A DNA stretch of 64,000 bases from Halobacterium wangiae (GTDB lineage Archaea > Halobacteriota > Halobacteria > Halobacteriales > Halobacteriaceae). How positions within the stretch are numbered: position 1 is the first letter of the stretch; every line of letters begins with the position of its first letter. Both the position numbers and the translations under genes were made by a program. Positions 1 to 64,000 of this stretch are shown here, one piece after another. Location: positions 1,984,001 through 2,048,000 of the forward strand of contig NZ_CP089588.1 in NCBI RefSeq assembly GCF_021249345.1. Direction: 5' to 3'. The notes under the pieces were generated by a model. That model was given only the letters and a program-made list of their open reading frames with translations, did no database searches and was not told where the DNA came from.

Positions 1-747
1 TTCCGGGTGAAGTCAACGGTGACGACTGTCCAGGTTATCGACGCACTGATCGTGCTCGATCGCCCCAGAGTTGCCGACATCGCGGTCCATCTCGACATCC
101 CGAAGAGCACTGCGCACGACCACCTGAGCACGCTCATCGGCTTAGGACTCGTCGTCAAGGAGCCTGACGGGTACCGACTGGGTGCCCGCTTCCTCGAGTA
201 CGGCGGCTACGTACGCGACCAGATGGCGGTGTACCGTGCCGCCCGTCCGGTCGTCGACCGACTCGCCGAGGACACCGGTGAACGCGCGAACCTGCTGATC
301 GAGGAGCGGGGGCTCGGTGTCTATCTCTACGAAGCGGAGGGCAGGTATCCGATTGAGCTCGATACTCGCCCTGGGAAGCGAGTACCCCTTCAGACTACCG
401 CGTCCGGGAAGGCTATCATCGCACACCTTCCCCGGAGCCGTACCACCGAGATAATCGACGAGCATGGCCTCCCGGAGGTTACTGGGAAGACTATCACAGA
501 GCGGGACGAACTGTTCACAGAACTTGAACAGATCCAGGATCAGGGGTACGCCATCGACGATGGAGAGCGCGTCAAAGGGGTCCGGTGTGTCGCCGCACCG
601 ATTCTCGACCACGACGACAAGGTCGCCGGTGCTGTCAGCGTCTCTCTACCAGAAACCAGAGCGTCCGAGCACCCCGTCGCGAACGAGATTGTGCGTCGCG
701 TCCTCGGTGCCGCAGAAGGTATCAAGGCGACTATGGCGCGTTCGTAG
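1..747 (+). CDS. IclR family transcriptional regulator (5' end outside window)
   Basis: Sugar- or acid-responsive DNA-binding regulator. The reading frame is open to base 1, and the first in-window GTG encodes a valine inside the conserved N-terminal stretch (VKSTVTTVQVIDAL), so the true start is probably upstream. Visible parts are a winged helix-turn-helix over the first 55 or so residues (DIAVHLDIPKSTAHDHL, then the wing GYRLG) and a C-terminal GAF-like effector domain with the family GKA motif (TTASGKAI) and a VAAPILDHDDKVAGAVSV strand block. Total visible length of about 248 residues is normal for the family. It is a paralogue of the IclR gene at 1537. The effector cannot be read from sequence; nearby transport and uronate genes are plausible targets. 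Confidence 0.93.
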   Translation, partial: FRVKSTVTTVQVIDALIVLDRPRVADIAVHLDIPKSTAHDHLSTLIGLGLVVKEPDGYRLGARFLEYGGYVRDQMAVYRAARPVVDRLAEDTGERANLLIEERGLGVYLYEAEGRYPIELDTRPGKRVPLQTTASGKAIIAHLPRSRTTEIIDEHGLPEVTGKTITERDELFTELEQIQDQGYAIDDGERVKGVRCVAAPILDHDDKVAGAVSVSLPETRASEHPVANEIVRRVLGAAEGIKATMARS

Positions 748-1314
748 TGTCGCTGTCCCAACGGTAACACCTCCCTCGTTGACGGGGGAGAATGGTTCCG
801 GCTATACCGGATAGAAATGTGGTGGATATATGATGTGCGTAATCTAGTCGTGAAAATGCAATCGGGCTCCAGTAACGGCATACATGGTGGCCTCCAGCTC
901 ACCTCCAAAATAGTGCTTGGATGGAATTGACGGATAAGATGGATGCCCGAATACAGTGGCTAGCCATAAGTCAGTTTACGATCGCTTCACGGGTCTGCTT
1001 GTCTCGTTGGGATGGGGGTTCGTGTTATATTGGTGGCTCTGGGGAATCGATCTATTGAATCCGATATTGTCGGATTCTGGCCGTCCCCTATCTGCTGGCT
1101 GTGATAGCGCGGTCTCGGCAAACACCGTAACCAATCGTCATCAGCAGTACCGTTCACGGCCCGGCTATCGTCGACTCCTGCGCCGCCCGTTACTGGTCGT
1201 CTGGACCATCGTACAGTGCCCCCATTTCGGCGGCGGTTCGTAGCTCGATTACTGCGACCGACTGTCGTCGAGAGCGCGCAAATCTGGGCGCGACACTGTG
1301 GTATCACCACTAAG
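748..1314. other. Intergenic region between the two IclR genes
   Basis: No intact gene is evident. Just after the first IclR stop there are two short hairpins (CTCCC/GGGAG near 771-790 and TCCGG/CCGGA near 797-811) that could be transcript-end structures. Between about 956 and 1110 a GTG-started frame reads as hydrophobic, Trp-rich sequence and then loses protein-like character; see the separate pseudogene candidate. GC content is lower than in the flanking genes. Confidence 0.5.
956..1120 (+). pseudogene. Possible remnant of a small membrane protein
   Basis: The frame from GTG 956 gives a hydrophobic segment (FTGLLVSLGWGFVLYWWLWG) followed by DLLNPILSD. After about 1078 this frame turns arginine-rich and non-protein-like, while the +1 frame supplies another hydrophobic stretch (ILAVPYLLAVIA) before a stop. 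That pattern would fit a frameshifted two-helix membrane protein fragment. No family is recognised. It may be chance, so confidence is low. Confidence 0.2.
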
Positions 1315-1336
1315 ATAACAGGGGTACTTCTGTTAT
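1315..1336. promoter_or_regulatory. Inverted repeat ATAACAG-N8-CTGTTAT
   Basis: Perfect 7-bp arms (1315-1321 and 1330-1336) separated by 8 bp, about 200 bp upstream of the IclR gene at 1537. The AACAG/CTGTT half-site recurs in the palindrome at 1486 and in the inverted repeat before the ABC ATPase gene. This suggests, without proving, a regulator-binding site. Confidence 0.35.
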
Positions 1337-1485
1337 TCTCGGTGGGGCCGGTATCGATTTCACCGGCTGGAATGTTCCACTAGCAGTCCGAACAGGGGGA
1401 CGGAGGCTGACCAGACATTGTTTCTCTGGTCCTGGCACGGTACTGCTGGGAGTTGGTCCTATTTGACCTTCATCCCCGAGGTGAG

Positions 1486-1501
1486 CTGTTGAATACAACA
1501 G
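1486..1501. promoter_or_regulatory. Candidate operator CTGTTG-AATA-CAACAG
   Basis: A perfect 6-bp inverted repeat around a 4-bp centre, 35 bp upstream of the IclR start at 1537, where the TATA/BRE region of a leaderless haloarchaeal promoter lies. Position and symmetry suit autoregulation by the IclR dimer. Binding is inferred only. Confidence 0.45.
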
Positions 1502-1536
1502 CAACAACTTTCAACACCTTCTCCCTATGCTACGCT

Positions 1537-2334
1537 ATGCCAAACTCGGGCGAGAACAGCTCGACACGAACGGTCGATGCGGTCGGACGGACGATCGACA
1601 TATTCGAAGCCCTCCACGAACTCGAGGGAGGGACGGTGACGGAACTGGCCGACCATCTCGGCTACTCGAAAAGCTCCGTACATGCGTATCTGACCAGTCT
1701 CGAGGAGCGTGAGTTCGTCACCAAGGAGGGCTACTTCTACCGGCCGAGTTACCGGTTCATCACGATAGCCGAACGCCTCCGTCGATCGCACTACGACATC
1801 TACAGGTTCGGGCGGGAGGCGGCCAAGCGACTCGCGGAAGAGACCGGCGAGTTCGTCCAGATAATGGTCGAGGAGTACGAGATGGGCATCCACATCTTCA
1901 CGGCGTCGGGGAAGAAGGGCGTGTACGCAGACAAGTACCCGGTCGGGCGGCCATGTCCGCTTCACTGCAACGCTGCAGGGAAGGCGATCCTCGCCACCCT
2001 TCCGGAGCGGAAACTGCAGCGCATCGTATTCCAGAACAACCTGCCTGCGATCACCGAGAACACCATCACTGACCCTGACGAACTGCTGCGGGAACTGGAG
2101 GCGATCCAGGAGACTGGTGTCGCGTTCAGCACGGAGGAAGCTGTCATCGGGATGCGTGGCATCGCGTCACCCGTCGTCGGACCATCCGGGGAGCCTCTCG
2201 GGTCGGTCAACATTTCTGGGCCGGTCAGCCAGTTCGACAAGGAACGGTTCCGGGAGACCCTCCCCGAGAAGGTGGTCGAGTGCTCGAACTTCATCGAGGT
2301 TGAGGTAATGAACGAACGCGGATACGATGACTGA
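1537..2334 (+). CDS. IclR family transcriptional regulator
   Basis: Second IclR-type regulator, 265 residues from the ATG at 1537. The open frame runs further 5' but lacks protein character there, and this ATG directly precedes the conserved start MPNSGENSSTRTVDAVGRT. A winged HTH occupies about residues 18-75, with recognition helix near 45-57 (SKSSVHAYLTSL). The effector-binding domain carries CNAAGKAILATLP and the terminal MRGIASPVVGPSGEPLGSVN strands. A perfect palindrome lies just upstream, and a related inverted repeat precedes the ABC transporter ATPase gene downstream, so it probably controls itself and the importer. It clearly differs from the IclR at 1-747 in effector pocket sequence, so the two likely sense different ligands. 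Confidence 0.95.
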   Translation: MPNSGENSSTRTVDAVGRTIDIFEALHELEGGTVTELADHLGYSKSSVHAYLTSLEEREFVTKEGYFYRPSYRFITIAERLRRSHYDIYRFGREAAKRLAEETGEFVQIMVEEYEMGIHIFTASGKKGVYADKYPVGRPCPLHCNAAGKAILATLPERKLQRIVFQNNLPAITENTITDPDELLRELEAIQETGVAFSTEEAVIGMRGIASPVVGPSGEPLGSVNISGPVSQFDKERFRETLPEKVVECSNFIEVEVMNERGYDD

Positions 2335-2984
2335 CCAGGGTCGACAGCAGCTCTCTACCACCGAGTTGGCAGCCTTGCTTCCACCTTCTCTCCGATAGAG
2401 TATACGTCCGTAGAGGAACGTCTACGCGGTACTCGTCCGAGTGGTTCTGATTCGCCCCTGCCGGTGGAACGCTGTTCTATTCCCGTGACGTACACGGCCC
2501 CGACTACTGTCACTCTGGGACTTCTGTGATCTCCTCAAACTGATTCACCGCCTGGGATTACAGCACTATGTCTGTAAGGCTTTGGTGGCGAGGGCTCGGG
2601 CTCGCAATACGCCAATAGGCCGTTCTCCTCTCACGAACGGAGCTCTGCGGCCCGCGACCTCTCGACCGGAGCTTCAGCACTGTTCGCGGGGTATACGGGG
2701 GAATAGGGGGTATTCGACTATTCTCCTCGACCATCGGTGTTCGCCCCATGCGAACGGAGGGCACACGTCTCGGAGGCGATGAGTTCTCCTCGAATCTTCC
2801 CTGTGCCAGGATTTCCTCGAACTTGCAGGGACTCACTTTTGAACCCCTGAGCGGTGATTTTTCGGCTCTCGCGAACGCCCCAGTCGATGGGGTGGTGGTC
2901 TCCTCGACGCGGAACTCAGGTTAAGCATAGCCTTCTCGTGGCGGGATTTCGACTCCAGGTCACGCTACTCAGTATCACTCCAGA
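2335..2984. other. Gene-free stretch before the ABC ATPase gene
   Basis: About 650 bp with no convincing gene on either strand. The open frames present (for example 2558-2836 on -) have arginine/proline-rich, non-acidic translations unlike haloarchaeal proteins and recognise no family. Only the final portion has identifiable signals, described at 2985-3017. Confidence 0.5.
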
Positions 2985-3017
2985 ACAGTTGACAATATTA
3001 CAAAAATAGTTAACTGT
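2985..3017 (+). promoter_or_regulatory. Inverted repeat spanning the TATA region of the ABC ATPase gene
   Basis: ACAGTTGAC (2985-2993) and GTTAACTGT (3009-3017) are inverted repeats with one mismatch, flanking an AT-only-like core (AATATTACAAAAATA) that should contain the TATA box. The ATG at 3040 is about 30-40 nt downstream, giving a leaderless or near-leaderless mRNA. A dimer bound here would cover the promoter. The outer AACAG/CTGT half-sites resemble the palindromes upstream of the IclR gene at 1537. Confidence 0.5.
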
Positions 3018-3039
3018 GCTTGATACGGTTTAACGTGTG

Positions 3040-4203
3040 ATGACTGCTCAAAACGAGGAGATTCCAGATTCTCGTGGCAGTGACGCCACGGAAGTCGAAA
3101 CCTCGACCGAAGACGTCGCTGTTCGACTCCAGAACATCCGGAAGACGTTCAACGACGGCCAGATTGTCGCGTGTGAAGACTTCAATCTCGACATCGCGGA
3201 GGACGAACTCGTCGTCTTCCTCGGCCCGTCCGGCTGTGGGAAGACGACGACGTTGCGGATGATCTCTGGCCTCGAACAGCCCGACTCCGGGTCGATATTC
3301 ATCGAGGGCCAGAACGTCATCGGGAAGGCCCCGAAGGACCGGAACCTTGCGTTCGTCTTCCAGAGCATCGCACTCTACCCCCACATGTCCGTCCGAAAGA
3401 ACATGCGGTTCGGACTGGACATGAAGAGCGACCTCTCGAAGGCAGAGAAGAACGAACGCGTCGAGGAGGCCGCCGAGTTGCTCGGCCTAGAGGGCATGTT
3501 AGACCGGAAACCGTCCGAACTGTCCGGGGGGCAGCAACAGCGCGTGAGTCTCGGCCGCGCAATGGTCATCGAACCTGCCGCGTTCCTGCTCGACGAACCG
3601 TTCTCAGCGCTAGACGCCAACCTCCGGGACCAGATGCGCGTCGAGGTCAAGAAACTTCAGCGACGCCTCAGCACTGCGATGGTGTTCGTCACACACGATC
3701 AGGAGGAGGCGATGACGCTGGGGGACAAGATCGTTATATTGAACTCCGGCCGCATCCAGCAGGTCGGCTCCGCCCACGACATCTACAACGACCCCGCCAA
3801 CCAGTTCGTCGCCCAGTTCATCGGCTCCCCCTCGACGAACGTGTTCGAGGCGACAGTCGTGGCCGACGGCGACGGGTTCGCCGTGGAGACCGATTTCTTC
3901 ACCATCTCCCTCCCCGACGAGCGGGTGGCCGGCGCCGACCTCACTGACGGACAGGCGGTCACCATCGGTGTGCGCCCGGAGTACATGGAACTCAACAGCA
4001 GCGCCTCGAAGTTCTCCGCGGAAGTCTCCGTCGTCGAACCCCGTGGGGACACCGACGCGGTCTACCTGATGGTCGACGACGAGGAGATCCGGGCCATCAC
4101 GTCGCAGGGCGAAATCGACGAGGACGTCGAATCGGTCTCGGTGGACGTGCAATCCGAGAACGTCTGGGTGTTCGACTCGGTTTCCGGGGACCGCCTGCTG
4201 TAG
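3040..4203 (+). CDS. ABC transporter ATP-binding protein, MalK/UgpC type
   Basis: Energy-coupling ATPase of a CUT1-type sugar importer. The ATG at 3040 is preferred over the adjacent GTG 3037. After an acidic 25-residue leader come Walker A GPSGCGKT (62-69), Q-loop VFQS, signature LSGGQ (161-165), Walker B LLDEP (183-187) and H-loop H219 (VTHDQEEA). A C-terminal TOBE/OB regulatory region includes GVRPEYMEL, as in MalK. It is encoded on the strand opposite its presumed partners, the lipoprotein and permeases at 5022-8266, which point toward it. The operator-like repeat upstream suggests IclR control. The substrate is probably an oligosaccharide or sugar acid; the sequence does not define which. 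Confidence 0.96.
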   Translation: MTAQNEEIPDSRGSDATEVETSTEDVAVRLQNIRKTFNDGQIVACEDFNLDIAEDELVVFLGPSGCGKTTTLRMISGLEQPDSGSIFIEGQNVIGKAPKDRNLAFVFQSIALYPHMSVRKNMRFGLDMKSDLSKAEKNERVEEAAELLGLEGMLDRKPSELSGGQQQRVSLGRAMVIEPAAFLLDEPFSALDANLRDQMRVEVKKLQRRLSTAMVFVTHDQEEAMTLGDKIVILNSGRIQQVGSAHDIYNDPANQFVAQFIGSPSTNVFEATVVADGDGFAVETDFFTISLPDERVAGADLTDGQAVTIGVRPEYMELNSSASKFSAEVSVVEPRGDTDAVYLMVDDEEIRAITSQGEIDEDVESVSVDVQSENVWVFDSVSGDRLL

Positions 4204-4464
4204 TGACACCTCGAGACAGGCTGCTGCAGAGGGACTGCTGCCCGCCGTGAGCGTCTCCGTCGCGAAGAGCCATCCGCAGTCACCACTCTACGCTAGGGCC
4301 GAGCAGACGTCTGAGCACTGGCTCCTCGAACGCGGTGGCGTCGACCGGAACGAGCGACCGTGCTGGACAGGAACCGTCAGCCAACCACCCTGCAAGACAG
4401 CCCGAAGAGCAGTTCGATGCGCTCTCCGGCCACCGGAGACGGCTGTGTCGTCTCCCCCACCGGA
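4204..4464. other. Intergenic region after ABC ATPase, with a hairpin
   Basis: No gene is evident. GGAGACG (4435-4441) and CGTCTCC (4449-4455) form a perfect 7-bp hairpin just before an AT-rich box. It could end the ATPase transcript, or act on the small downstream gene whose TATA box follows immediately. Confidence 0.4.
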
Positions 4465-4474
4465 GTATTTTTGA
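4465..4474 (+). promoter_or_regulatory. TATA box for the small membrane protein gene
   Basis: The sequence GTATTTTTGA is centred about 27 nt upstream of the ATG at 4496, the spacing expected of a leaderless haloarchaeal promoter. It supports the downstream small gene being real. Confidence 0.5.
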
Positions 4475-4495
4475 TGGTCGATTTCGTGGGTAACG

Positions 4496-4717
4496 ATGAT
4501 GTCAGCCAGATTTGACCGCGCCAAACAGTACACGAAGGTATCGATCTCGGTCGTCGGTTACGGGTTGCTGACTCTGTTCATGCTGCTTCTCACCTACTTG
4601 ACCTACAGGTACGGTGGCGGGTTCGCGGACTGGAAGTCGGTCGTCACCATCCTGTCGCTGGCGATGATCGCCTTCATCACCGGGTGGTTCGCCGTGACCA
4701 GCTGGCGCGACCGGTAG
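4496..4717 (+). CDS. Small two-helix membrane protein, unknown function
   Basis: A 73-residue protein starting MMSARFDRAKQY (ATG 4496, or 4499 one codon later). It has two predicted membrane spans, about residues 19-38 (VVGYGLLTLFMLLLTYL) and 48-66 (VVTILSLAMIAFITGWFAV), joined by a short YRYGGGFADWKS loop. The tail SWRDR is basic, favouring a cytoplasmic C-terminus. I recognise no family. It lies between the convergent ABC ATPase and permease genes and has its own TATA box. An accessory role in the transporter is possible but unproven. Confidence 0.65.
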   Translation: MMSARFDRAKQYTKVSISVVGYGLLTLFMLLLTYLTYRYGGGFADWKSVVTILSLAMIAFITGWFAVTSWRDR

Positions 4718-5021
4718 CTCCTCGACTGCGAACAGGGCGCGGTCAATCGCTGAGCGTCTTCGCCCACTGCACTCGTGGGGGCGGTCACGAACGCGGTGAA
4801 CCAGACAGCCAGTCCGGACGAATGGCGAAGTTCGTTCTGGTGCGGAGCGGTCGACGCTAGCGAACAGAGATTCGGCCTCGACGACTGGCGCATTTCTCGG
4901 GGCGGTAGCTAGACGCACAGGGAGACCCCTCCTTGTTGCTGGTGGGGTTCCTCTAGCGGTCGTCGGTGCTGTCCAGGACTCGGATCCAGAGAAGAACAGA
5001 ACGTGCCCGGCCGTTCGGTGC
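4718..5021. other. Gene-free spacer downstream of the permease operon
   Basis: No coding sequence is supported. ACCCC (4924-4928) and GGGGT (4944-4948) could pair in a hairpin near the 3' end of the minus-strand permease transcript, but no clear T-run follows. The longer reverse frame covering it is a shadow of the permease gene. Confidence 0.4.
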
Positions 5022-5867
5022 CTACTCGGAGACCTCGAACGACTCGGAGAGGGACTTGCGCGCCAGGAGGTACAGCACGGTCGGCGGAGTCCCGATGATG
5101 AGCGTCTCGCCCATGATCAGTCCCCACGGGACTGACGCCGAGGTTCCGTGGATCGTCAGGTAGAGGCCAACCACGGCGGGCCGCGGGCCGGTGCCGTCGG
5201 TCAGCATGCTGCCCATGAGGAAGTCGTTCCACGCGACCAGGAACGACAGGAACGCGACGGCGATGATCGCGGGCATGGCTAGCGGCAGGATGACACGTCG
5301 GAACGCGCTGAACTGCGTGCAGCCGTAGATGCGCGCCGACTCCTCCAGGTTGAGGGGGAGCTTTGCGAAGTAGTCCCTGAGCACCCAGATGGCGAACGGG
5401 GCGACGAAGATCTGGTACGCGATCCACATGCCGGGGACGGTGTTGTACAGCCCCAGGGTGAACCAGCTCTCCGCGATCGGGATGATTAGCAGGACGAAGG
5501 GGAACATGATGATCAGCAACACGAGGTAGAACATCGTGGACTTCCCCTTGAAGTCCAGCCGCCCGAAGACGTAGGCGCTGGGGATGACGATGATCAGGGA
5601 GACGAGCATCGTTCCCGAGGAGATTAGCACGCTGTTCCACAGGAGGTCCCCGACACGACTGAAGGACGTCTCCAGCGTCGTAAGCGTCAGCGACGACGGG
5701 ATGAGCTGGACGGTCCAGAGCTGGTCCGACGGTCGGAAGACCACCGACAGCATGTAGAGGAACGGCAGCACGCACAGCACCGCGATGCCTATCCCGAGCC
5801 CGTAGGTGAGGAACGTGAGCGCCTGGTCGGTGAACGACCGCTGGGAGTTGCTGGTGCCGAAGTTCAT
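5022..5867 (-). CDS. Carbohydrate ABC transporter permease (MalG-like)
   Basis: Inner-membrane permease of a CUT1 importer, 281 residues, six predicted membrane helices. The cytoplasmic EAA loop that contacts the ATPase is clear: EESARIYGCTQFSAFRRV followed by ILPLAMPAI. Its ATG overlaps the stop of the upstream permease by 4 nt (5864-5867), so the two are translationally coupled. It pairs with the MalF-like subunit at 5864-6787 and the lipoprotein at 6827-8266. It is the last gene of its operon. Confidence 0.96.
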   Translation of the reverse strand: MNFGTSNSQRSFTDQALTFLTYGLGIGIAVLCVLPFLYMLSVVFRPSDQLWTVQLIPSSLTLTTLETSFSRVGDLLWNSVLISSGTMLVSLIIVIPSAYVFGRLDFKGKSTMFYLVLLIIMFPFVLLIIPIAESWFTLGLYNTVPGMWIAYQIFVAPFAIWVLRDYFAKLPLNLEESARIYGCTQFSAFRRVILPLAMPAIIAVAFLSFLVAWNDFLMGSMLTDGTGPRPAVVGLYLTIHGTSASVPWGLIMGETLIIGTPPTVLYLLARKSLSESFEVSE

Positions 5868-6787
5868 AGCTGGTCACCCTCCGACTTCTCGAAGTACCTG
5901 ATGAACAGGACGATGAACGCGAGCACCAGCAGCAGGAAGATGATACCCACGGCGAACGCCTCGCCGAGGTTACCGTCGCTGAACGCCGACCGGTAGAGGA
6001 GCAACGAGAGCGGGGAGGTCTGGTAGCCGGGCCCCCCACCAGTCATCTGCAGTGGCTGGGAAACCTTCGTCAGGTTCCAGACCAGACGGAGCGTGACCAC
6101 CACGAAGATGGACGTCTTCAGCTGCGGGAGAGTCACGTGCCGGAAGGTCTGCCACCTGCTCGCGCCGTAGACGCGAGCACTCTCGTAGTACTCGTCCGGG
6201 ATGCTCACCAGCGTCGCGAACAGGATGAGGAACATGAACGGCCAGAACGTCCACGCGTTGACGAGCGTGACGACCAGCAGCGCCATGTCCCCCTTCGTGC
6301 TCCAGTAGATGGGGTTCTGCAGAATCCCCCAGTCGGTGAGGAGGGTGAAGACCGGGCCGAGATTCGGCTTCAGCAGGAACACCCACAACGTCCCCGTTGC
6401 GACCGGTGGCATCGTGTACGGGAGCAGGTACATCCCGCTGAACAGGCTCTTGAACTTGATCTTGTTGACGATCAGCGCCGCAGTCAGCGCCAGTCCCAGC
6501 TGAATCACTGTCGCGAAGCCGTAGATGACTGTCGCCTTCAACGAAACGTAGAATCGCTCCGACGTCAACAGGTTAGAGTAGTTCTCTAGCCCGACGAAGG
6601 TGGGTGCGGTGAACCCGAGCGGCCAGTTGTGCAGACTCATCCAGATCCCCTGCAGGAACGGGACCCAGACGATGAAGATCAGGAACACCATCAGCGGTGC
6701 TAGGAAGATGTACGCCAGGCGGTCTTCGACCGAGTCGGGTACGAAGCCGAGATCTGGTAGTCGTTTCCTGTAATCTATTGAGCTCAT
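5864..6787 (-). CDS. Sugar ABC transporter permease (MalF/UgpA-like)
   Basis: 307-residue permease with about six membrane helices and a cytoplasmic N-terminus (MSSIDYRKRLPDLGF). The EAA motif is ESARVYGASRWQTFRHV then TLPQLKTS. It lacks the large periplasmic P2 loop of E. coli MalF, as is usual for UgpA/LacF-type subunits. Gene order lipoprotein, this permease, second permease, with 39 bp to the lipoprotein gene and a 4-nt overlap to the next, is the standard CUT1 layout. Confidence 0.96.
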   Translation of the reverse strand: MSSIDYRKRLPDLGFVPDSVEDRLAYIFLAPLMVFLIFIVWVPFLQGIWMSLHNWPLGFTAPTFVGLENYSNLLTSERFYVSLKATVIYGFATVIQLGLALTAALIVNKIKFKSLFSGMYLLPYTMPPVATGTLWVFLLKPNLGPVFTLLTDWGILQNPIYWSTKGDMALLVVTLVNAWTFWPFMFLILFATLVSIPDEYYESARVYGASRWQTFRHVTLPQLKTSIFVVVTLRLVWNLTKVSQPLQMTGGGPGYQTSPLSLLLYRSAFSDGNLGEAFAVGIIFLLLVLAFIVLFIRYFEKSEGDQL

Positions 6788-6826
6788 TGGGGGTGGTGGG
6801 ACTTGGGGAATCGATTGATTGCTGGA

Positions 6827-8266
6827 TTACGTTCTCGCGGACCAGTAGTCGTCGAGCACGGAGTTACCGGCCTCGGCGCCCCTCGTACAGACCTCTTCGG
6901 GGGTCAACTCGCCGTTGTACCCCTGCCCCATGAGCGAACCCATGTCAGAGGACGCGGAGAGGTACGTCGGGTGCGAGGTGTGGACACCCCGGGATTCCTC
7001 GCCGACCATTCTGGTGAGCGTCTCGAAGGCCTTCGACGCGTCGTTGTACGGGAGCTGTTCGGCGTTCTGGTCCCAGAGGTCGCGGCGCACTGGGACGAAC
7101 CCGGTGTCCTGGAACAGCGACGTCTGGACCTGCTCCTCGAACCACATCTCTGCGAGCTTCACGGCCAGCTCCTGTTTCGTCTGCCACTTCTCTTCGCTGA
7201 CGCCGTCGGGCTTCGAGGTGATCGCGAGCCCGTACGTGAGCATCGCGTTGTTCACGCCGGAGGGCTCGCTCCACAGCGAGCCGTACCGGATGTCGCCGGC
7301 CTCCATGAGCTCCGGGGCGGTGTCGTGGTAGGTCGGGTAGTTCATCGGCTCGATGGGGCTCATGCTCACCTGCCCCTGGGTCAGAAGCGGGACCGTGTCC
7401 TCGTCGGGGATCGACGGCGTCTGTGGCCCGGAAACCTCGTGTTCCCGGTACAGCGCGATGGTGTCGGCCACGACCTGCTTCCAGGTCTCCGTGTCGTAGT
7501 TCACCGAGCGGTAGTCCTCTGCAAAGTAGCCGGCCTCGCCCTTGTCCGCACCCAGCGCGTTGGTGTACGGCTCGATGAAGGTGTACCAGTCGAACGGGTG
7601 GCCGTGGAGTTGGAACCCGTAGTCGCCGGGACCGTCCTCCTGGAGCGTCGTCGCGATCTCCACGAGGTGGTCGTAGTCCTTCGGCGGGAAGTCCGAGTCG
7701 GGGTCGAGTCCGGCTTCCCGCATGTGGTCGGCGCGGACCTGGACGGGGTCCTGTGGGACGAGGCCGACCGGGAACGTGTACGTGTTCCGTTCGATGTTCG
7801 GGTGGTTGGACATCCATGCGGTCGCCTCGTTGACGGGCCCGTCGAGCATCCACTGGAGTCCGTTCTGGACGTTACTGCTCATCTGGTCGCTCCAGTTCTC
7901 GAAGGGCTCGATGTAGCCGCCCTCCTCGAAGCGACCGGCGACGATCTGGTCGCCGGTGAAGATGACCGGGTACTCGCCCTCCTCGAACCGCGTGATCCAC
8001 TCCGAACCGGCCATCTGGCCGAACCCGGAGAGGTTCAGTTCGACGTTGACGTCGTGTTCGTCCTCGAACCGCGAGACGAGGTTCTCCACCGTCTCCCTGG
8101 CGGACTGTGACTGGACGTTGAACGTGTCCCAGTACTTGATGGTGGTCTTGCCCGAGCCGCCACCACCCAGACCGAAACAGCCCGCGAGTCCAGTTGCGGC
8201 GATTGTTCCACCAGCAGCTTTCAGGTAGTCCCGTCTCTTCGGGTGGCGCTTGCTGTCTTCCAGCAT
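6827..8266 (-). CDS. Extracellular solute-binding lipoprotein of the ABC importer
   Basis: Substrate receptor of the CUT1 importer, 479 residues from the ATG at 8266. That start gives a proper Tat-lipoprotein signal: RRDYLKAAGG (residues 11-20), then lipobox LAGC ending at Cys30, followed by a Gly/Ser linker. Upstream in-frame sequence is not protein-like, and a TATA box sits 27 nt before this start. The body is an SBP family 1 fold (TTIKYWDTFNVQ; FEDEHDVNVELNL), rich in aromatic residues that would stack on sugar rings. It is the first gene of the operon with two permeases. The ligand is unknown; nearby unsaturated glycuronyl hydrolases suggest an oligouronide. Confidence 0.95.
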   Translation of the reverse strand: MLEDSKRHPKRRDYLKAAGGTIAATGLAGCFGLGGGGSGKTTIKYWDTFNVQSQSARETVENLVSRFEDEHDVNVELNLSGFGQMAGSEWITRFEEGEYPVIFTGDQIVAGRFEEGGYIEPFENWSDQMSSNVQNGLQWMLDGPVNEATAWMSNHPNIERNTYTFPVGLVPQDPVQVRADHMREAGLDPDSDFPPKDYDHLVEIATTLQEDGPGDYGFQLHGHPFDWYTFIEPYTNALGADKGEAGYFAEDYRSVNYDTETWKQVVADTIALYREHEVSGPQTPSIPDEDTVPLLTQGQVSMSPIEPMNYPTYHDTAPELMEAGDIRYGSLWSEPSGVNNAMLTYGLAITSKPDGVSEEKWQTKQELAVKLAEMWFEEQVQTSLFQDTGFVPVRRDLWDQNAEQLPYNDASKAFETLTRMVGEESRGVHTSHPTYLSASSDMGSLMGQGYNGELTPEEVCTRGAEAGNSVLDDYWSART

Positions 8267-8290
8267 GGTATGCGAGAAGAAATCAGTGCG

Positions 8291-8298
8291 TATATAAT
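8291..8298 (-). promoter_or_regulatory. TATA box of the solute-binding protein operon
   Basis: On the minus strand this reads AATTATATA, about 27 nt upstream of the ATG at 8266. It is one of the strongest TATA matches in the window and implies a leaderless transcript for the importer operon. Confidence 0.65.
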
Positions 8299-8468
8299 TT
8301 TGGGTGATTCTACACGTCCTGCCGTACTCGCGTCGTTTCGTAGGGGAACTGAAATGACCGAGAACGAGGGTATCGGGTGTTCGTCGCTCTCCACGTCCCT
8401 CACCCCTGGCCACATGGCATCTCCTCGTTCGGTTCGCCTCCGTCGTTGCCGAGTTCGCCGGACGTAGC

Positions 8469-8738
8469 TCAGTCCAACTCCAGATCCGTCCCGGGACCGA
8501 CGCGCGTTCCACCCTCGACGGCCACTACCCTGAACGAAACGGACGTCTGGGAGCCACAGCCGTCGTTCACGAACTCCGTCCACGTGTCGCCGACGACCAC
8601 CGACCCCTCGTGGACGCGCTGGAGGTACCGGCTGAACGTGGGGTCGGTCACGGCGTCTCTGACGTGTTCGGTGTCCGGGTCGACGGCGACCCGTACGGCG
8701 TCCGCGTCGCCGCTGTCGGGGGCCTGGCGATCAGTCAT
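8469..8738 (-). CDS. Hypothetical 89-residue protein coupled to the acyl-CoA ligase
   Basis: A small acidic protein (MTDRQAPDSGDADAV...) whose start overlaps the 3' end of the ligase gene by 8 nt, implying translational coupling. I recognise no domain. The composition is typically haloarchaeal and the C-terminal half alternates like beta strands (TSVSFRVVAVEGGTRVGPG). One cysteine (NDGCGSQ) is present. Its co-translation suggests a role in the ligase's pathway; no function is assigned. Confidence 0.72.
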   Translation of the reverse strand: MTDRQAPDSGDADAVRVAVDPDTEHVRDAVTDPTFSRYLQRVHEGSVVVGDTWTEFVNDGCGSQTSVSFRVVAVEGGTRVGPGTDLELD

Positions 8739-10332
8739 CTCTGGTGTCCTCCGGGAGGGTTCCCAGGCGGTCCTCGGCTCGCGCCTGGAGTCTCGCGCGA
8801 GCTACCTTCTCCGTTCCCGTCAGCGGGTACTCCTCGACGAAGAAGACGTGCCGCGGGTGGGCCGCCGCCGGTCCATGTTCGATGGCGAACTGCTTCAGCT
8901 CCGCCTCGGTCACCTCACCGTCGGGGACGACGAACGCTACCGGCACCTCGCCCTTCACACGGTGGGGGACCGGAACGACGACCGCTTCGGAGACTGCCTC
9001 GTGGCGCTCCAGCCGTTCCTCTACGGTCACCGGGTAGATGTTCTCGCCGCCGACGATGAGCATGTCGTCCAGGCGGCCGACGACGTAGTGGTAGTCGTCC
9101 TCGTCGCGCCACATCACGTCGCCAGTGTGGAGGAACCGCTTCCCGTCGCGCTCCTCGAAGCGTTCGGCGCTCACCTCCGGGAGGTCGTGGTATCGGGCCA
9201 CCCCGGGGCTCGCGACGAGCAACTCGCCAGACTCGCCGGGCGGCAGCTCCTCGCCGGTCTCGGGGTCGACGACCCTGGCGTCGACCTCCGGGAGCGGGAT
9301 GCCCGCGCTCCCGTGTCTCTTCGGCCCCCACCGAGGGGTCATCGTTATCATGGGGCCGCCCTCGGTCAACCCGTACCCCTCGGTGAGGGGTGCACCGAAC
9401 ACCGACTCGAACTCGTCGTAGAGGCTGCCCGAAACGGCATCACTCCCTGTGCTGCCGACCTCGACGGAGGACACGTCGTGTACCTCGAGCGCGTCCTCCG
9501 CCTCGACGAGGTAGTGGTAGATTGCGGGGACGCCCGTGAGGTACGTGACGTCGTGCGCGTCGATGGCCGCTATGGCCGCCGCGGCGTCGAACGACCGCAT
9601 CACGACGACGGTGCCGCCGCCGAGCAGCGTGGTCTTCAGGTTCAGCATCGCGTTCTTGTGGTACAGCGGCGTCGCGGTGAGCGTGACGTCCTGCTCGTCC
9701 ATGAGGTTCACCTGCGCGAACCGCCTGGCGTTCCAGTACGCGCCGCCGTGCGAGAGCACGATCCCCTTCGGGACGCCGGTCGAACCGCTCGAGTACGGCT
9801 GGAGGGCCGGGTCGTCGAACGCCACCTCCACGGGGTCGAGCGTCGGTGACACCTCGTCCACGCGCGCCTCGAAATCGACGGTTCGGACGCCGTCGACGCC
9901 CTCGCTCCCGCCGTACGTCCCCAACACCGCCACGCTCTCACACTCGCTCGCAGCGTCGGCAGCGACCGACCGGGCGTTGTCGTCCCTGCCCGCCACCACA
10001 ACCCGCGACCCGCTATCGGCGACGACGTGGCGGACGGTCTCCACGGACGATCGCACGTTGACGGGGACCGGCACGAAGCCGGCCCGCATCGCCCCGAAGA
10101 ACACCGCGACGAGTTCCGGCCCGTTCTCGAAGCAGAGCGCGACGCGGTCACCCCGCTCGACGCCGAGTTCGCGGACCGCGTTCCCAGCACGAGCGATGGC
10201 GTCGGCGAGTTCGCCGTACGTCACCGTCTCCTCGGACTCGGGAACGACGAGTGCCGTACTATCGGGTGCGATAGCGGCGCGGTCGTCGTGTAACGTTCCG
10301 AGGTTGCGGGCCCACGCTGACTCGTCGTGCAT
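8731..10332 (-). CDS. AMP-forming acyl-CoA synthetase
   Basis: Activates a carboxylic acid to its CoA thioester via an acyl-adenylate. The ATG at 10332 gives 533 residues; the longer frame upstream is a shadow of the divergent crotonase gene. ANL-superfamily motifs are complete: YSSGSTGVPKGIVLSHGG (P-loop), EGYGLTEGG, HTGDVMW, GRLDDMLIVGGENIYP hinge, and C-terminal TGTEKVAR with the catalytic-lysine position. It is transcribed divergently from the crotonase-MaoC-AKR operon with 85 bp between starts, so one control region may serve both. It most resembles medium-chain or aromatic/carnitine-type ligases; the substrate is not deducible. Confidence 0.94.
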   Translation of the reverse strand: MHDESAWARNLGTLHDDRAAIAPDSTALVVPESEETVTYGELADAIARAGNAVRELGVERGDRVALCFENGPELVAVFFGAMRAGFVPVPVNVRSSVETVRHVVADSGSRVVVAGRDDNARSVAADAASECESVAVLGTYGGSEGVDGVRTVDFEARVDEVSPTLDPVEVAFDDPALQPYSSGSTGVPKGIVLSHGGAYWNARRFAQVNLMDEQDVTLTATPLYHKNAMLNLKTTLLGGGTVVVMRSFDAAAAIAAIDAHDVTYLTGVPAIYHYLVEAEDALEVHDVSSVEVGSTGSDAVSGSLYDEFESVFGAPLTEGYGLTEGGPMITMTPRWGPKRHGSAGIPLPEVDARVVDPETGEELPPGESGELLVASPGVARYHDLPEVSAERFEERDGKRFLHTGDVMWRDEDDYHYVVGRLDDMLIVGGENIYPVTVEERLERHEAVSEAVVVPVPHRVKGEVPVAFVVPDGEVTEAELKQFAIEHGPAAAHPRHVFFVEEYPLTGTEKVARARLQARAEDRLGTLPEDTRDD

Positions 10333-10417
10333 CTTGCTCCCCACTCCTCGTTCGAGTGGCAAAAAGTCCCCGGGTGGGTCGGGATTTAGGTGGGACGACT
10401 GCGAGGTAGTAGCCGTC

Positions 10418-11125
10418 ATGCGCGGAATCACGACAGATCGAACTGACGACGGTGTGCGCACCATCGCGCTCGACCGACCTGAGAAACTGAACGCGCTCGA
10501 CGCCGCGACGCTGCGGAATCTCGCGTCCGCGGTCGCGGACGCCGACGAACAGGTGGTCGTCGTGGAAGGCCGTGGTCGCGCGTTTTGCGCGGGGGCTGAC
10601 CTCGAGGAGGCGGGTGAAGAGGGCGAGGACATCGATGCCTACCAGGATGTGACGCGGGCCGTGCGGCGTCATTCGGGCGTCGTCGTCGGGAAACTCCACG
10701 GCCACGTCATCGGCGGCGGCCTCGAACTGGCGCTCGCGTTCGACCTCCGGTACGCCGCCGCGGACACGACGTTCCAGTTCCCGGAGGTCACCCTCGGCGC
10801 AGTGGTGTCGAACGGCGCGACGCGGCTCCTCCCGCTCGTCGTCGGCGACGGGTTCGCCCGCGAGATGGTGCTCACTGGCCGGCCGGTCGACGCCGAGGAG
10901 GCCCTCGACCACGGACTCGTGGCCGCAGTCCACTCTGCGGAAGACTTGGACGAGGCCGTCGCGGACGTCGCTCGGCGGATCGCCGACAACCCCGCCGTGG
11001 GCGTGGCGTTGAACAAGCGCGGCCTGAACCGGGCGTTCCCGGTCGAGAACGCGCTGGCGGTAGAGCGTGACCTCCACCGCGAGCACGAGGCGCGGGGCGC
11101 TAGCGTGGACACCAGCCTCGACTGA
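10418..11125 (+). CDS. Enoyl-CoA hydratase/isomerase family protein
   Basis: Crotonase-fold enzyme, 235 residues, starting at ATG 10418 (MRGITTDRTDDGV), preceded by a TATA-like GATTTAGG about 30 nt upstream. The oxyanion-hole segment RAFCAGADL and the GGGLELAL helix with the first catalytic-Glu position are present. The second Glu position is in FPEVTLG. The usual PGxGGTQRL segment is replaced by VVSNGATRL, so the reaction may be isomerisation or another crotonase reaction rather than plain hydration. It leads an operon with MaoC hydratase (11183) and aldo/keto reductase (11650). Confidence 0.93.
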   Translation: MRGITTDRTDDGVRTIALDRPEKLNALDAATLRNLASAVADADEQVVVVEGRGRAFCAGADLEEAGEEGEDIDAYQDVTRAVRRHSGVVVGKLHGHVIGGGLELALAFDLRYAAADTTFQFPEVTLGAVVSNGATRLLPLVVGDGFAREMVLTGRPVDAEEALDHGLVAAVHSAEDLDEAVADVARRIADNPAVGVALNKRGLNRAFPVENALAVERDLHREHEARGASVDTSLD

Positions 11126-11182
11126 CGGGGTGGGGGATGCCAACCTATATCACGATTGCGGGCGACGAAGCAGACACCACAC

Positions 11183-11647
11183 ATGAGCACGCACACCCAG
11201 CGTAGCGGCGACCGCTACTTCGAAGACGTCGAACTGGGGGAGGAGCGGACCGTTGCGGACGCGCGGACCATCACTGAGACGGACATCGTGAACTACGCCG
11301 GCGTCAGTGGGGACTTCGGCGACATCCACGTCAGCGAGGAAGCGGCGAAGGAGACGGGGTTCGGGCAGCGGATTGCCCCCGGCAACATGGTCCACGCCAT
11401 CGCGGAGACCATCGGCATCGACTGGGCGGTGGAGGCGTTCAGCTACGGGCACGACAACATCCGGTTCGTGAACCCGGTGTTCATCGGCGACACCATCACC
11501 GTTCACACCGAGGTCGTGGCGGTCGAGGACTACGACGACGAGTTCGGCCGGGTCGTGAACAAGTACACAGTGACGAACCAGCGCGACGAGACCGTACTCG
11601 TAGACGAGCACATCCTGCTCGTGAAGCGACGGAACGCGGGTGAGTAG
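11183..11647 (+). CDS. MaoC-like (R)-specific enoyl-CoA hydratase
   Basis: Hot-dog-fold dehydratase, 154 residues from ATG 11183 (MSTHTQRSGDRYFEDV). The hydratase motif is visible as YAGVSGDFGDIHVSEEAA, with the Asp/His catalytic pair, followed by QRIAPGNMVHAIAE. An earlier in-frame start at 11156 would add non-conserved residues. It lies between crotonase and aldo/keto reductase genes, with its stop 2 nt before the next start. Two hydratases of different folds in one operon suggest sequential or stereochemically distinct CoA-ester steps. Confidence 0.93.
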   Translation: MSTHTQRSGDRYFEDVELGEERTVADARTITETDIVNYAGVSGDFGDIHVSEEAAKETGFGQRIAPGNMVHAIAETIGIDWAVEAFSYGHDNIRFVNPVFIGDTITVHTEVVAVEDYDDEFGRVVNKYTVTNQRDETVLVDEHILLVKRRNAGE

Positions 11648-11649
11648 CG

Positions 11650-12621
11650 ATGGAGTACACGACGCTGGGCGACACCGGCATGACAGTCAGCCGCATCTGC
11701 CTGGGCTGCATGAGCTTCGGCACGGGCCGGGAGTGGACGCTCGACGAGGCGGAGTCCCGGGAGATCATCGAGCGCGCCATCGACCTCGGCGTGAACTTCT
11801 TCGACACCGCGAACGTCTACTCGAACGGCGAGTCCGAGCGCATTCTCGGGAACGTGCTCGCGGACTACGACCGCGACGAGCAGGTCGTCGCGACGAAGGT
11901 GTTCGGCGACATGAACCCCGACGACCCGAACGCGAGCGGGGTGTCCCGGAAGGCTATCGAGCAGGAGCTCGACGCTTCGCTGGAGCGTCTCGGGATGGAG
12001 GCGGTCGACCTCTATCAGACCCACCGCTGGGACTACGACACGCCGATCGAGCAGACGCTCGCGGCGCTCGACGACGCCGTCCGCCGGGGAAAGGTGCGCT
12101 ACATCGGGACGTCCTCGCAGTGGGCCCGCCAGTTCGCCGAAGCGCTGCACACCAGTGACCTGCTGGGTTACGAGCGCTTCGTCACGATGCAGAACCACTA
12201 CAACCTCGTCTACCGCGAGGAAGAGCGAGAGATGCTGCCGCTGTGTGAGCGCGAGGGAATCGGCGTGATGCCGTGGTCGCCGCTCGCCCGCGGCTACCTC
12301 ACCCGCCCCGACGAGGACGTCGAGGCCACCAAACGCGGAGACACCGACGACTACCGCCGCGAGCAATCGTACCAGGAGGGCGGCGGCGCCGAGGTCAACG
12401 AGCGGGTCCAGGAACTCGCTGCGGAGAAGGACGTGGAGATGGCCCAGATCTCTCTGGCGTGGCTGTTCCACAAGGAGTGGGTCGACGCGCCCATCGTCGG
12501 CACCACGAGCGTCAAACACCTCGAGGACGCCGTCGAAGCGCTGGACATCGACCTCTCGGACGCCGACATCGACTATCTCGAAGAACCCTACCAGCCCGTG
12601 CGCGTCTCCGGGCACGAGTAG
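11650..12621 (+). CDS. Aldo/keto reductase
   Basis: NAD(P)H-dependent reductase with a TIM-barrel fold, 323 residues. The catalytic tetrad is in place: Asp in FFDTANVY with Tyr in the same segment, Lys in VVATKVFG and His in DLYQTHRWD. The cofactor-binding end includes MPWSPLARGYLT and IVGTTSVKHLEDAVEALD. It belongs to the large YajO/YhdN-like group. It is the third gene of the crotonase-MaoC-AKR operon (2-nt spacing) and converges on the MFS gene, whose stop is 15 nt away. Its substrate could be a keto-uronate or an aldehyde from the pathway. Confidence 0.95.
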   Translation: MEYTTLGDTGMTVSRICLGCMSFGTGREWTLDEAESREIIERAIDLGVNFFDTANVYSNGESERILGNVLADYDRDEQVVATKVFGDMNPDDPNASGVSRKAIEQELDASLERLGMEAVDLYQTHRWDYDTPIEQTLAALDDAVRRGKVRYIGTSSQWARQFAEALHTSDLLGYERFVTMQNHYNLVYREEEREMLPLCEREGIGVMPWSPLARGYLTRPDEDVEATKRGDTDDYRREQSYQEGGGAEVNERVQELAAEKDVEMAQISLAWLFHKEWVDAPIVGTTSVKHLEDAVEALDIDLSDADIDYLEEPYQPVRVSGHE

Positions 12622-12636
12622 GCTGTCGGGGTGAAC

Positions 12637-13821
12637 TCACGCGTCCCAGCCGAGGACGCGATTCAGGGTCAACAACGCGGCGAGCGCCGCGAAGATAACT
12701 GCGAGCGCGCCATACGCCACCTGCCAGCCGAAGAACGTCGCGAGCGCGCCCGTGACGACACTCCCGAGCGCCGCGAGCAGCATGTACACCGTGCGGACCA
12801 GCCCGAAGCCGACGCCCTGCTCGTCGTCGCGGAGCGCGTCCATGAACCGTGCCTGGATGGCTGGCGGCCAACTGAATCCCAGTGAGAGCAGGGGGACGGC
12901 GACGATGTGGATCGTCGTGTCGCCGGTCAGGAAGAGTGCGAGTCCGGCCGTCCCGAGCACGTAGCACGCCCGGACAGTGCGATCGCGGCCAAAGCGGTCT
13001 GACGCGCGGCCCACCAGCGGGAGCGTGATTCCCTGGAGCGCGAACAGCACTGCGAACGCGACGCTGGCGTACGCCTGCGTAGTGCCTGCGTACTCCACGA
13101 GGAACGTGGGAAAGAAGGACTGGATCGCCTGGATGACGAACACGCCGAGGAACGCCAGCGTCGTCGTGAACCCGACGCTCGGCCGGACGAGGAGCGCGAC
13201 GTTCGACCGCACGTTGAACTGGTCGGCGATGTCCAGGTTGGGATGTTCCGGATCAGACGACTGGATGCGTGACGCGTACAGGGCTGCCACCGGGAACGCA
13301 ACGACTGCGCCGAGCGTGATGGCCGCCCGCCAGCCGAACTGTGCCGCGACGAACACTGCGGCGACTGGTGCGAGGAGGCCTGCGAGGGGCGCGCCCATGT
13401 TGTGGAACCCGAGCGCTTGTCCGACGTTCTCGAAGCGGTTGGTGAGCAGGGTGGCGGCAGCCGGGAAGTAGAGGCCCGCACCGACGCCGATGAAAACGCC
13501 GAACAGCGCGAACGCGAGGAACGAGGGCGCGGCCGCCAGCAGTAGGCTCCCGACGCCTGTCAGCAGTAACGAGGCGACGATTATCGTGCGCTCGCCGTAC
13601 TTCTCGCCGAGGATGCCGCTCGGGAACTGCATGACTGCGTACGCCGCCCACATCCCCGTGAGCACGGAACCGACGGCGCTCTTCGAGACGTCGAAGGCGA
13701 CCATGATGTCGGGGATGAGCGGACTGATGACGATGCGTGCTACGTACGTCCCGAAGAACGCGGTCATCGTCAGCCCGAGCAGCGTACGCTGGTAGGACCA
13801 GGTCACGCGCGCCCGAGCCAC
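12637..13821 (-). CDS. MFS transporter
   Basis: A 394-residue major facilitator with about 12 membrane helices, starting at GTG 13821 (a second GTG five codons later would also fit). The loop 2-3 motif GILGEKYGERTII and the corresponding second-half motif GRASDRFGRDR are typical of MFS. It follows the acyl-CoA dehydrogenase gene by 34 bp in a cupin-dehydrogenase-MFS operon, so it probably imports the acid or uronate processed by those enzymes. Direction and substrate are inferred from context only. Confidence 0.93.
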   Translation of the reverse strand: MARARVTWSYQRTLLGLTMTAFFGTYVARIVISPLIPDIMVAFDVSKSAVGSVLTGMWAAYAVMQFPSGILGEKYGERTIIVASLLLTGVGSLLLAAAPSFLAFALFGVFIGVGAGLYFPAAATLLTNRFENVGQALGFHNMGAPLAGLLAPVAAVFVAAQFGWRAAITLGAVVAFPVAALYASRIQSSDPEHPNLDIADQFNVRSNVALLVRPSVGFTTTLAFLGVFVIQAIQSFFPTFLVEYAGTTQAYASVAFAVLFALQGITLPLVGRASDRFGRDRTVRACYVLGTAGLALFLTGDTTIHIVAVPLLSLGFSWPPAIQARFMDALRDDEQGVGFGLVRTVYMLLAALGSVVTGALATFFGWQVAYGALAVIFAALAALLTLNRVLGWDA

Positions 13822-13855
13822 CTCCAGGTCCAGGCCCCCTCCGCGCCGTCGCTCA

Positions 13856-15103
13856 TTACAGGTCGAGGAACTGGTCGGCGATGGTGACCTTCTGGATCTC
13901 GTCGGTGCCGTCGTAAATGCGCGTGACCCGGGCGTTCCGGTACTCGGCTTCGAAGGGCAGCGAGCGCACGTAGCCCGCGCCGCCGTGGATCTGGACCGCC
14001 CTGTCGGCGGCGTCGTTCCAGAGTTGCGCGCCGCGGAGTTTCGCGGCGCTCTGTTCCCAGCGCTCGCCCTCGCCGCGGTCGTACTGCCAGGCGGCGTGGC
14101 GGTAGAGCCACCGGACCTGCTCGATGTCCGCCCGCATCTCCGCGAGCATGCCCTTCACGAACTGGCGGGTGCCGATGGGTTTCCCGAACGTCTCGCGGCT
14201 CTCCGCGTAGTCGACGCACTCCTCGAACATCCACTGCGCGTGCCCGACTGCTCGCGCCGGGACGCTCAGGCGGAAGTAGCCGACTGATCCCATCGCGACG
14301 TCTACGAGGCCGCGCCCACGCTCGCCGACCATGCGCTCCTCGGGGACCCGACACCCCTCGAAGTGGTTGAAGGCGATGCGGCCGGCGTCCTCGTCGCCCA
14401 TGGGGCGCTGGGCTTTTCCCCGCTCCCAGCCGGGGTTGTCCTCGTCGACGACGAACGCGGAGATGCCGTGGGCGTCGCCGTCCTCGCCGTCAGTGCGCGC
14501 GAACACGATGATGGCGTCCGCGAACGTGGAGTTCGTGATCCAGCACTTCGTGCCGTCGACGACCCACTCGTCGCCGTCCTTCTCGGCGGTCGTGTCGAGG
14601 TACGTGATGTCGCTGCCGTGGTCGGGTTCGGACATCCCGATGGTGACGGTGATGTCGGCGTTCATCATCGGCTCGAAGTAGCGCTCCCGGAGGTGGTCGT
14701 CCTCGTGCATCGGGAGGAGGGCGGGCGTCAGGAGCGTCTCCAGCAGCATCTCGTGGAACCCCTCCGGGTGGTAGCTGTTGACGTGCTCGAGCACCATCAG
14801 GTACTCCAGGAGGCTCAACCCGCCGCCACCGACGGACTCGGGCATGTGCATCGTGAGGAACCCGGCTTCCGCGGACCGTCGGCGTATCTGGTCCCGGACG
14901 TCGAGGTAGTCGTCGACGAGGTACCCCTTCTCGTTCAGTCGGTTCTCCACACCGCGTTCGCCGAGGAACTGGTCGTACTCGGACTCGAGCGGTCGGACCT
15001 CTCTTTCGATGAACCGGTCGATCTGGCTCTTCACGAGGCCGAGTTCCGAGGACTCGGAGAAGTCCATGCCGCCCGGGGTCGCTGAGGATGTCGTATCGGT
15101 CAT
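13856..15103 (-). CDS. Acyl-CoA dehydrogenase with Asp at the usual catalytic-Glu position
   Basis: FAD-dependent alpha,beta-dehydrogenase, 415 residues from ATG 15103. Family landmarks are TIGMSEPDHGSDI (155-166), WVVDGTKCWITNS (180-192), the RETFGKPI helix and QIHGGAGYVRSLPFE (371-385). The segment that normally reads YEGT, carrying the catalytic base in most relatives, is Y397-D398-G-T. The alternative base of isovaleryl-CoA dehydrogenase is also not evident. It may therefore be slower or act on an unusual acyl-CoA. Its electrons would pass to ETF. It lies between the KdgF-like cupin gene (47 bp upstream) and an MFS transporter gene. Confidence 0.94.
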   Translation of the reverse strand: MTDTTSSATPGGMDFSESSELGLVKSQIDRFIEREVRPLESEYDQFLGERGVENRLNEKGYLVDDYLDVRDQIRRRSAEAGFLTMHMPESVGGGGLSLLEYLMVLEHVNSYHPEGFHEMLLETLLTPALLPMHEDDHLRERYFEPMMNADITVTIGMSEPDHGSDITYLDTTAEKDGDEWVVDGTKCWITNSTFADAIIVFARTDGEDGDAHGISAFVVDEDNPGWERGKAQRPMGDEDAGRIAFNHFEGCRVPEERMVGERGRGLVDVAMGSVGYFRLSVPARAVGHAQWMFEECVDYAESRETFGKPIGTRQFVKGMLAEMRADIEQVRWLYRHAAWQYDRGEGERWEQSAAKLRGAQLWNDAADRAVQIHGGAGYVRSLPFEAEYRNARVTRIYDGTDEIQKVTIADQFLDL

Positions 15104-15150
15104 TGTGCGAGGCGTTCTGCGTGGTACCCGCCAGGTGGCGGTTCGCGGTG

Positions 15151-15498
15151 CTACTCTTCGCGGTCGGTCCAGTAGTCGAACCCGCGGCCCGGCGCGAACA
15201 CGTCGAGGCCGACCGCGCGCTCGTCGCTCTGGTTCTCGACGCGGTGGGGTTCGTCGGACGCCAGCCAGACGGAGTCGTACTCGCCGAGGGTGACGGAGTC
15301 GTCCTCGGTGTGGACGACCATCTCGCCCTCGAGGACGACGCACACCTGTTCGTTCTCGTGGTGGTGCATCGGCGAGGAGTGTCCGGCCGGTTTCTCGAAC
15401 CACTCGAAGGTGAACTCGTCGCTGCCCGCCAGCGAGACGCGCTGCCAGCCCGCTTCCGGTTCGTACGTTTCTGCTTCTGTGAAGTCTACGAATTCCAT
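15151..15498 (-). CDS. Small cupin, KdgF-like (unsaturated uronate linearisation)
   Basis: A single-domain cupin of 115 residues. Metal ligands match the family pattern: H45 and H47 in MHHHENEQ, Q51 and H85 (DEPHRVE). The C-terminal LDVFAPGR block (D99, F101, R105) has the spacing I recall for the KdgF active site (LDVFSPxRxD), the enzyme that opens 4,5-unsaturated galacturonate to the linear ketouronate. GH105-type hydrolases nearby release exactly such unsaturated sugars, which strengthens the call. It is first gene of the cupin-acyl-CoA dehydrogenase-MFS operon. A generic cupin with another small-molecule substrate remains possible. Confidence 0.85.
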   Translation of the reverse strand: MEFVDFTEAETYEPEAGWQRVSLAGSDEFTFEWFEKPAGHSSPMHHHENEQVCVVLEGEMVVHTEDDSVTLGEYDSVWLASDEPHRVENQSDERAVGLDVFAPGRGFDYWTDREE

Positions 15499-15676
15499 GG
15501 TTTAGCTAGGTGCCCGGGATGGTCGTCTCGACGGTGTGCTCCGGGCCGTGACAATCACCGTCACACTGCGCACTCTTGGATTCCGAGTCGTTCCACATAA
15601 ACCTTCGCCAGACCCGTCGAGCGGGTGCGCTCCCGCAGTGCGTGCTCCATTCGTCTCCGGACACCGCCGCGGTCTC

Positions 15677-16099
15677 TCACTCCTCCAGCAGTTCGACGAG
15701 GTTCCCGTCGGGGTCCTCCATGAACGCGAGTTTCACGCCGTTGTCCAGTTCCTGTGGCGCGCTCAGGAATCGGACGTCCTCCCGCAGGCGTTCGTAGGTC
15801 GCGTCGGCGTCGTCCACCGCGAGACAGAAGTGTGCCGCGCCCACGTCGTTGCTCTCGACGTCCGCGTTCGCGTCGTCCCCTGACGGGCGCTGGTAGTCGA
15901 TGAGTTCGACCACGTAGCCGTCGGCGTCGAGGAACGCGAGCTCGACGCGCGCGTCCGCTACCCCGACCGCGCGGTCGAACGCCTCACTCTCCTGTTCGAA
16001 CCGATCGACGAGTTCCATCCCGAGCGTGTCGCGGTAGAACGCCAGCGACGCGTCCATGTCGCCGACGACGACGCCATAGTGATCTCCTGATCCAACCAT
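15677..16099 (-). CDS. VOC (glyoxalase/bleomycin-resistance) family protein
   Basis: A metal-dependent vicinal-oxygen-chelate protein of about 140 residues built from two beta-alpha-beta3 repeats. They start at DHYGVVVGDMDASLAFYRDT and AAHFCLAVDDADATYERL, each with a metal-ligand position, and DGYVVEL/DGNLVEL supply the Glu ligands. I place the start at ATG 16099 because a TATA-like ACTTAAG lies 28 nt upstream; the ATG at 16114 would add five residues. It is divergent from a GH105 gene at 16202. A second VOC gene is co-transcribed with another GH105 gene at 26603. Substrate unknown; epimerase, lyase or ring-opening activity on sugar products is possible. Confidence 0.9.
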   Translation of the reverse strand: MVGSGDHYGVVVGDMDASLAFYRDTLGMELVDRFEQESEAFDRAVGVADARVELAFLDADGYVVELIDYQRPSGDDANADVESNDVGAAHFCLAVDDADATYERLREDVRFLSAPQELDNGVKLAFMEDPDGNLVELLEE

Positions 16100-16201
16100 G
16101 CCAACGTGTTCCATGGCCGACGGCTTAAGTTCTCGTCCCCCAGGTCGAACTATCCGATACGTTTATGCGGGATTCGCCGCTCGTTCAGAGTGCGTGTGAG
16201 A

Positions 16202-17245
16202 ATGAGTCACGAGTTACCAGAGCTCGTTGAGCGTGTCGCGGAGCACGCGCTCGACGACCAGACGTTCAACATGGAACAGCACGACTGGGAGAAGGGGTGT
16301 GCCATCAACGGCCTCCACGCTGTCGGCCTCCACGAAGAAGAGACGCGATACCTCGTCGACCGGTCCATCGAAACCCAGACGACGGAAGGCCAGCTCACGT
16401 ACGGCAGTCTCGGCCTCACGCCGTACGGCTGGGAGCCCGACTGGGCGGGCGACAAGAACGACTACAAGTCCTACGCCGACCCGGTCGTGCCGGGCCACGG
16501 CGTCCTCGAGCTGTACGACCGGACGGGCGACGACTACTACCTCGACGCCGCCCAGAAGCAGTACGAACAGCTCCAGAGCATCGAGAAGACCGAGGGCGGC
16601 GGCATCCCCATCTCGCGCGGCGAGAAGGAACTGTTGCTCGACTCACTGTACCACATCAGCCCGTTCATGGCGCGCTACGGGGAACTCGCGGACGACCCCG
16701 AGGCCATCGACGAGGCGGTCCATCAGATAGAGGTCCACGCCGAGCGCTGTTACGACCCCCACACGGGGCTCTACCGGCAGGGCTGGCAGGAGACCCCGAA
16801 CTCCTTCGCCCAGGACACGTTCTGGTCCCGCGGCGTCGCCTGGCTCACCACGGCCATCGTCGCCACGTTGCCGTACGTTCCGGAGGACCACGAGGGCTAC
16901 GACGACCTCGTGGAGATGCTCCAGGACGTCAGCGAGGTCGTCCTCGACTACCAGGACGACAGCGGGTTCTGGCACAACACCCTCGACGACCGGACCTCCC
17001 CGCTAGAGGCATCCGGCACGATGATGTTCGTCTACACCTTCGAGGAGGGCATGGAACAGGGCGTCCTCGACCAGTCTACGTTCGAGGAGCCATCCCAGCG
17101 GGCGATGGACGTCTGCAAGGGACTCGTCGACAGCCAGGGCGGCGTTCGCCGCGTCGCAGTCGTCCCCGGAGGCCCCGATGCCCCGCTCGGTGTCGCGCTC
17201 CACGGCCAGGGGTTCTTCCTGCTCGCTGCGAGTTACTTCCTCTAG
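16202..17245 (+). CDS. GH105/GH88-type unsaturated glycuronyl hydrolase (paralogue 1)
   Basis: An (alpha/alpha)6-barrel enzyme of 347 residues that should hydrate the enol-ether of oligosaccharides carrying a delta-4,5-unsaturated uronate, releasing that sugar. The ATG at 16202 aligns with the starts of both paralogues (MSHELPELVERVAEH). Landmarks are HGVLELYDRTGDDYY, the catalytic-Asp segment LLLDSLYHISPF (Asp147), YDPHTGLYRQGW, FWSRGVAW and SGFWHNTLDD. There is no signal peptide, so it acts in the cytoplasm on imported oligomers. Residues of the HGVLELY block are encoded by DNA identical over 56 nt in all three paralogues. Its stop overlaps the convergent aldolase gene by 4 nt. Confidence 0.9.
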   Translation: MSHELPELVERVAEHALDDQTFNMEQHDWEKGCAINGLHAVGLHEEETRYLVDRSIETQTTEGQLTYGSLGLTPYGWEPDWAGDKNDYKSYADPVVPGHGVLELYDRTGDDYYLDAAQKQYEQLQSIEKTEGGGIPISRGEKELLLDSLYHISPFMARYGELADDPEAIDEAVHQIEVHAERCYDPHTGLYRQGWQETPNSFAQDTFWSRGVAWLTTAIVATLPYVPEDHEGYDDLVEMLQDVSEVVLDYQDDSGFWHNTLDDRTSPLEASGTMMFVYTFEEGMEQGVLDQSTFEEPSQRAMDVCKGLVDSQGGVRRVAVVPGGPDAPLGVALHGQGFFLLAASYFL

Positions 17246-18048
17246 TCGCCCGTTCGCGTCTGTCCCAGGCCGCGAGCAATTTCTTCTACACGGTCGCCGA
17301 GTGCGGAGCGCAACGCGTCGACGTCGCTCCCAACGACGAGCAACTGGTAGCCCGCTTCGACTTTCTCGGTGGCGTCCTCGCCGTCGCCGACGAACCCCAT
17401 CACGGGCACGCCGGCGTCGGCGCAGGCGTCCTCGATGTCCGTGATAGCGCCCTGTACGCTGTCGTGCCCTTCCTCTAACGGGTGGCCGAGAGAGTGTGAG
17501 AGGTCCCACGGCCCGATGAACGCGAACCCGAGTTCGTCGACGGCGAGTATCTCCTCGATGTTCGAAACCGCGCGCTCGTTCTCTATCATCACGCCGACCC
17601 GGACGTGGCGGTCCGACCGGGACGTGTAGCTGTCCATGTCCGCCCCCCAGCGATTCGCGCGGACGCCCGCGAGCCCCCGATCGCCGACCGCGCCGTCGTA
17701 GCTGAAGTGCGCTGAAGCGACGCTCTGGCGGACCTCAGCGGCCGTCTCGACGCGCGGTATCAGTACGTTCCGGACGCCCGTGTCGAGGGTCTTCCGGACG
17801 AGCGACGGGTCGTTCGTCGGGAGCCGGAGCACGACTTCGACTCCCGCGAGGTCCGCGGCGCGTGCGAGGTCCTCGAGGCGTTCGGCGTCGTAGGGTGACG
17901 GGCCGGCGTGCTCCAGGTCGAGCCACACGAAGTCCAGCCCGAGGCTCCCGTACACCTCGACGAGGTTCGGGTGTACGATCGTCGAGAGCACGCCGATCGT
18001 CGCGTCCCCCTGGTCGAGGCGCTCTGCGAGGGTGGGTGAGTCGTGCAT
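17242..18048 (-). CDS. HpcH/HpaI-type 2-keto-3-deoxy acid aldolase
   Basis: A class II, metal-dependent pyruvate aldolase of 268 residues. Family motifs are FVWLDLEHAGPSPY, VRNVLIPRVE, GVMIENERAV (Glu metal ligand) and FAFIGPWDLSHSLG (Asp metal ligand). Relatives cleave 2-keto-3-deoxy-rhamnonate, 5-keto-4-deoxy-glucarate or hydroxy-ketopimelate. Between GH105 genes, a sugar-acid substrate is likelier than an aromatic one. It is divergent from the crotonase at 18144 and has its own TATA-like CATTGATACA about 32 nt upstream. Confidence 0.92.
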   Translation of the reverse strand: MHDSPTLAERLDQGDATIGVLSTIVHPNLVEVYGSLGLDFVWLDLEHAGPSPYDAERLEDLARAADLAGVEVVLRLPTNDPSLVRKTLDTGVRNVLIPRVETAAEVRQSVASAHFSYDGAVGDRGLAGVRANRWGADMDSYTSRSDRHVRVGVMIENERAVSNIEEILAVDELGFAFIGPWDLSHSLGHPLEEGHDSVQGAITDIEDACADAGVPVMGFVGDGEDATEKVEAGYQLLVVGSDVDALRSALGDRVEEIARGLGQTRTGD

Positions 18049-18109
18049 CGGTTGATTCGAGGGTCGCCGTCACGCTGTATCAATGTTTGGGGCTCGGTGA
18101 CATAGGACG

Positions 18110-18118
18110 AAGATTTAA
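18110..18118 (+). promoter_or_regulatory. TATA box of the crotonase gene at 18144
   Basis: GATTTAAGG lies about 28 nt upstream of the GTG at 18144, matching leaderless spacing and helping to fix that non-ATG start. Confidence 0.5.
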
Positions 18119-18143
18119 GGCGCTCGTTACCCCACTTTTCGGC

Positions 18144-18959
18144 GTGCAACCAGAGGACTTCGAGACGATAGACTGGCGTTTCGACGAGGAAACGGGCGTC
18201 GGGCGTATTGTACTCGACCGCCCGGACAAACTCAACGCACTCTCCAAGCAGTGCTGTGACGAGATAATCGAGGGGCTGGAGGCGTTCGAGGCCCTCGACC
18301 GGCAGGGACTCTACGAGGAGGACGACGGCGTCAAGACCCGCATCGTCGTCCTCGAGGGCGCTGGCGACGACGCGTTCTGCGTGGGGTCGGACGTCGACGA
18401 GTTCCACGACGTGAAACCGGGCGTGTTCAACTTCAACCCGATGTTCACGCGCGTCGAGGAGTTCCCCGCCCCCATCGTCGCGAAGATCGACGGCTACTGT
18501 CTCGGGGGCGGTCTCGAACTCGCGTTGACCTGTGACTTCCGCATCGCCAGCGAGGACAGCCAGTTCGGGTTCCCCGAGATCCAGCTGGGCATCATGCCCG
18601 GCGACGGCGGCACCCAGCGCCTCCCGGAGATTGTCGGTCCAAGTCGCACCAAGGAACTCGCCATGACGGCCGAGCACATCGACGCGGCGGAGGCGCTGGA
18701 CGACGGTATCGTGGACTACGTGCACCAGTCGGCGGACCTCGAGGCGGAGGTCGTCGAGTTCGCCGAGCGCATCGCCGAGCAGCCACCGCTCGCCGTGCGA
18801 TCGATCAAGGACGCTGTGAACATCTCCCAGGAGACGAACCTCCGCACCGGGCGGTACTACGAGCGCCGCGCGGGCAACTGGCTCACGGCCACCGAGGACC
18901 ACGAGGAAGGCGTCGAGGCGTTCGAGGAGAAACGCGATCCCGAGTGGAAGGGGCAGTGA
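18144..18959 (+). CDS. Enoyl-CoA hydratase/isomerase family protein
   Basis: Canonical crotonase, 271 residues from GTG 18144 (VQPEDFETIDW); upstream in-frame sequence is a shadow of the divergent aldolase. The oxyanion-hole segment is DDAFCVGSDVDEF. Both glutamate positions are in consensus context: CLGGGLELALTCD and GFPEIQLGIMPGDGGTQRL. It is therefore a stronger hydratase candidate than the crotonase at 10418. It precedes a GH105 gene on the same strand by about 150 bp, with a separate promoter for the latter. Confidence 0.93.
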   Translation: MQPEDFETIDWRFDEETGVGRIVLDRPDKLNALSKQCCDEIIEGLEAFEALDRQGLYEEDDGVKTRIVVLEGAGDDAFCVGSDVDEFHDVKPGVFNFNPMFTRVEEFPAPIVAKIDGYCLGGGLELALTCDFRIASEDSQFGFPEIQLGIMPGDGGTQRLPEIVGPSRTKELAMTAEHIDAAEALDDGIVDYVHQSADLEAEVVEFAERIAEQPPLAVRSIKDAVNISQETNLRTGRYYERRAGNWLTATEDHEEGVEAFEEKRDPEWKGQ

Positions 18960-19107
18960 GCGTCACCGGTCGACCCGCGTAGACGCGGATCCGTGGCGGT
19001 CCGACGCCGAACGCTCCACCCGACTCCCTGGGCAGTTCCCCGGACGGAACGGCGACTGTCTCCGGGAAACACTTATCTAATCGCCAGTGAATGACGTTAA
19101 CGAACTG

Positions 19108-20139
19108 ATGACAGCATCACTGTCAGAGCTTACTAGCCGCGTCGCAGAGCATACCGTAGACTGGGACATGGAGATGGGCATCGACTGGGAGAAGGCGTGC
19201 CTCATCGACGGCCTCCTCGCGACAGGGGAGCAGCCCGAACGAACGCGGGAGATCGTCGACCGCTGCATCGAGACCCAGACCAGCGAGGGCCAGTTCTCCT
19301 ACGGCTCGCTGGACCCGCTCCACCTCGACTGGGCGGCGGAGTGGACCATCGGCGAGTACCAGTCCGTCCCCGACCCTGCGGCAATCGGCCACGGCGTCCT
19401 CGAGCTGTACGACCGGACGGGCGACGACTACTACCTCGACGCTGCACGGAAACAGATCGAGTACCTCCGCGACGTAGAACGCACCAGTGAGGGCGGAATC
19501 CCCCAGCAGCGCGGCGAGCTCTCACTCGCCGTCGACGGCCTGTGGATGGTCTGTCCGTTCCTCGCGCGCTACGGCGTGCTCGCGGACGACCCCGACGCCA
19601 TCGACGACGCGATCAAACAGTTCGAGGTCCAGCGCAAGCACCTCCAGGACCCCCACACGGGGCTGTTCCGGCACACGTGGATGGAGCAACCGAACTCCTA
19701 CGTCCAGAGCAGCTTCTGGTCGCGCGGCATCGGGTGGGCGATATGCGCACTGGTGGACACCATTGAGTACGTGCCGGACGACCACGAGGGGCACGAAGTT
19801 ATGGCGGAGATGCTCCAGGAGGCCTGTTCGGCGATGGTCGACCTTCAGGACGACACTGGCTTCTGGCACAACATCGTCGACGACCACGAGGAGCCCCTGG
19901 AGACGTCCGGCACGCTGATGGCAGCGTACGCGTTCAAACGCGGGCTCGAACTCGGTGTGCTCGAAGGAGAAGAGTACGCGGCGGCCGCCGAGCGCGCCAT
20001 GACGGTCTGCAAGGGCGTCGTGGACGAGGACGGCGAGGTCCGCCGCGTCGCACTGGTTCCCGGCGGTCCCGAGGCCCCTATTGGCGTCACGCTCCACGGG
20101 CAGGGGCTGTTCCTCATGGCCGCGAGCTGCTTCGAATGA
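19108..20139 (+). CDS. GH105/GH88-type unsaturated glycuronyl hydrolase (paralogue 2)
   Basis: 343 residues from ATG 19108. A GTG at 19087 is in frame, but the ATG aligns with paralogue 1 (MTASLSELTSRVAEH) and lies about 33 nt after the TATA-like CTTATCTAA near 19071. It has the same fold and predicted reaction: HGVLELYDRTGDDYY, Asp143 in LAVDGLWMVCPF, DPHTGLFRHTW, FWSRGIGW and TGFWHNIVDD. No signal peptide. Differences around residues 70-90 and the catalytic loop imply different oligosaccharide preference. A CGTTAACG palindrome (19095-19102) lies just before the start. Confidence 0.9.
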   Translation: MTASLSELTSRVAEHTVDWDMEMGIDWEKACLIDGLLATGEQPERTREIVDRCIETQTSEGQFSYGSLDPLHLDWAAEWTIGEYQSVPDPAAIGHGVLELYDRTGDDYYLDAARKQIEYLRDVERTSEGGIPQQRGELSLAVDGLWMVCPFLARYGVLADDPDAIDDAIKQFEVQRKHLQDPHTGLFRHTWMEQPNSYVQSSFWSRGIGWAICALVDTIEYVPDDHEGHEVMAEMLQEACSAMVDLQDDTGFWHNIVDDHEEPLETSGTLMAAYAFKRGLELGVLEGEEYAAAAERAMTVCKGVVDEDGEVRRVALVPGGPEAPIGVTLHGQGLFLMAASCFE

Positions 20140-20228
20140 GTGTTCACACCACTGTAGCCTGATTCTGGGAGTCCGCGGCCAGACAGTCCTCGGGAACGCT
20201 CCGCTCCTCCTCACGGCAACCCTCGCCC

Positions 20229-21122
20229 TCAGCCGAGGGCGATCAGTACGACGCCGACCACGGCAGTGCCGGCGGCCACAAGCCGCAACAGGAGGTCTTC
20301 CTCGCCGAGGATGATTCCGCCGAGGACGACGGCGACGACCGCCTGCATGCTGATGATGGGGGATGCCAGGCTCGCGGGTATCGTGGAGAACGCGAGTGCG
20401 GTCACCCACTCGCCGAGCCCGACAAACGCGCCGGCGACGGCGAACTTCCCGAGGTCGCCCCAGACGCGCGGCGTCCTGCCCCGCCACGCAACGGGGCCGA
20501 GGACGATCGGGACGCCGGCGAGCTTGATGAGCGTCCAGACGGCGGGCTGGACGCCTCCCTCCTGGAGCAGGACGCGCTGGCTCACGGCGACGACACCGAG
20601 CAACATCGCGCTCAGTAACGCGAGACGTGCGGGACGGGAGGTCACGGCAGTCTGGAACGGTGTGTGGATGCCGCCGCCCTGGTAGTTCGCGACGTAGACC
20701 GCCACCGTGGCGATGAGGACACCGGCGACTTGGATGGGTCCGAGATGCTGGTCGAGCACGACAACTTCGAGCGGAAGGACGAACGCTGGAGAGAGCTTGC
20801 TGAGCGGTGCGACGTACGAGACGTCCCCGACGGCCAGCGCGTGGTACAGCAACAGCAACCCGCTGGCGAACACGACTACAACGCCGGCGGCAGCAAGCCA
20901 GTCGTCCGCGGGCAGCGCCACCACTTCTCTGACGACAGTCCGGCCGGGGTCGAGACTCACCGCGGTTAGAAACCACCCCACTGAGAAAATGTTCGTCACG
21001 ACGATGACGAGTGCGGGCGGGTAGTCACTGAAGTGCCGCTTCAGATAGAACAGGAAGACGCCCCAGAGGACCGCCACGCTGGCGGCGTAGGCGAGTCCCT
21101 GGGCGTGTGGAACGAACGTCAT
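20229..21122 (-). CDS. EamA/DMT-family transporter
   Basis: A drug/metabolite-type transporter of 297 residues with about ten membrane helices in two EamA repeats; the second begins near AVTSRPARLALLSAM. Repeat landmarks are SYVAPLSKLSPAFVLPLEVV and IPASLASPIISMQAVVAVVLGG. It is divergent from the aldehyde dehydrogenase gene with 119 bp between starts. A second EamA gene lies at 22819. Substrate and direction unknown; export or import of a sugar acid, nucleoside or amino-acid-like compound would fit the family. Confidence 0.92.
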   Translation of the reverse strand: MTFVPHAQGLAYAASVAVLWGVFLFYLKRHFSDYPPALVIVVTNIFSVGWFLTAVSLDPGRTVVREVVALPADDWLAAAGVVVVFASGLLLLYHALAVGDVSYVAPLSKLSPAFVLPLEVVVLDQHLGPIQVAGVLIATVAVYVANYQGGGIHTPFQTAVTSRPARLALLSAMLLGVVAVSQRVLLQEGGVQPAVWTLIKLAGVPIVLGPVAWRGRTPRVWGDLGKFAVAGAFVGLGEWVTALAFSTIPASLASPIISMQAVVAVVLGGIILGEEDLLLRLVAAGTAVVGVVLIALG

Positions 21123-21215
21123 CAGTGACTGGATGGGGTGCGTGTCCTTACCAGTTCTGCCGAGAATGCGTCTCGGGGGTGCGAGGCAGACACGGCTTCG
21201 AGAGTAAACAATATA

Positions 21216-21227
21216 CGAGCGCGCTCG
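21216..21227. promoter_or_regulatory. 12-bp perfect palindrome CGAGCGCGCTCG before the aldehyde dehydrogenase gene
   Basis: It lies between a TATA-like ACAATATA (about 21208-21215) and the ATG at 21242, a position where a bound repressor would block initiation. Alternating purine-pyrimidine GC sequence can be palindromic by chance in GC-rich DNA, so this is only a candidate. Confidence 0.35.
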
Positions 21228-21241
21228 AATTATGTTAGCGC

Positions 21242-22693
21242 ATGTCGAGCCAGCACCGCAATTTCATCGACGGGGATTGGGTAGAATCCAACTCCGGCGA
21301 GACGTTCGAGAACAGGAACCCGGCGGACACCAAGGAAGTCATCGGCGAATACCAGCAGTCGACAGCCGAGGACGCGGAGGCGGCCATCGAAGCCGCGAAC
21401 GAAGCCGCAGACGAGTGGGCAGCGATGCCCGGGCCGGAGCGCGGGCGCATCCTCCGGAAGGCGGGCGAGATCCTCGCAGACCGGAAGGAGGAACTCACGC
21501 AGACGCTCTCCCACGAGGTCGGTAAGACCACGTCGGAGGCGGGAGGTGAGGTCCAGCGCTCGATCGACATCTACGCGTACTATGCAGCCAAGGCGAGTGA
21601 CTTCGGGGGGACCGTCAAGGAGTCCTCGAGCCCGACGACCCACCTCTACTCCCAGAGCGAGCCGGTGGGCGTCGCCGGCCTCATCACGCCGTGGAACTTC
21701 CCGATCGCCATCGCGTCGTGGAAGATGGCGCCGGCGCTCGCGGCGGGGAACACCGTCGTCCTCAAACCCGCGTCGCTCGCACCGGGAATCATCCGCGAGC
21801 TCGTGGAGGCACTGGAGGACGCGGGAATCCCTGACGGAGTCGTGAACTTCGTCACCGGGCCCGGGCGGAGCGTCGGGGCCACCGTCTCCTCCAGTCCGGA
21901 CGTGGACGCGGTCTCGTTCACGGGTAGCCACTCGGTCGGTGAAAAGGTCCGCAAGCAGGCGGTCGACGACGGGAAGCGTGTGCAACTGGAGATGGGCGGG
22001 AAGAATCCGACCGTCGTGATGCCTAGCGCTGACGTGGACGAAGCCGTGGACATCGTCGCAGGCGGCTGCTTCGGCGTCACCGGCGAGGCGTGTACGGCGA
22101 CCTCCAAGGCGATCGTCCACGAGGACGTCTACGAGGAGTTCGTCGAGAAGATGGTCGACCACGTCGAGAGTATCGAGGTCGGTCCGGGGCTCGAGGACTA
22201 CGACATGGGCCCGCACATCAGCGAGTCAGAGCTCGACTCGACCCTCGACTACGTCGAGATCGGTCAACAAGAGGGTGCGACGCTCGAGACCGGCGGGAAC
22301 CGCGTCACAGGCGACGGTTACGACGACGGGTACTTCGTCGAACCGGCCGTCTTCTCCGACGTCACGAACGATATGCGCATCGCGCAGGAGGAGATCTTCG
22401 GGCCGGTGCTCGCCATCATCCCGGTGTCGGGCTTCGAGGACGCGCTGAGGCAGGCCAACGACGTCCGGTACGGACTCGCGGCGGGGCTCGTCACCCAGGA
22501 CCTCACGGAGGCCCACGAGTTCGCGAACCGCGCCGAGGCCGGCATCGTGAAGGTCAACGAGAAGACGACCGGGCTGGAACTCCACGTCCCGTTCGGGGGG
22601 TTCAAGGACTCCTCGAGCGAGACCTACCGGGAGCAGGGTGACGCCGGCCTGGACTTCTACTCGATCAGCCGCACGGTCTACATGAACTACTGA
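21242..22693 (+). CDS. Aldehyde dehydrogenase, 2-oxoglutarate-semialdehyde (2,5-dioxovalerate) type
   Basis: NAD(P)+-dependent aldehyde dehydrogenase, 483 residues. Catalytic residues are visible: N152 in TPWNFPIA, E250 in LEMGGKNPTVV and the nucleophile C284 in GEACTATS. Sequence style (NFIDGDWVES, KASDFGGTVKE, EKTTGLELHVPFGG) resembles haloarchaeal 2-oxoglutarate semialdehyde dehydrogenases that finish oxidative pentose and uronate pathways. That role fits neighbouring GH105, KdgF-like and aldolase genes. A semialdehyde of another acid is an alternative. A TATA-like box and a 12-bp palindrome precede it. Confidence 0.94.
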   Translation: MSSQHRNFIDGDWVESNSGETFENRNPADTKEVIGEYQQSTAEDAEAAIEAANEAADEWAAMPGPERGRILRKAGEILADRKEELTQTLSHEVGKTTSEAGGEVQRSIDIYAYYAAKASDFGGTVKESSSPTTHLYSQSEPVGVAGLITPWNFPIAIASWKMAPALAAGNTVVLKPASLAPGIIRELVEALEDAGIPDGVVNFVTGPGRSVGATVSSSPDVDAVSFTGSHSVGEKVRKQAVDDGKRVQLEMGGKNPTVVMPSADVDEAVDIVAGGCFGVTGEACTATSKAIVHEDVYEEFVEKMVDHVESIEVGPGLEDYDMGPHISESELDSTLDYVEIGQQEGATLETGGNRVTGDGYDDGYFVEPAVFSDVTNDMRIAQEEIFGPVLAIIPVSGFEDALRQANDVRYGLAAGLVTQDLTEAHEFANRAEAGIVKVNEKTTGLELHVPFGGFKDSSSETYREQGDAGLDFYSISRTVYMNY

Positions 22694-22818
22694 ACGGACT
22701 CGCACGCCGCGGAGCACTGCACCCGGTCACTGCCGGTACGTCGGTCGGGCGGCGAACGGATACGGTCGGCCCAACCTGACTCGACCGCTCGCCGTGGAAC
22801 GCATTTTCTCGACCCTCG

Positions 22819-23709
22819 TCAGGCGAGCGTGACGACGACTGCCCCGAGGACCACGACGACTGCTCCGGCCACCAGGCCGAGCGTGACCCGCTCGAGCTTG
22901 TCGAGGAACGCGTAGGAGAGCGCCATCACGATCAGGGGGCTGAGCTGGAGGATGGGAACGACCAGGGAGACCGGCGCGAGCGACAGCGCGGCGTAGTACG
23001 ACAGCAGGAACAGGGAGTTCGAGAGGCCGGCGAGCAGGTACCACCGGCGGTTCGGGCTACGGGCAAGGTCGCCGGGGGCCGGGAGTGCGTTGCGCCACCG
23101 GAGGTACGCCCACATCCCGGCCGCCGCTACCACCGTCTTCACCGCGAGTCCGGACATGACCGAGGTTCCGTCGCCGAAGCCGACCTTCACTATCACCGGT
23201 TCGAGCGCGAACACGAGCGCCGTGGCGAACGGCAGCGTGAGCGCCCGGGCCGGGGCGTCGGCGAGCGTGGCGTCTCCATCGACGGTCTGTTTTGACAGCC
23301 ACGCCACGCCCGCGACGATGAGCACGACGCCCACGAACTGGCCGTTCGTGACCGGGTCGCCGAGCAGGAGGACGGCGAGTACCACCGCGAACAGGGGGTT
23401 GGAGGCCTTGATGGGTTCCGTGATGCTCGCGCCCAGGCGGTCGATGCTCGTGTAGTAGAGCGCCCGCCCCAGCAGCGTCCCGAGCAGGCCCGCGGCGACG
23501 AAGGAGAGGAGCGCGCTCGTGGACATGCGGTACGCCGGGAACTCCAGGACGGCGGCGAGCGGGACGAAGATGGCCAGGTTCACGAGCAGCACGACTGTCA
23601 ACGCGTCCGTTGTCGACCCCTCGTGGGTGCCGACGCGAACAGCCATCACCTGTCCCGCGATGCCGACCGCCCCGAGCACCGCGAGCGCCGCGCCCGCAAT
23701 TTCGTTCAC
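22819..23709 (-). CDS. EamA/DMT-family transporter
   Basis: 296 residues from GTG 23709, about ten membrane helices in two EamA repeats. Landmarks are YYTSIDRLGASITEPIKASNPLFAV (first repeat end) and LSLAPVSLVVPILQLSPLIVMALSYAFL (second). It starts 6 nt after the stop of the cytidine-deaminase-like gene, the last member of a CoA transferase-deaminase-transporter operon. It may move the compound those two enzymes act on. Confidence 0.92.
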   Translation of the reverse strand: MNEIAGAALAVLGAVGIAGQVMAVRVGTHEGSTTDALTVVLLVNLAIFVPLAAVLEFPAYRMSTSALLSFVAAGLLGTLLGRALYYTSIDRLGASITEPIKASNPLFAVVLAVLLLGDPVTNGQFVGVVLIVAGVAWLSKQTVDGDATLADAPARALTLPFATALVFALEPVIVKVGFGDGTSVMSGLAVKTVVAAAGMWAYLRWRNALPAPGDLARSPNRRWYLLAGLSNSLFLLSYYAALSLAPVSLVVPILQLSPLIVMALSYAFLDKLERVTLGLVAGAVVVVLGAVVVTLA

Positions 23710-23715
23710 CGAGCG

Positions 23716-24168
23716 TTACCCCTCGAGGTGGACGTCCCGGTAGCTCTGGACGTACTTGCTGGGGAGTAAGTCGATAGCCGCCGACTTGGTCAACTCGCCG
23801 TCGTCACCGGGGTAGATGACCGCCATCTGCGGGTTGACGTCCGAGATGATCTCCCGGCAGACGCCACACGGGGAGACGACTTTGATCTCGTCCTCGTCCT
23901 CCGCCGGACCTGGGTGGCGGACCGAGACGATGGTGTCGATGTCCTCCCCCTTGACGCCGTTCGCGACGGCCGTCCCGAGGGTGACCGGCTCCGCGCAGAC
24001 GGACGCGCGGCCGACGTTCGCTTCCACGTGGACGCCCGTGTGGACGTCGCCGCTCGTCGTTCGGAGTGCCGACCCGACGTAGTGGGTGCCGTGGACGAAC
24101 GCGTCCCGGATTACGTCACGCGCTGCTTCGATGAGCTGCTCGTCGTCGCTGGTGAGTGTGTCTGTCAT
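23716..24168 (-). CDS. Cytidine deaminase family protein
   Basis: A 150-residue zinc hydrolase of the CDA fold. The zinc site is complete: Cys-Ala-Glu in ASVCAEPVTLG, with Glu as proton shuttle, and two cysteines in SPCGVCREII. The segment before it (GVHVEANVGRASV) corresponds to the substrate loop NVENASY of true cytidine deaminases and is divergent, so the substrate may not be cytidine. It sits 2 nt after the CoA transferase stop and 6 nt before the EamA start. This is an unusual context for nucleoside salvage. Confidence 0.88.
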   Translation of the reverse strand: MTDTLTSDDEQLIEAARDVIRDAFVHGTHYVGSALRTTSGDVHTGVHVEANVGRASVCAEPVTLGTAVANGVKGEDIDTIVSVRHPGPAEDEDEIKVVSPCGVCREIISDVNPQMAVIYPGDDGELTKSAAIDLLPSKYVQSYRDVHLEG

Positions 24169-24169
24169 G

Positions 24170-25375
24170 TTACTGGGTTCGCGTACCGCCTTCGCTCGCG
24201 GTGACGCCGTTCTCCTCGAGGTTCGCGATCTCGTCGTCGTCGTAACCGAGTTCCGCGAGAACTTCCTCGGTCTGCTCGCCGGGCACCGGGGGGTCGCTGA
24301 ACTCCACGTCGGCGTTCGACATCGAGACGGGGACGCCGGTCGTCTCGAACGTCCCGACGCCGGGGTACTCCAGTTCGATAATCATGTCGTTGTGCCGGAC
24401 CTGGGGGTGGTCGGCGGCGTCCTGGTAGTCGTTCACCTCTGCTATCCACGCCCCGGCGTCGAGCAGACGGTCCATGAGGTCGTCGGTCGGCACCGACCGC
24501 GTCTCTGCTTCGAGCTGTTCTTTGATCTCGTCGCGGTGCTCGTACACCTCCCGGCCGTCGCTGTAGTCACAGAGCGGCTCGACGCCGAGTTCGTCCGCGA
24601 TGCTCGGCAGGTTCGCGAACGAGAGCGCCACGTGGCCATCTGCGGTCTCGTAGACGCCGTAGGGTGCGCCCGAGTAGACGTGGCCGATGCCCGACTCGCT
24701 ACGCTCGGCCTCGACGTCCATGTTGACGGCGCTCGTGATCTCCTGGGTCTGGAAGTCGATGCCGGCGTTGAGGAGGTTCGTCTCTATCTTCTGCCCCTCA
24801 CCGGTCATCTCCCGCTGGAACAACGCGACCACGGTGTGGAGCGCGATGGTGTTCGCGGAGTGGGCGTCGCAGATGAACGAGCCGGCGGGCGTCGGCGGGT
24901 CCTGCTTCCGGCCCGTGTTCTGGACGAGTCCGCTCATCGCCTGCGCGAGGATGTCCTGACCGGGCCGTTCCGCGTACGGGCCGTCCGCCCCGAATCCGGA
25001 TGCCGACACGTAGACGATGTTCTCGTTGACGTCGTGGACGTCCTCGTACCCGAGGCCGAACTTCTCCATGACGCCCGGGCGGAAGTTCTCGACGAGCGCG
25101 TCCGCCTCCTCGATGATGTCCTCGGCGACCTGCCTGCCCTCGTCGGACTTGAGGTCGAGGGTGATCGAGCGCTTGTTGCGGTTCATCGCGAGGAAGTACG
25201 GGCTGACGTCCTCGAGGAGCTCCCCCTCGATGGGCGCAGTCCGGACGAGTTCCCCACCCGCTGGCTCGATCTTGATCACGTCGGCGCCCATGTCCCCGAG
25301 CTTCTGGGTGGCCCACCCACCCTGTTGCATCTGGCTGAAGTCGGCGATAGTCACGTCTTCGAGTGGTGCTGGCAT
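24170..25375 (-). CDS. Family III CoA transferase (CaiB/BaiF)
   Basis: Moves CoA between organic acids, 401 residues. Landmarks are LGDMGADVIKIEPAGGELVR, RNKRSITLDLKS, ENFRPGVMEKFGLGYE, the catalytic-Asp region GSFICDAHSAN (D170), and MTGEGQKIETNLL. A TATA-like box (minus-strand ACTAAAC near 25403-25409) gives leaderless expression. It heads the operon with a cytidine-deaminase-like protein and an EamA transporter. With the ligase, crotonases and acyl-CoA dehydrogenase nearby it supplies alternative CoA activation. Its acid substrate is unknown. Confidence 0.94.
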   Translation of the reverse strand: MPAPLEDVTIADFSQMQQGGWATQKLGDMGADVIKIEPAGGELVRTAPIEGELLEDVSPYFLAMNRNKRSITLDLKSDEGRQVAEDIIEEADALVENFRPGVMEKFGLGYEDVHDVNENIVYVSASGFGADGPYAERPGQDILAQAMSGLVQNTGRKQDPPTPAGSFICDAHSANTIALHTVVALFQREMTGEGQKIETNLLNAGIDFQTQEITSAVNMDVEAERSESGIGHVYSGAPYGVYETADGHVALSFANLPSIADELGVEPLCDYSDGREVYEHRDEIKEQLEAETRSVPTDDLMDRLLDAGAWIAEVNDYQDAADHPQVRHNDMIIELEYPGVGTFETTGVPVSMSNADVEFSDPPVPGEQTEEVLAELGYDDDEIANLEENGVTASEGGTRTQ

Positions 25376-25530
25376 ACACCACGGAAAATGCTGACCGAGG
25401 GTTTAGTTCCACCGATGAATCCAGTGGACGCCGGGCCTCGAACACATCTGGTGGGCGTCCGGATTGGCGAGTGGAGGCGCCGGTCGGGATGGCCAGAGGG
25501 CACAACCCTCTCGGTGGCGCGACCGGCCAG

Positions 25531-26598
25531 TCAGGGGGTCGCCGATGCGGCCAGCAGGAACCACCCCTGCCCGTGGAGCGTGACACCGGCGGGCGCCTTC
25601 GGCCCACCGGGGACTTTCGCTACCCGACGGACCCGGCCCCGGCTGTCCACGACGCCCTCACACACCTCCATCGCCTGCCGCGCCGGTGGGACGTACGTCT
25701 CCGGGTCGAGGACACCCAAATCGACTCCCCGCCCGAAGGCGTAGGCGGCCATCAGCGTGCCAGACGTCTCCAGCCACGACGTCCGGTCGTCGACGATGTT
25801 GTGCCAGAAGCCGCTGGCGTCCTGGTAGGGAAGCATCGCGGCCGCGAGGGTTTCGAACTGCTCGACGAGGTCCTCGCGGGCGGCGTGGTCAGCCGGGAGC
25901 ACTGCGAGAACGTCCGCGAGTGCGGCCAGCACCCAGCCGTTTCCGCGAGCCCAGAACGTGCTCTGCACGAAGCTGTTGGGCTCTGCCGCCCAGTTGTGCC
26001 GGTAGAGTCCGGTCTCTGGGTCACGGAGGCGGTTCCGGCACACGTGGAACTGCGCGACCGCGTCATCGACGGCGTCGGGGTCGTCCGCGAGCACGCCGTA
26101 GCGCGCGAGGAACGGGGCGGCCATGTACAGCATGTCCACCCACAGCTCCTGAGCTTCCCGGCGCTGCGGGATGCCGACCCCATCTACGCGTTCGACCCGC
26201 TGGAGGAACTCGTACTGCTTCTGGGCGGCGTCGAGGTAGTAGTCGTCGCCCGTCCGGTCGTACAGCTCGAGGACGCCGTGGCCCGGAATCAGTGGGTCCG
26301 CGATGGAGGTGTACCCGACGCGGTCCTGTTCACCCCAGTCGACGTCCCAGTCGAGGTGTTTCGTGTGGAGCGACCCGTACGCGAACTGTCCCTCGCCCGT
26401 CTGGGTCTCGATGGACCGCTCGACGTGGTGTTTCGCATCCGCAACGCGTACCCCACACGCGAGCAGGCCGTTCACGAGCACCCCCTTCTCCCAGTCGTGG
26501 TCCGCTACGTCCATGCCGAGGAACGGCTGGTCGTCGTGGTGGGCGAGCGAGTAGTCGGCGACGCGGTCGACCAGTTCGGGCAGCGGTGCGCGAGCCAT
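25531..26598 (-). CDS. GH105/GH88-type unsaturated glycuronyl hydrolase (paralogue 3)
   Basis: 355 residues, cytoplasmic, same fold as the two paralogues. It starts MARAPLPELVDRVADY; catalytic Asp155 is in LWVDMLYMAAPF; other landmarks are HGVLELYDRTGDDYY, RDPETGLYRHNW, FWARGNGW and SGFWHNIVDD. FWARGNGW is closer to the family consensus than the FWSRG of the other two. It begins 4 nt after the stop of a VOC gene, so the pair is co-translated. The HGVLELY-coding block is identical in DNA to those of the other two paralogues. Confidence 0.9.
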   Translation of the reverse strand: MARAPLPELVDRVADYSLAHHDDQPFLGMDVADHDWEKGVLVNGLLACGVRVADAKHHVERSIETQTGEGQFAYGSLHTKHLDWDVDWGEQDRVGYTSIADPLIPGHGVLELYDRTGDDYYLDAAQKQYEFLQRVERVDGVGIPQRREAQELWVDMLYMAAPFLARYGVLADDPDAVDDAVAQFHVCRNRLRDPETGLYRHNWAAEPNSFVQSTFWARGNGWVLAALADVLAVLPADHAAREDLVEQFETLAAAMLPYQDASGFWHNIVDDRTSWLETSGTLMAAYAFGRGVDLGVLDPETYVPPARQAMEVCEGVVDSRGRVRRVAKVPGGPKAPAGVTLHGQGWFLLAASATP

Positions 26599-26602
26599 TC
26601 CG

Positions 26603-27019
26603 TCACTCCGGCGGCGGCCCCTCCAGCCGCTCGATGAGTTCGATGGCGTGGCCGTCCGGGTCCTCGACGAACGTGATGACGTTCCGGTGTGTCTCGAACG
26701 GCGTCGTCTTTGGGGGCAGAATCACGTGACAGTCGGTCCGTTCGACGAGTTCCTCGAAGACACCGTGCAGGTCTTCCTCGACCAGCAAGCAGACCGAGTG
26801 GTCGGTGTGGATGGTGTCACTGCCGCCGCCTGTCACGGGTTCGTCGTTCGAGGGGTCCTCGAAGATGTGGATGTCGGAGCCAGTCTCGGGCCCGAGGTAG
26901 ACGTGCTCCACGCCGTCCTCCTCGAACCCCCACTTCTCCTCGAACCCGAGTCCGTCCAGGTAGAACTCCTTCGAACGTTCCAGATCCGTCACTCTGAACG
27001 CCGTGTGGATCAACTCCAT
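26603..27019 (-). CDS. VOC (glyoxalase I-like) family protein
   Basis: 138 residues from ATG 27019 (MELIHTAFRVTDLERS). A TATA-like CTTATGC lies about 26 nt upstream, and the upstream in-frame start at 27037 is less likely. First repeat: HTAFRVTDLERSKEFYLDGLGF, with VYLGPETGSDIHIFE. Second repeat: HSVCLLVEEDL, with FVEDPDGHAIELIE as C-terminal metal ligand. It resembles lactoylglutathione lyase-like proteins but haloarchaea lack glutathione, so another substrate is likely. It forms a two-gene operon with GH105 paralogue 3. Confidence 0.9.
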   Translation of the reverse strand: MELIHTAFRVTDLERSKEFYLDGLGFEEKWGFEEDGVEHVYLGPETGSDIHIFEDPSNDEPVTGGGSDTIHTDHSVCLLVEEDLHGVFEELVERTDCHVILPPKTTPFETHRNVITFVEDPDGHAIELIERLEGPPPE

Positions 27020-27041
27020 GCTCCCGAATCGGAGCAAAGAT

Positions 27042-27048
27042 GCATAAG
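27042..27048 (-). promoter_or_regulatory. TATA box of the VOC-GH105 operon
   Basis: Minus-strand CTTATGC is centred about 26 nt upstream of the ATG at 27019, fitting leaderless transcription and deciding that start. Confidence 0.5.
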
Positions 27049-27145
27049 CGTACTCCCGGAGTACAACCCGGATGTGGTGGTCAGCTGCTGGAGCCGCCGC
27101 GTGCCGACGGGGGTCCCGACCACTGGTCGTGCCGCCAGACTCGGT

Positions 27146-27937
27146 TTACAGGTTCGACGCTCCGAGGCCGCCGTCGACGGGTATCGCGACGCCGTTGATA
27201 AAACTCGAGCGCTCCGAGGAGAGGTACGCGACGGCGTCCCCGAGCTCCATCGGGTCGCCGATGCGTCCGAGCGGGATGGGTGCGCCTCGCTCCTCGAGGC
27301 CCTGTTCGTAGGACTCGTACTCGCCGCGCTCGACGCCCTGCTCGATGAGTTCGACCGTCCGGTCGGTCTCGTGGGGCGCCGGGAGGACAGCGTTGGCGCG
27401 GATCTCGGGCGCCAGTTCCTTCGAGAGCGTCTTCTCCAGCCCCACGACACCCATGCGGACGGCGTTCGAAAGCACGAGCGACGGGATCGCCTCCTTGACG
27501 CTGCGCGATGCGATGGTGACGATGGTACCGCCGTCGCCCTCCTGAAGGTGCTCGGCGGACTCGCGGACGAGTCGAACGACGCTCATGACGAGCAGGTCGT
27601 AGGCGTCGTACCACTCCTCGTCGGTCGTCTCCAGGAACGGCCCGCTCGGCGGCCCACCCGCGTTCGTCACGAGGTGGTCGAGGCCGCCGAACTCCTCGAC
27701 GGTCCGGTCCACGAGCGTGGTTATGGCGTCCGCGTCCGTCAGGTCGGCGGCGTGCCCGACGACCTCGCCCTCGGCGACCTCCTGGACCTCCTCGACCGCG
27801 TCCTGAAGGCGGTCTTCGTCACGGCCGTTGAGTACGACGTTCGCCCCCTCCTCGGCGAGGCGGGTCGCCGCCGCCTTCCCGAGTCCGCTACTGGACGCCG
27901 TTACGAGTGCACTATCGCCCTCGATTTCCAAATCCAT
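27146..27937 (-). CDS. Short-chain dehydrogenase/reductase lacking the YxxxK pair
   Basis: Rossmann-fold SDR, 263 residues. The cofactor motif is TASSSGLGKA (13-22) and the NAG motif TNAGGP is present. Catalytic Ser144 is in place, but the Tyr-x3-Lys position reads S157-NAV-R161 (LVLSNAVRMG). Relatives with SVKEP...LVLSN sequence form a known atypical beta-ketoacyl-ACP-reductase-like SDR subgroup that also departs from the tetrad. The C-terminal GVAIPVDGGL is normal. Activity may be retained by another mechanism or lost. A TATA box lies at 27966. A KduD-like role in uronate reduction is a guess from context. Confidence 0.92.
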   Translation of the reverse strand: MDLEIEGDSALVTASSSGLGKAAATRLAEEGANVVLNGRDEDRLQDAVEEVQEVAEGEVVGHAADLTDADAITTLVDRTVEEFGGLDHLVTNAGGPPSGPFLETTDEEWYDAYDLLVMSVVRLVRESAEHLQEGDGGTIVTIASRSVKEAIPSLVLSNAVRMGVVGLEKTLSKELAPEIRANAVLPAPHETDRTVELIEQGVERGEYESYEQGLEERGAPIPLGRIGDPMELGDAVAYLSSERSSFINGVAIPVDGGLGASNL

Positions 27938-27965
27938 GGCTGCTTACTACCTCTCCGAGCGGATT

Positions 27966-27971
27966 CTTAAG
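27966..27971 (-). promoter_or_regulatory. TATA box of the SDR gene
   Basis: The palindromic CTTAAG is about 30 nt upstream of the ATG at 27937, matching leaderless spacing on the minus strand. Confidence 0.45.
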
Positions 27972-29060
27972 GGTACCGCATACGCGATACACGGACGGGG
28001 CGGAGAGACGAAAGACACGATCCTCGTACTAGTTACGAACTGCTGACGTGTTCCGGCGGACTTGCAGCAGGCCGTCGACGACTACGACGCTGGGCCGAGG
28101 GAGGTGTCGGTTTCAGGGTCGACAATCAGCGCCTTGTGATGGTATATTACCAATGCTGCATAATACTAAGGATATTGTTTATTTTTGCGATTACGGTTTG
28201 CCAGGCCGTTCGGATCATTTGAACTTGCGTCGCAGCTGGGTAGGCTCGACCTGGACAGATTTCTGGTACAGTCGCACTCCGTTACGACCTCTGGTCTGGA
28301 CAGAAAAGACCGACAAACAGGCGGCATTGGGGGAATTTAATGGATTATCGGGGGTCAAATTGGGGAATAATTAACAAAACGAAACAACCTGTCTCCGGTG
28401 ACCATCGTAACCGACGGGTGCGGTCGGCTACTGTGTGGCAAAGTAGATACCACTCTAAATCGACTCCCAGAAGTGTAGAATAGTCTACGAAGGCCACTAG
28501 AAATACATCGGAATACTTACCATCGTCACTTACTGTCTGATATTTTACTATCATGGACTCGATCCTGGCCCACCGACGGCGAGCGGCGGCGTCTCCACAG
28601 GTGAGCAACCAGCCGATGTGCTGAACACTCGCCAACCCCCGAGAAACGTAGTTGGTCGAGGCTGTTCACTGATGACCCTGAACGAGAACGGGAGTAGTGT
28701 CAGTCAAATCGGTTGAAGAGAGGGCATGCTGCCGAGCACGATTCAGTCGGCCCCATCCGACCCGCGATGCACCATTCCGGGGTAGGCTCGTGGGAAGATG
28801 TTCGGGAGAAGAATCTCCGTCCGTGGCTGCCTCGTACTACTCGCGTTGCCGGCACGCTCCCCGACCGCCGCGGACGCCGTGGTGTCACCCGTCCGCCGGC
28901 AAGACGCCCCACGCGACCGTCGCCGGCCCAGACACGACGTGGCCAACGTTCGTCTCGTCGCCGACGGTCACCGGGGCACCGCCGGCTAGCGCAGTCGCTC
29001 GCGGTCGTGCTCGAACGCCTGCCCCGAACAGACGCCGCGACCCGGCGACCATCCCTGCGT
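27972..29060. other. Gene-poor gap with an AT-rich core
   Basis: No gene is supported. From about 28130 to 28560 AT content is far above the flanks (for example TAATACTAAGGATATTGTTT near 28161), and open frames there (28048-28374 +, 28345-28635 -) are not acidic and match nothing I know. A short frame near 28060-28137 reads like the tail of a protein (LQQAVDDYDAGPREVSVSG) and may be a gene fragment. From about 28700 to 29060 the DNA is GC-rich again, with arginine-rich frames lacking coding character. It marks the border between the catabolic island and the repair/housekeeping block. Confidence 0.5.
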
Positions 29061-29089
29061 TTTTGCCGCCGTCCCACCTACGCCGTAGC

Positions 29090-29788
29090 GTGCGAACCGT
29101 CACCGACCCCGACCCGGAGACCGCCGCGGCGTTCGTCGCCGACGCCAGCAGCGACGGCCTCGCAGTCTCGCTGGTCGGGCGCTGTGCGACGACGTTCGAG
29201 GGGCGTGCGGAGCGGGCGCTACCGGCCGGCGTCAGGCAACTGCTGTACAAGCCCGACGACACGGTGCTGGTCCACGGCGCGTCGGGCCGCGACCCCGTCG
29301 CGTGGTCGTCGGGCGGCGGCGTGACCGCGAGCGTCGTCGACGACGCCCTCGAACTCCACTGCGGCGAGGCCGACGGCGCGGACACGCTGACAGTGCGCTT
29401 CCAGTCCGTCCAGCACGCCACGGCGTTCGCCCCGACGAGCGAAGCGGGCGACGTCTCCGGCACGGAGACCGACCTCAAGGAGCGCGTGCTGTCGAACCCG
29501 GACCTCGTCGAGGCGGGGTTCCGCCCGCTCGCCACGGAGCGCGAGACGCCCGCGGGCCCCGTCGACGTCTACGGCCGCGACGAGAACGGCGCGGTGGTCG
29601 CCGTCGAACTGAAGGCGCGTCGGGCCGGCCCGTCGGCGGCCTCCCAGCTGGAACGGTACGTGACCGCGCTCCGCCGGGACCTCCACGCCGACGCCGAAGT
29701 ACGAGGAATCCTGGTCGCGCCCGAAATCACGGAGAAGACCCGCCGCCTGCTCGCAGAGAGCGGGCTCGACTTCTCGCCCGTCGAGTAG
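29090..29788 (+). CDS. nucS: Endonuclease NucS (EndoMS), mismatch-specific
   Basis: A dimeric nuclease that makes double-strand cuts at mismatches or cuts branched DNA, acting with PCNA. It has 232 residues from GTG 29090 (VRTVTDPDPETAAAF); the in-frame region upstream lacks coding character. The C-terminal nuclease core has the full motif set: D159 in PVDVYGRD, E173 and K175 in VAVELKARR, Q186 in ASQLERYV. The N-terminal domain holds LLYKPDDTVLVHG and RFQSVQHATAF. Its stop codon directly abuts the stop of mutS on the other strand (29788/29789), joining the two mismatch systems. Confidence 0.95.
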   Translation: MRTVTDPDPETAAAFVADASSDGLAVSLVGRCATTFEGRAERALPAGVRQLLYKPDDTVLVHGASGRDPVAWSSGGGVTASVVDDALELHCGEADGADTLTVRFQSVQHATAFAPTSEAGDVSGTETDLKERVLSNPDLVEAGFRPLATERETPAGPVDVYGRDENGAVVAVELKARRAGPSAASQLERYVTALRRDLHADAEVRGILVAPEITEKTRRLLAESGLDFSPVE

Positions 29789-32380
29789 TCACTCCAGGTC
29801 GCGCCGGAGTTCGTTGAGCACGTTCAGCGCCTCGATCGGCGTCAGTTCCGCGACGTTCACGTCCCGGAGTTTCGCCGCCAGGTCGGCGTCCACGCCGGTG
29901 CTCTCGTCCGCTTTCTCGTCCGCGCTCCCGTCGCGTGTCCGTTCGCCAGTGTCCGCCGCGACGACGGACTCGTCAAGGAACTCGCGGGCGCGGTCCACCA
30001 CCTCGTCGGGGACGCCCGCGGTCCGCGCGACTTCGACGCCGTAGGAGGCGGTGGCCGCGCCATCCCGGACTTCGTGCTGGAACGTGACCCCTTCGTCCGT
30101 GCGCGTCGCGCCGAAGTGGAGGTTGACCGCATTCGGCAAGCGCTCGGCGTCAGCGGTGAGTTCGTGGTGGTGGGTGGCGAACAGCGTGGTCGCGCCGAGT
30201 TCGTCGTGGACGTACTCCGTGACGGCGCGCGCGATAGCGAGACCGTCGGTGGTCGACGTCCCCCGCCCGACCTCGTCGAGCAGGACGAGGGAGTCCTCGG
30301 TGGCCGCGCGCAGGATGGCGGCGAGTTCGGTCATCTCCACCATGAACGTCGAGCGGCCGCCCGCGATGTCGTCGCTCGCGCCGACACGCGTGAAGATGCG
30401 GTCGACGACCCGCAGTCGGGCGTTCGCGGCGGGGACGAAGCTCCCGGCCTGCGCGAGCAGGACGACGAGTGCGACCTGGCGCATGTACGTCGACTTCCCG
30501 CTCATGTTCGGCCCGGTGACGACGGCGACCCGCTCGTCGGGTGTGAGGCGGGTGTCGTTCGGGACGAAGCCCGACTCCGTGCGCTCGACGACCGGGTGGC
30601 GCCCGCCCTCGACGCGGATGCCGTCGCCGCCCATCGTGGGCCGTGCGTAGTCGTGGGCCGCGGCGACGGACGCGAACGAGGCGAGCGCGTCCAGCGCGGC
30701 GAGTGCCGCCGCCACCGCCTGCATCCGCTCGGCTTCGCGGGCGACCCGGTCGCGGACTTCGGTGAACAGTTCGTACTCGAGGTCCTGGGCGCGCTGCTCG
30801 GCGCGCACGATGTCGTCCTCGCGTTCCTTCAGTTCGGGCGTGACGTACCGCTCGGCGTTCTTCAGCGTCTGGCGGCGCTGGTAGTTGTCGGGTACTGCCT
30901 CGCTGTTCGCGTGGGTCACCTCGATGTAGTAGCCGTGGACGGCGTTGTGCCCGACCTTCAGCGAGTCGACGCCGGTGCGCTCGCGCTCCGCGGCTTCGAG
31001 GTCGTCGATCCACTGTTTGCCCGAGCGCTCGGTCTCCCGGAGGTCGTCGAGTGTCTCGTCGTAGCCGTCCCGGACGACGCCGCCCTCGGTGAGTTCCTGT
31101 GGTGGGTCCGGGACGATGGCGCGGTCGAGCAGGTTCCGGATCTCCGGCAGGTCGTCGAGTTCCGCGCGCAACTCCCGGAGTTTCTCACAGTCCGCGTCGG
31201 CGAGCAGCGAGCGCACCTCCGGCACCACGTCGAGGGTCGCCTTCAGCGAGCGCAGGTCCCGTGCGTTCGCGCGGCCTCTGGAGACCCGCGAGACGAGGCG
31301 CTCGATGTCGTAGACGTCCCGGAGGTGCTCGTGGAGTTCCTCGCGGGTCATCGGGTCGGCGACGAGTTCACCGACCGCGTCGTGGCGCGCCTCGATGGCC
31401 TCCCGGTCGGTGAGCGGGCGGCGCAGCCAGTCGGTCAGTGCGCGCCGCCCGAGCGCGCACGCCGTCTCGTCGAGCACGTCCACGAGCGCGGTGCCCGCCG
31501 CGCCGTGGACGCTGCGCTGCTCGAACACCTCCAGGCTGCGCAGCGCCACGGCGTCCATCTGGAGGTACTCCCGCGGGTCGTACCGCGTGAGGTGGTTGAG
31601 GTAGTCGAGCCGCTGGTGGCCCTCCCCACCCCGTGTGTACTCGGCGTACGCGAGCAGCGCGCCGCAGGCCCGGACTTCCGCGTCGACCGCGAGCGCGTCC
31701 GCGCTCCCGAAGTACGACGCCACGCGCTCGGTCGCCACCTCGAGGTCGAACACCCCGTCGTCGTACTCCGCGACGAACGTGTCGCCGTCGAAGCGGCCCG
31801 GGTCGACGTCGGGTCCAGCGACGAGTTCCGCTGGCGCGAACCGCCCGAGTTCGTCCCTGATCCTGGCCGCCTCGGGGAGACTCGTCGCGTAGAAGTCGCC
31901 CGTGGAGACGTCGAGCAGCGCGAGTCCGTATCGGCCGTCGTCGTCGGTGGCCAGCGCCGCGACGAAGTTGTTGTCGTCGCCCGCGAGCAGTTCGTCCTCC
32001 GTGAGTGTCCCCGGGGTCACGATGCGCGTGACGGCGCGCTCGACGACGCCCGACACTTCGTCGGGGTCCTCCACCTGGTCGGCGACCGCGACGCGGTAGC
32101 CCGCGTCCAGCAGGTCGTCGATGTACGGCTCGGCGTTGTCGATGGGGACGCCCGCCATCGGGTAGCGGCCCGTCGAATCCTCGCGGGCGGTCAGCGTGAT
32201 CTCGCAGATGCGGGCGGCCGCCTCGGCGGCGTCGCAGAACAGTTCGTAGAAGTCGCCCACCTGGAACAGCACGAGGGCGTCCTCGTAGCGCCGCGTGAGC
32301 TCGAAGTACTGGCTCATCATCGGCGTGAGGTCGGCCTCGCTCTCGGCCATCTGGTCGGGTGGCCCCAGCGCCGCGTCCAT
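29789..32380 (-). CDS. mutS: DNA mismatch repair protein MutS
   Basis: 863-residue MutS1 from ATG 32380. Mismatch-contact F44-Y-E46 is in [10 protein letters not shown]. Connector and lever/clamp domains follow. The ATPase has Walker [14 protein letters not shown] (about 622-635) and Walker [15 protein letters not shown] (about 699-712), then [11 protein letters not shown]. An acidic, low-complexity stretch ([16 protein letters not shown]) precedes the C-terminal helix pair. Length and domain order are those of bacterial-type MutS, which many haloarchaea carry with MutL. No mutL is present in this window. Confidence 0.97.
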
Positions 32381-32509
32381 GCAGGAGGGCAACGGGGTGG
32401 CTACTGTTATGCTCGTCGGTTGATTCGGAGTCGAGGGCCGCCGACGGTGTCCAGCGGAGTCGTCTCTCACCGGGGATTTTTGCGTTCGCAGACGCTACGT
32501 CACCCACGA

Positions 32510-32956
32510 ATGGCGGGCGTCGTCGAGAGCGTCGAACGTCGCGCCGAGAACGTCTTCCGGCTGCTCGGGCTCGACCGAATCGCCGCCCCGGCGCGGGCGG
32601 TCCGGGCGGTCGAGTTCGGCGTCGTCGGTACCACCGGCGCCGTCGTGAACGCCGTCGTCTTCGTCCTCGCGCCGGTGGCGTACCTCCTGGCCGGCGCGCT
32701 GGCGTTCGTGAGCGGCACCGCCTGGACGTTCGTCCTCAACTGGACGGTCACGTACGACCGGCCGAGCCACGACCCCCGCCGCGCGCTCGCCCGGTACGCG
32801 TCGGTGTACGGCCTCGGGTTCGTCGTCTACTCGGTCGCGCTCGCGGTCGGCGTCGAGGGTCTCCACCTGGCCGCGCTCTCCGCGAACGTCGGGGCCATCG
32901 CCGTCGCCGGCACCGTGAACTTCGCCGGCAGCGAACTGTTCGCGCTCGGCGAGTGA
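32510..32956 (+). CDS. GtrA family membrane protein
   Basis: 148 residues from ATG 32510, with four predicted membrane helices and the family pattern VEFGVVGTTGAVVNAVVFV, then FVLNWTVTYD and an arginine cluster (RRALARYASVYG). GtrA proteins are thought to help flip or support transfer of lipid-linked sugars for cell-envelope polysaccharide or protein glycosylation. It is divergent from mutS and 73 bp upstream of a MutS5-like gene; no functional link is evident. Confidence 0.92.
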   Translation: MAGVVESVERRAENVFRLLGLDRIAAPARAVRAVEFGVVGTTGAVVNAVVFVLAPVAYLLAGALAFVSGTAWTFVLNWTVTYDRPSHDPRRALARYASVYGLGFVVYSVALAVGVEGLHLAALSANVGAIAVAGTVNFAGSELFALGE

Positions 32957-33029
32957 CCTCGCCGGCCACCGCCCGGCCCGGTAGCGCGGACCGCGGCACC
33001 CTTTACCCCCGGGTGTCACAGTCCGAGGT

Positions 33030-34766
33030 ATGCGACTGGAGGAGTACTGGGGGGTCGGCCCGAAGACGGCCGACCGCCTCGAAACGGAACTCGGGGTTCC
33101 CGACGCTATCGACGCCATCGAGAGCGCGGACGTGCGGGCGCTCGTCGAGGCCGGCATCTCGCGGGGCCGCGCCACCCGCATCCTGCGGCGCGCGAACGGC
33201 GGGGAGGGGATGGACAAACTCGCCACCGAGGACGCCCGCGCCGTCTACAAGGAACTCGTCTCGCTGGCCGCGGAGTACGCGGTCACCCGTCACGCTGGCG
33301 ACCGCATCCGCGTGCTCACGCCGCTCGTCGACCGTGAGGCGATGCGCGAGCGACTCGACAGCGTGGAGGCCGCTCTGGAGACGTGGCGTGGCCTCGACGG
33401 GGAGACGCGCCGGGCCGTCCTCGACGTGTTCGAATCGCACGACGGCGACAGCCGACGGGCGGCCGTCGAGACCGCACTCGCGCTCGACGACGTCGGCGTC
33501 TCCGGGGGCGTGTTCGCGTCCGTCGTGGACCTCGACAGGGACCGCCTGGAGGCGGCCGCCGCGGCGCTCCGCCACCTCACCGACGACGGGGTCGCGGCGG
33601 GCGCGGACGCCAAACTCGACCGTCTCCGCGAGCGCGCGGACGCGCTCGACAGCCTCGAACGCGACACGTTCGACGTCCTCGAGGCCGTGCGCTCGGAGGG
33701 CGTCGAGGGCACCGACGAGTTCCGCGAGGCGTTCGTCCAGTACGTCGCCACGGAGGCCGACGTCGAACCGCGGCAGGTCCGGAACGCGATGGTCGCGGAC
33801 GCCGCCGACGCGCCGGACTTCGTCAGCACGACCCTCCGGGAACTCTCCGGGACCGTCCGCGACCGCGTCGACGAGCGCGAGGCGGAGGTGGCCGCGGACC
33901 TCCGTGGCTCCATCTCGGGCGCTCGCGAGGACGTGGACGCCGCCGTCGACGCGGTCAGCGACCTCGCTTTCCACCTCTCCCTGGCGCGGTTCGCGGACGC
34001 CCACGACCTGGTGCGCCCCGAGTTCGTCGACCACGACGCGCTCGCGGTCCAGACCGCCCGCAACCTCACGCTCGCCGCGGAGGACGGGGACGTCCAGCCG
34101 GTGACCTACGCGGTCGGCGACCACGACCTCACGGACGTGCCGTCGGGCGACCGGGTCACCGTCCTCACCGGGGCGAACTCCGGCGGGAAGACGACGCTGC
34201 TGGAGACGCTCTGCCAGGTCGCGCTGCTCGCCGCGATGGGGCTCCCGGTGCCCGCCGAGCGCGCGACGGTCGGGCCGGTGGACTCGGTCGTCTTCCACCG
34301 CCGCCACGCGTCGTTCAACGCGGGCGTCCTGGAGGCGACGCTGAACTCCGTCGTGCCGCCGCTGGCGACCGGCGAGCGCACTCTGATGCTGGTCGACGAG
34401 TTCGAGGCGATCACCGAACCCGGGAGCGCCGCCGACCTGCTCCACGGCCTCGTCACGCTGACCGTCGACGAGGACGCACTCGGCGTGTTCGTCACGCACC
34501 TCGCGGACGACCTGGAACCGCTGCCGGACGTCGCGCGCACGGACGGCATCTTCGCGGAGGGGCTGAGCCCGAACCTCGAACTGCTCGTCGACTACCAGCC
34601 CCGCTTCGACACCGTCGGGAAGTCGACGCCGGAGTTCATCGTCTCCCGCCTCGTCGCGGACGCCGCCGACCGCTCGGAGCGCGCCGGCTACGAGACGCTC
34701 GCGCGCGCCGTCGGCGAGGAGGCCGTCCAGCGCACCCTCGCGGACGCCAAGTGGACCGAGAGCTGA
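33030..34766 (+). CDS. MutS5/MutS2-like ATPase with N-terminal helix-hairpin-helix
   Basis: 578-residue DNA-dependent ATPase of the MutS superfamily lacking the MutS1 mismatch-recognition and connector domains. An HhH-type module covers residues 1-55 (EYWGVGPKTADRLETELGVP; EAGISRGRATRILRR). Helical core and clamp follow, then the ATPase: Walker A GANSGGKT (381-388), Walker B LMLVDEF (D456, E457) and ITEPGSAAD. The C-terminal Smr nuclease domain of bacterial MutS2 is absent. Haloarchaeal relatives are often named MutS5. Recombination or stalled-ribosome/branched-DNA roles are possible; mismatch repair is unlikely without the FxE motif. Confidence 0.93.
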   Translation: MRLEEYWGVGPKTADRLETELGVPDAIDAIESADVRALVEAGISRGRATRILRRANGGEGMDKLATEDARAVYKELVSLAAEYAVTRHAGDRIRVLTPLVDREAMRERLDSVEAALETWRGLDGETRRAVLDVFESHDGDSRRAAVETALALDDVGVSGGVFASVVDLDRDRLEAAAAALRHLTDDGVAAGADAKLDRLRERADALDSLERDTFDVLEAVRSEGVEGTDEFREAFVQYVATEADVEPRQVRNAMVADAADAPDFVSTTLRELSGTVRDRVDEREAEVAADLRGSISGAREDVDAAVDAVSDLAFHLSLARFADAHDLVRPEFVDHDALAVQTARNLTLAAEDGDVQPVTYAVGDHDLTDVPSGDRVTVLTGANSGGKTTLLETLCQVALLAAMGLPVPAERATVGPVDSVVFHRRHASFNAGVLEATLNSVVPPLATGERTLMLVDEFEAITEPGSAADLLHGLVTLTVDEDALGVFVTHLADDLEPLPDVARTDGIFAEGLSPNLELLVDYQPRFDTVGKSTPEFIVSRLVADAADRSERAGYETLARAVGEEAVQRTLADAKWTES

Positions 34767-34814
34767 GATGCCGATTGCGCCAACGACTTAGGGGCCGCCG
34801 CGCCTGGTCGACGT

Positions 34815-35333
34815 ATGCCAGTCGAGTTCTCCGTCGTCGCCTCGCTCGCCGCCGTCGCCGTTCTGCTCGGGGTGTCGGCGTTCTTCTCCAGCACCGAGAT
34901 CGCGCTGTTCTCGCTGACGACCGAACGTCTGGACGCGCTCGCCGCCAGCGACGACCGCGGGCCGGGGTTGCAGCGTCTGCGGGAGGACCCTCACCGACTG
35001 CTCGTGACGATCCTCGTCGGGAACAACGTGGTGAACATCGCGACAACGAGCATCCTCACCGTGTTGCTGGTGGCGTACCTCCCACCGGAACTCGCCGTCC
35101 TCGGGACGACGCTCGTGGCGACGACGCTCGTGCTCGTCTGCGGGGAGATCCTCCCGAAGTCGTGGGGGCTCGCGAACGCCGAATCCTGGGCGCTCACGGC
35201 CGCGCGGCCCGTGAAGTACGTCGGGCTGCTGCTGTGGCCGCTCGTCGCGTTCTTCGACGCGGTGACTCGCGGGCTCGCTGGCGCCACCGGCGGCAGCCCG
35301 GACATCGAACGGGAACTCCTCGAAGAAGAGTGA
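34815..35333 (+). CDS. DUF21/CNNM transmembrane protein without CBS domains
   Basis: 172 residues made only of the CNNM membrane domain. Its landmarks are FFSSTEIALFSL, the REDPHRLLVTILVGNNVVNIA core and VCGEILPKSWGL, with about four helices, ending in an acidic tail. The full-length relative at 52591-53946 has the same domain followed by CBS and CorC/HlyC domains. These proteins are linked to Mg2+/Co2+ or Na+ transport. The regulatory CBS module is missing here, and the next gene converges immediately after the stop, so this is the natural full length. It may pair with the larger paralogue. Confidence 0.92.
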   Translation: MPVEFSVVASLAAVAVLLGVSAFFSSTEIALFSLTTERLDALAASDDRGPGLQRLREDPHRLLVTILVGNNVVNIATTSILTVLLVAYLPPELAVLGTTLVATTLVLVCGEILPKSWGLANAESWALTAARPVKYVGLLLWPLVAFFDAVTRGLAGATGGSPDIERELLEEE

Positions 35334-35495
35334 CTACGGCCACTCGGCGTCGGCGTCCTCGATGGGAGCGGCGACGACGCCCTCGCGCTGGCTCAGGCTC
35401 CGGGCGTGGGGCAGGCAGACGTCGCGGTCCGGGCCGCGCGGGTCGTGGACGCGGACGGCCGCGGGACGGGAACAGCCGTCCTCGGCGCAGGGCAT
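35334..35495 (-). CDS. 53-residue zinc-finger-like protein
   Basis: Tiny reading frame on the minus strand: it begins MPCAEDGCSRPAAVRVHDPR and ends EDADAEWP. It has a CX4C pair (CAEDGC) and a downstream CX2H pair (VCLPHAR) about 18 residues later, spaced like a single zinc knuckle, with an acidic tail. Its stop abuts the DUF21 stop on the other strand, and it starts 4 nt after the wHTH-GNAT stop at 35500, implying an operon. Such micro-zinc-finger proteins are frequent in haloarchaea and mostly of unknown function. Confidence 0.78.
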   Translation of the reverse strand: MPCAEDGCSRPAAVRVHDPRGPDRDVCLPHARSLSQREGVVAAPIEDADAEWP

Positions 35496-35499
35496 CGCC

Positions 35500-36231
35500 T
35501 CAGATCCAGACCGCCATCATCACTTCGTCGACGTACTCGTCGTCCAGTTTGTAGTGGTCCTCGCGGACGGCCTCGATCTCCCAGCCGTTGGCCTTCAGGA
35601 ACTCCACGGCGTCCTCGTTCGACGACGGGACGCTGTTGTACATCTTCTCGTACCCCCGGCTGCCGGCCCACTCGAGGCCGCGTTCGAGGAGGTGGCTGCC
35701 GATGCCGTGGCCGCGGTACGTCTCGATGACTCCTACCGTCAGCTCCGCTGTGTGTTCGAGTTTGTCGAGTTCCGAGCCGGCGACGTGTACCCACCCCACC
35801 ACGTCGTTGCCGACGGTGGCGACGAAGAACATCCGCTCCTCGAGTTCGTTGTGCCGGAGGATGACCTCCTCGTGGTCGATGACGTCCGCGACGGACTCGG
35901 CCTCGATGTACGTGCGCTCGCTGGCGACCTGCCGGATGGCGCCGACGAGTCCCGTGAGGTCCGACTGGTGGGCCGGCCGGACGACGAACTCAACATCGCC
36001 GTCGCGGTGCTCCTCGGCGGCGACGTCGTCGAAGGCGACCGCGATGCGGCCGTCCTCGACGGTGACGTAGCCGTCGCGTCGCAGGATGGCGACGTGGTGG
36101 CGGATGCCCCGCGGGTCGAGGCGCAGGTCGCCTTCGATGTCGTCGAACCCGCACTCGCCGTGGCGCTCGACGTAGTTGTAGATACGTTCGCGGTCGTCGT
36201 GTCCGAACTCCAGGCTGTGCTCGACGTTCAT
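35500..36231 (-). CDS. Winged-helix domain fused to a GNAT acetyltransferase
   Basis: 243 residues. The N-terminal 70 or so form a wHTH-like module (RERIYNYVERHGECGFDDIE; RGIRHHVAILRRDGYVTVEDG). Residues from about 80 on are a GNAT fold (VRPAHQSDLTGLVGAIRQVA), with the acetyl-CoA P-loop region VGVIETYRGHGIGSHLLERG and SVPSSNEDAVEFLKANGW. It probably acetylates a protein or small amine and may bind DNA, or use the HTH for protein contacts. It is co-transcribed with the 53-residue zinc protein. Confidence 0.92.
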   Translation of the reverse strand: MNVEHSLEFGHDDRERIYNYVERHGECGFDDIEGDLRLDPRGIRHHVAILRRDGYVTVEDGRIAVAFDDVAAEEHRDGDVEFVVRPAHQSDLTGLVGAIRQVASERTYIEAESVADVIDHEEVILRHNELEERMFFVATVGNDVVGWVHVAGSELDKLEHTAELTVGVIETYRGHGIGSHLLERGLEWAGSRGYEKMYNSVPSSNEDAVEFLKANGWEIEAVREDHYKLDDEYVDEVMMAVWI

Positions 36232-36285
36232 GATTGTTCGTACTGAACCTGACTATTTAGTCCTTTGTCACCCGTTAGCACGTGG

Positions 36286-36675
36286 CTATTCGGGGCGGCG
36301 CTTCGCCCGTTCCGGCACGTGCGTGAGCACCTGGGCCGTGTCGACGACGTTCCGCGTGTCGACGAGCACGGTCGCCGCCTCGCGGATGGAGAAGTCGGCG
36401 TCGAGTTGCACGCCGTAACACTGCGCGTACAGCGACAGCCAGCTGTTCAACGACTGTTCGAGCAGGGAGAGTTCGACGTCCGTGAACGGCGCGCGCTCGC
36501 CGCCCGTCCGCCCCTCGACGTAGACGGAGATCGCCGGCCCGACGCCCTCGCGGAGGTACTCGAGGGCCTCCTCCTCGTTCGGCGGCTCCTCGGGCGGCTC
36601 GAAGCACTCGCTGTCCCGCTGGGCGCGGTTCGCCAGCGGCTTGATGCGCTCCCAGTACGGCGAGCGGTCGCTCAT
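36286..36675 (-). CDS. Conserved hypothetical protein at the end of the fix operon
   Basis: 129 residues from ATG 36675 (MSDRSPYWERIKPLANRAQ), overlapping the fixCX stop by 4 nt, so translationally coupled. It is largely helical and acidic (PPEEPPNEEEALEYLREGVG), with a hydrophobic helix LLEQSLNSWLSLYAQCYGV near the middle and two cysteines. I do not recognise the family. Consistent coupling to fixCX suggests a role in assembling or using the ETF-quinone oxidoreductase. Confidence 0.85.
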   Translation of the reverse strand: MSDRSPYWERIKPLANRAQRDSECFEPPEEPPNEEEALEYLREGVGPAISVYVEGRTGGERAPFTDVELSLLEQSLNSWLSLYAQCYGVQLDADFSIREAATVLVDTRNVVDTAQVLTHVPERAKRRPE

Positions 36676-38345
36676 CCCTGTTCGAACTCGACGCCCTTCC
36701 CGCCGCGGGGATGCTCCCACTCGGTGTCCGCGACCACCGCACAGGTTCCGCACTCGACGCACGGCTGGGTGTCGAGGCTCACGACGCGCTCCTCGTCGCC
36801 GTTTCGTTGGACGGTCTCCGAGCGGTAGCAGCCACCGCCGAAGTCCTCGGCGCTCACCGGGCAGGCCGTCACGGCTGCCCCACTTGCCTCGTAGGACGCG
36901 TCGCGCAGTTCGATGTGCGGGTTGCCGATGTCCGTGTCGTAGGTGAGGTCGCCGATGCGGTCGGCGAGACTCGGCGGTTCGACGCTGGACTCGCTCGTGA
37001 CGTGGGCGCCGAGTTCCTCCGCGATGACGGTGGGGAGCGTCACGTACGGCGTCCGCGTGTCCGGGACGATCGAGGCGAGGTACGGCGACCCGTACAGCGC
37101 CTCGAGGCGGCCACCGAGCGCGCGCACCGCCGCCCGGCCCGCGAACGATGTCAGCACGCCGTCGACGAGCCCGGTGACCGCGTCGTGCTCGCCGAGGGCG
37201 CTCGTCACGCGGTAGCCACTCGGCCGGAGTTTGTCCATCACGCCCTCGTCGCACAGGCGGCGCTCGTAGCGCTTCCCCGCGCTCTTCGGGTTGCCCCGGC
37301 CCTTCGCCTCGACGTACGCCTCGGCGGCCAGCGCGCCCGCGCTGACGGCGTGGTTCATCCCCTTGATGATGGGGCCCTGGGCCTGCATCTGGCCAGCGGC
37401 GTCTCCCACCAGCAGGAGCCGCCCCTCGTGGGGCGAGGGGTGGGCGGCCTTCTTCGAGTCCGGCACGAGCTTCGCGCCGTACTCCAGTTCCTCGTAGTCA
37501 TCGCCCAGCCAGTCCGCCAGCAGCGGGTGGGTGAGCAGCGCGTCGAGCAGTTCGTGGGGTTCGGCCTCCTCGGCGACGAGGCTGTCGAGGTGGAACACCG
37601 TCCCGATGGACAGCGACCCCTCGTTCGTGTAGCAGAAGCCGCCACCGCGGACGTCCTCGAAGAGGTCGCCCGAGAACAGGTGGGCGACGCCCTCGTCGGG
37701 GTCGAGGTCGAAGCGCTCGTTCACGACGTCGGGGTCCATGTCCACGACGGCCTTCACGCCCTGGAACCACTCCTCGGGTTCCTCCCAGTCCATCAGACCC
37801 GCGTCCCGCGCGAGTTCACTGTTCACGCCGTCGGCGGCCACCACGACGTCCGCCCGGATGGGGTCGAGTTCGTCGCAGGTGACGCCCACTATCTCGCCGT
37901 TCTCCTCGAGCAGACCGTTGACGCGGACGTCCGTCAGCAGGCCGCCGCCCGTCTCGCGGGTGCGCTCGTGGACGCGCTCGGCGAGCCACGAGTCCATGTG
38001 GCGCCGGAGCACCGCGTCCGACCACTCGGTGTCGTGCTCGTGGAGGTCCGTGATGTCGAACGTCTCGACCTGCCGGCCGGCGACGTTGTGGAGGTAGTAC
38101 TCCGTCACGGGGCGCTCGGTCGCCGCCTCCCGGACGTCCGGGAAGAGGTCGTCGAGCGTGTAGGGGGCGGACTCCTCACCGTACAGCAGGCCGCCGCTCA
38201 CGTTCTTCGACCCGGCCTCGACGCCGCGTTCGAGGACGAGTGTCTCTACGCCGTGGTCCGCCAGTGCCGCTGCCGCCGCCGCCCCGCCTGGGCCGGCGCC
38301 GACGACGACCGCCTCGTAGTGTTCGTAGTCGTCAGTTTCAGTCAT
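36672..38345 (-). CDS. fixC: FixC-FixX fusion: ETF-quinone oxidoreductase with C-terminal ferredoxin domain
   Basis: 557 residues from ATG 38345, which overlaps the fixB stop by 8 nt. The FAD-binding N-terminus is VVVGAGPGGAAAAAAL, with GGLLYGE and the second FAD motif RLLLVGDAAGQM. The C-terminal 90 or so residues match FixX: HIELRDASYEASG, TACPVSAEDFGGGCY, CVECGTC and WEHPRGGKGVEF, providing cysteines for one 4Fe-4S cluster. E. coli and rhizobia encode FixC and FixX separately; here they are one chain. It passes electrons from the FixAB flavoprotein to menaquinone in the membrane. Confidence 0.95.
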   Translation of the reverse strand: MTETDDYEHYEAVVVGAGPGGAAAAAALADHGVETLVLERGVEAGSKNVSGGLLYGEESAPYTLDDLFPDVREAATERPVTEYYLHNVAGRQVETFDITDLHEHDTEWSDAVLRRHMDSWLAERVHERTRETGGGLLTDVRVNGLLEENGEIVGVTCDELDPIRADVVVAADGVNSELARDAGLMDWEEPEEWFQGVKAVVDMDPDVVNERFDLDPDEGVAHLFSGDLFEDVRGGGFCYTNEGSLSIGTVFHLDSLVAEEAEPHELLDALLTHPLLADWLGDDYEELEYGAKLVPDSKKAAHPSPHEGRLLLVGDAAGQMQAQGPIIKGMNHAVSAGALAAEAYVEAKGRGNPKSAGKRYERRLCDEGVMDKLRPSGYRVTSALGEHDAVTGLVDGVLTSFAGRAAVRALGGRLEALYGSPYLASIVPDTRTPYVTLPTVIAEELGAHVTSESSVEPPSLADRIGDLTYDTDIGNPHIELRDASYEASGAAVTACPVSAEDFGGGCYRSETVQRNGDEERVVSLDTQPCVECGTCAVVADTEWEHPRGGKGVEFEQG

Positions 38346-39999
38346 CGGATGCACCGCCTGTAGCCGCGAGTTCTTCGACGTCCAGTTCGCCGTTCTCCAG
38401 GGCCTCGGTCAGCACCGGCAGCACCTCGAAGAGGTCGCCCTCCACGAAGTAGTCCGAGAAGTCCCGGATGTCCGCCTCCGGGTTGGTGTTGATGGAGACG
38501 ATTGTGTCGGACTCGTCCATCCCGACCTTGTGCTGGACGGCGCCGCTGATGCCCGCCGCCACGTACAGTTTCGGCTCCACGACCTGGCCGGTCTCGCCGA
38601 TCTGTCGCTCCTCGCTGGCGTACTGTTCGACGTGGCCGTCGAAGTCGTACGACGAGGTGACGATGCCGCGGGTGATGCCCATCGCGGCGTCCTCGAAGGC
38701 GTTCGTCAGTTCGAGGCCGAGTTCCATCCCCTCGGTGGGGTCGTCGCCGATGCCGCGGCCGAGCGCCACGACGACGTCGTGGCCCGTCAGGTCGACGCCG
38801 CTGTCGAGTTCGTCGTACTCGGTGACCTCGACCTGGAACCACTCCTCGGGGAGGTCGAAGTCGTACTCGTACACCTCGCCCTCCCGGTCGTAGTCGGGGT
38901 CGGGCACCTCGAAGCTCCCCGGGATGACCGAGGCGCCCTGTGGGTGGAACTCCCGCGTCGGGTTGTCCAGACAGAGGATGGTGGAGTACTCGAAGCCCGA
39001 GAAGTCCGGGCGCTTCATGTGGAGCACGCGCTCGAACTGTTTCTTCTCGCCCTCTCGCCCGGTCTTCGCGGGGTTCGAGATGACGGTGTCGTCGATGTAC
39101 AGCCCCGAGCAGTCGCTCGCCAGACCGCTGTCGAGTTCGCCCTGCACCTGCGCGGAGAGGTCCCGGCCGTTGTTCGTCGCCGGGAACAGCACGTACCGCG
39201 GTTCGTCGTAGTCGCGCCACGACGAGTCCCCGGCGTCCGGTTCCACGTCGAGTTCCCCGCCGGCGCGTGCCATCGCGGAGAACAGTTCCGCGTACGGCCT
39301 GTGACGGAACCGCTGTAGTTCCGGGTCGTCCTGGTAGACGACCACGTCGGCGCCGCACGCGATGGACTCGTCGGCCAGGTCGCCGACCTCGTCCTCGAGC
39401 AGCACGGCGACGACGCGCTCGTCGCTGTCGTACTCCTCGTTGTAGCCGTCCATCAGGCGGCGGGCCTTCCCGAGCATCTCCCGGGAGACGTCGAGGAGGT
39501 CGCCGTCCTTCGTCTCGCAGAACACCCACATGTCCTCGTAGGTGCCGCCCTCGAGGGTCTCGACGTACTGCTTGTCCGCGGTCGGGTGGTCGAGTTCGGG
39601 GTACTTCTCCTCGGGCGGCACGCGCTCGATCTCCTCGTCGCGTTCGCCGCTGCCCTGAATGGAGTCGATGCGCTTCTGGACGAGGCGCTTGACGCTGTCG
39701 CGGTCCTCGCCGGCCTCCTCGCGCTCGATCAGTTCCTCCAGTCGCTCGACGCTGTCGATGTTCTGGAGTTCGTTGGCGAGGTCCGCGGGGCTCATCTCCG
39801 TCGGGTCGAGGTCCTCGCGGTCCTCGGCCTCGTCCTCGCGGAACTTCTCGATGCGGGACTGGATGAGCTGTTTCGCGCCCGCCCGGTCCTTCCCGGCCTT
39901 CTCCGTCTCGAGGATGTCCTCCAGTTCGTCGACGTCCTCGACGTCCTGGATCTCGGGGCCGAGTTCGGAGATGTCGTAGTCGTTCGGGTCAAGTGCCAC
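38338..39999 (-). CDS. fixB: FixB / electron transfer flavoprotein alpha subunit with duplicated N-terminal module
   Basis: 553 residues; bacterial FixB/EtfA proteins are about 310-350. The C-terminal half is the ETF alpha domain with FAD-binding segments VVVALGRGIGDDPTEG, GETGQVVEPKLYVAAGISGA and SDTIVSINTNPEADI. The first 145 or so residues are an acidic helical extension with two homologous units of about 45 residues, 9-53 and 70-114 (EDVDELEDILETEKAGKDRA versus DSVERLEELIEREEAGEDRD). It lies between fixA (2-nt gap) and fixCX (overlap). Confidence 0.95.
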   Translation of the reverse strand: MALDPNDYDISELGPEIQDVEDVDELEDILETEKAGKDRAGAKQLIQSRIEKFREDEAEDREDLDPTEMSPADLANELQNIDSVERLEELIEREEAGEDRDSVKRLVQKRIDSIQGSGERDEEIERVPPEEKYPELDHPTADKQYVETLEGGTYEDMWVFCETKDGDLLDVSREMLGKARRLMDGYNEEYDSDERVVAVLLEDEVGDLADESIACGADVVVYQDDPELQRFRHRPYAELFSAMARAGGELDVEPDAGDSSWRDYDEPRYVLFPATNNGRDLSAQVQGELDSGLASDCSGLYIDDTVISNPAKTGREGEKKQFERVLHMKRPDFSGFEYSTILCLDNPTREFHPQGASVIPGSFEVPDPDYDREGEVYEYDFDLPEEWFQVEVTEYDELDSGVDLTGHDVVVALGRGIGDDPTEGMELGLELTNAFEDAAMGITRGIVTSSYDFDGHVEQYASEERQIGETGQVVEPKLYVAAGISGAVQHKVGMDESDTIVSINTNPEADIRDFSDYFVEGDLFEVLPVLTEALENGELDVEELAATGGASDD

Positions 40000-40001
40000 G
40001 G

Positions 40002-40850
40002 TCAGTCACCCCCCGCAAACTGCTGGAGTTCGTCGACGACGCTGCCCATCTCCTCCTCGTCGCCCGGGTCGACCATCGTCGCGTCCCGTTCGGCGGGCGC
40101 CTTCGGGATCGGGTCGACCCCGGAGACGATGGTCGGCGACCCGTCCAGCCCGATGAAGTCCGGGTCGAGGTTGAGATCCTCGTGATCCCACACCTTCAGG
40201 TGGTCCTCGTGGTCCTCGGCCCGCTGCTGGGTCTCCTCCCGGCGGTCCTTGTGCTCGAGGCGGTGGGCCGCCTTCCGGTAGGAGGGTTCGAACTCGGGAT
40301 CGGTGACGACGAACGCCGGCAGCGACGCCTCGACGGTCTCGATCTCGTCGACGTCGCCCGCGACCAGGCGCTTGGCCCGAACGCGGCCCTCCTCGGGTTC
40401 GACGTCGAGCGCGACGACGTGCGTCAGAATCGGCCAGTCGAGACACCACGCGGTCTGCGGGCCGGTGTGACCGGTCTCGCCGTCCGCGGTCTTGAACCCC
40501 GCGAACACGAGGTCGGGTTCGAGGCGTTCGAGGCCGGTCGCGAGCGTCATCGCCGTCGCCCACGTGTCGGCGGCCGCCATCTCGCGGTCCGACAGCAGGT
40601 AGAGGTCGTCGGCGTAGACGGACGCCATCGCCTCGCGGAGCACGTCGCCGTAGCCCGGCGGCCCCATGCTCATCACGCTCGTGGTGCCGCCCTGCCGGAT
40701 CTTCGTCTGGAGCGCCGCCCGCAGCGCGTGGTCGTCGTTCGGGTTCATGACTGTGGGCGTGTCGCCGCGTTCGAGGTGGCCGTCCTCGTCGAAGGACACC
40801 TGTCCCTCGCGGAAGTCCGGCACGCCCTTCGTCAGGGTGACGGTGTGCAT
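40002..40850 (-). CDS. fixA: FixA / electron transfer flavoprotein beta subunit
   Basis: 282 residues from ATG 40850 (MHTVTLTKGVPDFREGQVSF). It has the adenosine-binding EtfB fold: MNPNDDHALRAAL, TTSVMSMGPPGYGDVLREA, ADTWATAMTLATGLE, FAGFKTADGETGHTGPQTAW and a C-terminal tail near LDPDFIGLDGSPTIV that wraps the alpha subunit. It accepts electrons from acyl-CoA dehydrogenases or similar flavoproteins. It follows the ferredoxin gene by 2 nt and precedes fixB by 2 nt. Whether this complex bifurcates electrons cannot be decided from the sequence read here. Confidence 0.95.
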   Translation of the reverse strand: MHTVTLTKGVPDFREGQVSFDEDGHLERGDTPTVMNPNDDHALRAALQTKIRQGGTTSVMSMGPPGYGDVLREAMASVYADDLYLLSDREMAAADTWATAMTLATGLERLEPDLVFAGFKTADGETGHTGPQTAWCLDWPILTHVVALDVEPEEGRVRAKRLVAGDVDEIETVEASLPAFVVTDPEFEPSYRKAAHRLEHKDRREETQQRAEDHEDHLKVWDHEDLNLDPDFIGLDGSPTIVSGVDPIPKAPAERDATMVDPGDEEEMGSVVDELQQFAGGD

Positions 40851-40852
40851 CG

Positions 40853-41305
<453 letters not shown>

Positions 41306-41896
41306 CTACGACTTCCGGCGCTTGCCGGCGTTCGTGCTCGGGCGCACGTGCTCGGCACCCTTGCCACGGTTCTGGAGGCCGCGAGCGCGACGGCCCGCGC
41401 TCGTCTTCCCGCGGAAGACGCGGTTCTTCTGGGCGTCCTCGCAGATCCAGTTGAGGTCGTCGTCGTTCTGGATGGCGCCGTGCTCGGGGTCGAGGAGGAT
41501 CACTTCGAACCACTTCTGGGAGCCGTCCTCGCCCACCCAGTAGGAGTTCAGCACGCGGAGGTTGATGAACTTCCGCGAGGCGCGCTCCTCGGCGATGCGC
41601 TGGAGGTTCTTCGCGCGGCCGATGCGGTTGACGCCCTGGCGCTTCGTCCGGCGGCCCGCCTTGAAGCGGGACTTCCGGGCGGTGCCCTTCCGGACGCTGA
41701 CGCGCGCGACGACGACGCCCTGCTTGGCCTTGTAGCCGAGTTCGCGGGCCTTGTCGAGGCGCGTCGGTCGGTCGATTCGTTCGATGGCGCCCTGGTTGCG
41801 CCACTCCTGTTTGCGCTGCCACTGGAGCTCGGCGAGTTTCCCGTCGCTGGGGTCCCGCCAGGCTTCCTTGATGTGGGAGTAGAGGCTTCGTGTCAT
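41306..41896 (-). CDS. rpl15e: 50S ribosomal protein L15e
   Basis: 196 residues; the archaeal/eukaryotic-specific large-subunit protein eL15. Diagnostic segments are MTRSLYSHIKEAWRDPSDG, LGYKAKQGVVVARVSVRKG, GRRTKRQGVNRIGRAKNLQ, LNSYWVGEDGSQKWFEVILL and the basic tail GKGAEHVRPSTNAGKRRKS. It is a single gene, with a leader of roughly 110 nt containing a strong hairpin if the TATA-like sequence near 42031 is its promoter. Confidence 0.98.
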   Translation of the reverse strand: MTRSLYSHIKEAWRDPSDGKLAELQWQRKQEWRNQGAIERIDRPTRLDKARELGYKAKQGVVVARVSVRKGTARKSRFKAGRRTKRQGVNRIGRAKNLQRIAEERASRKFINLRVLNSYWVGEDGSQKWFEVILLDPEHGAIQNDDDLNWICEDAQKNRVFRGKTSAGRRARGLQNRGKGAEHVRPSTNAGKRRKS

Positions 41897-41924
41897 GTGT
41901 TGTCCGCGGGCGTTGCGTGGTTCA

Positions 41925-41951
41925 ATCCCCGAGGCGCGTAGCCTCGGGGAT
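41925..41951 (-). repeat. 11-bp perfect hairpin in the L15e leader region
   Basis: Arms ATCCCCGAGGC and GCCTCGGGGAT enclose a 5-nt loop (41936-41940), 28 nt upstream of the L15e start. Just upstream on the transcript is a perfect tandem 10-mer, GGAGCCCGCT (41976-41985 and 41986-41995), and a short hairpin. It could be an autoregulatory leader for L15e, a processing site, or a leftover end of a small mobile element such as the hairpin ends of IS200/IS605-type elements. Confidence 0.5.
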
Positions 41952-42046
41952 CACATCCCGTCCCGACTGTGGTCAGGAGCCCGCTGGAGCCCGCTCGCCA
42001 GCGAGTTACCGTCCGTTCGAAGTGGCCGGGGTTAAGAACTTCGGAA

Positions 42047-43045
42047 CTACTCGACGTCGAAGGTGAGCTCCGCGCGCTCGAACCGGACCCCCGGGCCGTC
42101 GTACGTCTCGACGAGCGTCGCCCCGTCGAAGTCCTCCGGCACGGAGAACACGACGGCCGCACTGGACGTCTCCCCGGGCGCGATCCGCGTCGGCAGTAGT
42201 TTGGCCTTGAACGCGTTGGTCGTGTTCTGGAACGTCTGGGGCGCCCGGTTCCTGCCGTCGACGTGCAACACGAAGTTCCCTGGTCGCAGCGTCGTGATCT
42301 CGTCGCCAGCCGTCGCGTTGAACTGGACGACGACGAACGTCTCGTTCGGCCGCGCGCTGTAGTTCCCGACGGTGTCCTGGACGCGGGCGTCCCACTGCAC
42401 CGTCGTCACGTTCGCCGTGCCGTTGGCCGTCGCGTTCCCCGAGTTCGCCAGCGACATTGCCGTGAACGGCGGGCCGGCGTCCGCCGCGCCACCGCCGCCC
42501 CCGCCGCCGACGAACGGGACGAAGCCGAGCAGCGTCGGCCCGGCGAACACCGCCGCGAGTACGACGACGACGGCGGCCGCGATGGGGACCACCGGAACCC
42601 CGCTCGGCAACCCGCTGGGCACCGGGAACGGGAGGCTGTCGAACAGCGACCCGCCACCGCCACCCCCGCCCGTGAACTTGCCGACGAGTTCCTCGACGCC
42701 CTCGTCGCGGACGGCCGAGGCCAGTTCGTTCGGGTCCAGCAGGTGGACGTTCCCGGCGTCGGCGGCGCTGCGCGCGCCGGTCGTGAAGCGTCCGCGGGTC
42801 GCCATCACGCGCACGTCCACTCCTTTCTTGTCGCAGAACGCCGCGAAGTCCTCGACCTCCGAGGCACCGATCTCCGTCTCGGCGCTCGGCCGCACGCCGA
42901 TGAGCCCGCGGCTACCACTGTCCTTGTCGCCGGCGACGAGGTACGTGCCGTCGTTGTTGGCGGTAACCGACGTGTTCCACCCCTTCTCCGCCCAGAACGC
43001 GGCGAGGAACTTGGGGAACGCCGGTTCGTCCATCTCTTCGAACAT
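42047..43045 (-). CDS. Membrane protein: Mrr-like N-domain, single span, DUF4352-like outer domain
   Basis: 332 residues from ATG 43045 (MFEEMDEPAFPKFLAAFWAE). Residues 1-125 resemble the restriction-endonuclease/Mrr fold (VEDFAAFCDKKGVDVRVMAT, GRFTTGARSAADAGNVHLLD). The expected (Q/E)xK catalytic strand reads GLIGVRPS, so nuclease activity is doubtful. A poly-Gly linker, one membrane span (PVVPIAAAVVVVLAAVFAG), a second poly-Gly linker and an outer Ig-like domain with several N-glycosylation sequons follow. The DUF4352-like strands are TFVVVQFNATAGDE and GETSSAAVVFSVPEDFDG. A cytoplasmic dead-nuclease sensor joined to an extracellular domain is the plain reading. Confidence 0.88.
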   Translation of the reverse strand: MFEEMDEPAFPKFLAAFWAEKGWNTSVTANNDGTYLVAGDKDSGSRGLIGVRPSAETEIGASEVEDFAAFCDKKGVDVRVMATRGRFTTGARSAADAGNVHLLDPNELASAVRDEGVEELVGKFTGGGGGGGSLFDSLPFPVPSGLPSGVPVVPIAAAVVVVLAAVFAGPTLLGFVPFVGGGGGGGAADAGPPFTAMSLANSGNATANGTANVTTVQWDARVQDTVGNYSARPNETFVVVQFNATAGDEITTLRPGNFVLHVDGRNRAPQTFQNTTNAFKAKLLPTRIAPGETSSAAVVFSVPEDFDGATLVETYDGPGVRFERAELTFDVE

Positions 43046-43139
43046 CACCACCCCCTCCGTCCCGGCCGACTGATTGTGCCCGTCATACAGACTGAATTAA
43101 CACCTGTATCAGCACCCCGCCACCCCATAAACGGTCGGG

Positions 43140-44801
43140 TCACCGTCGCCCCGCGAGCAGTGCCGCCGCAGCCAGCGCCACGACCGCCGTGAGCGGCGAT
43201 AGCGGCACGAACCCACCCGACGACCCGCTGCCGTCGCCCGCGTCGGGGTCCGGGGTCAGCGGGTCGCTCTCGTCGACGTCGAGGTTCGACGTCGTCTCGG
43301 TCCGGTTCGCCGCGGTCGTCGTCTGGTCGTCGGTCGAATCGTCGGGGTCGGGGAGCACCGTCGCGTTGTCCGCGACGGGCGCTCCGTCGAACTCGTACGG
43401 CGTGTCACTGGCGTCGAGCGAGCCGTTGCGGTTCCTGTCCGCGACGACCGTCGCCGTCACCACCGTCGCGTTCTCCAGGGAGTCGTTTAGCGGGACGCGG
43501 ACCGACTCGTAGGAACCCGACGAGACGTACTCCGTAGCGCCGATGGTCGTGTTGTTCGCCGTGAGGCGGACGAACCCGCCGTGGGAGACGGTCACGTTCT
43601 GAGCGGCCACCGTGCCGTTGTCGACCTGCTGGGACTCGAAGGTCACCGTCGCCTCCGCCGTCGTCAACTCGACGGTCTGCTCGCTCAGATCCCGGTACTC
43701 GCGCACCCACAGCGGGAACGACGTCGGTGGCGTCGCCGCCGAGAAGTCGAAGTTCGCGGTGAACGTGCCGTTCTCCGAGACGTCGACGACGTTCTTCCAG
43801 AGGTAGGAGTTCGGCGTCTCCTGGAGCGCGCGGACGTCGAGGGTCGTGGTCGGCGCGACGTTCGTCTGTCCGTCCACCCGCATCGTCGCGTCGTCCCACG
43901 GGGTGAGCGTGAACGACGGCTCCGCGGTCAGCGTCATCGTGGGCTCGACCACTCTCGTCCGTCGCTCGACGAGTCGCTCGTCCTCCTCGACGAGGTTGCT
44001 GTGCTCCTCGAGTGTGAGCCGGAACTCGTAGGTGTTGTTCGAACTGCGGTGACGTTCGACCTGGTCGGTGTCCCACAGCACCAGGAACCGGTCGTGGTCC
44101 TCGACCTGGGAGACGACCCGGAGGTCGCCGCCCGAGAACTCGTCGGCGACCGTGTTCGTCTCGGGGTCGAGTTCGACAATCTCCGCGGTCAGCTCGTCCG
44201 CGAGGCTCCCGTCGTCCTCGACTGCCCACCCCAGTCCACTCTCGTTGACGACGAACGCCGCGTAGTCGCCGTGGGCGACGTTCTCTCGCAGCGAGACGCG
44301 GCCGTGGACGTCGCCCGCGCTCGCCTCCTCGAAGTCGACGTCCGCGGGGAGGACGCCCGACGTCCCGACGGTCTCGCCGCGGGGCGTCACCTCGAGGTTG
44401 CCGACAGCCTGCGTGACGCCGTCGATGGTGACCTCCAGCTGGTACTTGCCGGGTTCGATGGCGTCCTCGAGCGGCCGCGACACCAGGGTCGCGCCGTTCA
44501 CCGAGAGGAAGTCGTCGGGGTTGCTCGACGTGGTGCGGTACGTGTCGAACTCGACGGTGTCGGTGCCCGACCCGCCCAGGGGGACGACGACCTCGAAGCC
44601 GTCGGTCTCACCGCCGATGGTGAGGTTGGCCGCCGCGGAGTGGCTGACCTTGATCGACGCGGTCTCCCCGCGCTCGACCGTGACGTAGCCCTCACCGAAC
44701 GACGCAGACTCGTCGGTCGCCGTGGCCGTCGTGGGGACGACGGCGACTCCGGACGCGACGACGAGCAGCGCGACGACGACGGCGGTGGCGGTACGTGTCA
44801 T
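43140..44801 (-). CDS. Secreted, C-terminally anchored surface glycoprotein (BGTF-like)
   Basis: 553 residues. A Sec signal peptide (MTRTATAVVVALLVVASGVA) is followed by beta-rich domains such as VTVERGETASIKVSHSAAA, GKYQLEVTIDG and DHDRFLVLWDTDQVERHR. It contains repeated NxT/S glycosylation sites, a Thr/Asp-rich stalk, and a C-terminal GGFVPLSPLTAVVALAAAAL helix ending LLAGRR. The terminus looks like an archaeosortase PGF-CTERM signal but has GGF rather than PGF. It probably belongs to haloarchaeal BGTF-type surface proteins. It is divergent from the cobamide operon. Confidence 0.9.
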   Translation of the reverse strand: MTRTATAVVVALLVVASGVAVVPTTATATDESASFGEGYVTVERGETASIKVSHSAAANLTIGGETDGFEVVVPLGGSGTDTVEFDTYRTTSSNPDDFLSVNGATLVSRPLEDAIEPGKYQLEVTIDGVTQAVGNLEVTPRGETVGTSGVLPADVDFEEASAGDVHGRVSLRENVAHGDYAAFVVNESGLGWAVEDDGSLADELTAEIVELDPETNTVADEFSGGDLRVVSQVEDHDRFLVLWDTDQVERHRSSNNTYEFRLTLEEHSNLVEEDERLVERRTRVVEPTMTLTAEPSFTLTPWDDATMRVDGQTNVAPTTTLDVRALQETPNSYLWKNVVDVSENGTFTANFDFSAATPPTSFPLWVREYRDLSEQTVELTTAEATVTFESQQVDNGTVAAQNVTVSHGGFVRLTANNTTIGATEYVSSGSYESVRVPLNDSLENATVVTATVVADRNRNGSLDASDTPYEFDGAPVADNATVLPDPDDSTDDQTTTAANRTETTSNLDVDESDPLTPDPDAGDGSGSSGGFVPLSPLTAVVALAAAALLAGRR

Positions 44802-44948
44802 GTGGCGTCGGTTCGTTCACCAATCGTTTCCCACGTGACTGTATAAATAGTCGTGGGTCCGTCGCGTCGCGCGAAACGAACCGGGGGTACGTCGCCACTC
44901 GCGGGCGAACCGTACGGCTAATCCGGGGGTCACTCGTAGCCGCTCACG

Positions 44949-45962
44949 ATGGAAGCGACGCCGCAGACGCTGTTCGTCCTCGTCGCCGGGTCGACCCGGA
45001 CGGCGAGCATCGACGGCATCAGCGCCGCCGGAGCCGACCCGGCGCTGATGGCGCACACGCCGAGCGCGGACGCCGAGATCCTGACCTACGGCCGGCCGGT
45101 CCGCGCGCCGGTCGTTCCCGTCAGCCCCACGGGCTGCCCGACGCCGGCGGTCGTCACGCGTGCCGTCCGCGAACGCGTCGGCTTCGACGTCGTGGTCGTG
45201 GACGGCGGGCTCTCGGAACCGGTCGGCGCGCCGACCGTGGACGCGGGTGCGTCGCCCGGACGCGACGTCCGGAGTGAGGTGGCCGTCCCCGACGCCGAGG
45301 ACGCGTTCTCGAGCGCTCGACGGCTTGGGCGGGACCTGCCAGCCGACCGCCTCGTCGTCGCCGAGACGATACCGGGCGGCACGACGACGGCGATGGGCGT
45401 GCTCGCCGCGCTGGGCGAGCGCCGCGCGGTCTCCTCCTCGCTGCCGGAGAACCCGGTGGCACAGAAGCGAGCGGTCGTCGAAGACGGGTTGGCAGCGAGC
45501 GGCCTCGCGGCTGGCGACCTCGCCGGCTGCCCGGTCGAGGCAGTCCGCCAGATGGGCGACCCCGTCCTCGGCGTGGTCGCGGGCATAGCGGCGGGCGCAC
45601 TCGACGCCGGGACGGAGACGCTCCTCGCGGGCGGGACGCAGCTGGCCGCCGCCGGCGCACTGGTCCGTCACAGCGGCCGCGACGCCCCGCTCGCGCTGGC
45701 CACGACGTCGTTCGTCGCCGCCGACGACTCCGCCGCCGTGCGCGGAATCGCCGCGGACAACGACCTCGACGTCACGGTCACCGACCCCGGCTTCGAGGCG
45801 CGCGCCGACCACCCCGCGATGGCCGCCTACCTCGCCGGGGAAGCCAAGGAGGGCGTCGGGATGGGTGGCGCGCTCGCGTTGGCGGCGGAGGCCGGCGCCG
45901 ACGGTGACGCGGTCCGTGAGTCTGTCGTCGACGTCTACGACCGCGTGACCGCTGCGGAGTGA
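44949..45962 (+). CDS. cobT: CobT-like nicotinate-nucleotide:base phosphoribosyltransferase family protein
   Basis: 337 residues. The archaeal CobT-like family (TIGR00303 type) is recognised by [56 protein letters not shown] and the glycine-rich [15 protein letters not shown] end with a conserved acidic region. It should activate the lower-ligand base for cobamide assembly. It starts the cobamide operon; the next gene begins 48 bp later. Confidence 0.9.
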
Positions 45963-46010
45963 CGCAGTCGGACCGGAGGGTTCGATAGCCTCGCCGACGG
46001 AGGTCGACCC

Positions 46011-46658
46011 ATGAGCGACGACGCCGACCCCGCGATCGGTCCACAGCCCATCGAAGCCGCCGTGCCCGAGGCGTTCGGACTAGTGCAGGTGTGGTGGGGC
46101 GACGGGAAGGGGAAGACGACGGCCGCGATGGGGATGGGGCTCCGGGCGGCCGGCCACGGCTACCGCGTCCACATGCTCCAGTTCATGAAGGGCGGCACCG
46201 CGAGCGTCGAGGATGTCCGCGGCGAGTACAACGCCATCGCGGCGCTCCCGGGGTTCACCTACGAGAACTCCGGGCACTACGGCTGGCACGGCTTCCTCGA
46301 CGAATCCGCCGACGAGGAACACGAGGCACGCGCGAGGGGCGGCCTCGCCCGCGCCCGCGAACTCCTCGACGCGTCCCGCGACGTGGACGGCCCTCTCCCC
46401 CTCGAGGGTCCCGCAGACGACGGCGTCCACCTGCTCGTCCTCGACGAGATCCTGTACGCCGCGAACCGCGACCTCGTCGACCCCGCGGACGTCGTCGACC
46501 TCGCCGAGCGCAAGCCCCCGAACCTCGAACTCGTGCTCACGGGCGGCCACGAGGAACCCGCCTACCTCCTCGACAGCGCGGACCTCGTGACCGAGGTGCG
46601 GAAACAGAAACACCCCATCGAGGCGGGGCAGGGCGCGCGGAAGGGCACGGAGTTCTGA
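46011..46658 (+). CDS. cobA: Cob(I)yrinic acid a,c-diamide adenosyltransferase
   Basis: 215 residues, BtuR/CobO/CobA type. It attaches the 5'-deoxyadenosyl group of ATP to cobalt. The P-loop is WWGDGKGKTTAAMG, with HMLQFMKGG, LLVLDEILYAANRDLVD (Walker B) and ELVLTGGHEEPAYLLD. It lies second in the cobamide operon. Adenosylation before nucleotide-loop assembly matches the CbiZ-dependent salvage route encoded downstream. Confidence 0.96.
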   Translation: MSDDADPAIGPQPIEAAVPEAFGLVQVWWGDGKGKTTAAMGMGLRAAGHGYRVHMLQFMKGGTASVEDVRGEYNAIAALPGFTYENSGHYGWHGFLDESADEEHEARARGGLARARELLDASRDVDGPLPLEGPADDGVHLLVLDEILYAANRDLVDPADVVDLAERKPPNLELVLTGGHEEPAYLLDSADLVTEVRKQKHPIEAGQGARKGTEF

Positions 46659-46694
46659 GCGGGGCGACCGAGTAGTTCAAGTTCACTTGCAGTA

Positions 46695-47333
46695 ATGCAA
46701 CGGACAGTGACGACATCGTTCGACCTGTTCGGGACGCTCGTGTCGGCCGACCGGCCGGCCGACCCGGCGACGGCGGTCGCGGACGCCCTCCGCGAGCGCG
46801 ACGTCAGCGTCCCCGCGGACTGGGCGACCGCCTACCGCGAGCCACAGACAGACGTGCCGGCGGGCGCCGAGCGCTCGCTCGCTTCACACGTCGCCGCCGT
46901 CCTCGACAGCCGGGGAGTCGACGCTCCCGGTTCAGTGGTCGAAGCAGCGACGCTGGCCGCCTTCGACCGCCCCGTCGCGGTCCGTGACGGCGCGCGCGAC
47001 GCCGTCGACGCGGCCAGCAGTACCGGCCCCGTCGCCGTCCTCTCGAACTGTAGCGTGCCGGGACTCGTCGAGCGGACGCTCGACCGGACGGACCTCGCCG
47101 ACAAGCTGGACGCCGTCGTGACGAGCGTGGACTGTGGCTGGCGGAAGCCCGACCCGCGGGCGTTCGAAGCCGTCGCGGACGCACTCGGCGTTCCGACGGG
47201 CGAACTCGTCCACGTCGGCGACGACCGGGAAGCGGACGGCGGCGTCGAAGCGGTCGGCGGTCGTGCGCTCCTGCTCGACGACGTCGACCTGACCGAGATA
47301 GCCGACCGACTGGAGGCGGGAGCGTGGGACTGA
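46695..47333 (+). CDS. HAD family hydrolase in the cobamide operon
   Basis: 212 residues. Motif I is SFDLFGTLVSAD (nucleophile Asp in a DxFGTL context), motif II VAVLSNCSVPG, motif III Lys near CGWRKPDPRAFE and motif IV VHVGDDREADGGVEA. Its last bases overlap the GTG start of cbiB (47324-47333), so it is translationally coupled to cobamide genes. It may be the phosphatase that dephosphorylates alpha-ribazole-5'-phosphate or a cobamide phosphate, a step with non-homologous enzymes in different lineages; this is inference. Confidence 0.92.
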   Translation: MQRTVTTSFDLFGTLVSADRPADPATAVADALRERDVSVPADWATAYREPQTDVPAGAERSLASHVAAVLDSRGVDAPGSVVEAATLAAFDRPVAVRDGARDAVDAASSTGPVAVLSNCSVPGLVERTLDRTDLADKLDAVVTSVDCGWRKPDPRAFEAVADALGVPTGELVHVGDDREADGGVEAVGGRALLLDDVDLTEIADRLEAGAWD

Positions 47334-48229
47334 CGGCCGCCGCGGCTATCGCGCTCGCGGTCGTCCTCGACGCCGCCGTCGGCGAGCCGCCGACGCGCGT
47401 CCACCCGGTCGCCTGGTTCGGCAACCTGGTCGCGCCGTTCGACCGCGAGTGGGCTCACCCGCTGGTCGTCGGCGCTAGTGTCGCGTTCCTCCTCCCGCTC
47501 GTGGCGGCAGTGGCGGTCGGCGGACTGGTCGCGCTCGCGGGCAGCGTTGCCCCCGAACTCGCCGCCGGGGTCGCCGGTCTCGCACTGTTCGTGTCGTCGA
47601 GCCGCCGGATGCTACTGGGGGAGGCGCGCGCCGTCGTCGGGCAGACGGAGACGGACCTCGACGCCGCCCGAGAGCGCCTGCGGTCGCTCGCCGGCCGCGA
47701 CGCCGCCGAGCTCTCCCCGGGGCAAGTGCGGAGCGCGGCGGTCGAGAGCGCCGCGGAGAATCTCGCCGACGGCCTGATCGCGCCGCTGCTCGCGTTCGCT
47801 CTCGGTGCGCTCGTCTCGCTCTCCGTGGCCGCCGCCGCAGCGACGTGGGTGAAGGGCGTGAACACGCTCGACTCGATGCTGGGCTACCGCGAGAAGCGCG
47901 TCGGCACTCCCAGCGCCCGTCTCGACGACGCCGTGATGTGGCTGCCCGCGCGCCTGAGCGCACTGCTGCTCGCAGCGAGTGCACTCGACCCGGCGGCCGT
48001 CCGCTGCGCTCGCTCGCACGCCGACGCCCCGCCGTCCCCCAACTCCGGGTGGCCGATGGCGACGCTCGCGGCCGTGCTCGGCGTCCACCTACAGAAGCCC
48101 GGCGTCTACGACCTCCCGCTCGGAGACGCGTTCCCGACCGTCGAGGAGAGCCGGCGAGGCGTCCGCGTCGTCGGAACTGCGGGCCTGCTCGCGACCGTGC
48201 TCGCGGCGGGGGTGGTCGCGTGGTCCTGA
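47324..48229 (+). CDS. cbiB: Adenosylcobinamide-phosphate synthase CbiB
   Basis: 301-residue membrane protein from GTG 47324, overlapping the HAD stop by 10 nt. Family motifs are LDAAVGEPPTRVHPVAWFG, RSAAVESAAENLADG, WVKGVNTLDSMLGYREKR, RLDDAVMWLPARLSA and NSGWPMATLAAVLGVHLQKP. It joins aminopropanol-phosphate (made by the CobD gene product downstream) to adenosylcobyric acid. Confidence 0.97.
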   Translation: MGLTAAAAIALAVVLDAAVGEPPTRVHPVAWFGNLVAPFDREWAHPLVVGASVAFLLPLVAAVAVGGLVALAGSVAPELAAGVAGLALFVSSSRRMLLGEARAVVGQTETDLDAARERLRSLAGRDAAELSPGQVRSAAVESAAENLADGLIAPLLAFALGALVSLSVAAAAATWVKGVNTLDSMLGYREKRVGTPSARLDDAVMWLPARLSALLLAASALDPAAVRCARSHADAPPSPNSGWPMATLAAVLGVHLQKPGVYDLPLGDAFPTVEESRRGVRVVGTAGLLATVLAAGVVAWS

Positions 48230-48975
48230 CCGCCCTCCGGGGCGCGCTCGGCTTCCTGACTCGTCTCCCGGTCGGCCACGGAGGGGAGTCGTGGCAGGCG
48301 TTCCGGGGGTCGCCGTGGGCGTTCCCACTCGCGGGCTACGCCGTCGGCGCGCTCCTCGCCGTCCCACTCCTCGCCCTGCGGACTCCGGCACCCGGCACGA
48401 CGGTGGCCTTCGCCTACGTCGCGTGGGTCGTCGCCGTCACCGGCATCAACCACCTCGACGGCGTCGCGGACGTCGGTGACGCCGCCGTCGTCCACGGCGA
48501 CAGAGCGGACCGCCACGCAGTGCTGAAGGACTCGGCGGTCGGCGTCGGCGCCGCCGCCGCCATCGCGCTCGTGTTCCTCGGACTCGCGTTCGGCGCACTC
48601 GGCGTCGTCTCGTTCCCCCTCGAAATCGCCCTCGCTGTCGTCGTCGCCGCGGAGGTCGGTGCGAAACTCGGGATGGCCGCGGTCGCCTGTCTCGGAACGG
48701 CCACCCACGAGGGGCTGGGCTCGCAGTTCACCGAGCGCGCGAGCGAGGCCGACCTCCTCCCCGCCGCCGTCGTCGCGGTCCCCGCCGTCGCGCTCTCGTG
48801 GCCGTCGCCGGTCGCCAGTGGGGCGCTCGCCGGCGCCGTCGCGGTGAGTCTGCTCGCGCTCTGGTGGGTCCGCCGCCTCCTCGGGGGCGTGAGCGGGGAC
48901 GCGTTCGGCCTCGTCAACGAGGTCGGTCGCGTCGCCGGCCTCCACGCGGGGGTGATCGTGTGGACGCTCTCCTGA
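48220..48975 (+). CDS. cobS: Adenosylcobinamide-GDP ribazoletransferase CobS
   Basis: 251-residue membrane enzyme starting at GTG 48220, inside the end of cbiB (10-nt overlap). Landmarks are ALGFLTRLPVG, the metal-binding GINHLDGVADVGDAAVVHGDRADRHAVLKDS region, and GDAFGLVNEVGRVAGLHAG. It joins adenosylcobinamide-GDP (from CobY) to alpha-ribazole to give the cobamide. In this operon it is followed by cobY with 16 nt of overlap. Confidence 0.96.
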   Translation: MVLTALRGALGFLTRLPVGHGGESWQAFRGSPWAFPLAGYAVGALLAVPLLALRTPAPGTTVAFAYVAWVVAVTGINHLDGVADVGDAAVVHGDRADRHAVLKDSAVGVGAAAAIALVFLGLAFGALGVVSFPLEIALAVVVAAEVGAKLGMAAVACLGTATHEGLGSQFTERASEADLLPAAVVAVPAVALSWPSPVASGALAGAVAVSLLALWWVRRLLGGVSGDAFGLVNEVGRVAGLHAGVIVWTLS

Positions 48976-49523
48976 TGTGCGGCGGGCGGGGCACCCGCCT
49001 CGACGCCGGCGTCGAGAAGCCGCTGTTCGACGTCGGCGGCCGGCCGATGGTCGACCGGGTGCGCGACGCGCTCGACGCGAGCCGCGTCGACACCACCTAC
49101 GCTGTCGTCTCCCCGCACGCGCCCGCGACCCGGGACCACGTCGCCGCCGACCTGCCGGTCGTCGAGACGCCCGGCGAGGGCTACGTCGCGGACCTCTCCA
49201 GCGCGCTCGAACGCGTCGAGACGCCGGTGCTCACCGTCGCAGCGGACCTCCCGCTGCTGGAGGGCGACGTGGTGGACGCGGTTCTGGACCACGCCGACGG
49301 GTCGACGAGCGTCCGCGTCCCCCGGGCGCTGAAGGAGGCCCTCGGCGCGAGTTGTAACGGCGACGCCGCGTGGGTACCGACCGGGCTAAACGTCGTCGGC
49401 GACGACGAGGACAGCGTGTACCGGAGCTACGACGCTCGCCTCGCGGTCAACGTGAACCGGCGTGCGGACGCCGAACTCGCCGAGCGACTGCTCGCCGCGT
49501 GGGAGGTGAGCGATGGACCCTGA
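48960..49523 (+). CDS. cobY: GTP:adenosylcobinamide-phosphate guanylyltransferase CobY
   Basis: 187 residues from GTG 48960. The later ATG (48975) would cut into the nucleotidyltransferase signature LLMCGGRGTRL, which must follow an N-terminal beta strand. Further motifs are EKPLFDVGGRPMVDRV and TVAADLPLLEGDVVDAVL (metal Asp), with TGLNVVGDDEDS near the end. This is the archaeal non-homologous replacement of bacterial CobU, lacking kinase activity. It overlaps cobS upstream by 16 nt and cobD downstream by 11 nt. Confidence 0.95.
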   Translation: MDALLMCGGRGTRLDAGVEKPLFDVGGRPMVDRVRDALDASRVDTTYAVVSPHAPATRDHVAADLPVVETPGEGYVADLSSALERVETPVLTVAADLPLLEGDVVDAVLDHADGSTSVRVPRALKEALGASCNGDAAWVPTGLNVVGDDEDSVYRSYDARLAVNVNRRADAELAERLLAAWEVSDGP

Positions 49524-50523
49524 CTCGGTCCGGGACGCAGACCGGGTCCCCCACGGTGGCAGCGACGACCCGGACGTCCTGGACTTCAGCGCGAACGTCA
49601 ACCCCCGCGTTCCGGACGGCGTGCGCGAGGTGTACGACGCGGCGCTCGACGACGCGACGCGTTACCCGAACGACGCCTACCCGGACTACCGCGCGGCCGC
49701 AGCAGAGTACGTCGACTGTGCCCCCGAGCAGGTGGTGCCGACCCCGGGCGGTCTCGCTGGCATCCGCCTCGCAGTCGGGACGCGCGTCGGACCCGGCGAC
49801 AGCGTCCTCCTCCCCTACCCGAGTTTCGGGGAGTACGCCCGCGAGGTCCAACTCCAGGGCGCCGACCCGGTGTTCGTCCCGCACGACGAACTGCTCGACG
49901 CCGACCCCTGGGACCACGCGGTGGCCGTCGTCTGCAACCCGAACAACCCGACCGGCGACGCCTGCGACCCCGGCGCCCTCCGCGAATTCGCCGCGCGCTG
50001 CCGGGACGCCGACACGGAACTGCTCGCGGACGAGGCGTTCCTCGGATTCACCGACCACCCCTCGATCGCTGGCACCGAGGGCGTCGTCGTCGCGCGCTCG
50101 CTCACCAAACTGTTCGGCCTCCCGGGCCTCCGCGCGGGGTTCCTCGTCGCCACCGGCGACCGACTGGGCGACCTCCAGACCGCGAGACGAGCGTGGAACC
50201 TCGGCACGCCCGCCGCCGCGGTCGGCGCGCACTCGATGACTGACGACTCGTTCGTCGAATCGACCCGCGAGCGCGTCGCCAGCGAACGAGCACGCATGCG
50301 TGAGGCTCTCGACGAGCGATTCGACGTCCACGAATCGGACGCGCCGTTCCTCCTGCTCGACGTCGGCGACCGGGACGTCGCCGAACTCGTCGACGCGGCC
50401 CGCGAGCGCGGCGTCGCCGTTCGCGACGCGACGACGTTCCGGGGGCTGGACGCTCACGTCCGCGTCGCGGTCCGCACGCCCGCGGAGAACGACGAGTTGC
50501 TGGCGGTGTTAGGGGATGTTTGA
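49513..50523 (+). CDS. cobD: Threonine-phosphate decarboxylase CobD (PLP-dependent)
   Basis: 336-residue class I aminotransferase-fold enzyme. It has LDFSANVNPRVP near the N-terminus, CNPNNPTGD, LLADEAFLGFTD and the PLP lysine K199 in SLTKLFGLPGLRAG. Histidinol-phosphate aminotransferase is the close homologue, but operon context and the SANVNP start support CobD, which makes aminopropanol phosphate for CbiB. It overlaps both neighbours (cobY by 11 nt, cbiZ by 8 nt). Confidence 0.94.
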   Translation: MDPDSVRDADRVPHGGSDDPDVLDFSANVNPRVPDGVREVYDAALDDATRYPNDAYPDYRAAAAEYVDCAPEQVVPTPGGLAGIRLAVGTRVGPGDSVLLPYPSFGEYAREVQLQGADPVFVPHDELLDADPWDHAVAVVCNPNNPTGDACDPGALREFAARCRDADTELLADEAFLGFTDHPSIAGTEGVVVARSLTKLFGLPGLRAGFLVATGDRLGDLQTARRAWNLGTPAAAVGAHSMTDDSFVESTRERVASERARMREALDERFDVHESDAPFLLLDVGDRDVAELVDAARERGVAVRDATTFRGLDAHVRVAVRTPAENDELLAVLGDV

Positions 50524-51226
50524 GACCGTCGTCGCGGACGACGTCCTCCGCCTCCGGCGACCCGCGACGCGCTGGCTCTCGACGGGGTGGGATGGCGGCT
50601 TCGTCGAGGCGGACGCCGCGTACAACGTTACTGTCCCCGAGGGCTGGCACTGTGAGGACATCGGTGCGTACGTCGCGGAGCGCCTCGCCGCGGCGGGATT
50701 CGACGACGAAGCCACGGGACCAGTGTTGCTGACTGGCGTCGCCCAGCGACACGCCCGCGGCGCGGCCTGTGGACCGGTCACGGCAGTCGTGACGGCGGGA
50801 CTCTCGAACCCCGCGTCGCTCCCGCTGGACCCCGCCGGTGGGGAGTTGCCGGCCGACACCGAACCCGGTGCTGGGACGGTCAACGTCTTCGTCGGTACGG
50901 ACCGCGCGCTCGACGACGCCGCACTCGCCAACCTCGTCTCCGTGGCCACGGAGGCGAAGACGGCGACGCTGCTCGGCGAGATGGGGTTCACCGGCACCAC
51001 GACGGACGCCGTCGTCGCCGCCTGCGACCCGGCGGGCGAGCCGGCGCCGTTCTCCGGAAGCGCCACCCGAGTCGGTGCGGCGGCACGAGCAGCGGTGCGG
51101 GAGGCGGTCTCCGCGAGCGTCGAGTCGCGGTACGCCGAGGAAGGGGTGGCCGACTCGGTCGCCGACGCGGAACACGGCGTGCGCACGGACGTGCGAGCGG
51201 ACGTCTTCGTGCCTGGAGAGCGGTAG
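50516..51226 (+). CDS. cbiZ: Adenosylcobinamide amidohydrolase CbiZ
   Basis: 236 residues. CbiZ removes the aminopropanol tail from salvaged adenosylcobinamide to give adenosylcobyric acid. Family segments visible are RWLSTGWDGGFVEADAAYNV, LTGVAQRHARGA, AVVTAGLSNPAS, GTVNVFVGTD and EAKTATLLGEMGFTGTTTDAVV. It is last gene of the operon. Its presence shows the organism can remodel imported cobamide precursors as well as finish synthesis. Confidence 0.96.
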   Translation: MFETVVADDVLRLRRPATRWLSTGWDGGFVEADAAYNVTVPEGWHCEDIGAYVAERLAAAGFDDEATGPVLLTGVAQRHARGAACGPVTAVVTAGLSNPASLPLDPAGGELPADTEPGAGTVNVFVGTDRALDDAALANLVSVATEAKTATLLGEMGFTGTTTDAVVAACDPAGEPAPFSGSATRVGAAARAAVREAVSASVESRYAEEGVADSVADAEHGVRTDVRADVFVPGER

Positions 51227-51312
51227 CTTGCCGTCGCGCCGACTACGGTGGAGACGAGTGGGACGGCGGTATGAACCAGATACGGGTTTAGCGAATCCGT
51301 TCAGGAACGGGT

Positions 51313-52215
51313 TCAGTAATCCTCGACTGAACGGAACTCGTCGGCGGCGATCGCGTCTCTGACCGCCTCGAGGTCCGCCTCCGGCACGTCGCTGGGGTAC
51401 TTCCGCTGGAAGTAGCCGACGATGTTCTCGACGTCGCGGTCGAGCAGTTCGCGGGCGTTCTCGTGGTCGGTCGGCGTCGCCTGCGGCCAGTCGAACAGCA
51501 CGATGCCGTCCTCGCTCACGAAGACGTTGTACTCGCTGACGTCCGCGTGCACGTAGCCTGCGCCGTAGGCGGCCGCGACCTCCCGGAGGATCAGGTCGAG
51601 GACGCCGCTCGCCTGCGCGGGGTCGAGTTTCGCCTTCGACAGCTCCGTCCCCGTCATCTTCTCCATCACGATGGCGTGGCGGTTCTGGTCGACCGGTCGC
51701 GGGACGTTGACGTCCGGGTACAGCGTCTCCAGGGCGTCGTACTCTCGTTCTGCGGCTTTCCGCGCGGTGTACTGCCAGGAGACGTGTTCCTTTTCGCTGG
51801 TGTAGTCCCGGCCGCGGTGGACCTCCCGGAACTGGGTGTACCCCTCGCGGTGGAACTTCAGGGCCATCGGGCGGTAGGACTGCACCTCGTAGACGTCGCT
51901 CTCCTTGCCGACGCCGAGTGGGGCGCCGAACCCGTCGACGGTCTCCCGTTCGGCGAACGTGTGCAACGCGAGCGCGTCGTAGCCCGCGAACGTCAACTGG
52001 ACGCCCTCGTACTGGATGGTCTTCCGCTCGAGGAACTCCAGGTCGAGCATCCGGTCGAGGCGGTAGTCGACCTCTTCGGCGGTGAGACGGGAGAACTCCG
52101 GGAGCTTCTCCCGGTTCACCCACCGCGAGAACCGCATGCCGTGTTCGACGCCCGAGAGGAGGTGGAAGTCCTCGGGGTCCAGGTCCGCCATCTCGGCGGC
52201 GACGTTCCGAACCAT
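51313..52215 (-). CDS. rio2: RIO2-type serine/threonine protein kinase
   Basis: 300 residues from ATG 52215 (MVRNVAAEMADLDPEDFHLL), 27 nt after a minus-strand CTTATA box. An N-terminal winged helix specific to RIO2 (residues 1-95) is followed by the atypical kinase: GVGKESDVYEV loop, K120 in ALKFHREG, catalytic D225 and N230 in YVHADVSEYN, and metal D242 in FDWPQ. In archaea and eukaryotes RIO2 acts as an ATPase/kinase in late small-ribosomal-subunit maturation. Confidence 0.97.
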   Translation of the reverse strand: MVRNVAAEMADLDPEDFHLLSGVEHGMRFSRWVNREKLPEFSRLTAEEVDYRLDRMLDLEFLERKTIQYEGVQLTFAGYDALALHTFAERETVDGFGAPLGVGKESDVYEVQSYRPMALKFHREGYTQFREVHRGRDYTSEKEHVSWQYTARKAAEREYDALETLYPDVNVPRPVDQNRHAIVMEKMTGTELSKAKLDPAQASGVLDLILREVAAAYGAGYVHADVSEYNVFVSEDGIVLFDWPQATPTDHENARELLDRDVENIVGYFQRKYPSDVPEADLEAVRDAIAADEFRSVEDY

Positions 52216-52590
52216 TCGTCGGCGAGTAGTCGCGGCCCGGGTATAAGCCCCGCGGAGCCGAACCCTGTTCCGGAACACGCGACCCGATATAAATAACTCC
52301 GCTATCGCAGAGAATCGACTTCCTCGGGCGTTCTCTCAAGCCATGGATTTCGGCGGCGTTTCGGCAATAAACTCCATTCCACGATATAGAAATTTTGGTG
52401 GGCGCCGATTTCGCCACTCCAACCGAAGACGCTCTACTGGGCTGACAGCGTCTGTCCGGCCCGCTACGGCGAACTCGTCGACGAGAAGGCGCTCTGCTCG
52501 GATCACTGACGAACGACCCTCTGGCCGCCACAGTGGGTCCGTAGCCGGGTGCACAAGCGTTAATTCCCTGGTACAGTAAGATTCGAGTTG
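52216..52590. other. Intergenic region with three TATA-like elements
   Basis: No protein gene is convincingly supported; a 72-codon minus frame (52336-52554) and a 78-codon plus frame (52343-52579) are not acidic and match nothing. Minus-strand CTTATA at 52242-52247 serves RIO2. GTTAATT near 52559-52565 sits about 28 nt before the CBS-protein start at 52591. A third, strong ATATAAATAA element (52287-52296) has no assigned gene. Confidence 0.5.
52287..52296 (+). promoter_or_regulatory. Unassigned strong TATA-like element
   Basis: ATATAAATAA has the core of a haloarchaeal box A. No start codon of a credible gene lies 25-35 nt downstream on +. The reverse strand also reads as TTATTTATAT, about 70 nt before RIO2. 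It could drive an untranslated RNA or a second, leadered RIO2 transcript. Confidence 0.35.
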
Positions 52591-53946
52591 ATGGGGTTAT
52601 CCGTACCTACAGCCGCCGCTGAGGCCTGTATCGCCCTGTTCACCCTGCCAGTTGTCGGCGTCGAACTGGGCCAGATGGAGGTCACCGCGCTCGGTGTCCT
52701 CCTGATCCTGCTACTCCTCGTCGGGTCGGGATTCTTCTCGTCCTCAGAGATCGCGCTGTTCTCCCTGCCGACCCATCAGGTCGACGCGATGGTCGAGGAG
52801 GGCAAGCGTGGTGCGCGGGCGGTCAAGTCCCTCAAAGAGGACCCCCACCGGTTGCTCGTGACCATCCTCGTGGGGAACAACATGGTCAACATCACGATGT
52901 CCTCTGTCTCGACGACCCTCGTTGGCTTGTACTTCGACGCGGGCACGGCAGTAGTCGTCTCGTCGCTCGGTATCACGTCGATGGTCCTGATCTTCGGGGA
53001 GAGCGCACCCAAGTCCTACGCCGTCGAGCACACGGAACTGCACGCGCGGCGGGTCGCCCGGGGGCTGAAGGTCGTCGAGAAAGTGCTGTGGCCGCTCATC
53101 ACCCTGTTCTACTACCTGACGACAATCGTGAACAAGGTCACCGGCGGCAGTGCGTCCATCGAGTCTACGTACGTCACTCGCGACGAGATCCGGAACATGA
53201 TCAAGACCGGCGAGCGCGAGGGCGTCCTTGACGAGGAGGAGCGGCAGATGCTCCAGCGAACGCTCCGCTTCACCGACGCCACCGCCAAGGAGGTGATGAC
53301 CCCCCGCCTCGACGTGATGGCCGTCTCCACGGACGCGACCGTCGAGGAAGCCATCCGGAACTGCATCCAGTCGGGGCACGCCCGCCTGCCGGCCTACGAG
53401 GGCTCGCTGGACAACGTGACCGGTATCTTCGACATCCGCGACCTGGAGGACTCCGACTACGACGCCTTCTCCGACCTCGAGGTCGGGGACGTGGTCACGC
53501 CGACGCTCCACGTCCCGGAGTCGAAGAACGTCGACGAACTCCTCTCGGAGATGCGCGAGAACCGGATGCACATGGTCATCGTCATCGACGAGTTCGGCGC
53601 CACCGAGGGCCTCATCACGATGGAGGACCTCCTCGAGGAGATCGTCGGCGAGATCCTCGTGGGCGACGAGGAAGACCCCATGGAGTTGGTCGACGACGAC
53701 ACGATTCTGGTGGACGGCTCGGTCAACATCGAGGAGGTGAACGAGGCCCTCGACATCGTGCTGCCGGAGGGCGAGGAGTTCGAGACCATCTCGGGGTTCA
53801 TCTTCAACCGCGCCGGCCGCCTCGTCGAGGAGGGCGAGGCGTTCGAATACGAGAACGTGACGCTGCGCGCCGAACAGGTGGAGAACACCCGCATTAAGAA
53901 AGTCCGTGTGACCGTCGACCGCGACAGCGTCGACCCGGTCGAGTAG
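52591..53946 (+). CDS. CNNM/CBS-domain transporter-associated protein (CorC/HlyC type)
   Basis: 451 residues from ATG 52591 (the TTG one codon earlier is less likely). The N-terminal CNNM/DUF21 membrane domain has FFSSSEIALFSLPTHQVDAM, the KEDPHRLLVTILVGNNMVN core and IFGESAPKSYAVEHTE. A CBS pair follows (VMTPRLDVMAVSTDATVEEA; VVTPTLHVPESKNVDELL), then EFGATEGLITMEDLLEEIVG and a C-terminal CorC_HlyC domain. Such proteins are tied to Mg2+ or Na+ movement, with the CBS domains sensing nucleotides. It is the full-length relative of the CBS-less protein at 34815. Confidence 0.95.
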   Translation: MGLSVPTAAAEACIALFTLPVVGVELGQMEVTALGVLLILLLLVGSGFFSSSEIALFSLPTHQVDAMVEEGKRGARAVKSLKEDPHRLLVTILVGNNMVNITMSSVSTTLVGLYFDAGTAVVVSSLGITSMVLIFGESAPKSYAVEHTELHARRVARGLKVVEKVLWPLITLFYYLTTIVNKVTGGSASIESTYVTRDEIRNMIKTGEREGVLDEEERQMLQRTLRFTDATAKEVMTPRLDVMAVSTDATVEEAIRNCIQSGHARLPAYEGSLDNVTGIFDIRDLEDSDYDAFSDLEVGDVVTPTLHVPESKNVDELLSEMRENRMHMVIVIDEFGATEGLITMEDLLEEIVGEILVGDEEDPMELVDDDTILVDGSVNIEEVNEALDIVLPEGEEFETISGFIFNRAGRLVEEGEAFEYENVTLRAEQVENTRIKKVRVTVDRDSVDPVE

Positions 53947-54047
53947 GTGTCGCCGGACGGCGAGCGCGAATTCGATGGGAGTCCTGCTCTCTGGACGGTG
54001 GTGAAAACCATTAGGGGTCCGCCTTGCGTACCCAACCGCATCGAGGC

Positions 54048-54917
54048 ATGTACGAGAACATTCTCCTCCCGTACGACGGAAGCGAGGGCGCCGCCGCGGT
54101 GCTCCACCACGCCGCCGAGATCGCCCACTGGGCGGACGCGACCATCCAGGTGCTCTACGTCGCCGACACGACCCGCGACAGCGTCACCGTCGTCGAGGGC
54201 CACACCGTCGACGTCCTCGAACAGGAGGGCGAGGACACCCTCGAGGAGGCCGCGAAGACCCTCGACACACTCGGGGTGTCCTACGACACCGACGTCGTCC
54301 AGGGGAATCCGGCCCCGACCATCGTCGAGTACGCCGAGCGATACGACCAGGACTTGGTCGTGATGCCGACGCACGGCCGGGAGGGGGTCTCCCGGTACCT
54401 CATCGGGAGCGTCTCGGAGAAGGTCGTCCGCCTTTCCTCGGTCCCCGTGCTCACCGTCCGCATGAAGCCCGACGAGACGCTGGAGTTCCCCTACGAGAAC
54501 ATCCTCGTTCCGACCGACGGGAGCACCGCTGCGACGCACGCGGCCGGCCATCTCGTCGACCTCGCGGCGGCGCTCGACGCGACCGTCCACGTCCTCTCCG
54601 TCGTGGACGACGCGACACTCGGGCTGGACGTCCGGTCGGCGAGTGCTGGGAAGGAGAGCGAACAGGCCGCGACCGACGCCGTGGAGACCGTCGTCTCGGA
54701 GGCCGAAGCGCGAGGAGTGACCGACACTGTCCGCCACGTCGAACACGGAGACCCCGTCGCAACGATCCTCGACTGCATCGAGTCCAACGACATTCACGCC
54801 GTCGGGATGGCGACGACTGGGCGCCGTGGCACGGACCGGATCCTGCTCGGGAGCGTCGCCGAGAAGACTGTGCGCTCCGCACCGGTCCCAGTCTTGACCG
54901 TCGCGGAGCCGGAGTGA
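54048..54917 (+). CDS. Universal stress protein with two UspA domains
   Basis: 289 residues from ATG 54048 (MYENILLPYDGSEGA). Two UspA domains lie in tandem: residues 1-143, ending with MPTHGREGVSRYLIGSVSEK, and 148-289, starting YENILVPTDGS and ending MATTGRRGTDRILLGSVAEK. Both keep the G-x2-G-x9-GS ATP-binding pattern, so an ATP-binding intramolecular dimer is expected. It is a stress or regulatory protein, monocistronic. Confidence 0.95.
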   Translation: MYENILLPYDGSEGAAAVLHHAAEIAHWADATIQVLYVADTTRDSVTVVEGHTVDVLEQEGEDTLEEAAKTLDTLGVSYDTDVVQGNPAPTIVEYAERYDQDLVVMPTHGREGVSRYLIGSVSEKVVRLSSVPVLTVRMKPDETLEFPYENILVPTDGSTAATHAAGHLVDLAAALDATVHVLSVVDDATLGLDVRSASAGKESEQAATDAVETVVSEAEARGVTDTVRHVEHGDPVATILDCIESNDIHAVGMATTGRRGTDRILLGSVAEKTVRSAPVPVLTVAEPE

Positions 54918-55020
54918 ACCCCGTCGGGGCGCGGTTCATCGCTGCTGCGTCCGGACTCCGGCGGGTTCGACGGCGACAGCTAGACGAACTGCTTTTGGCG
55001 CTCCCAGCGAACTCCCTGCT

Positions 55021-55818
55021 ATGACGATGGCCGGCGAGTGGCGGCTGATCCGCGAGGAGGCACGCGACGGGCCGATGCAGATGGCCCTCGAGGAGGTCGC
55101 CGCGGAGACGGCGGCCGACGGTGGGCCCCGCACCGTGCGCGCCTACCAGTGGTCGCCCTCGACGCTGTCGATGGGCTACCGCCAGGAAGCCGAGTCGGTG
55201 GACTGGGGCTTCTGCGAGCGCGAGGGGATCGGTGTCACCCGCCGCCAGACCGGGGGCGGCGGCATCTACCACGACGAGTTCGGCGACATCTCCTACAGCA
55301 TCGTCGCGCCCGCCGCGGAGCTGCCGGGCGACCTGATGGACTGCTACGAGGTGCTCTGCGAGCCGATCCTGGACGCGTTCCACGAGATGGGTGTCGAAGC
55401 CGATTTCGTCCCCGAGAAACACCCCGTGCTCCACGAGCCCGCCTGCTACCTGCGCGCGCTCCACCCGGCCCACGACATGGTCGCGAGCGGCCGCAAGATA
55501 GCCGGGAACGCCCAGTACCGCACCCGCGACGCGGTCATCCAGCACGGCTCGCTGTCGTACGCGCTGGCGCCGGAGCGCCACCTCGGGGTGTTCGCGGCGC
55601 CGGGCGTCGACGAGGCGGGGTTCCGGGAGCGCGTGACGAGCATCCGCGAGGAGGCGGGAATCGACAGAGAGGAGGCGGTCGCCGCGGTCGAAGACGCGCT
55701 CGCGACGTGGTGTGACGCCAGCGAGGGGGCGTGGACCGAGGCGGAACTCGGGGCGGCTCGCGAGCTGGCCGACGAGAAGTACGCGACCGAGGAGTGGACC
55801 CGCGAGCGGATCAGCTGA
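55021..55818 (+). CDS. lplA: Lipoate-protein ligase A / octanoyltransferase family protein
   Basis: 265 residues of the biotin/lipoate ligase fold. The motifs are RRQTGGGGIYHDEFGDISYS (the lipoyl-AMP/RRxxGGG loop), the catalytic-lysine segment ASGRKIAGNAQYRT and IQHGSLSYALAPE. It should attach lipoyl or octanoyl groups to E2 or GcvH proteins. The C-terminus (EAALATW-like helix) is short, so a separate partner protein may be needed, as in archaeal two-part LplA. It overlaps the convergent redoxin gene by 8 nt. Confidence 0.9.
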   Translation: MTMAGEWRLIREEARDGPMQMALEEVAAETAADGGPRTVRAYQWSPSTLSMGYRQEAESVDWGFCEREGIGVTRRQTGGGGIYHDEFGDISYSIVAPAAELPGDLMDCYEVLCEPILDAFHEMGVEADFVPEKHPVLHEPACYLRALHPAHDMVASGRKIAGNAQYRTRDAVIQHGSLSYALAPERHLGVFAAPGVDEAGFRERVTSIREEAGIDREEAVAAVEDALATWCDASEGAWTEAELGAARELADEKYATEEWTRERIS

Positions 55819-56344
55819 AACCGAAGGACTCCGGCTCGTCGCCGGAGAGCTCCTCGACGGCGGCTCGAATCTCGTCGAGTGGCGGCTGGTCGCGGGTCGG
55901 GTCGAGGGGGTGTTCGCCGACCCAGCGGTACTGCACGACGCCGTCGGAGTCTACGAGGAACACCGACCGCTTCGAGCGCGGGAACACGCGGAACGCCCGG
56001 TAGGTCACGCCGAACGCGTCCGACAGCTCGAGGTCGCGGTCGGAGTACAGCGGGAACTCGAGGTCGAGGTAGTCGATGAACCGGTGGTGCGTGCTCTCCC
56101 TCGACTTGCTGGCGCCGACGACGCGGAGGGCGTCGTTCGACGCGAACCAGCCATAGTCGCGGAACGAACACCACTCGTTCACGCAGTCCGGGCTGAAGTC
56201 GTTCGTGTAGAAGACCACGAGCAGTGGGCGGTCGTCGTACAGGTCGCCCAGCGGCGTCACCTCGACGTCCCCGTCCACGGCAACCAGCGGCACCTCGACC
56301 TCCGGCACGCGCTCCCCCTCGGCCAACGCTCCGTCTTCACTCAT
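55811..56344 (-). CDS. Peroxiredoxin-like redoxin (AhpC/BCP type)
   Basis: 177 residues from ATG 56344 ([18 protein letters not shown]). Thioredoxin fold with [20 protein letters not shown]: the first Cys is in the peroxidatic PxxxxxxC-type loop and a second follows three residues later. [20 protein letters not shown] and the bulky strand [19 protein letters not shown] also match. The close CxxxC pair resembles Bcp subgroups. It should reduce peroxides with thioredoxin-like donors. Divergent from endonuclease IV, another oxidative-damage gene. Confidence 0.9.
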
Positions 56345-56424
56345 GGCCGATTCAGGGGACTGGGAGTCAAAAGGTGTTGTGCCGCGTTCGAAGCCTCTTT
56401 GACGGTCCGGGCGAACGGCAGCGT

Positions 56425-57276
56425 ATGCGAGTAGGTGCACACGTCTCTATCGCGGGCGGCGTCGACAACGCCGTCGACAACGAACTGGACGTCGGAGGCA
56501 ACTGCGGACAGATCTTCACGCACTCCCCCCAGGTGTGGCAGGACCCGAACGTCGGCGACGACGAGGCCGAAGCGTTCCGCGACGGCACCGCGGCGAACCT
56601 CGACGGGCCGTGGGTCATCCACTCCTCGTACCTCGTGAACCTCTGCACGCCGAAGGACGACCTGCGTGAGAAGTCCGTCGACAGCATGCAGAAGGAGGTC
56701 GACGCGGCCGCGAAACTCGACATCGACTACGTGAACGTCCACCTCGGCGCCCACACCGGCGCCGGCGTCGAGCAGGGTCTGGACAACGCCGTGAGCGCAC
56801 TCGACGAACTCGACGTCCCGGACGGCGTCACCGTGCTCGTCGAGAGCGACGCCGGATCGGGGACGAAACTCGGCGGCGACTTCGAGCACCTCGCGTACGT
56901 CCTCGAGGAGTCCGCCCAGGACCTCGAGATCTGTCTGGACACCGCCCACGCGTTCGCCGCGGGCTACGACCTCTCGACGCCCGCCGGGGTCGAGGAGACG
57001 TTCGCGGAACTGGACGAGACGGTCGGCGTCGAGAACCTCGCCTGCGTCCACCTCAACGACTCGAAACACGAGTGTGGCACCAACAAGGACGAGCACGCCC
57101 ACATCGGCGAGGGCCTCATCGGCGAGGACGGCATGTCCGCGTTCGTCAACCACGACGTCGTCGTGGACAACGACGTCCCGCTCGTCCTCGAGACGCCCAA
57201 CGAGGACGGCAAGGGGTTCGCGTGGAACATCGACCGCGTGCGGGACCTCCGCGAGAGCAGTCTCGCCGAGACCTGA
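56425..57276 (+). CDS. nfo: Endonuclease IV (AP endonuclease)
   Basis: 283-residue TIM barrel from ATG 56425 ([17 protein letters not shown]). It carries the three-zinc ligand pattern: [68 protein letters not shown] and [10 protein letters not shown]. It nicks DNA 5' of abasic sites in base-excision repair. It is divergent from the peroxiredoxin with 80 bp between starts. Confidence 0.97.
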
Positions 57277-57471
57277 ACAGGGTCGTCCTTCCGTCGGTCA
57301 AACAGCCGTTTCACTCTCGAACGGAACTAAGTCGGTGTGCGCGCTACTACCACCTGCGCCCGCCGCGCCATCCCCCTGCCCCCCAACTGCCTGAACCCGA
57401 CACCATGGGGCGCGAGGCGGGCCAGTTGCCGAACCCGTCAGCTTTTGCCCCTCCCCCGTTTTCCTCCGTCC

Positions 57472-58263
57472 GTGCGCCGCTTCAGCGCCGACTACCTCGA
57501 GGAGACCCGTCGCGGCATGTGGAGCGAGCGCGACGCGCTCGACGCGCTACAGCTCCCCTCCCGCGAACGCGTCCTCGACGTCGGCTGTGGGACCGGTGAA
57601 CTCGCTGCCGTGTTCGCCGAGGAGTCCGACGCCGAGGTGCTCGCACTCGACGCCGACCGTACACTGCTCTCCCACGTCGAGGCGGACGGCCGACTCCTCG
57701 GTGACGCCACGCAGCTCCCGCTCCACGGGGACACCTGCGACCTCGTCGCCTGCCAGGCCTTGCTCATCAACCTCCCGGACCCGCTCGCCGCCGTCGAGGA
57801 GTTCGCCCGCGTCTCGACGGACCTCGTCGCCGCCGTCGAACCGGACAACGCCGCGGTCAGCGTCGACTCGACGGTCGCGGCCGAGTCCGCGCTGACCCGA
57901 CGCGCCCGGGAGGCGTACGCGGCCGGCGTCCCCACGGACGTGAGCCTCGGCGCCGACGCCGCCGACATCTTCGAGCGCGCCGGTCTCGCGGACGTGACGA
58001 CGACGCGGTACGACCACGTGCGCGCCGTCGAACCGCCGTACAGCGAGGACGACCTGGAGGCGGCGGCGCGGAAGGCGACCGGCGAGCGACTCGCCGAGCA
58101 GCGACCGACGCTCGCGGCGGGCGGGATGGGCGACGACGCGTACGACGAACTGCGCGCGGAGTGGCGGGAGATGGGGCGCGCGGTCGTCGACCAGATGCGC
58201 GAGGACGCCTACGAGCGCGAGGAGCGCGTCCCCTTCTTCGTCACGGTCGGTCGCGTCCCCTGA
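57472..58263 (+). CDS. Class I SAM-dependent methyltransferase
   Basis: 263 residues from GTG 57472 (VRRFSADYLEETRRGMWSE). Motif I is VLDVGCGTGELAAVF and motif II is CQALLINLPDPLAAVEEFAR. The acid after the second strand is D in ALDADRTLL. C-terminal helices (AARKATGERLAEQRP; MGRAVVDQMREDAYEREE) shape the substrate pocket. It belongs to the UbiE-like/Methyltransf_11 group; the acceptor is unknown. It stands alone between nfo and the aminopeptidases. Confidence 0.9.
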   Translation: MRRFSADYLEETRRGMWSERDALDALQLPSRERVLDVGCGTGELAAVFAEESDAEVLALDADRTLLSHVEADGRLLGDATQLPLHGDTCDLVACQALLINLPDPLAAVEEFARVSTDLVAAVEPDNAAVSVDSTVAAESALTRRAREAYAAGVPTDVSLGADAADIFERAGLADVTTTRYDHVRAVEPPYSEDDLEAAARKATGERLAEQRPTLAAGGMGDDAYDELRAEWREMGRAVVDQMREDAYEREERVPFFVTVGRVP

Positions 58264-58354
58264 GCGCGCTCTCACCCCGCCGCGGACGTGACACCGAGTG
58301 AACAGAACGACGGTTCTGGGAACCCTTTTCGGACCACTCTGTGTCGTCGGGAGC

Positions 58355-59446
58355 ATGGACCCCCGTATCGAGGACCACGCGGAACTGCTAGTCGACCACT
58401 GTACTGACGTCCAGCGAGGCGACATGGTGGCGGTGATGGCGCCGCCGGCGGCCGCCGACCTCGAGGTCGCCATCTACGAGGCGCTCGGCGAGCGCGGTGC
58501 GATGCCCATCGGCCTCAGCCTGCCGAGACGAGCGATGCGCGCGTACGCCGCCGCCATCGACGCCGACGACGTCCAGATGATGGACCACGCGCTGGCGTTC
58601 GTCGAGGAGACGGACGTGATGATCGGTATCCGGGGAGCGGCGAACGTCTCGGAGATGAACGGCCTCGACCCGGAGGAGATGCAGGCGTTCGCGAAGGTCC
58701 AGAAGCCGATCCAGGACGCCCAGATGCAGTGCCGGTGGGTCGGCACCCAGTTCCCGGCGCCGGGGAACGCACAGAAGGCCGAGATGAACACCGACGACTA
58801 CCGGGACTTCGTCTGGAACGCGGTGAACAAGGACTGGGACGAACAGCGGGAGTTCCAGGCCCAGATGGTGGAGATCCTCGACGACGCCGAGGAGGTACGC
58901 ATCGTCTCCGGGGAGGAGACGGACCTCACGATGAGTGTCGCCGGGAACCCCACGAAGAACGACGACGCGGAGCACAACCTCCCGGGCGGCGAGGTGTTCA
59001 CGGCGCCCGTCCCGGACAGCGTCGAGGGGACCGTCTGCTTCGACAAGCCCGTGATGGGGATGGGCCGCGAAATTCGGAACGCCTCCCTCGAGTTCGAGGG
59101 CGGCGAGGTCGTCCACCACGACGCCGAGCAGAATGCCGACGTGCTGGCCGGTATCGTCGGGACCGACGAGGGAGCCAAGCGCCTCGGCGAGCTGGGCATC
59201 GGGATGAACCGGGACATCGACCGCTTCACGTACAACATGCTGTTCGACGAGAAGATGGGTGACACCGTCCACCTCGCCATCGGTCGCGCGTACGCCGAGA
59301 CGGTCGGCGAGGGGAACGAGCAGAACGAGTCTGCAGTCCACAAGGACATGATCGTGGACATGAGCGAGGACTCGTTCATCGAGGTTGACGGCGAGGTCGT
59401 CCAGCGCGACGGCACGTTCGTGTTCGAGGACGGGTTCGAGGGGTAG
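58355..59446 (+). CDS. M29-family aminopeptidase (paralogue 1)
   Basis: 363 residues from ATG 58355 (MDPRIEDHAELLVDHCTDVQ). Thermophilic-type metallo-aminopeptidase family M29 (AmpS/AmpT): GEETDLTMSVAG, EGGEVVHHDAEQ, a metal-ligand Glu region near LGELGIGMN, then GDTVHLAIGRAYAET, SAVHKDMIVDM and a C-terminal EVDGEVVQRDG. It releases N-terminal amino acids in the cytoplasm. It is immediately followed by a paralogue at 59557, with two DNA tracts nearly identical between them. Confidence 0.94.
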   Translation: MDPRIEDHAELLVDHCTDVQRGDMVAVMAPPAAADLEVAIYEALGERGAMPIGLSLPRRAMRAYAAAIDADDVQMMDHALAFVEETDVMIGIRGAANVSEMNGLDPEEMQAFAKVQKPIQDAQMQCRWVGTQFPAPGNAQKAEMNTDDYRDFVWNAVNKDWDEQREFQAQMVEILDDAEEVRIVSGEETDLTMSVAGNPTKNDDAEHNLPGGEVFTAPVPDSVEGTVCFDKPVMGMGREIRNASLEFEGGEVVHHDAEQNADVLAGIVGTDEGAKRLGELGIGMNRDIDRFTYNMLFDEKMGDTVHLAIGRAYAETVGEGNEQNESAVHKDMIVDMSEDSFIEVDGEVVQRDGTFVFEDGFEG

Positions 59447-59556
59447 CACGGTTCGGAGCGAGCGAGAACCGCGGGAACGCCGACCCACTCTCGTCAGATC
59501 GGGAACAGAAAGGCCGTTCGGCGAGCTTTTATTCTGGCGGGGGACCGTCTCCGCGT

Positions 59557-60636
59557 ATGGACGAGAGAGTCCGCCGACACGCGGAGATCCTGGTCGAGTT
59601 CTCCGCCGAGGTGGAGCGAGGAGACATGGTCCAGATTCACGCACCGAAGGAAGCCGAGGACCTCGTCGTGGCGCTGTACGAGCAACTTGGCGAGGTGGGC
59701 GCACGCCCCACGACCCACTGGCGCCTCGGCCCCGCGTCACGGGCGTACAGCCTTGCGATGGACGCCGAGGATTACGTGACCAAGGAGCACGCGCTCGCCG
59801 AGATGGAGGAGACTGACGTGGTGTTCCTGATCATCGGGGGCGGGAACCCCTACGAGACGACCGACGTGCCGCCGTCGAAGAGCCAGGCGGCGGGCCGCGC
59901 GAACAAGCCCATCTTGGAGGAGCGCCTCGACAAGCGCTGGGTAATCACGACCCACCCGACGGCCGCCGGCGCACAGGAGGCCGAGATGAGCACCGCCGCC
60001 TACGAGACGCTCGTCTACGACGCGATGGACAAGGACTGGCAGGCCCAGTACGAACACCAGGCCCAGATGGTCGAGATTCTCGACGACGCCGAGGAGGTAC
60101 GCATCGTCTCCGGGGAGGAGACGGACCTCACGATGAGTGTCGCGGGGATGCGGGGCGCCAACGACTACGGGAAACAGAACATGCCGGCCGGCGAGGCGTT
60201 CACCAGTCCGGTGCCGGACAGCGTCGAGGGGACTGTACGCTTCGACAAGCCACTGCTGCGACAGGGCAACGAGATAGTAGACGCCTACCTCGAGTTCGAG
60301 GGCGGCGAGGTCGTCGACTTCGAGGCGGCGAAGAACGAGGACGTCCTCGAGGGAATCCTCGACACGGACGAGGGTGCGAGGCGTCTCGGCGAGCTGGGCA
60401 TCGGGATGAACCGGGACATCGACCGGTTCACGTACAACATGCTGTTCGACGAGAAGATGGGTGACACCGTCCACCTCGCGGTAGGTGCCGCCATCGAGGA
60501 GTGCGTCCCCGGGGGCATGGAGTTCAACGACTCCGCGGTGCACGTCGACATGATCGTCGACATGAGCGAGGACTCGTACATCGAGGTCGACGGCGACGTG
60601 GTGCAGCGCGACGGCGCGTTCAGATTCGAGGAGTAG
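59557..60636 (+). CDS. M29-family aminopeptidase (paralogue 2)
   Basis: 359 residues, tandem copy of the gene at 58355, with the same landmarks (VSGEETDLTMSVAG, GELGIGMNRDIDRFTYNML, GDTVHLAVGAAIEE, SAVHVDMIVDM). N-terminal halves are clearly diverged (for example IIGGGNPYETTDVPPSKSQA versus IGIRGAANVSEMN), so substrate range may differ. A 110-bp gap and independent start suggest separate translation. The conserved tracts point to recombination between the copies. Confidence 0.94.
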   Translation: MDERVRRHAEILVEFSAEVERGDMVQIHAPKEAEDLVVALYEQLGEVGARPTTHWRLGPASRAYSLAMDAEDYVTKEHALAEMEETDVVFLIIGGGNPYETTDVPPSKSQAAGRANKPILEERLDKRWVITTHPTAAGAQEAEMSTAAYETLVYDAMDKDWQAQYEHQAQMVEILDDAEEVRIVSGEETDLTMSVAGMRGANDYGKQNMPAGEAFTSPVPDSVEGTVRFDKPLLRQGNEIVDAYLEFEGGEVVDFEAAKNEDVLEGILDTDEGARRLGELGIGMNRDIDRFTYNMLFDEKMGDTVHLAVGAAIEECVPGGMEFNDSAVHVDMIVDMSEDSYIEVDGDVVQRDGAFRFEE

Positions 60637-60790
60637 CGTGGTTCGCAGCGAGTGAGCGAAGCGAACGGGTGAGAGCTACGGAAACATCGAACGGTGGACG
60701 CAGTGAGCCGTGAGGACGGGTTCGAGGGGGAGCTGTTCTCACCGCAGGCTCCCGCGACGCGAACCGGGCAGCGGCCCGGGAAAGGAGGGC

Positions 60791-61951
60791 CTAGTCGTCC
60801 AGGTTCGAGTCGTCTCTGTCGGGGCCGCCCGATCCGGAGTCACCGAAGTCCGAGCCGCCGGTCCCCGAGTCACTGAAGTCGGTGTCGTCGGTCTCCGAGC
60901 TGCCGAAGTCGGAGCCGCCGGTTCCGGAACTACCGCTGCTGGAACTGCTCCCGCCGTCCGACTTCGCCGCGTCGCGGGCGGAGGACATCCAGTCGTCGAT
61001 GTTCTCCTGGACGTAGTCCTGTCCGCCGAGGCCGAGGGCGACGCCGGCGCCGATGGCCAGCGCGATGGCGGCTGCGCCGAAGAACGCGGCGATGAACGCC
61101 GTGAACAGGCTCGCGAGGATGAACGTCTCGAAGCCGATGGCGGTCAGCGCTATCGTGATCGTGATGTAGTAGATGAGCAGTTTCACCGCGAGGCCGGCGT
61201 ACCGCGTCGCTGCACCGTCGTCGCTGTGGGCGATCATGTCGCCGACGCGTTCGGCGACCCAGATGCCGACGATGAGCGCGGCGAGCCCGCCGACGAGCGC
61301 CGGCAGGTAGCTCGCGAACGTGTCGAGGAGTTCCGTCAGCGCGTCGATCTCGACGATGTCGGCGACCGCGAGCAGGGTGAGCAGGTAGATGTAGTAGGTG
61401 ACGAGCAGGCCGATGATGCGCCCGAACTCGCCCTCCTGGTCGCCGAACTGCTCGAGGGGCGTGTTGCGGAGGCGGGGGCCGATGTTGAACCCGCTGACCA
61501 CGTCAGCGACGATGTCGCCGACGACCCGGCCCACGATGAACCCTACGATGAGCAGGGCGACTGCGCCGAAGATGACCGGGATGTAGGAGCTGAGGTTCGC
61601 GAGCAGCTCCGAGAGCTGTGGGATGTCGAGGACGTTGGCCGCCGCGACCAGCGCGATGAAGTAGATGTAGTAGGCGACGAGTTTGCCCAGCGCGCGGGCG
61701 ATTCCGTCCCCTTCACCTCTTTCCGACATCCCCTCGACGGCCGTTCCACGAGTGTACTTCCCGATGCCAATACGGTCGATGACCCGGGTGACGAGCGCCC
61801 CGACGATGCGCCCGATGATGTAGCCGATGACGAGGATGACGATCGCGCTGAGGATCGTCGGCAGGTACGCGATCACCTCGGCGATCGTCTCCTCGATCGC
61901 CTGCGGTATCGATTCTTGTAGCGGCGTTATCGCCGTCCCAGTGGGTCTCAT
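60791..61951 (-). CDS. TM-helix-repeat (mechanosensitive-channel-like) membrane protein
   Basis: 386 residues with three repeats of a conserved transmembrane-helix unit: YLPTILSAIVILVIGYIIGR, YIPVIFGAVALLIVGFIVGR and YLPALVGGLAALIVGIWVAE, each followed by a YYIYxxxL helix. A fourth hydrophobic region ends near VALGLGGQDYVQENIDDW. This matches the TM_helix (PF05552-type) repeat family related to small-conductance channels, without a recognisable MscS beta domain. The 55-residue C-terminal tail is low-complexity Gly/Ser/Asp with repeated SDFG units and is probably cytoplasmic and disordered. Confidence 0.9.
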   Translation of the reverse strand: MRPTGTAITPLQESIPQAIEETIAEVIAYLPTILSAIVILVIGYIIGRIVGALVTRVIDRIGIGKYTRGTAVEGMSERGEGDGIARALGKLVAYYIYFIALVAAANVLDIPQLSELLANLSSYIPVIFGAVALLIVGFIVGRVVGDIVADVVSGFNIGPRLRNTPLEQFGDQEGEFGRIIGLLVTYYIYLLTLLAVADIVEIDALTELLDTFASYLPALVGGLAALIVGIWVAERVGDMIAHSDDGAATRYAGLAVKLLIYYITITIALTAIGFETFILASLFTAFIAAFFGAAAIALAIGAGVALGLGGQDYVQENIDDWMSSARDAAKSDGGSSSSSGSSGTGGSDFGSSETDDTDFSDSGTGGSDFGDSGSGGPDRDDSNLDD

Positions 61952-62050
61952 AATGCTTTGAATACTAAATCTCGCTGAGGCATTGTTACACGCAGTCTGT
62001 GCGGATTACAGTCCCATTACTCGGACCCCCGGTCATCCAGGAGTCGTGTC

Positions 62051-62059
62051 AAAAAAAAA
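62051..62059 (-). terminator. T9 intrinsic terminator
   Basis: Nine consecutive A on + read as T9 in the minus-strand transcript, 32-40 nt after the stop of the gene ending at 62091. Oligo-T tracts without a hairpin are sufficient for archaeal termination. It is the longest homopolymer I noticed in the window. Confidence 0.7.
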
Positions 62060-62090
62060 GACGTAGGGCGCCGTTCGCCGTCCCCTCTTT

Positions 62091-62738
62091 CTACACCACG
62101 TCGCCGCGTACCGTCATCCCTTCCGAGCGCGCCCGCCGCTCCTTGACGGCCTCGGCGGCAGTCTCGGCCTCCGCCTCGTCCATGCCGAGCATCTCCAGGG
62201 CGCCCGTCAGAGTCGGGAAGACGAGTTCGCCGCTCCGGAGTTTGGCGAACGCGTCCTCGCTGCGCTGGCCGTCCACCCAGAGGCAGACGCCGCGTGGGTC
62301 CAGCACCTGCTCGTAGTTCCCCGTCGCCCGCGCGCCCTCCAGTCGCTGGGTGACGTTGTCCTCGAAGCCCGCGTTGCACACCTCGACGTGGATGGGTTCG
62401 TCCTCGTCGACGAGGTGGGCGGCGAGACACTGCTCGGGCGCCACGTGTCCGTTCTCGTTCGCCCGGAGGTGCTCGGGGTTGGCGTCGGCCCACGACGCGC
62501 GCACCGTCTTCCCGACGCCCCTGACGCCGTACTCGCGTTCGAACTCCGCGGCGCGGTCGGCGTCGTCGCCGCGCAGCAGGATGTCCTTCGTGAGGTAGAC
62601 GTCGAGGCGTTCGACGGGGTCCAGCCCCAGCGCCACGTCGCCGTACACCCACACCTGCCGCACGGGCACGGGCTGCTCCTCGTCAACGACAGTGTCGACG
62701 AGTTCCTCGACACGGTCGACGGCGGCTTCGCGGTCCAT
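62091..62738 (-). CDS. Conserved haloarchaeal hypothetical protein
   Basis: 215 residues from ATG 62738 (MDREAAVDRVEELVDTVV). Predicted soluble, acidic, mixed alpha/beta. Distinctive stretches are VWVYGDVALGLDPVERLDVY, LRANENGHVAPEQCLAAHLV, IHVEVCNAGFEDNVTQRLEG and VDGQRSEDAFAKLRSGELVF. I recall such proteins as widely conserved in haloarchaea with an uncharacterised DUF, but cannot assign a function. The VYGDVALGLDP segment is mildly reminiscent of nucleotidyltransferase cores. It is divergent from the MFS gene at 62827 and ends at a T9 terminator. Confidence 0.9.
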   Translation of the reverse strand: MDREAAVDRVEELVDTVVDEEQPVPVRQVWVYGDVALGLDPVERLDVYLTKDILLRGDDADRAAEFEREYGVRGVGKTVRASWADANPEHLRANENGHVAPEQCLAAHLVDEDEPIHVEVCNAGFEDNVTQRLEGARATGNYEQVLDPRGVCLWVDGQRSEDAFAKLRSGELVFPTLTGALEMLGMDEAEAETAAEAVKERRARSEGMTVRGDVV

Positions 62739-62826
62739 TGCTCGGACGTTACCCGCGCAGGCCGAAGAGCGTTGCGTACTTCCGGGAACCCGAACAATTT
62801 CGACCCCGCGGAGCCACTCCTCGCAC

Positions 62827-64000
62827 ATGGCAGCGGAGTCCGAGGAGTCCGTGGACGCCTTCGACTCCTACCGGCAGTTCTTCGCGCTCGAACCCGACGT
62901 GCTCGTGCTCTCGGTGGCGATGCTCGTGTTCAGCCTCGCCTTCCAGATGACGACGCGCTACGTCCCCGAGTACATGTACACGCTCGGTGCCGGCGCGGGC
63001 ATTGTCGGTCTCTACGGCAGTCTCGGCAACCTGATCTCGGCAGTGTATCCCTACCCTGGTGGCGCTGTCTCCGACCGCGTCGGCTCCCGGGTCGCGCTCA
63101 CCGCGTTCGCCGTCGTCACCACCATCGGGTTCGTCGTGTGGGCGCTCGCGCCCTCGCTCCCCGGCTTCGACCTCCCCGTCGTGTCGCTCGCTGGCGTCGA
63201 AGTCGGCGGTTCTGTCGGGCCGTGGGTGTGGGTGTTCGTCGGTCTGCTGTTGACGCAGGCTTGGAAGTCCTTCGGTCTCGGCGCGACGTTCGCCATCGTC
63301 AAGCAGAGCGTCGCCCCGAACCGCCTCGCGATGGGGTTCGCGAGCACCGAGATCTTCCGCCGCGTCGGCTTCCTGCTCGGTCCCGCCATCGCCGCCGTCG
63401 TGCTCGCGGTCTACGAGTTCCAGGTCGGCTTCCAGTACGTCCTCCTGCTCGCCGCCGGCTTCGCCGCGGTCGCCACCGTCGCCCAGCACGTGCTGTACGA
63501 CGCTAGCGAGGACACCGTCGGCGACTCCTTCGAGGGCCTCGACACGATCCGCCGCGACCTCCGGACCCTCCCCGAGACGCTGCGCCCGCTGCTCGTCGCG
63601 GACACCCTGATACGGTTCGCGAACGGCATGGTGTACGTGTTCTTCGTCGTCGTCGTCACGCGCTACCTCGGGGTCGGCTTCACGGGGTTCGGCGTCTCCA
63701 TCGGCCCCGCGTCGTTCTTCGGCGTGCTCCTCTCCGTCGAGATGGCCGTCGCCATCCTCACGAAGGTCCCCGTCTCGAAACTCGCCGAGCGAACGGGCCT
63801 CAAACCGGTCGTCGGCCTCGGCTTCCTCGTCTACGCGACCTTCCCCGCCATGCTCATCTTCGCGCCCGCCGACCAGTGGGCGCTCGTCGCGTTGTTCGCG
63901 TACTCCGGGCTCCGGTTCGCCGGCCTGCCCGCGCACAAGGCGCTCATCGTTGGTCCGGCCGAACGCGACGCTGGCGGCCGCGTCACGGGGACGTACTACC
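62827..64000 (+). CDS. MFS transporter (3' end outside window)
   Basis: 391 residues visible from ATG 62827, frame open at the window end. A hydrophilic acidic N-terminus (MAAESEESVDAFDSYRQFF) precedes the membrane helices. Loop motif GGAVSDRVGSRVAL and half-way helix FRRVGFLLGPAIAAVVLAV are MFS-like; the second half begins near LRPLLVADTLIRFANGMVYV and has VPVSKLAERTGLKPVVGL. Substrate unknown. Confidence 0.92.
   Translation, partial: MAAESEESVDAFDSYRQFFALEPDVLVLSVAMLVFSLAFQMTTRYVPEYMYTLGAGAGIVGLYGSLGNLISAVYPYPGGAVSDRVGSRVALTAFAVVTTIGFVVWALAPSLPGFDLPVVSLAGVEVGGSVGPWVWVFVGLLLTQAWKSFGLGATFAIVKQSVAPNRLAMGFASTEIFRRVGFLLGPAIAAVVLAVYEFQVGFQYVLLLAAGFAAVATVAQHVLYDASEDTVGDSFEGLDTIRRDLRTLPETLRPLLVADTLIRFANGMVYVFFVVVVTRYLGVGFTGFGVSIGPASFFGVLLSVEMAVAILTKVPVSKLAERTGLKPVVGLGFLVYATFPAMLIFAPADQWALVALFAYSGLRFAGLPAHKALIVGPAERDAGGRVTGTYY

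Follow-up and report, generated by a model that had tools for sequence, protein, structure and literature searches.

The literature presents NucS (EndoMS) and MutS–MutL as two unrelated, alternative ways of repairing mismatches, and their interplay in haloarchaea having both is said to remain to be elucidated (accessible sections of PMC5290159 and PMC7776575). Available parts of two further reports describe how NucS works: the enzyme is activated through binding of its C-terminal tail to PCNA or the beta clamp (PMC8228993), and in a simulation of EndoMS flipped bases are held by Tyr41, Asn76 and Trp77 (PMC6829318). The protein studied here, NucS2, has the two domains, the catalytic Asp/Glu/Lys and the fold of T. 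kodakarensis EndoMS, P. abyssi NucS and actinobacterial NucS, but lacks the clamp-binding tail, is linked to the gene mutS1a and, in Halobacterium, has changed pocket residues. MutS1a likewise has all the MutS domains known from archaeal mutS–mutL operons and is an outlying relative of the mutL-paired MutS1. Unlike MutS1–MutL genomes, NucS2-type genomes have no mutL 3′ of mutS1a and carry a convergent nucS2 there instead.

A counterpart can be found in H. salinarum: in one record (L099), nucS2 and mutS1a converge and overlap by 29 nt, and the genes VNG_0171G (nucS) and VNG_0172G (mutS) are very probably the same pair as that described below. In its accessible part, PMC9997560 gives Hbt. salinarum two nucS genes, lists VNG_0171G and VNG_0172G and puts these two in separate pathways, their pairing going unmentioned. 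The open-access literature searched, in the portions available, yielded no description of a nucS–mutS pairing.

A tail-less NucS gene converges on mutS1a

The window, the whole 64,000-nt stretch of Halobacterium wangiae DNA that was analysed, belongs to a genome assembled as a 3.11-Mb single contig; its relevant features are collected in Table 1. nucS2 starts with a GTG codon, inside a longer open reading frame from 28697 in which the match to the NucS model begins only at residue 132. The TAG of nucS2 fills 29786–29788 and the complement of the mutS1a TGA begins at 29789, so that the adjacent stops reported in the preliminary description are exact. mutS1a may start at ATG 32350 (853 aa) or at GTG 32470 (893 aa, the frame staying open), and the same description's placing of a third MutS-superfamily gene within 650 bp of mutS depends on this choice: it is right from the GTG (559 bp) and wrong from the ATG (679 bp). 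The frame of this MutS5-like gene passes the cut-off for MutS_V; its matches to HHH_5 and MutS_III are sub-threshold. A promoter and terminator scan of the locus gave no match, with models that are of bacterial type and ill-suited to archaea.

Table 1. Positions of the features of the nucS2–mutS1a locus, numbered from the first nucleotide of the window
Feature	Positions	Strand	Basis
nucS2 (NucS/EndoMS paralog without C-terminal clamp-binding tail), 232 aa	29090..29788	+	NucS_N, NucS_C, NCBIfam NucS, PDB 5gke/2vld
nucS2 codons Ala71-Trp72, aligned with EndoMS Asn76-Trp77 (base pocket); Asn lost	29300..29305	+	alignment
Stretch with nucS2 catalytic codons Asp159, Glu173, Lys175	29564..29614	+	alignment, residue invariance
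Abutting stops, nucS2 TAG (+) and mutS1a TGA (complement)	29786..29791		sequence
mutS1a, 853 aa, MutS domains I-V, F-x-E mismatch motif, Walker A	29789..32350	-	domain search and alignment
MutS5-like ATPase gene, N-terminal HHH; neighbour mainly in Halobacterium	33030..34766	+	domain search

Genome searches place the pair among its paralogs. PF01939 finds two NucS genes, nucS2 and a 250-aa NucS1 at 916 kb that bears a clamp-type tail, as in canonical NucS. Four MutS-family genes match PF00488: mutS1a and the MutS5-like gene, both in the window, a long MutS (mutS1b, 1,967 kb) and an HHH–MutS_V gene (1,402 kb). PF01119 finds a single MutL, at 1,961 kb, near mutS1b and about 50 kb from mutS1a; there is no mutL beside mutS1a, the 3′ side of which is occupied by nucS2. 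This inventory identifies the window pair as a second NucS and a MutS1 not near mutL, and not, as first proposed, as the non-canonical and canonical systems side by side.

Convergent linkage is conserved and spacing is not

Among the best 80 of 259 confirmed NucS2 loci (named, with flanks of up to 10 kb), mutS1a lies downstream of nucS2 in 73 and is convergent with it in every one of these; the available stretch holds no mutS1a in the other 7, two of which have less than 6 kb downstream. The arrangement is thus not unique to this genome, a point that the preliminary description had left to be checked. The two genes overlap by 138 nt at one extreme and are 6.7 kb apart at the other: the distance is at most 50 nt or an overlap in 22 of the 73 named pairs, 51–500 nt in 13 and above 500 nt in 38, and the genes that fill these longest gaps vary among lineages. 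Exact abutment (a gap of 0) occurs in 7 of 12 Halobacterium pairs. Because gaps vary so widely, the conserved feature is convergent linkage and not the abutting stops; exact abutment and transcript overlap, each considered as the conserved feature, were rejected on the gap distribution.

Since the pair recurs across the order, its linkage is not due to chance. In a survey of neighbours over 43 genus labels (several of which stand for one MAG each), the cluster of MutS proteins, with some mutS1b copies among them, was found in 36 labels, followed by ABC ATPases on mixed strands in 17 and the next family in 12. Of the three-gene cluster first described, the NucS–MutS part is the conserved one. 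The MutS5-like gene lies near the pair in 11 of 12 Halobacterium loci and near few pairs beyond that genus (L102, L166 and a partial match at the edge of L054), and we rejected it as a member of the conserved unit.

The gaps themselves contain no conserved third gene, the commonest insert family being present in 14 of the 96 gaps over 150 nt (some genomes being counted twice). We also considered gaps of 1–2.5 kb as a possible mutL slot and found no mutL there. A PCNA-like sliding-clamp gene stands between nucS2 and mutS1a at L182:7204–8001 (+), where its product matches PF00705 and PF02747 above cut-off, and at L125:13508–14305 (+, Halorussus); its cluster comprises 6 loci.

nucS2 occupies the position of mutL 3′ of mutS1a

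A second search, over 253 order-level genomes, was centred on mutS1a (told apart from mutS1b by identity), so that its loci were not chosen by NucS. It gave 120 loci, from 115 new genomes among the matches listed and 5 earlier ones. The sample is thin in low-scoring genomes, mostly those of family f5, and shares genomes with the NucS2-centred one. Within about 8 kb 3′ of mutS1a, 73 of these 120 loci (among the matches listed) have nucS2 only, 31 mutL only, 1 both and 15 neither. The nucS2 is convergent in 70 of the 73, the remaining 3 being co-directional at 3.6–7.1 kb, and the mutL is co-directional in all 31, with gaps of −19 to 389 nt. The sole locus with both comes from Halomicrococcus, where mutL is upstream of nucS2 on the same strand and both face mutS1a (L168:6983–9283 (+), L198). 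All 15 genomes with neither have a NucS match elsewhere at E 1e-27 or better, assigned by HMM score, and none of the 14 of these sequences examined has a clamp tail.

The first 59 genomes gave a similar arrangement: the convergent pair lies within 6 kb in 32 of 37 NucS2-type genomes (the pair at L052, which has two MutS genes, being assigned by hand), is about 9 kb apart in one (G015) and is unlinked in G047 and in three f5 genomes (G029, G045 and G056). The linked pair is present in 10 of 17 family codes. In f5, 19 of 21 mutL-type genomes also carry an unlinked NucS, of NucS2 type by HMM score, with no tail among the 16 sequences examined; NucS2 can therefore exist beside a mutS1a–mutL pair. 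Two genera, g70 (of f4) and g12 (of f6), have a mutL-type mutS1a, which separates them from other members of their families. None of three g70 genomes has a NucS2-level match, and 3 of the 4 g12 genomes with mutS1a have no NucS match, the fourth (G092) having one in a 184-aa frame.

We then related these classes by a FastTree phylogeny of mutS1a, rooted on mutS1b, with 141 rows, of which 21 were chosen by us from the first set and the others are the 120 loci. All 110 rows with nucS2 or with neither gene form one clade with support of 100, albeit with long-branch warnings, and the mutL-type rows form a basal grade outside it. The simplest history, as read from these sequences, would be one replacement of the 3′ mutL by a convergent nucS2. 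With a single switch on the tree, the loci cannot be counted as many independent cases of mutual exclusion between mutL and nucS2.

The number of MutL copies follows the arrangement in the 63 genomes searched, with one MutL in 54 of 54 genomes without a mutS1a–mutL pair and two in 9 of 9 with it. Among the mutL-type genomes of the 59-genome set, six have two MutL and three (G034, G036 and G043) have one, which adjoins mutS1a, and no mutS1b was found in these three. Most NucS2-type genomes retain one MutL. In two genomes given as 99% complete (G013 and G019), mutS1a, nucS2 and nucS1 are present and neither MutL nor mutS1b was detected, the TIGR00585 match being weak, over about 50 positions and far below cut-off.

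NucS2 also follows MutS1a in its occurrence. Among the 59 genomes, 37 of the 43 that have MutS1a also have NucS2, compared with 0 of the 16 that lack MutS1a (of these 16, 9 are less than 90% complete and one, G006, has an ambiguous MutS fragment). Counted per genus, 17 have both, 5 MutS1a only, 0 NucS2 only and 9 neither (Fisher p 1e-4, uncorrected for kinship). A further 23 genomes, picked mostly for having no or a weak match in the mutS1a search, comprise 13 with both, 2 with MutS1a only, 5 with neither and 3 with NucS2-like genes only, so that the rule that NucS2 never occurs without MutS1a, true in the 59 genomes, is broken by these 3. The three genomes (G078, G085 and G098) belong to g12 and carry up to three NucS2-like copies each, MutS1a being undetected; two g12 NucS2-like sequences branch near the base of NucS2 in the NucS tree.

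NucS2 retains its catalytic residues and MutS1a its mismatch motif

Window NucS2 matches PF21003 (NucS_N), PF01939 (NucS_C) and the NCBIfam NucS model above cut-off and, by sequence and by predicted fold, matches solved EndoMS/NucS structures (PDB 5gke and 2vld) over its full length; the prediction, for a single chain, has a mean pLDDT of 89.7 and a pTM of 0.52. The catalytic Asp, Glu and Lys are present in it; of 194 distinct tail-less NucS, 193 keep them. The protein ends before the position of the C-terminal clamp-binding tail. A loose tail pattern of our own making, on which the NucS1 and NucS2 classes in our residue, tree and identity comparisons rest, recognized 23 of 245 NucS proteins (with some genomes represented twice) and no mutS1a-linked one among those 245. 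In a NucS tree rooted on the T. kodakarensis and P. abyssi proteins, 12 tail-bearing rows group on one side (SH-aLRT 86, with long-branch warnings). We rejected the idea that an absent tail signals pairing with MutS, the unlinked f5 NucS2 and the examined g12 NucS2-like copies being tail-less too; loss of the tail predates the linkage to mutS1a.

The base pocket differs between Halobacterium and other genera. In window NucS2, Tyr41 is replaced by Phe, Asn76 by Ala and Arg98 by Glu, with Trp77 kept, and Asn76 is retained in 180 of 194 distinct NucS2, the pocket thus being intact in most. Mean identity to EndoMS in the N-domain is 23% for Halobacterium NucS2 versus 41% for other NucS2 (11 versus 183 proteins), compared with 43% versus 47% in the catalytic domain. 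A dN/dS of 0.08–0.34 in nine Halobacterium pairs, which are not independent of one another, indicates that nucS2 is under constraint there by purifying selection. The Halobacterium changes would fit a nuclease that relies on MutS to locate mismatches.

In MutS1a, the Glu of the F-x-E motif is kept in 92 of 95 nucS2-linked rows (2 gaps and 1 Lys) and in 9 of 15 unlinked rows, with Lys in the other 6; in the window protein, the motif, domains I–V and Walker A are all present. In the ATPase domain of MutS1a, 7 sites are conserved in mutL-type rows and lost in NucS2-type ones, and 1 shows the reverse; in domain II the numbers are 3 and 8. Given one ancestry and unequal sampling, we did not count these class-specific residues as evidence.

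Possible roles of the MutS1a–NucS2 pair

The presence of NucS2 in the place of MutL in many haloarchaeal families suggests, at the level of sequence, that it may have taken over the job of MutL. We give a probability of about 0.45 to a mismatch-processing unit of MutS1a and NucS2, with NucS2 having taken the place of a dedicated MutL. MutS1a would sense mismatches or small loops; its ATP-bound clamp state would, we infer, recruit or activate NucS2; and NucS2, its own sliding-clamp tail gone, would then cut the DNA, filling the place of the dedicated mutL found 3′ of mutS1a in more basal lineages. Convergent linkage, near-exclusion of mutL and nucS2, the genomes in which MutL was undetected, the absent tail, the intact catalytic residues and, in Halobacterium, the eroded base pocket support such a unit. 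More tentatively, the pair might be a MutL-independent hybrid, with MutS licensing a tail-less NucS-fold nuclease, in Halobacterium partly pocket-less, as a MutS-guided nuclease.

Against the MutS1a–NucS2 unit stand the single switch, the unlinked mutS1a loci (15 of 120 among the matches listed), the f5 genomes in which NucS2 coexists with mutS1a–mutL and the Lys variants of the motif. So do the one MutL retained in most NucS2-type genomes, which MutS1a could share, the three genomes with a mutS1a–mutL pair and yet one MutL, and the three with NucS2-like genes and MutS1a undetected. Finally, in Hbt. salinarum NRC-1, deletion of mutS1A, of mutS1A and mutS1B together or of mutL gave no mutator phenotype, according to the accessible part of PMC2816208. 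NucS1 could mask such a phenotype, and the second NucS of Hbt. salinarum is a reason to revisit the silent mutS deletions.

A unit of MutS1a and NucS2 gives a concrete hypothesis: of the two MutS1 proteins, one has evolved in association with a NucS paralog located where its MutL would be expected. The activity that it predicts is open to direct assay, and the genomes that carry the pair and in which MutL was undetected are natural test organisms. If the hybrid reading is true, two pathways described as unrelated alternatives would be fused into one.

Several of the opposing observations fit two independent systems, in which NucS2 alone is a mismatch endonuclease, MutS1a shares MutL with MutS1b and linkage is the relic of one rearrangement. 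The single switch on the mutS1a tree, the retained MutL, the persistence of unlinked copies and the f5 coexistence all favour this reading, as does the base pocket, intact in most NucS2. Against it are a linkage that survives insertions of several kb, the lack of any comparably conserved neighbour, the co-occurrence of NucS2 and MutS1a, and the two genomes (G013 and G019) in which no MutL was detected to be shared, and we consider it rather unlikely.

The pair might instead act in recombination, MutS1a finding mismatches in heteroduplex DNA and NucS2 cutting it, thereby rejecting or converting divergent DNA in polyploid cells. The silent mutS deletions of Hbt. salinarum speak for this reading, and in H. 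volcanii the deletion of nucS or mutS1b causes gene-conversion defects (available part of PMC11276520). However, both H. volcanii mutS1 genes are beside mutL (available part of PMC7776575), which puts H. volcanii NucS outside the arrangement described here; deletion of the other mutS1 gave no gene-conversion defect, and nucS was reported not to be expressed under the conditions analysed (PMC11276520, same part). A role of this kind seems to us distinctly improbable.

Least plausible is that tail-to-tail overlap ties nucS2 and mutS1a expression by antisense transcripts or transcriptional collision: the missing spacer in the window, the exact abutment of most Halobacterium pairs, the 22 of 73 named pairs within 50 nt or overlapping and the convergence of pairs with few exceptions speak for it, but lineage-specific genes fill more than 500 nt in 38 of those 73 pairs and 15 of the 120 mutS1a loci (among the matches listed) are unlinked. 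The data favour a swap of partners, NucS2 for MutL, over antisense regulation.

Other NucS-related genes

NucS1, with its clamp-type tail (G000:C1:916400–916711; L002 and L087), adjoins an RNase HII gene (rnhB) at 916 kb, the identity of which is supported by a domain test, and RnhB lies no more than 6 kb from NucS1 in 19 loci (L077–L093, L095 and L096) among 20 surveyed. Low-score PF01939 matches (for example G001:C1:2796051–2796230) fall in frames of about 350–390 aa, cover only part of the NucS catalytic domain at E 1e-4 to 1e-6 and probably represent another nuclease family.
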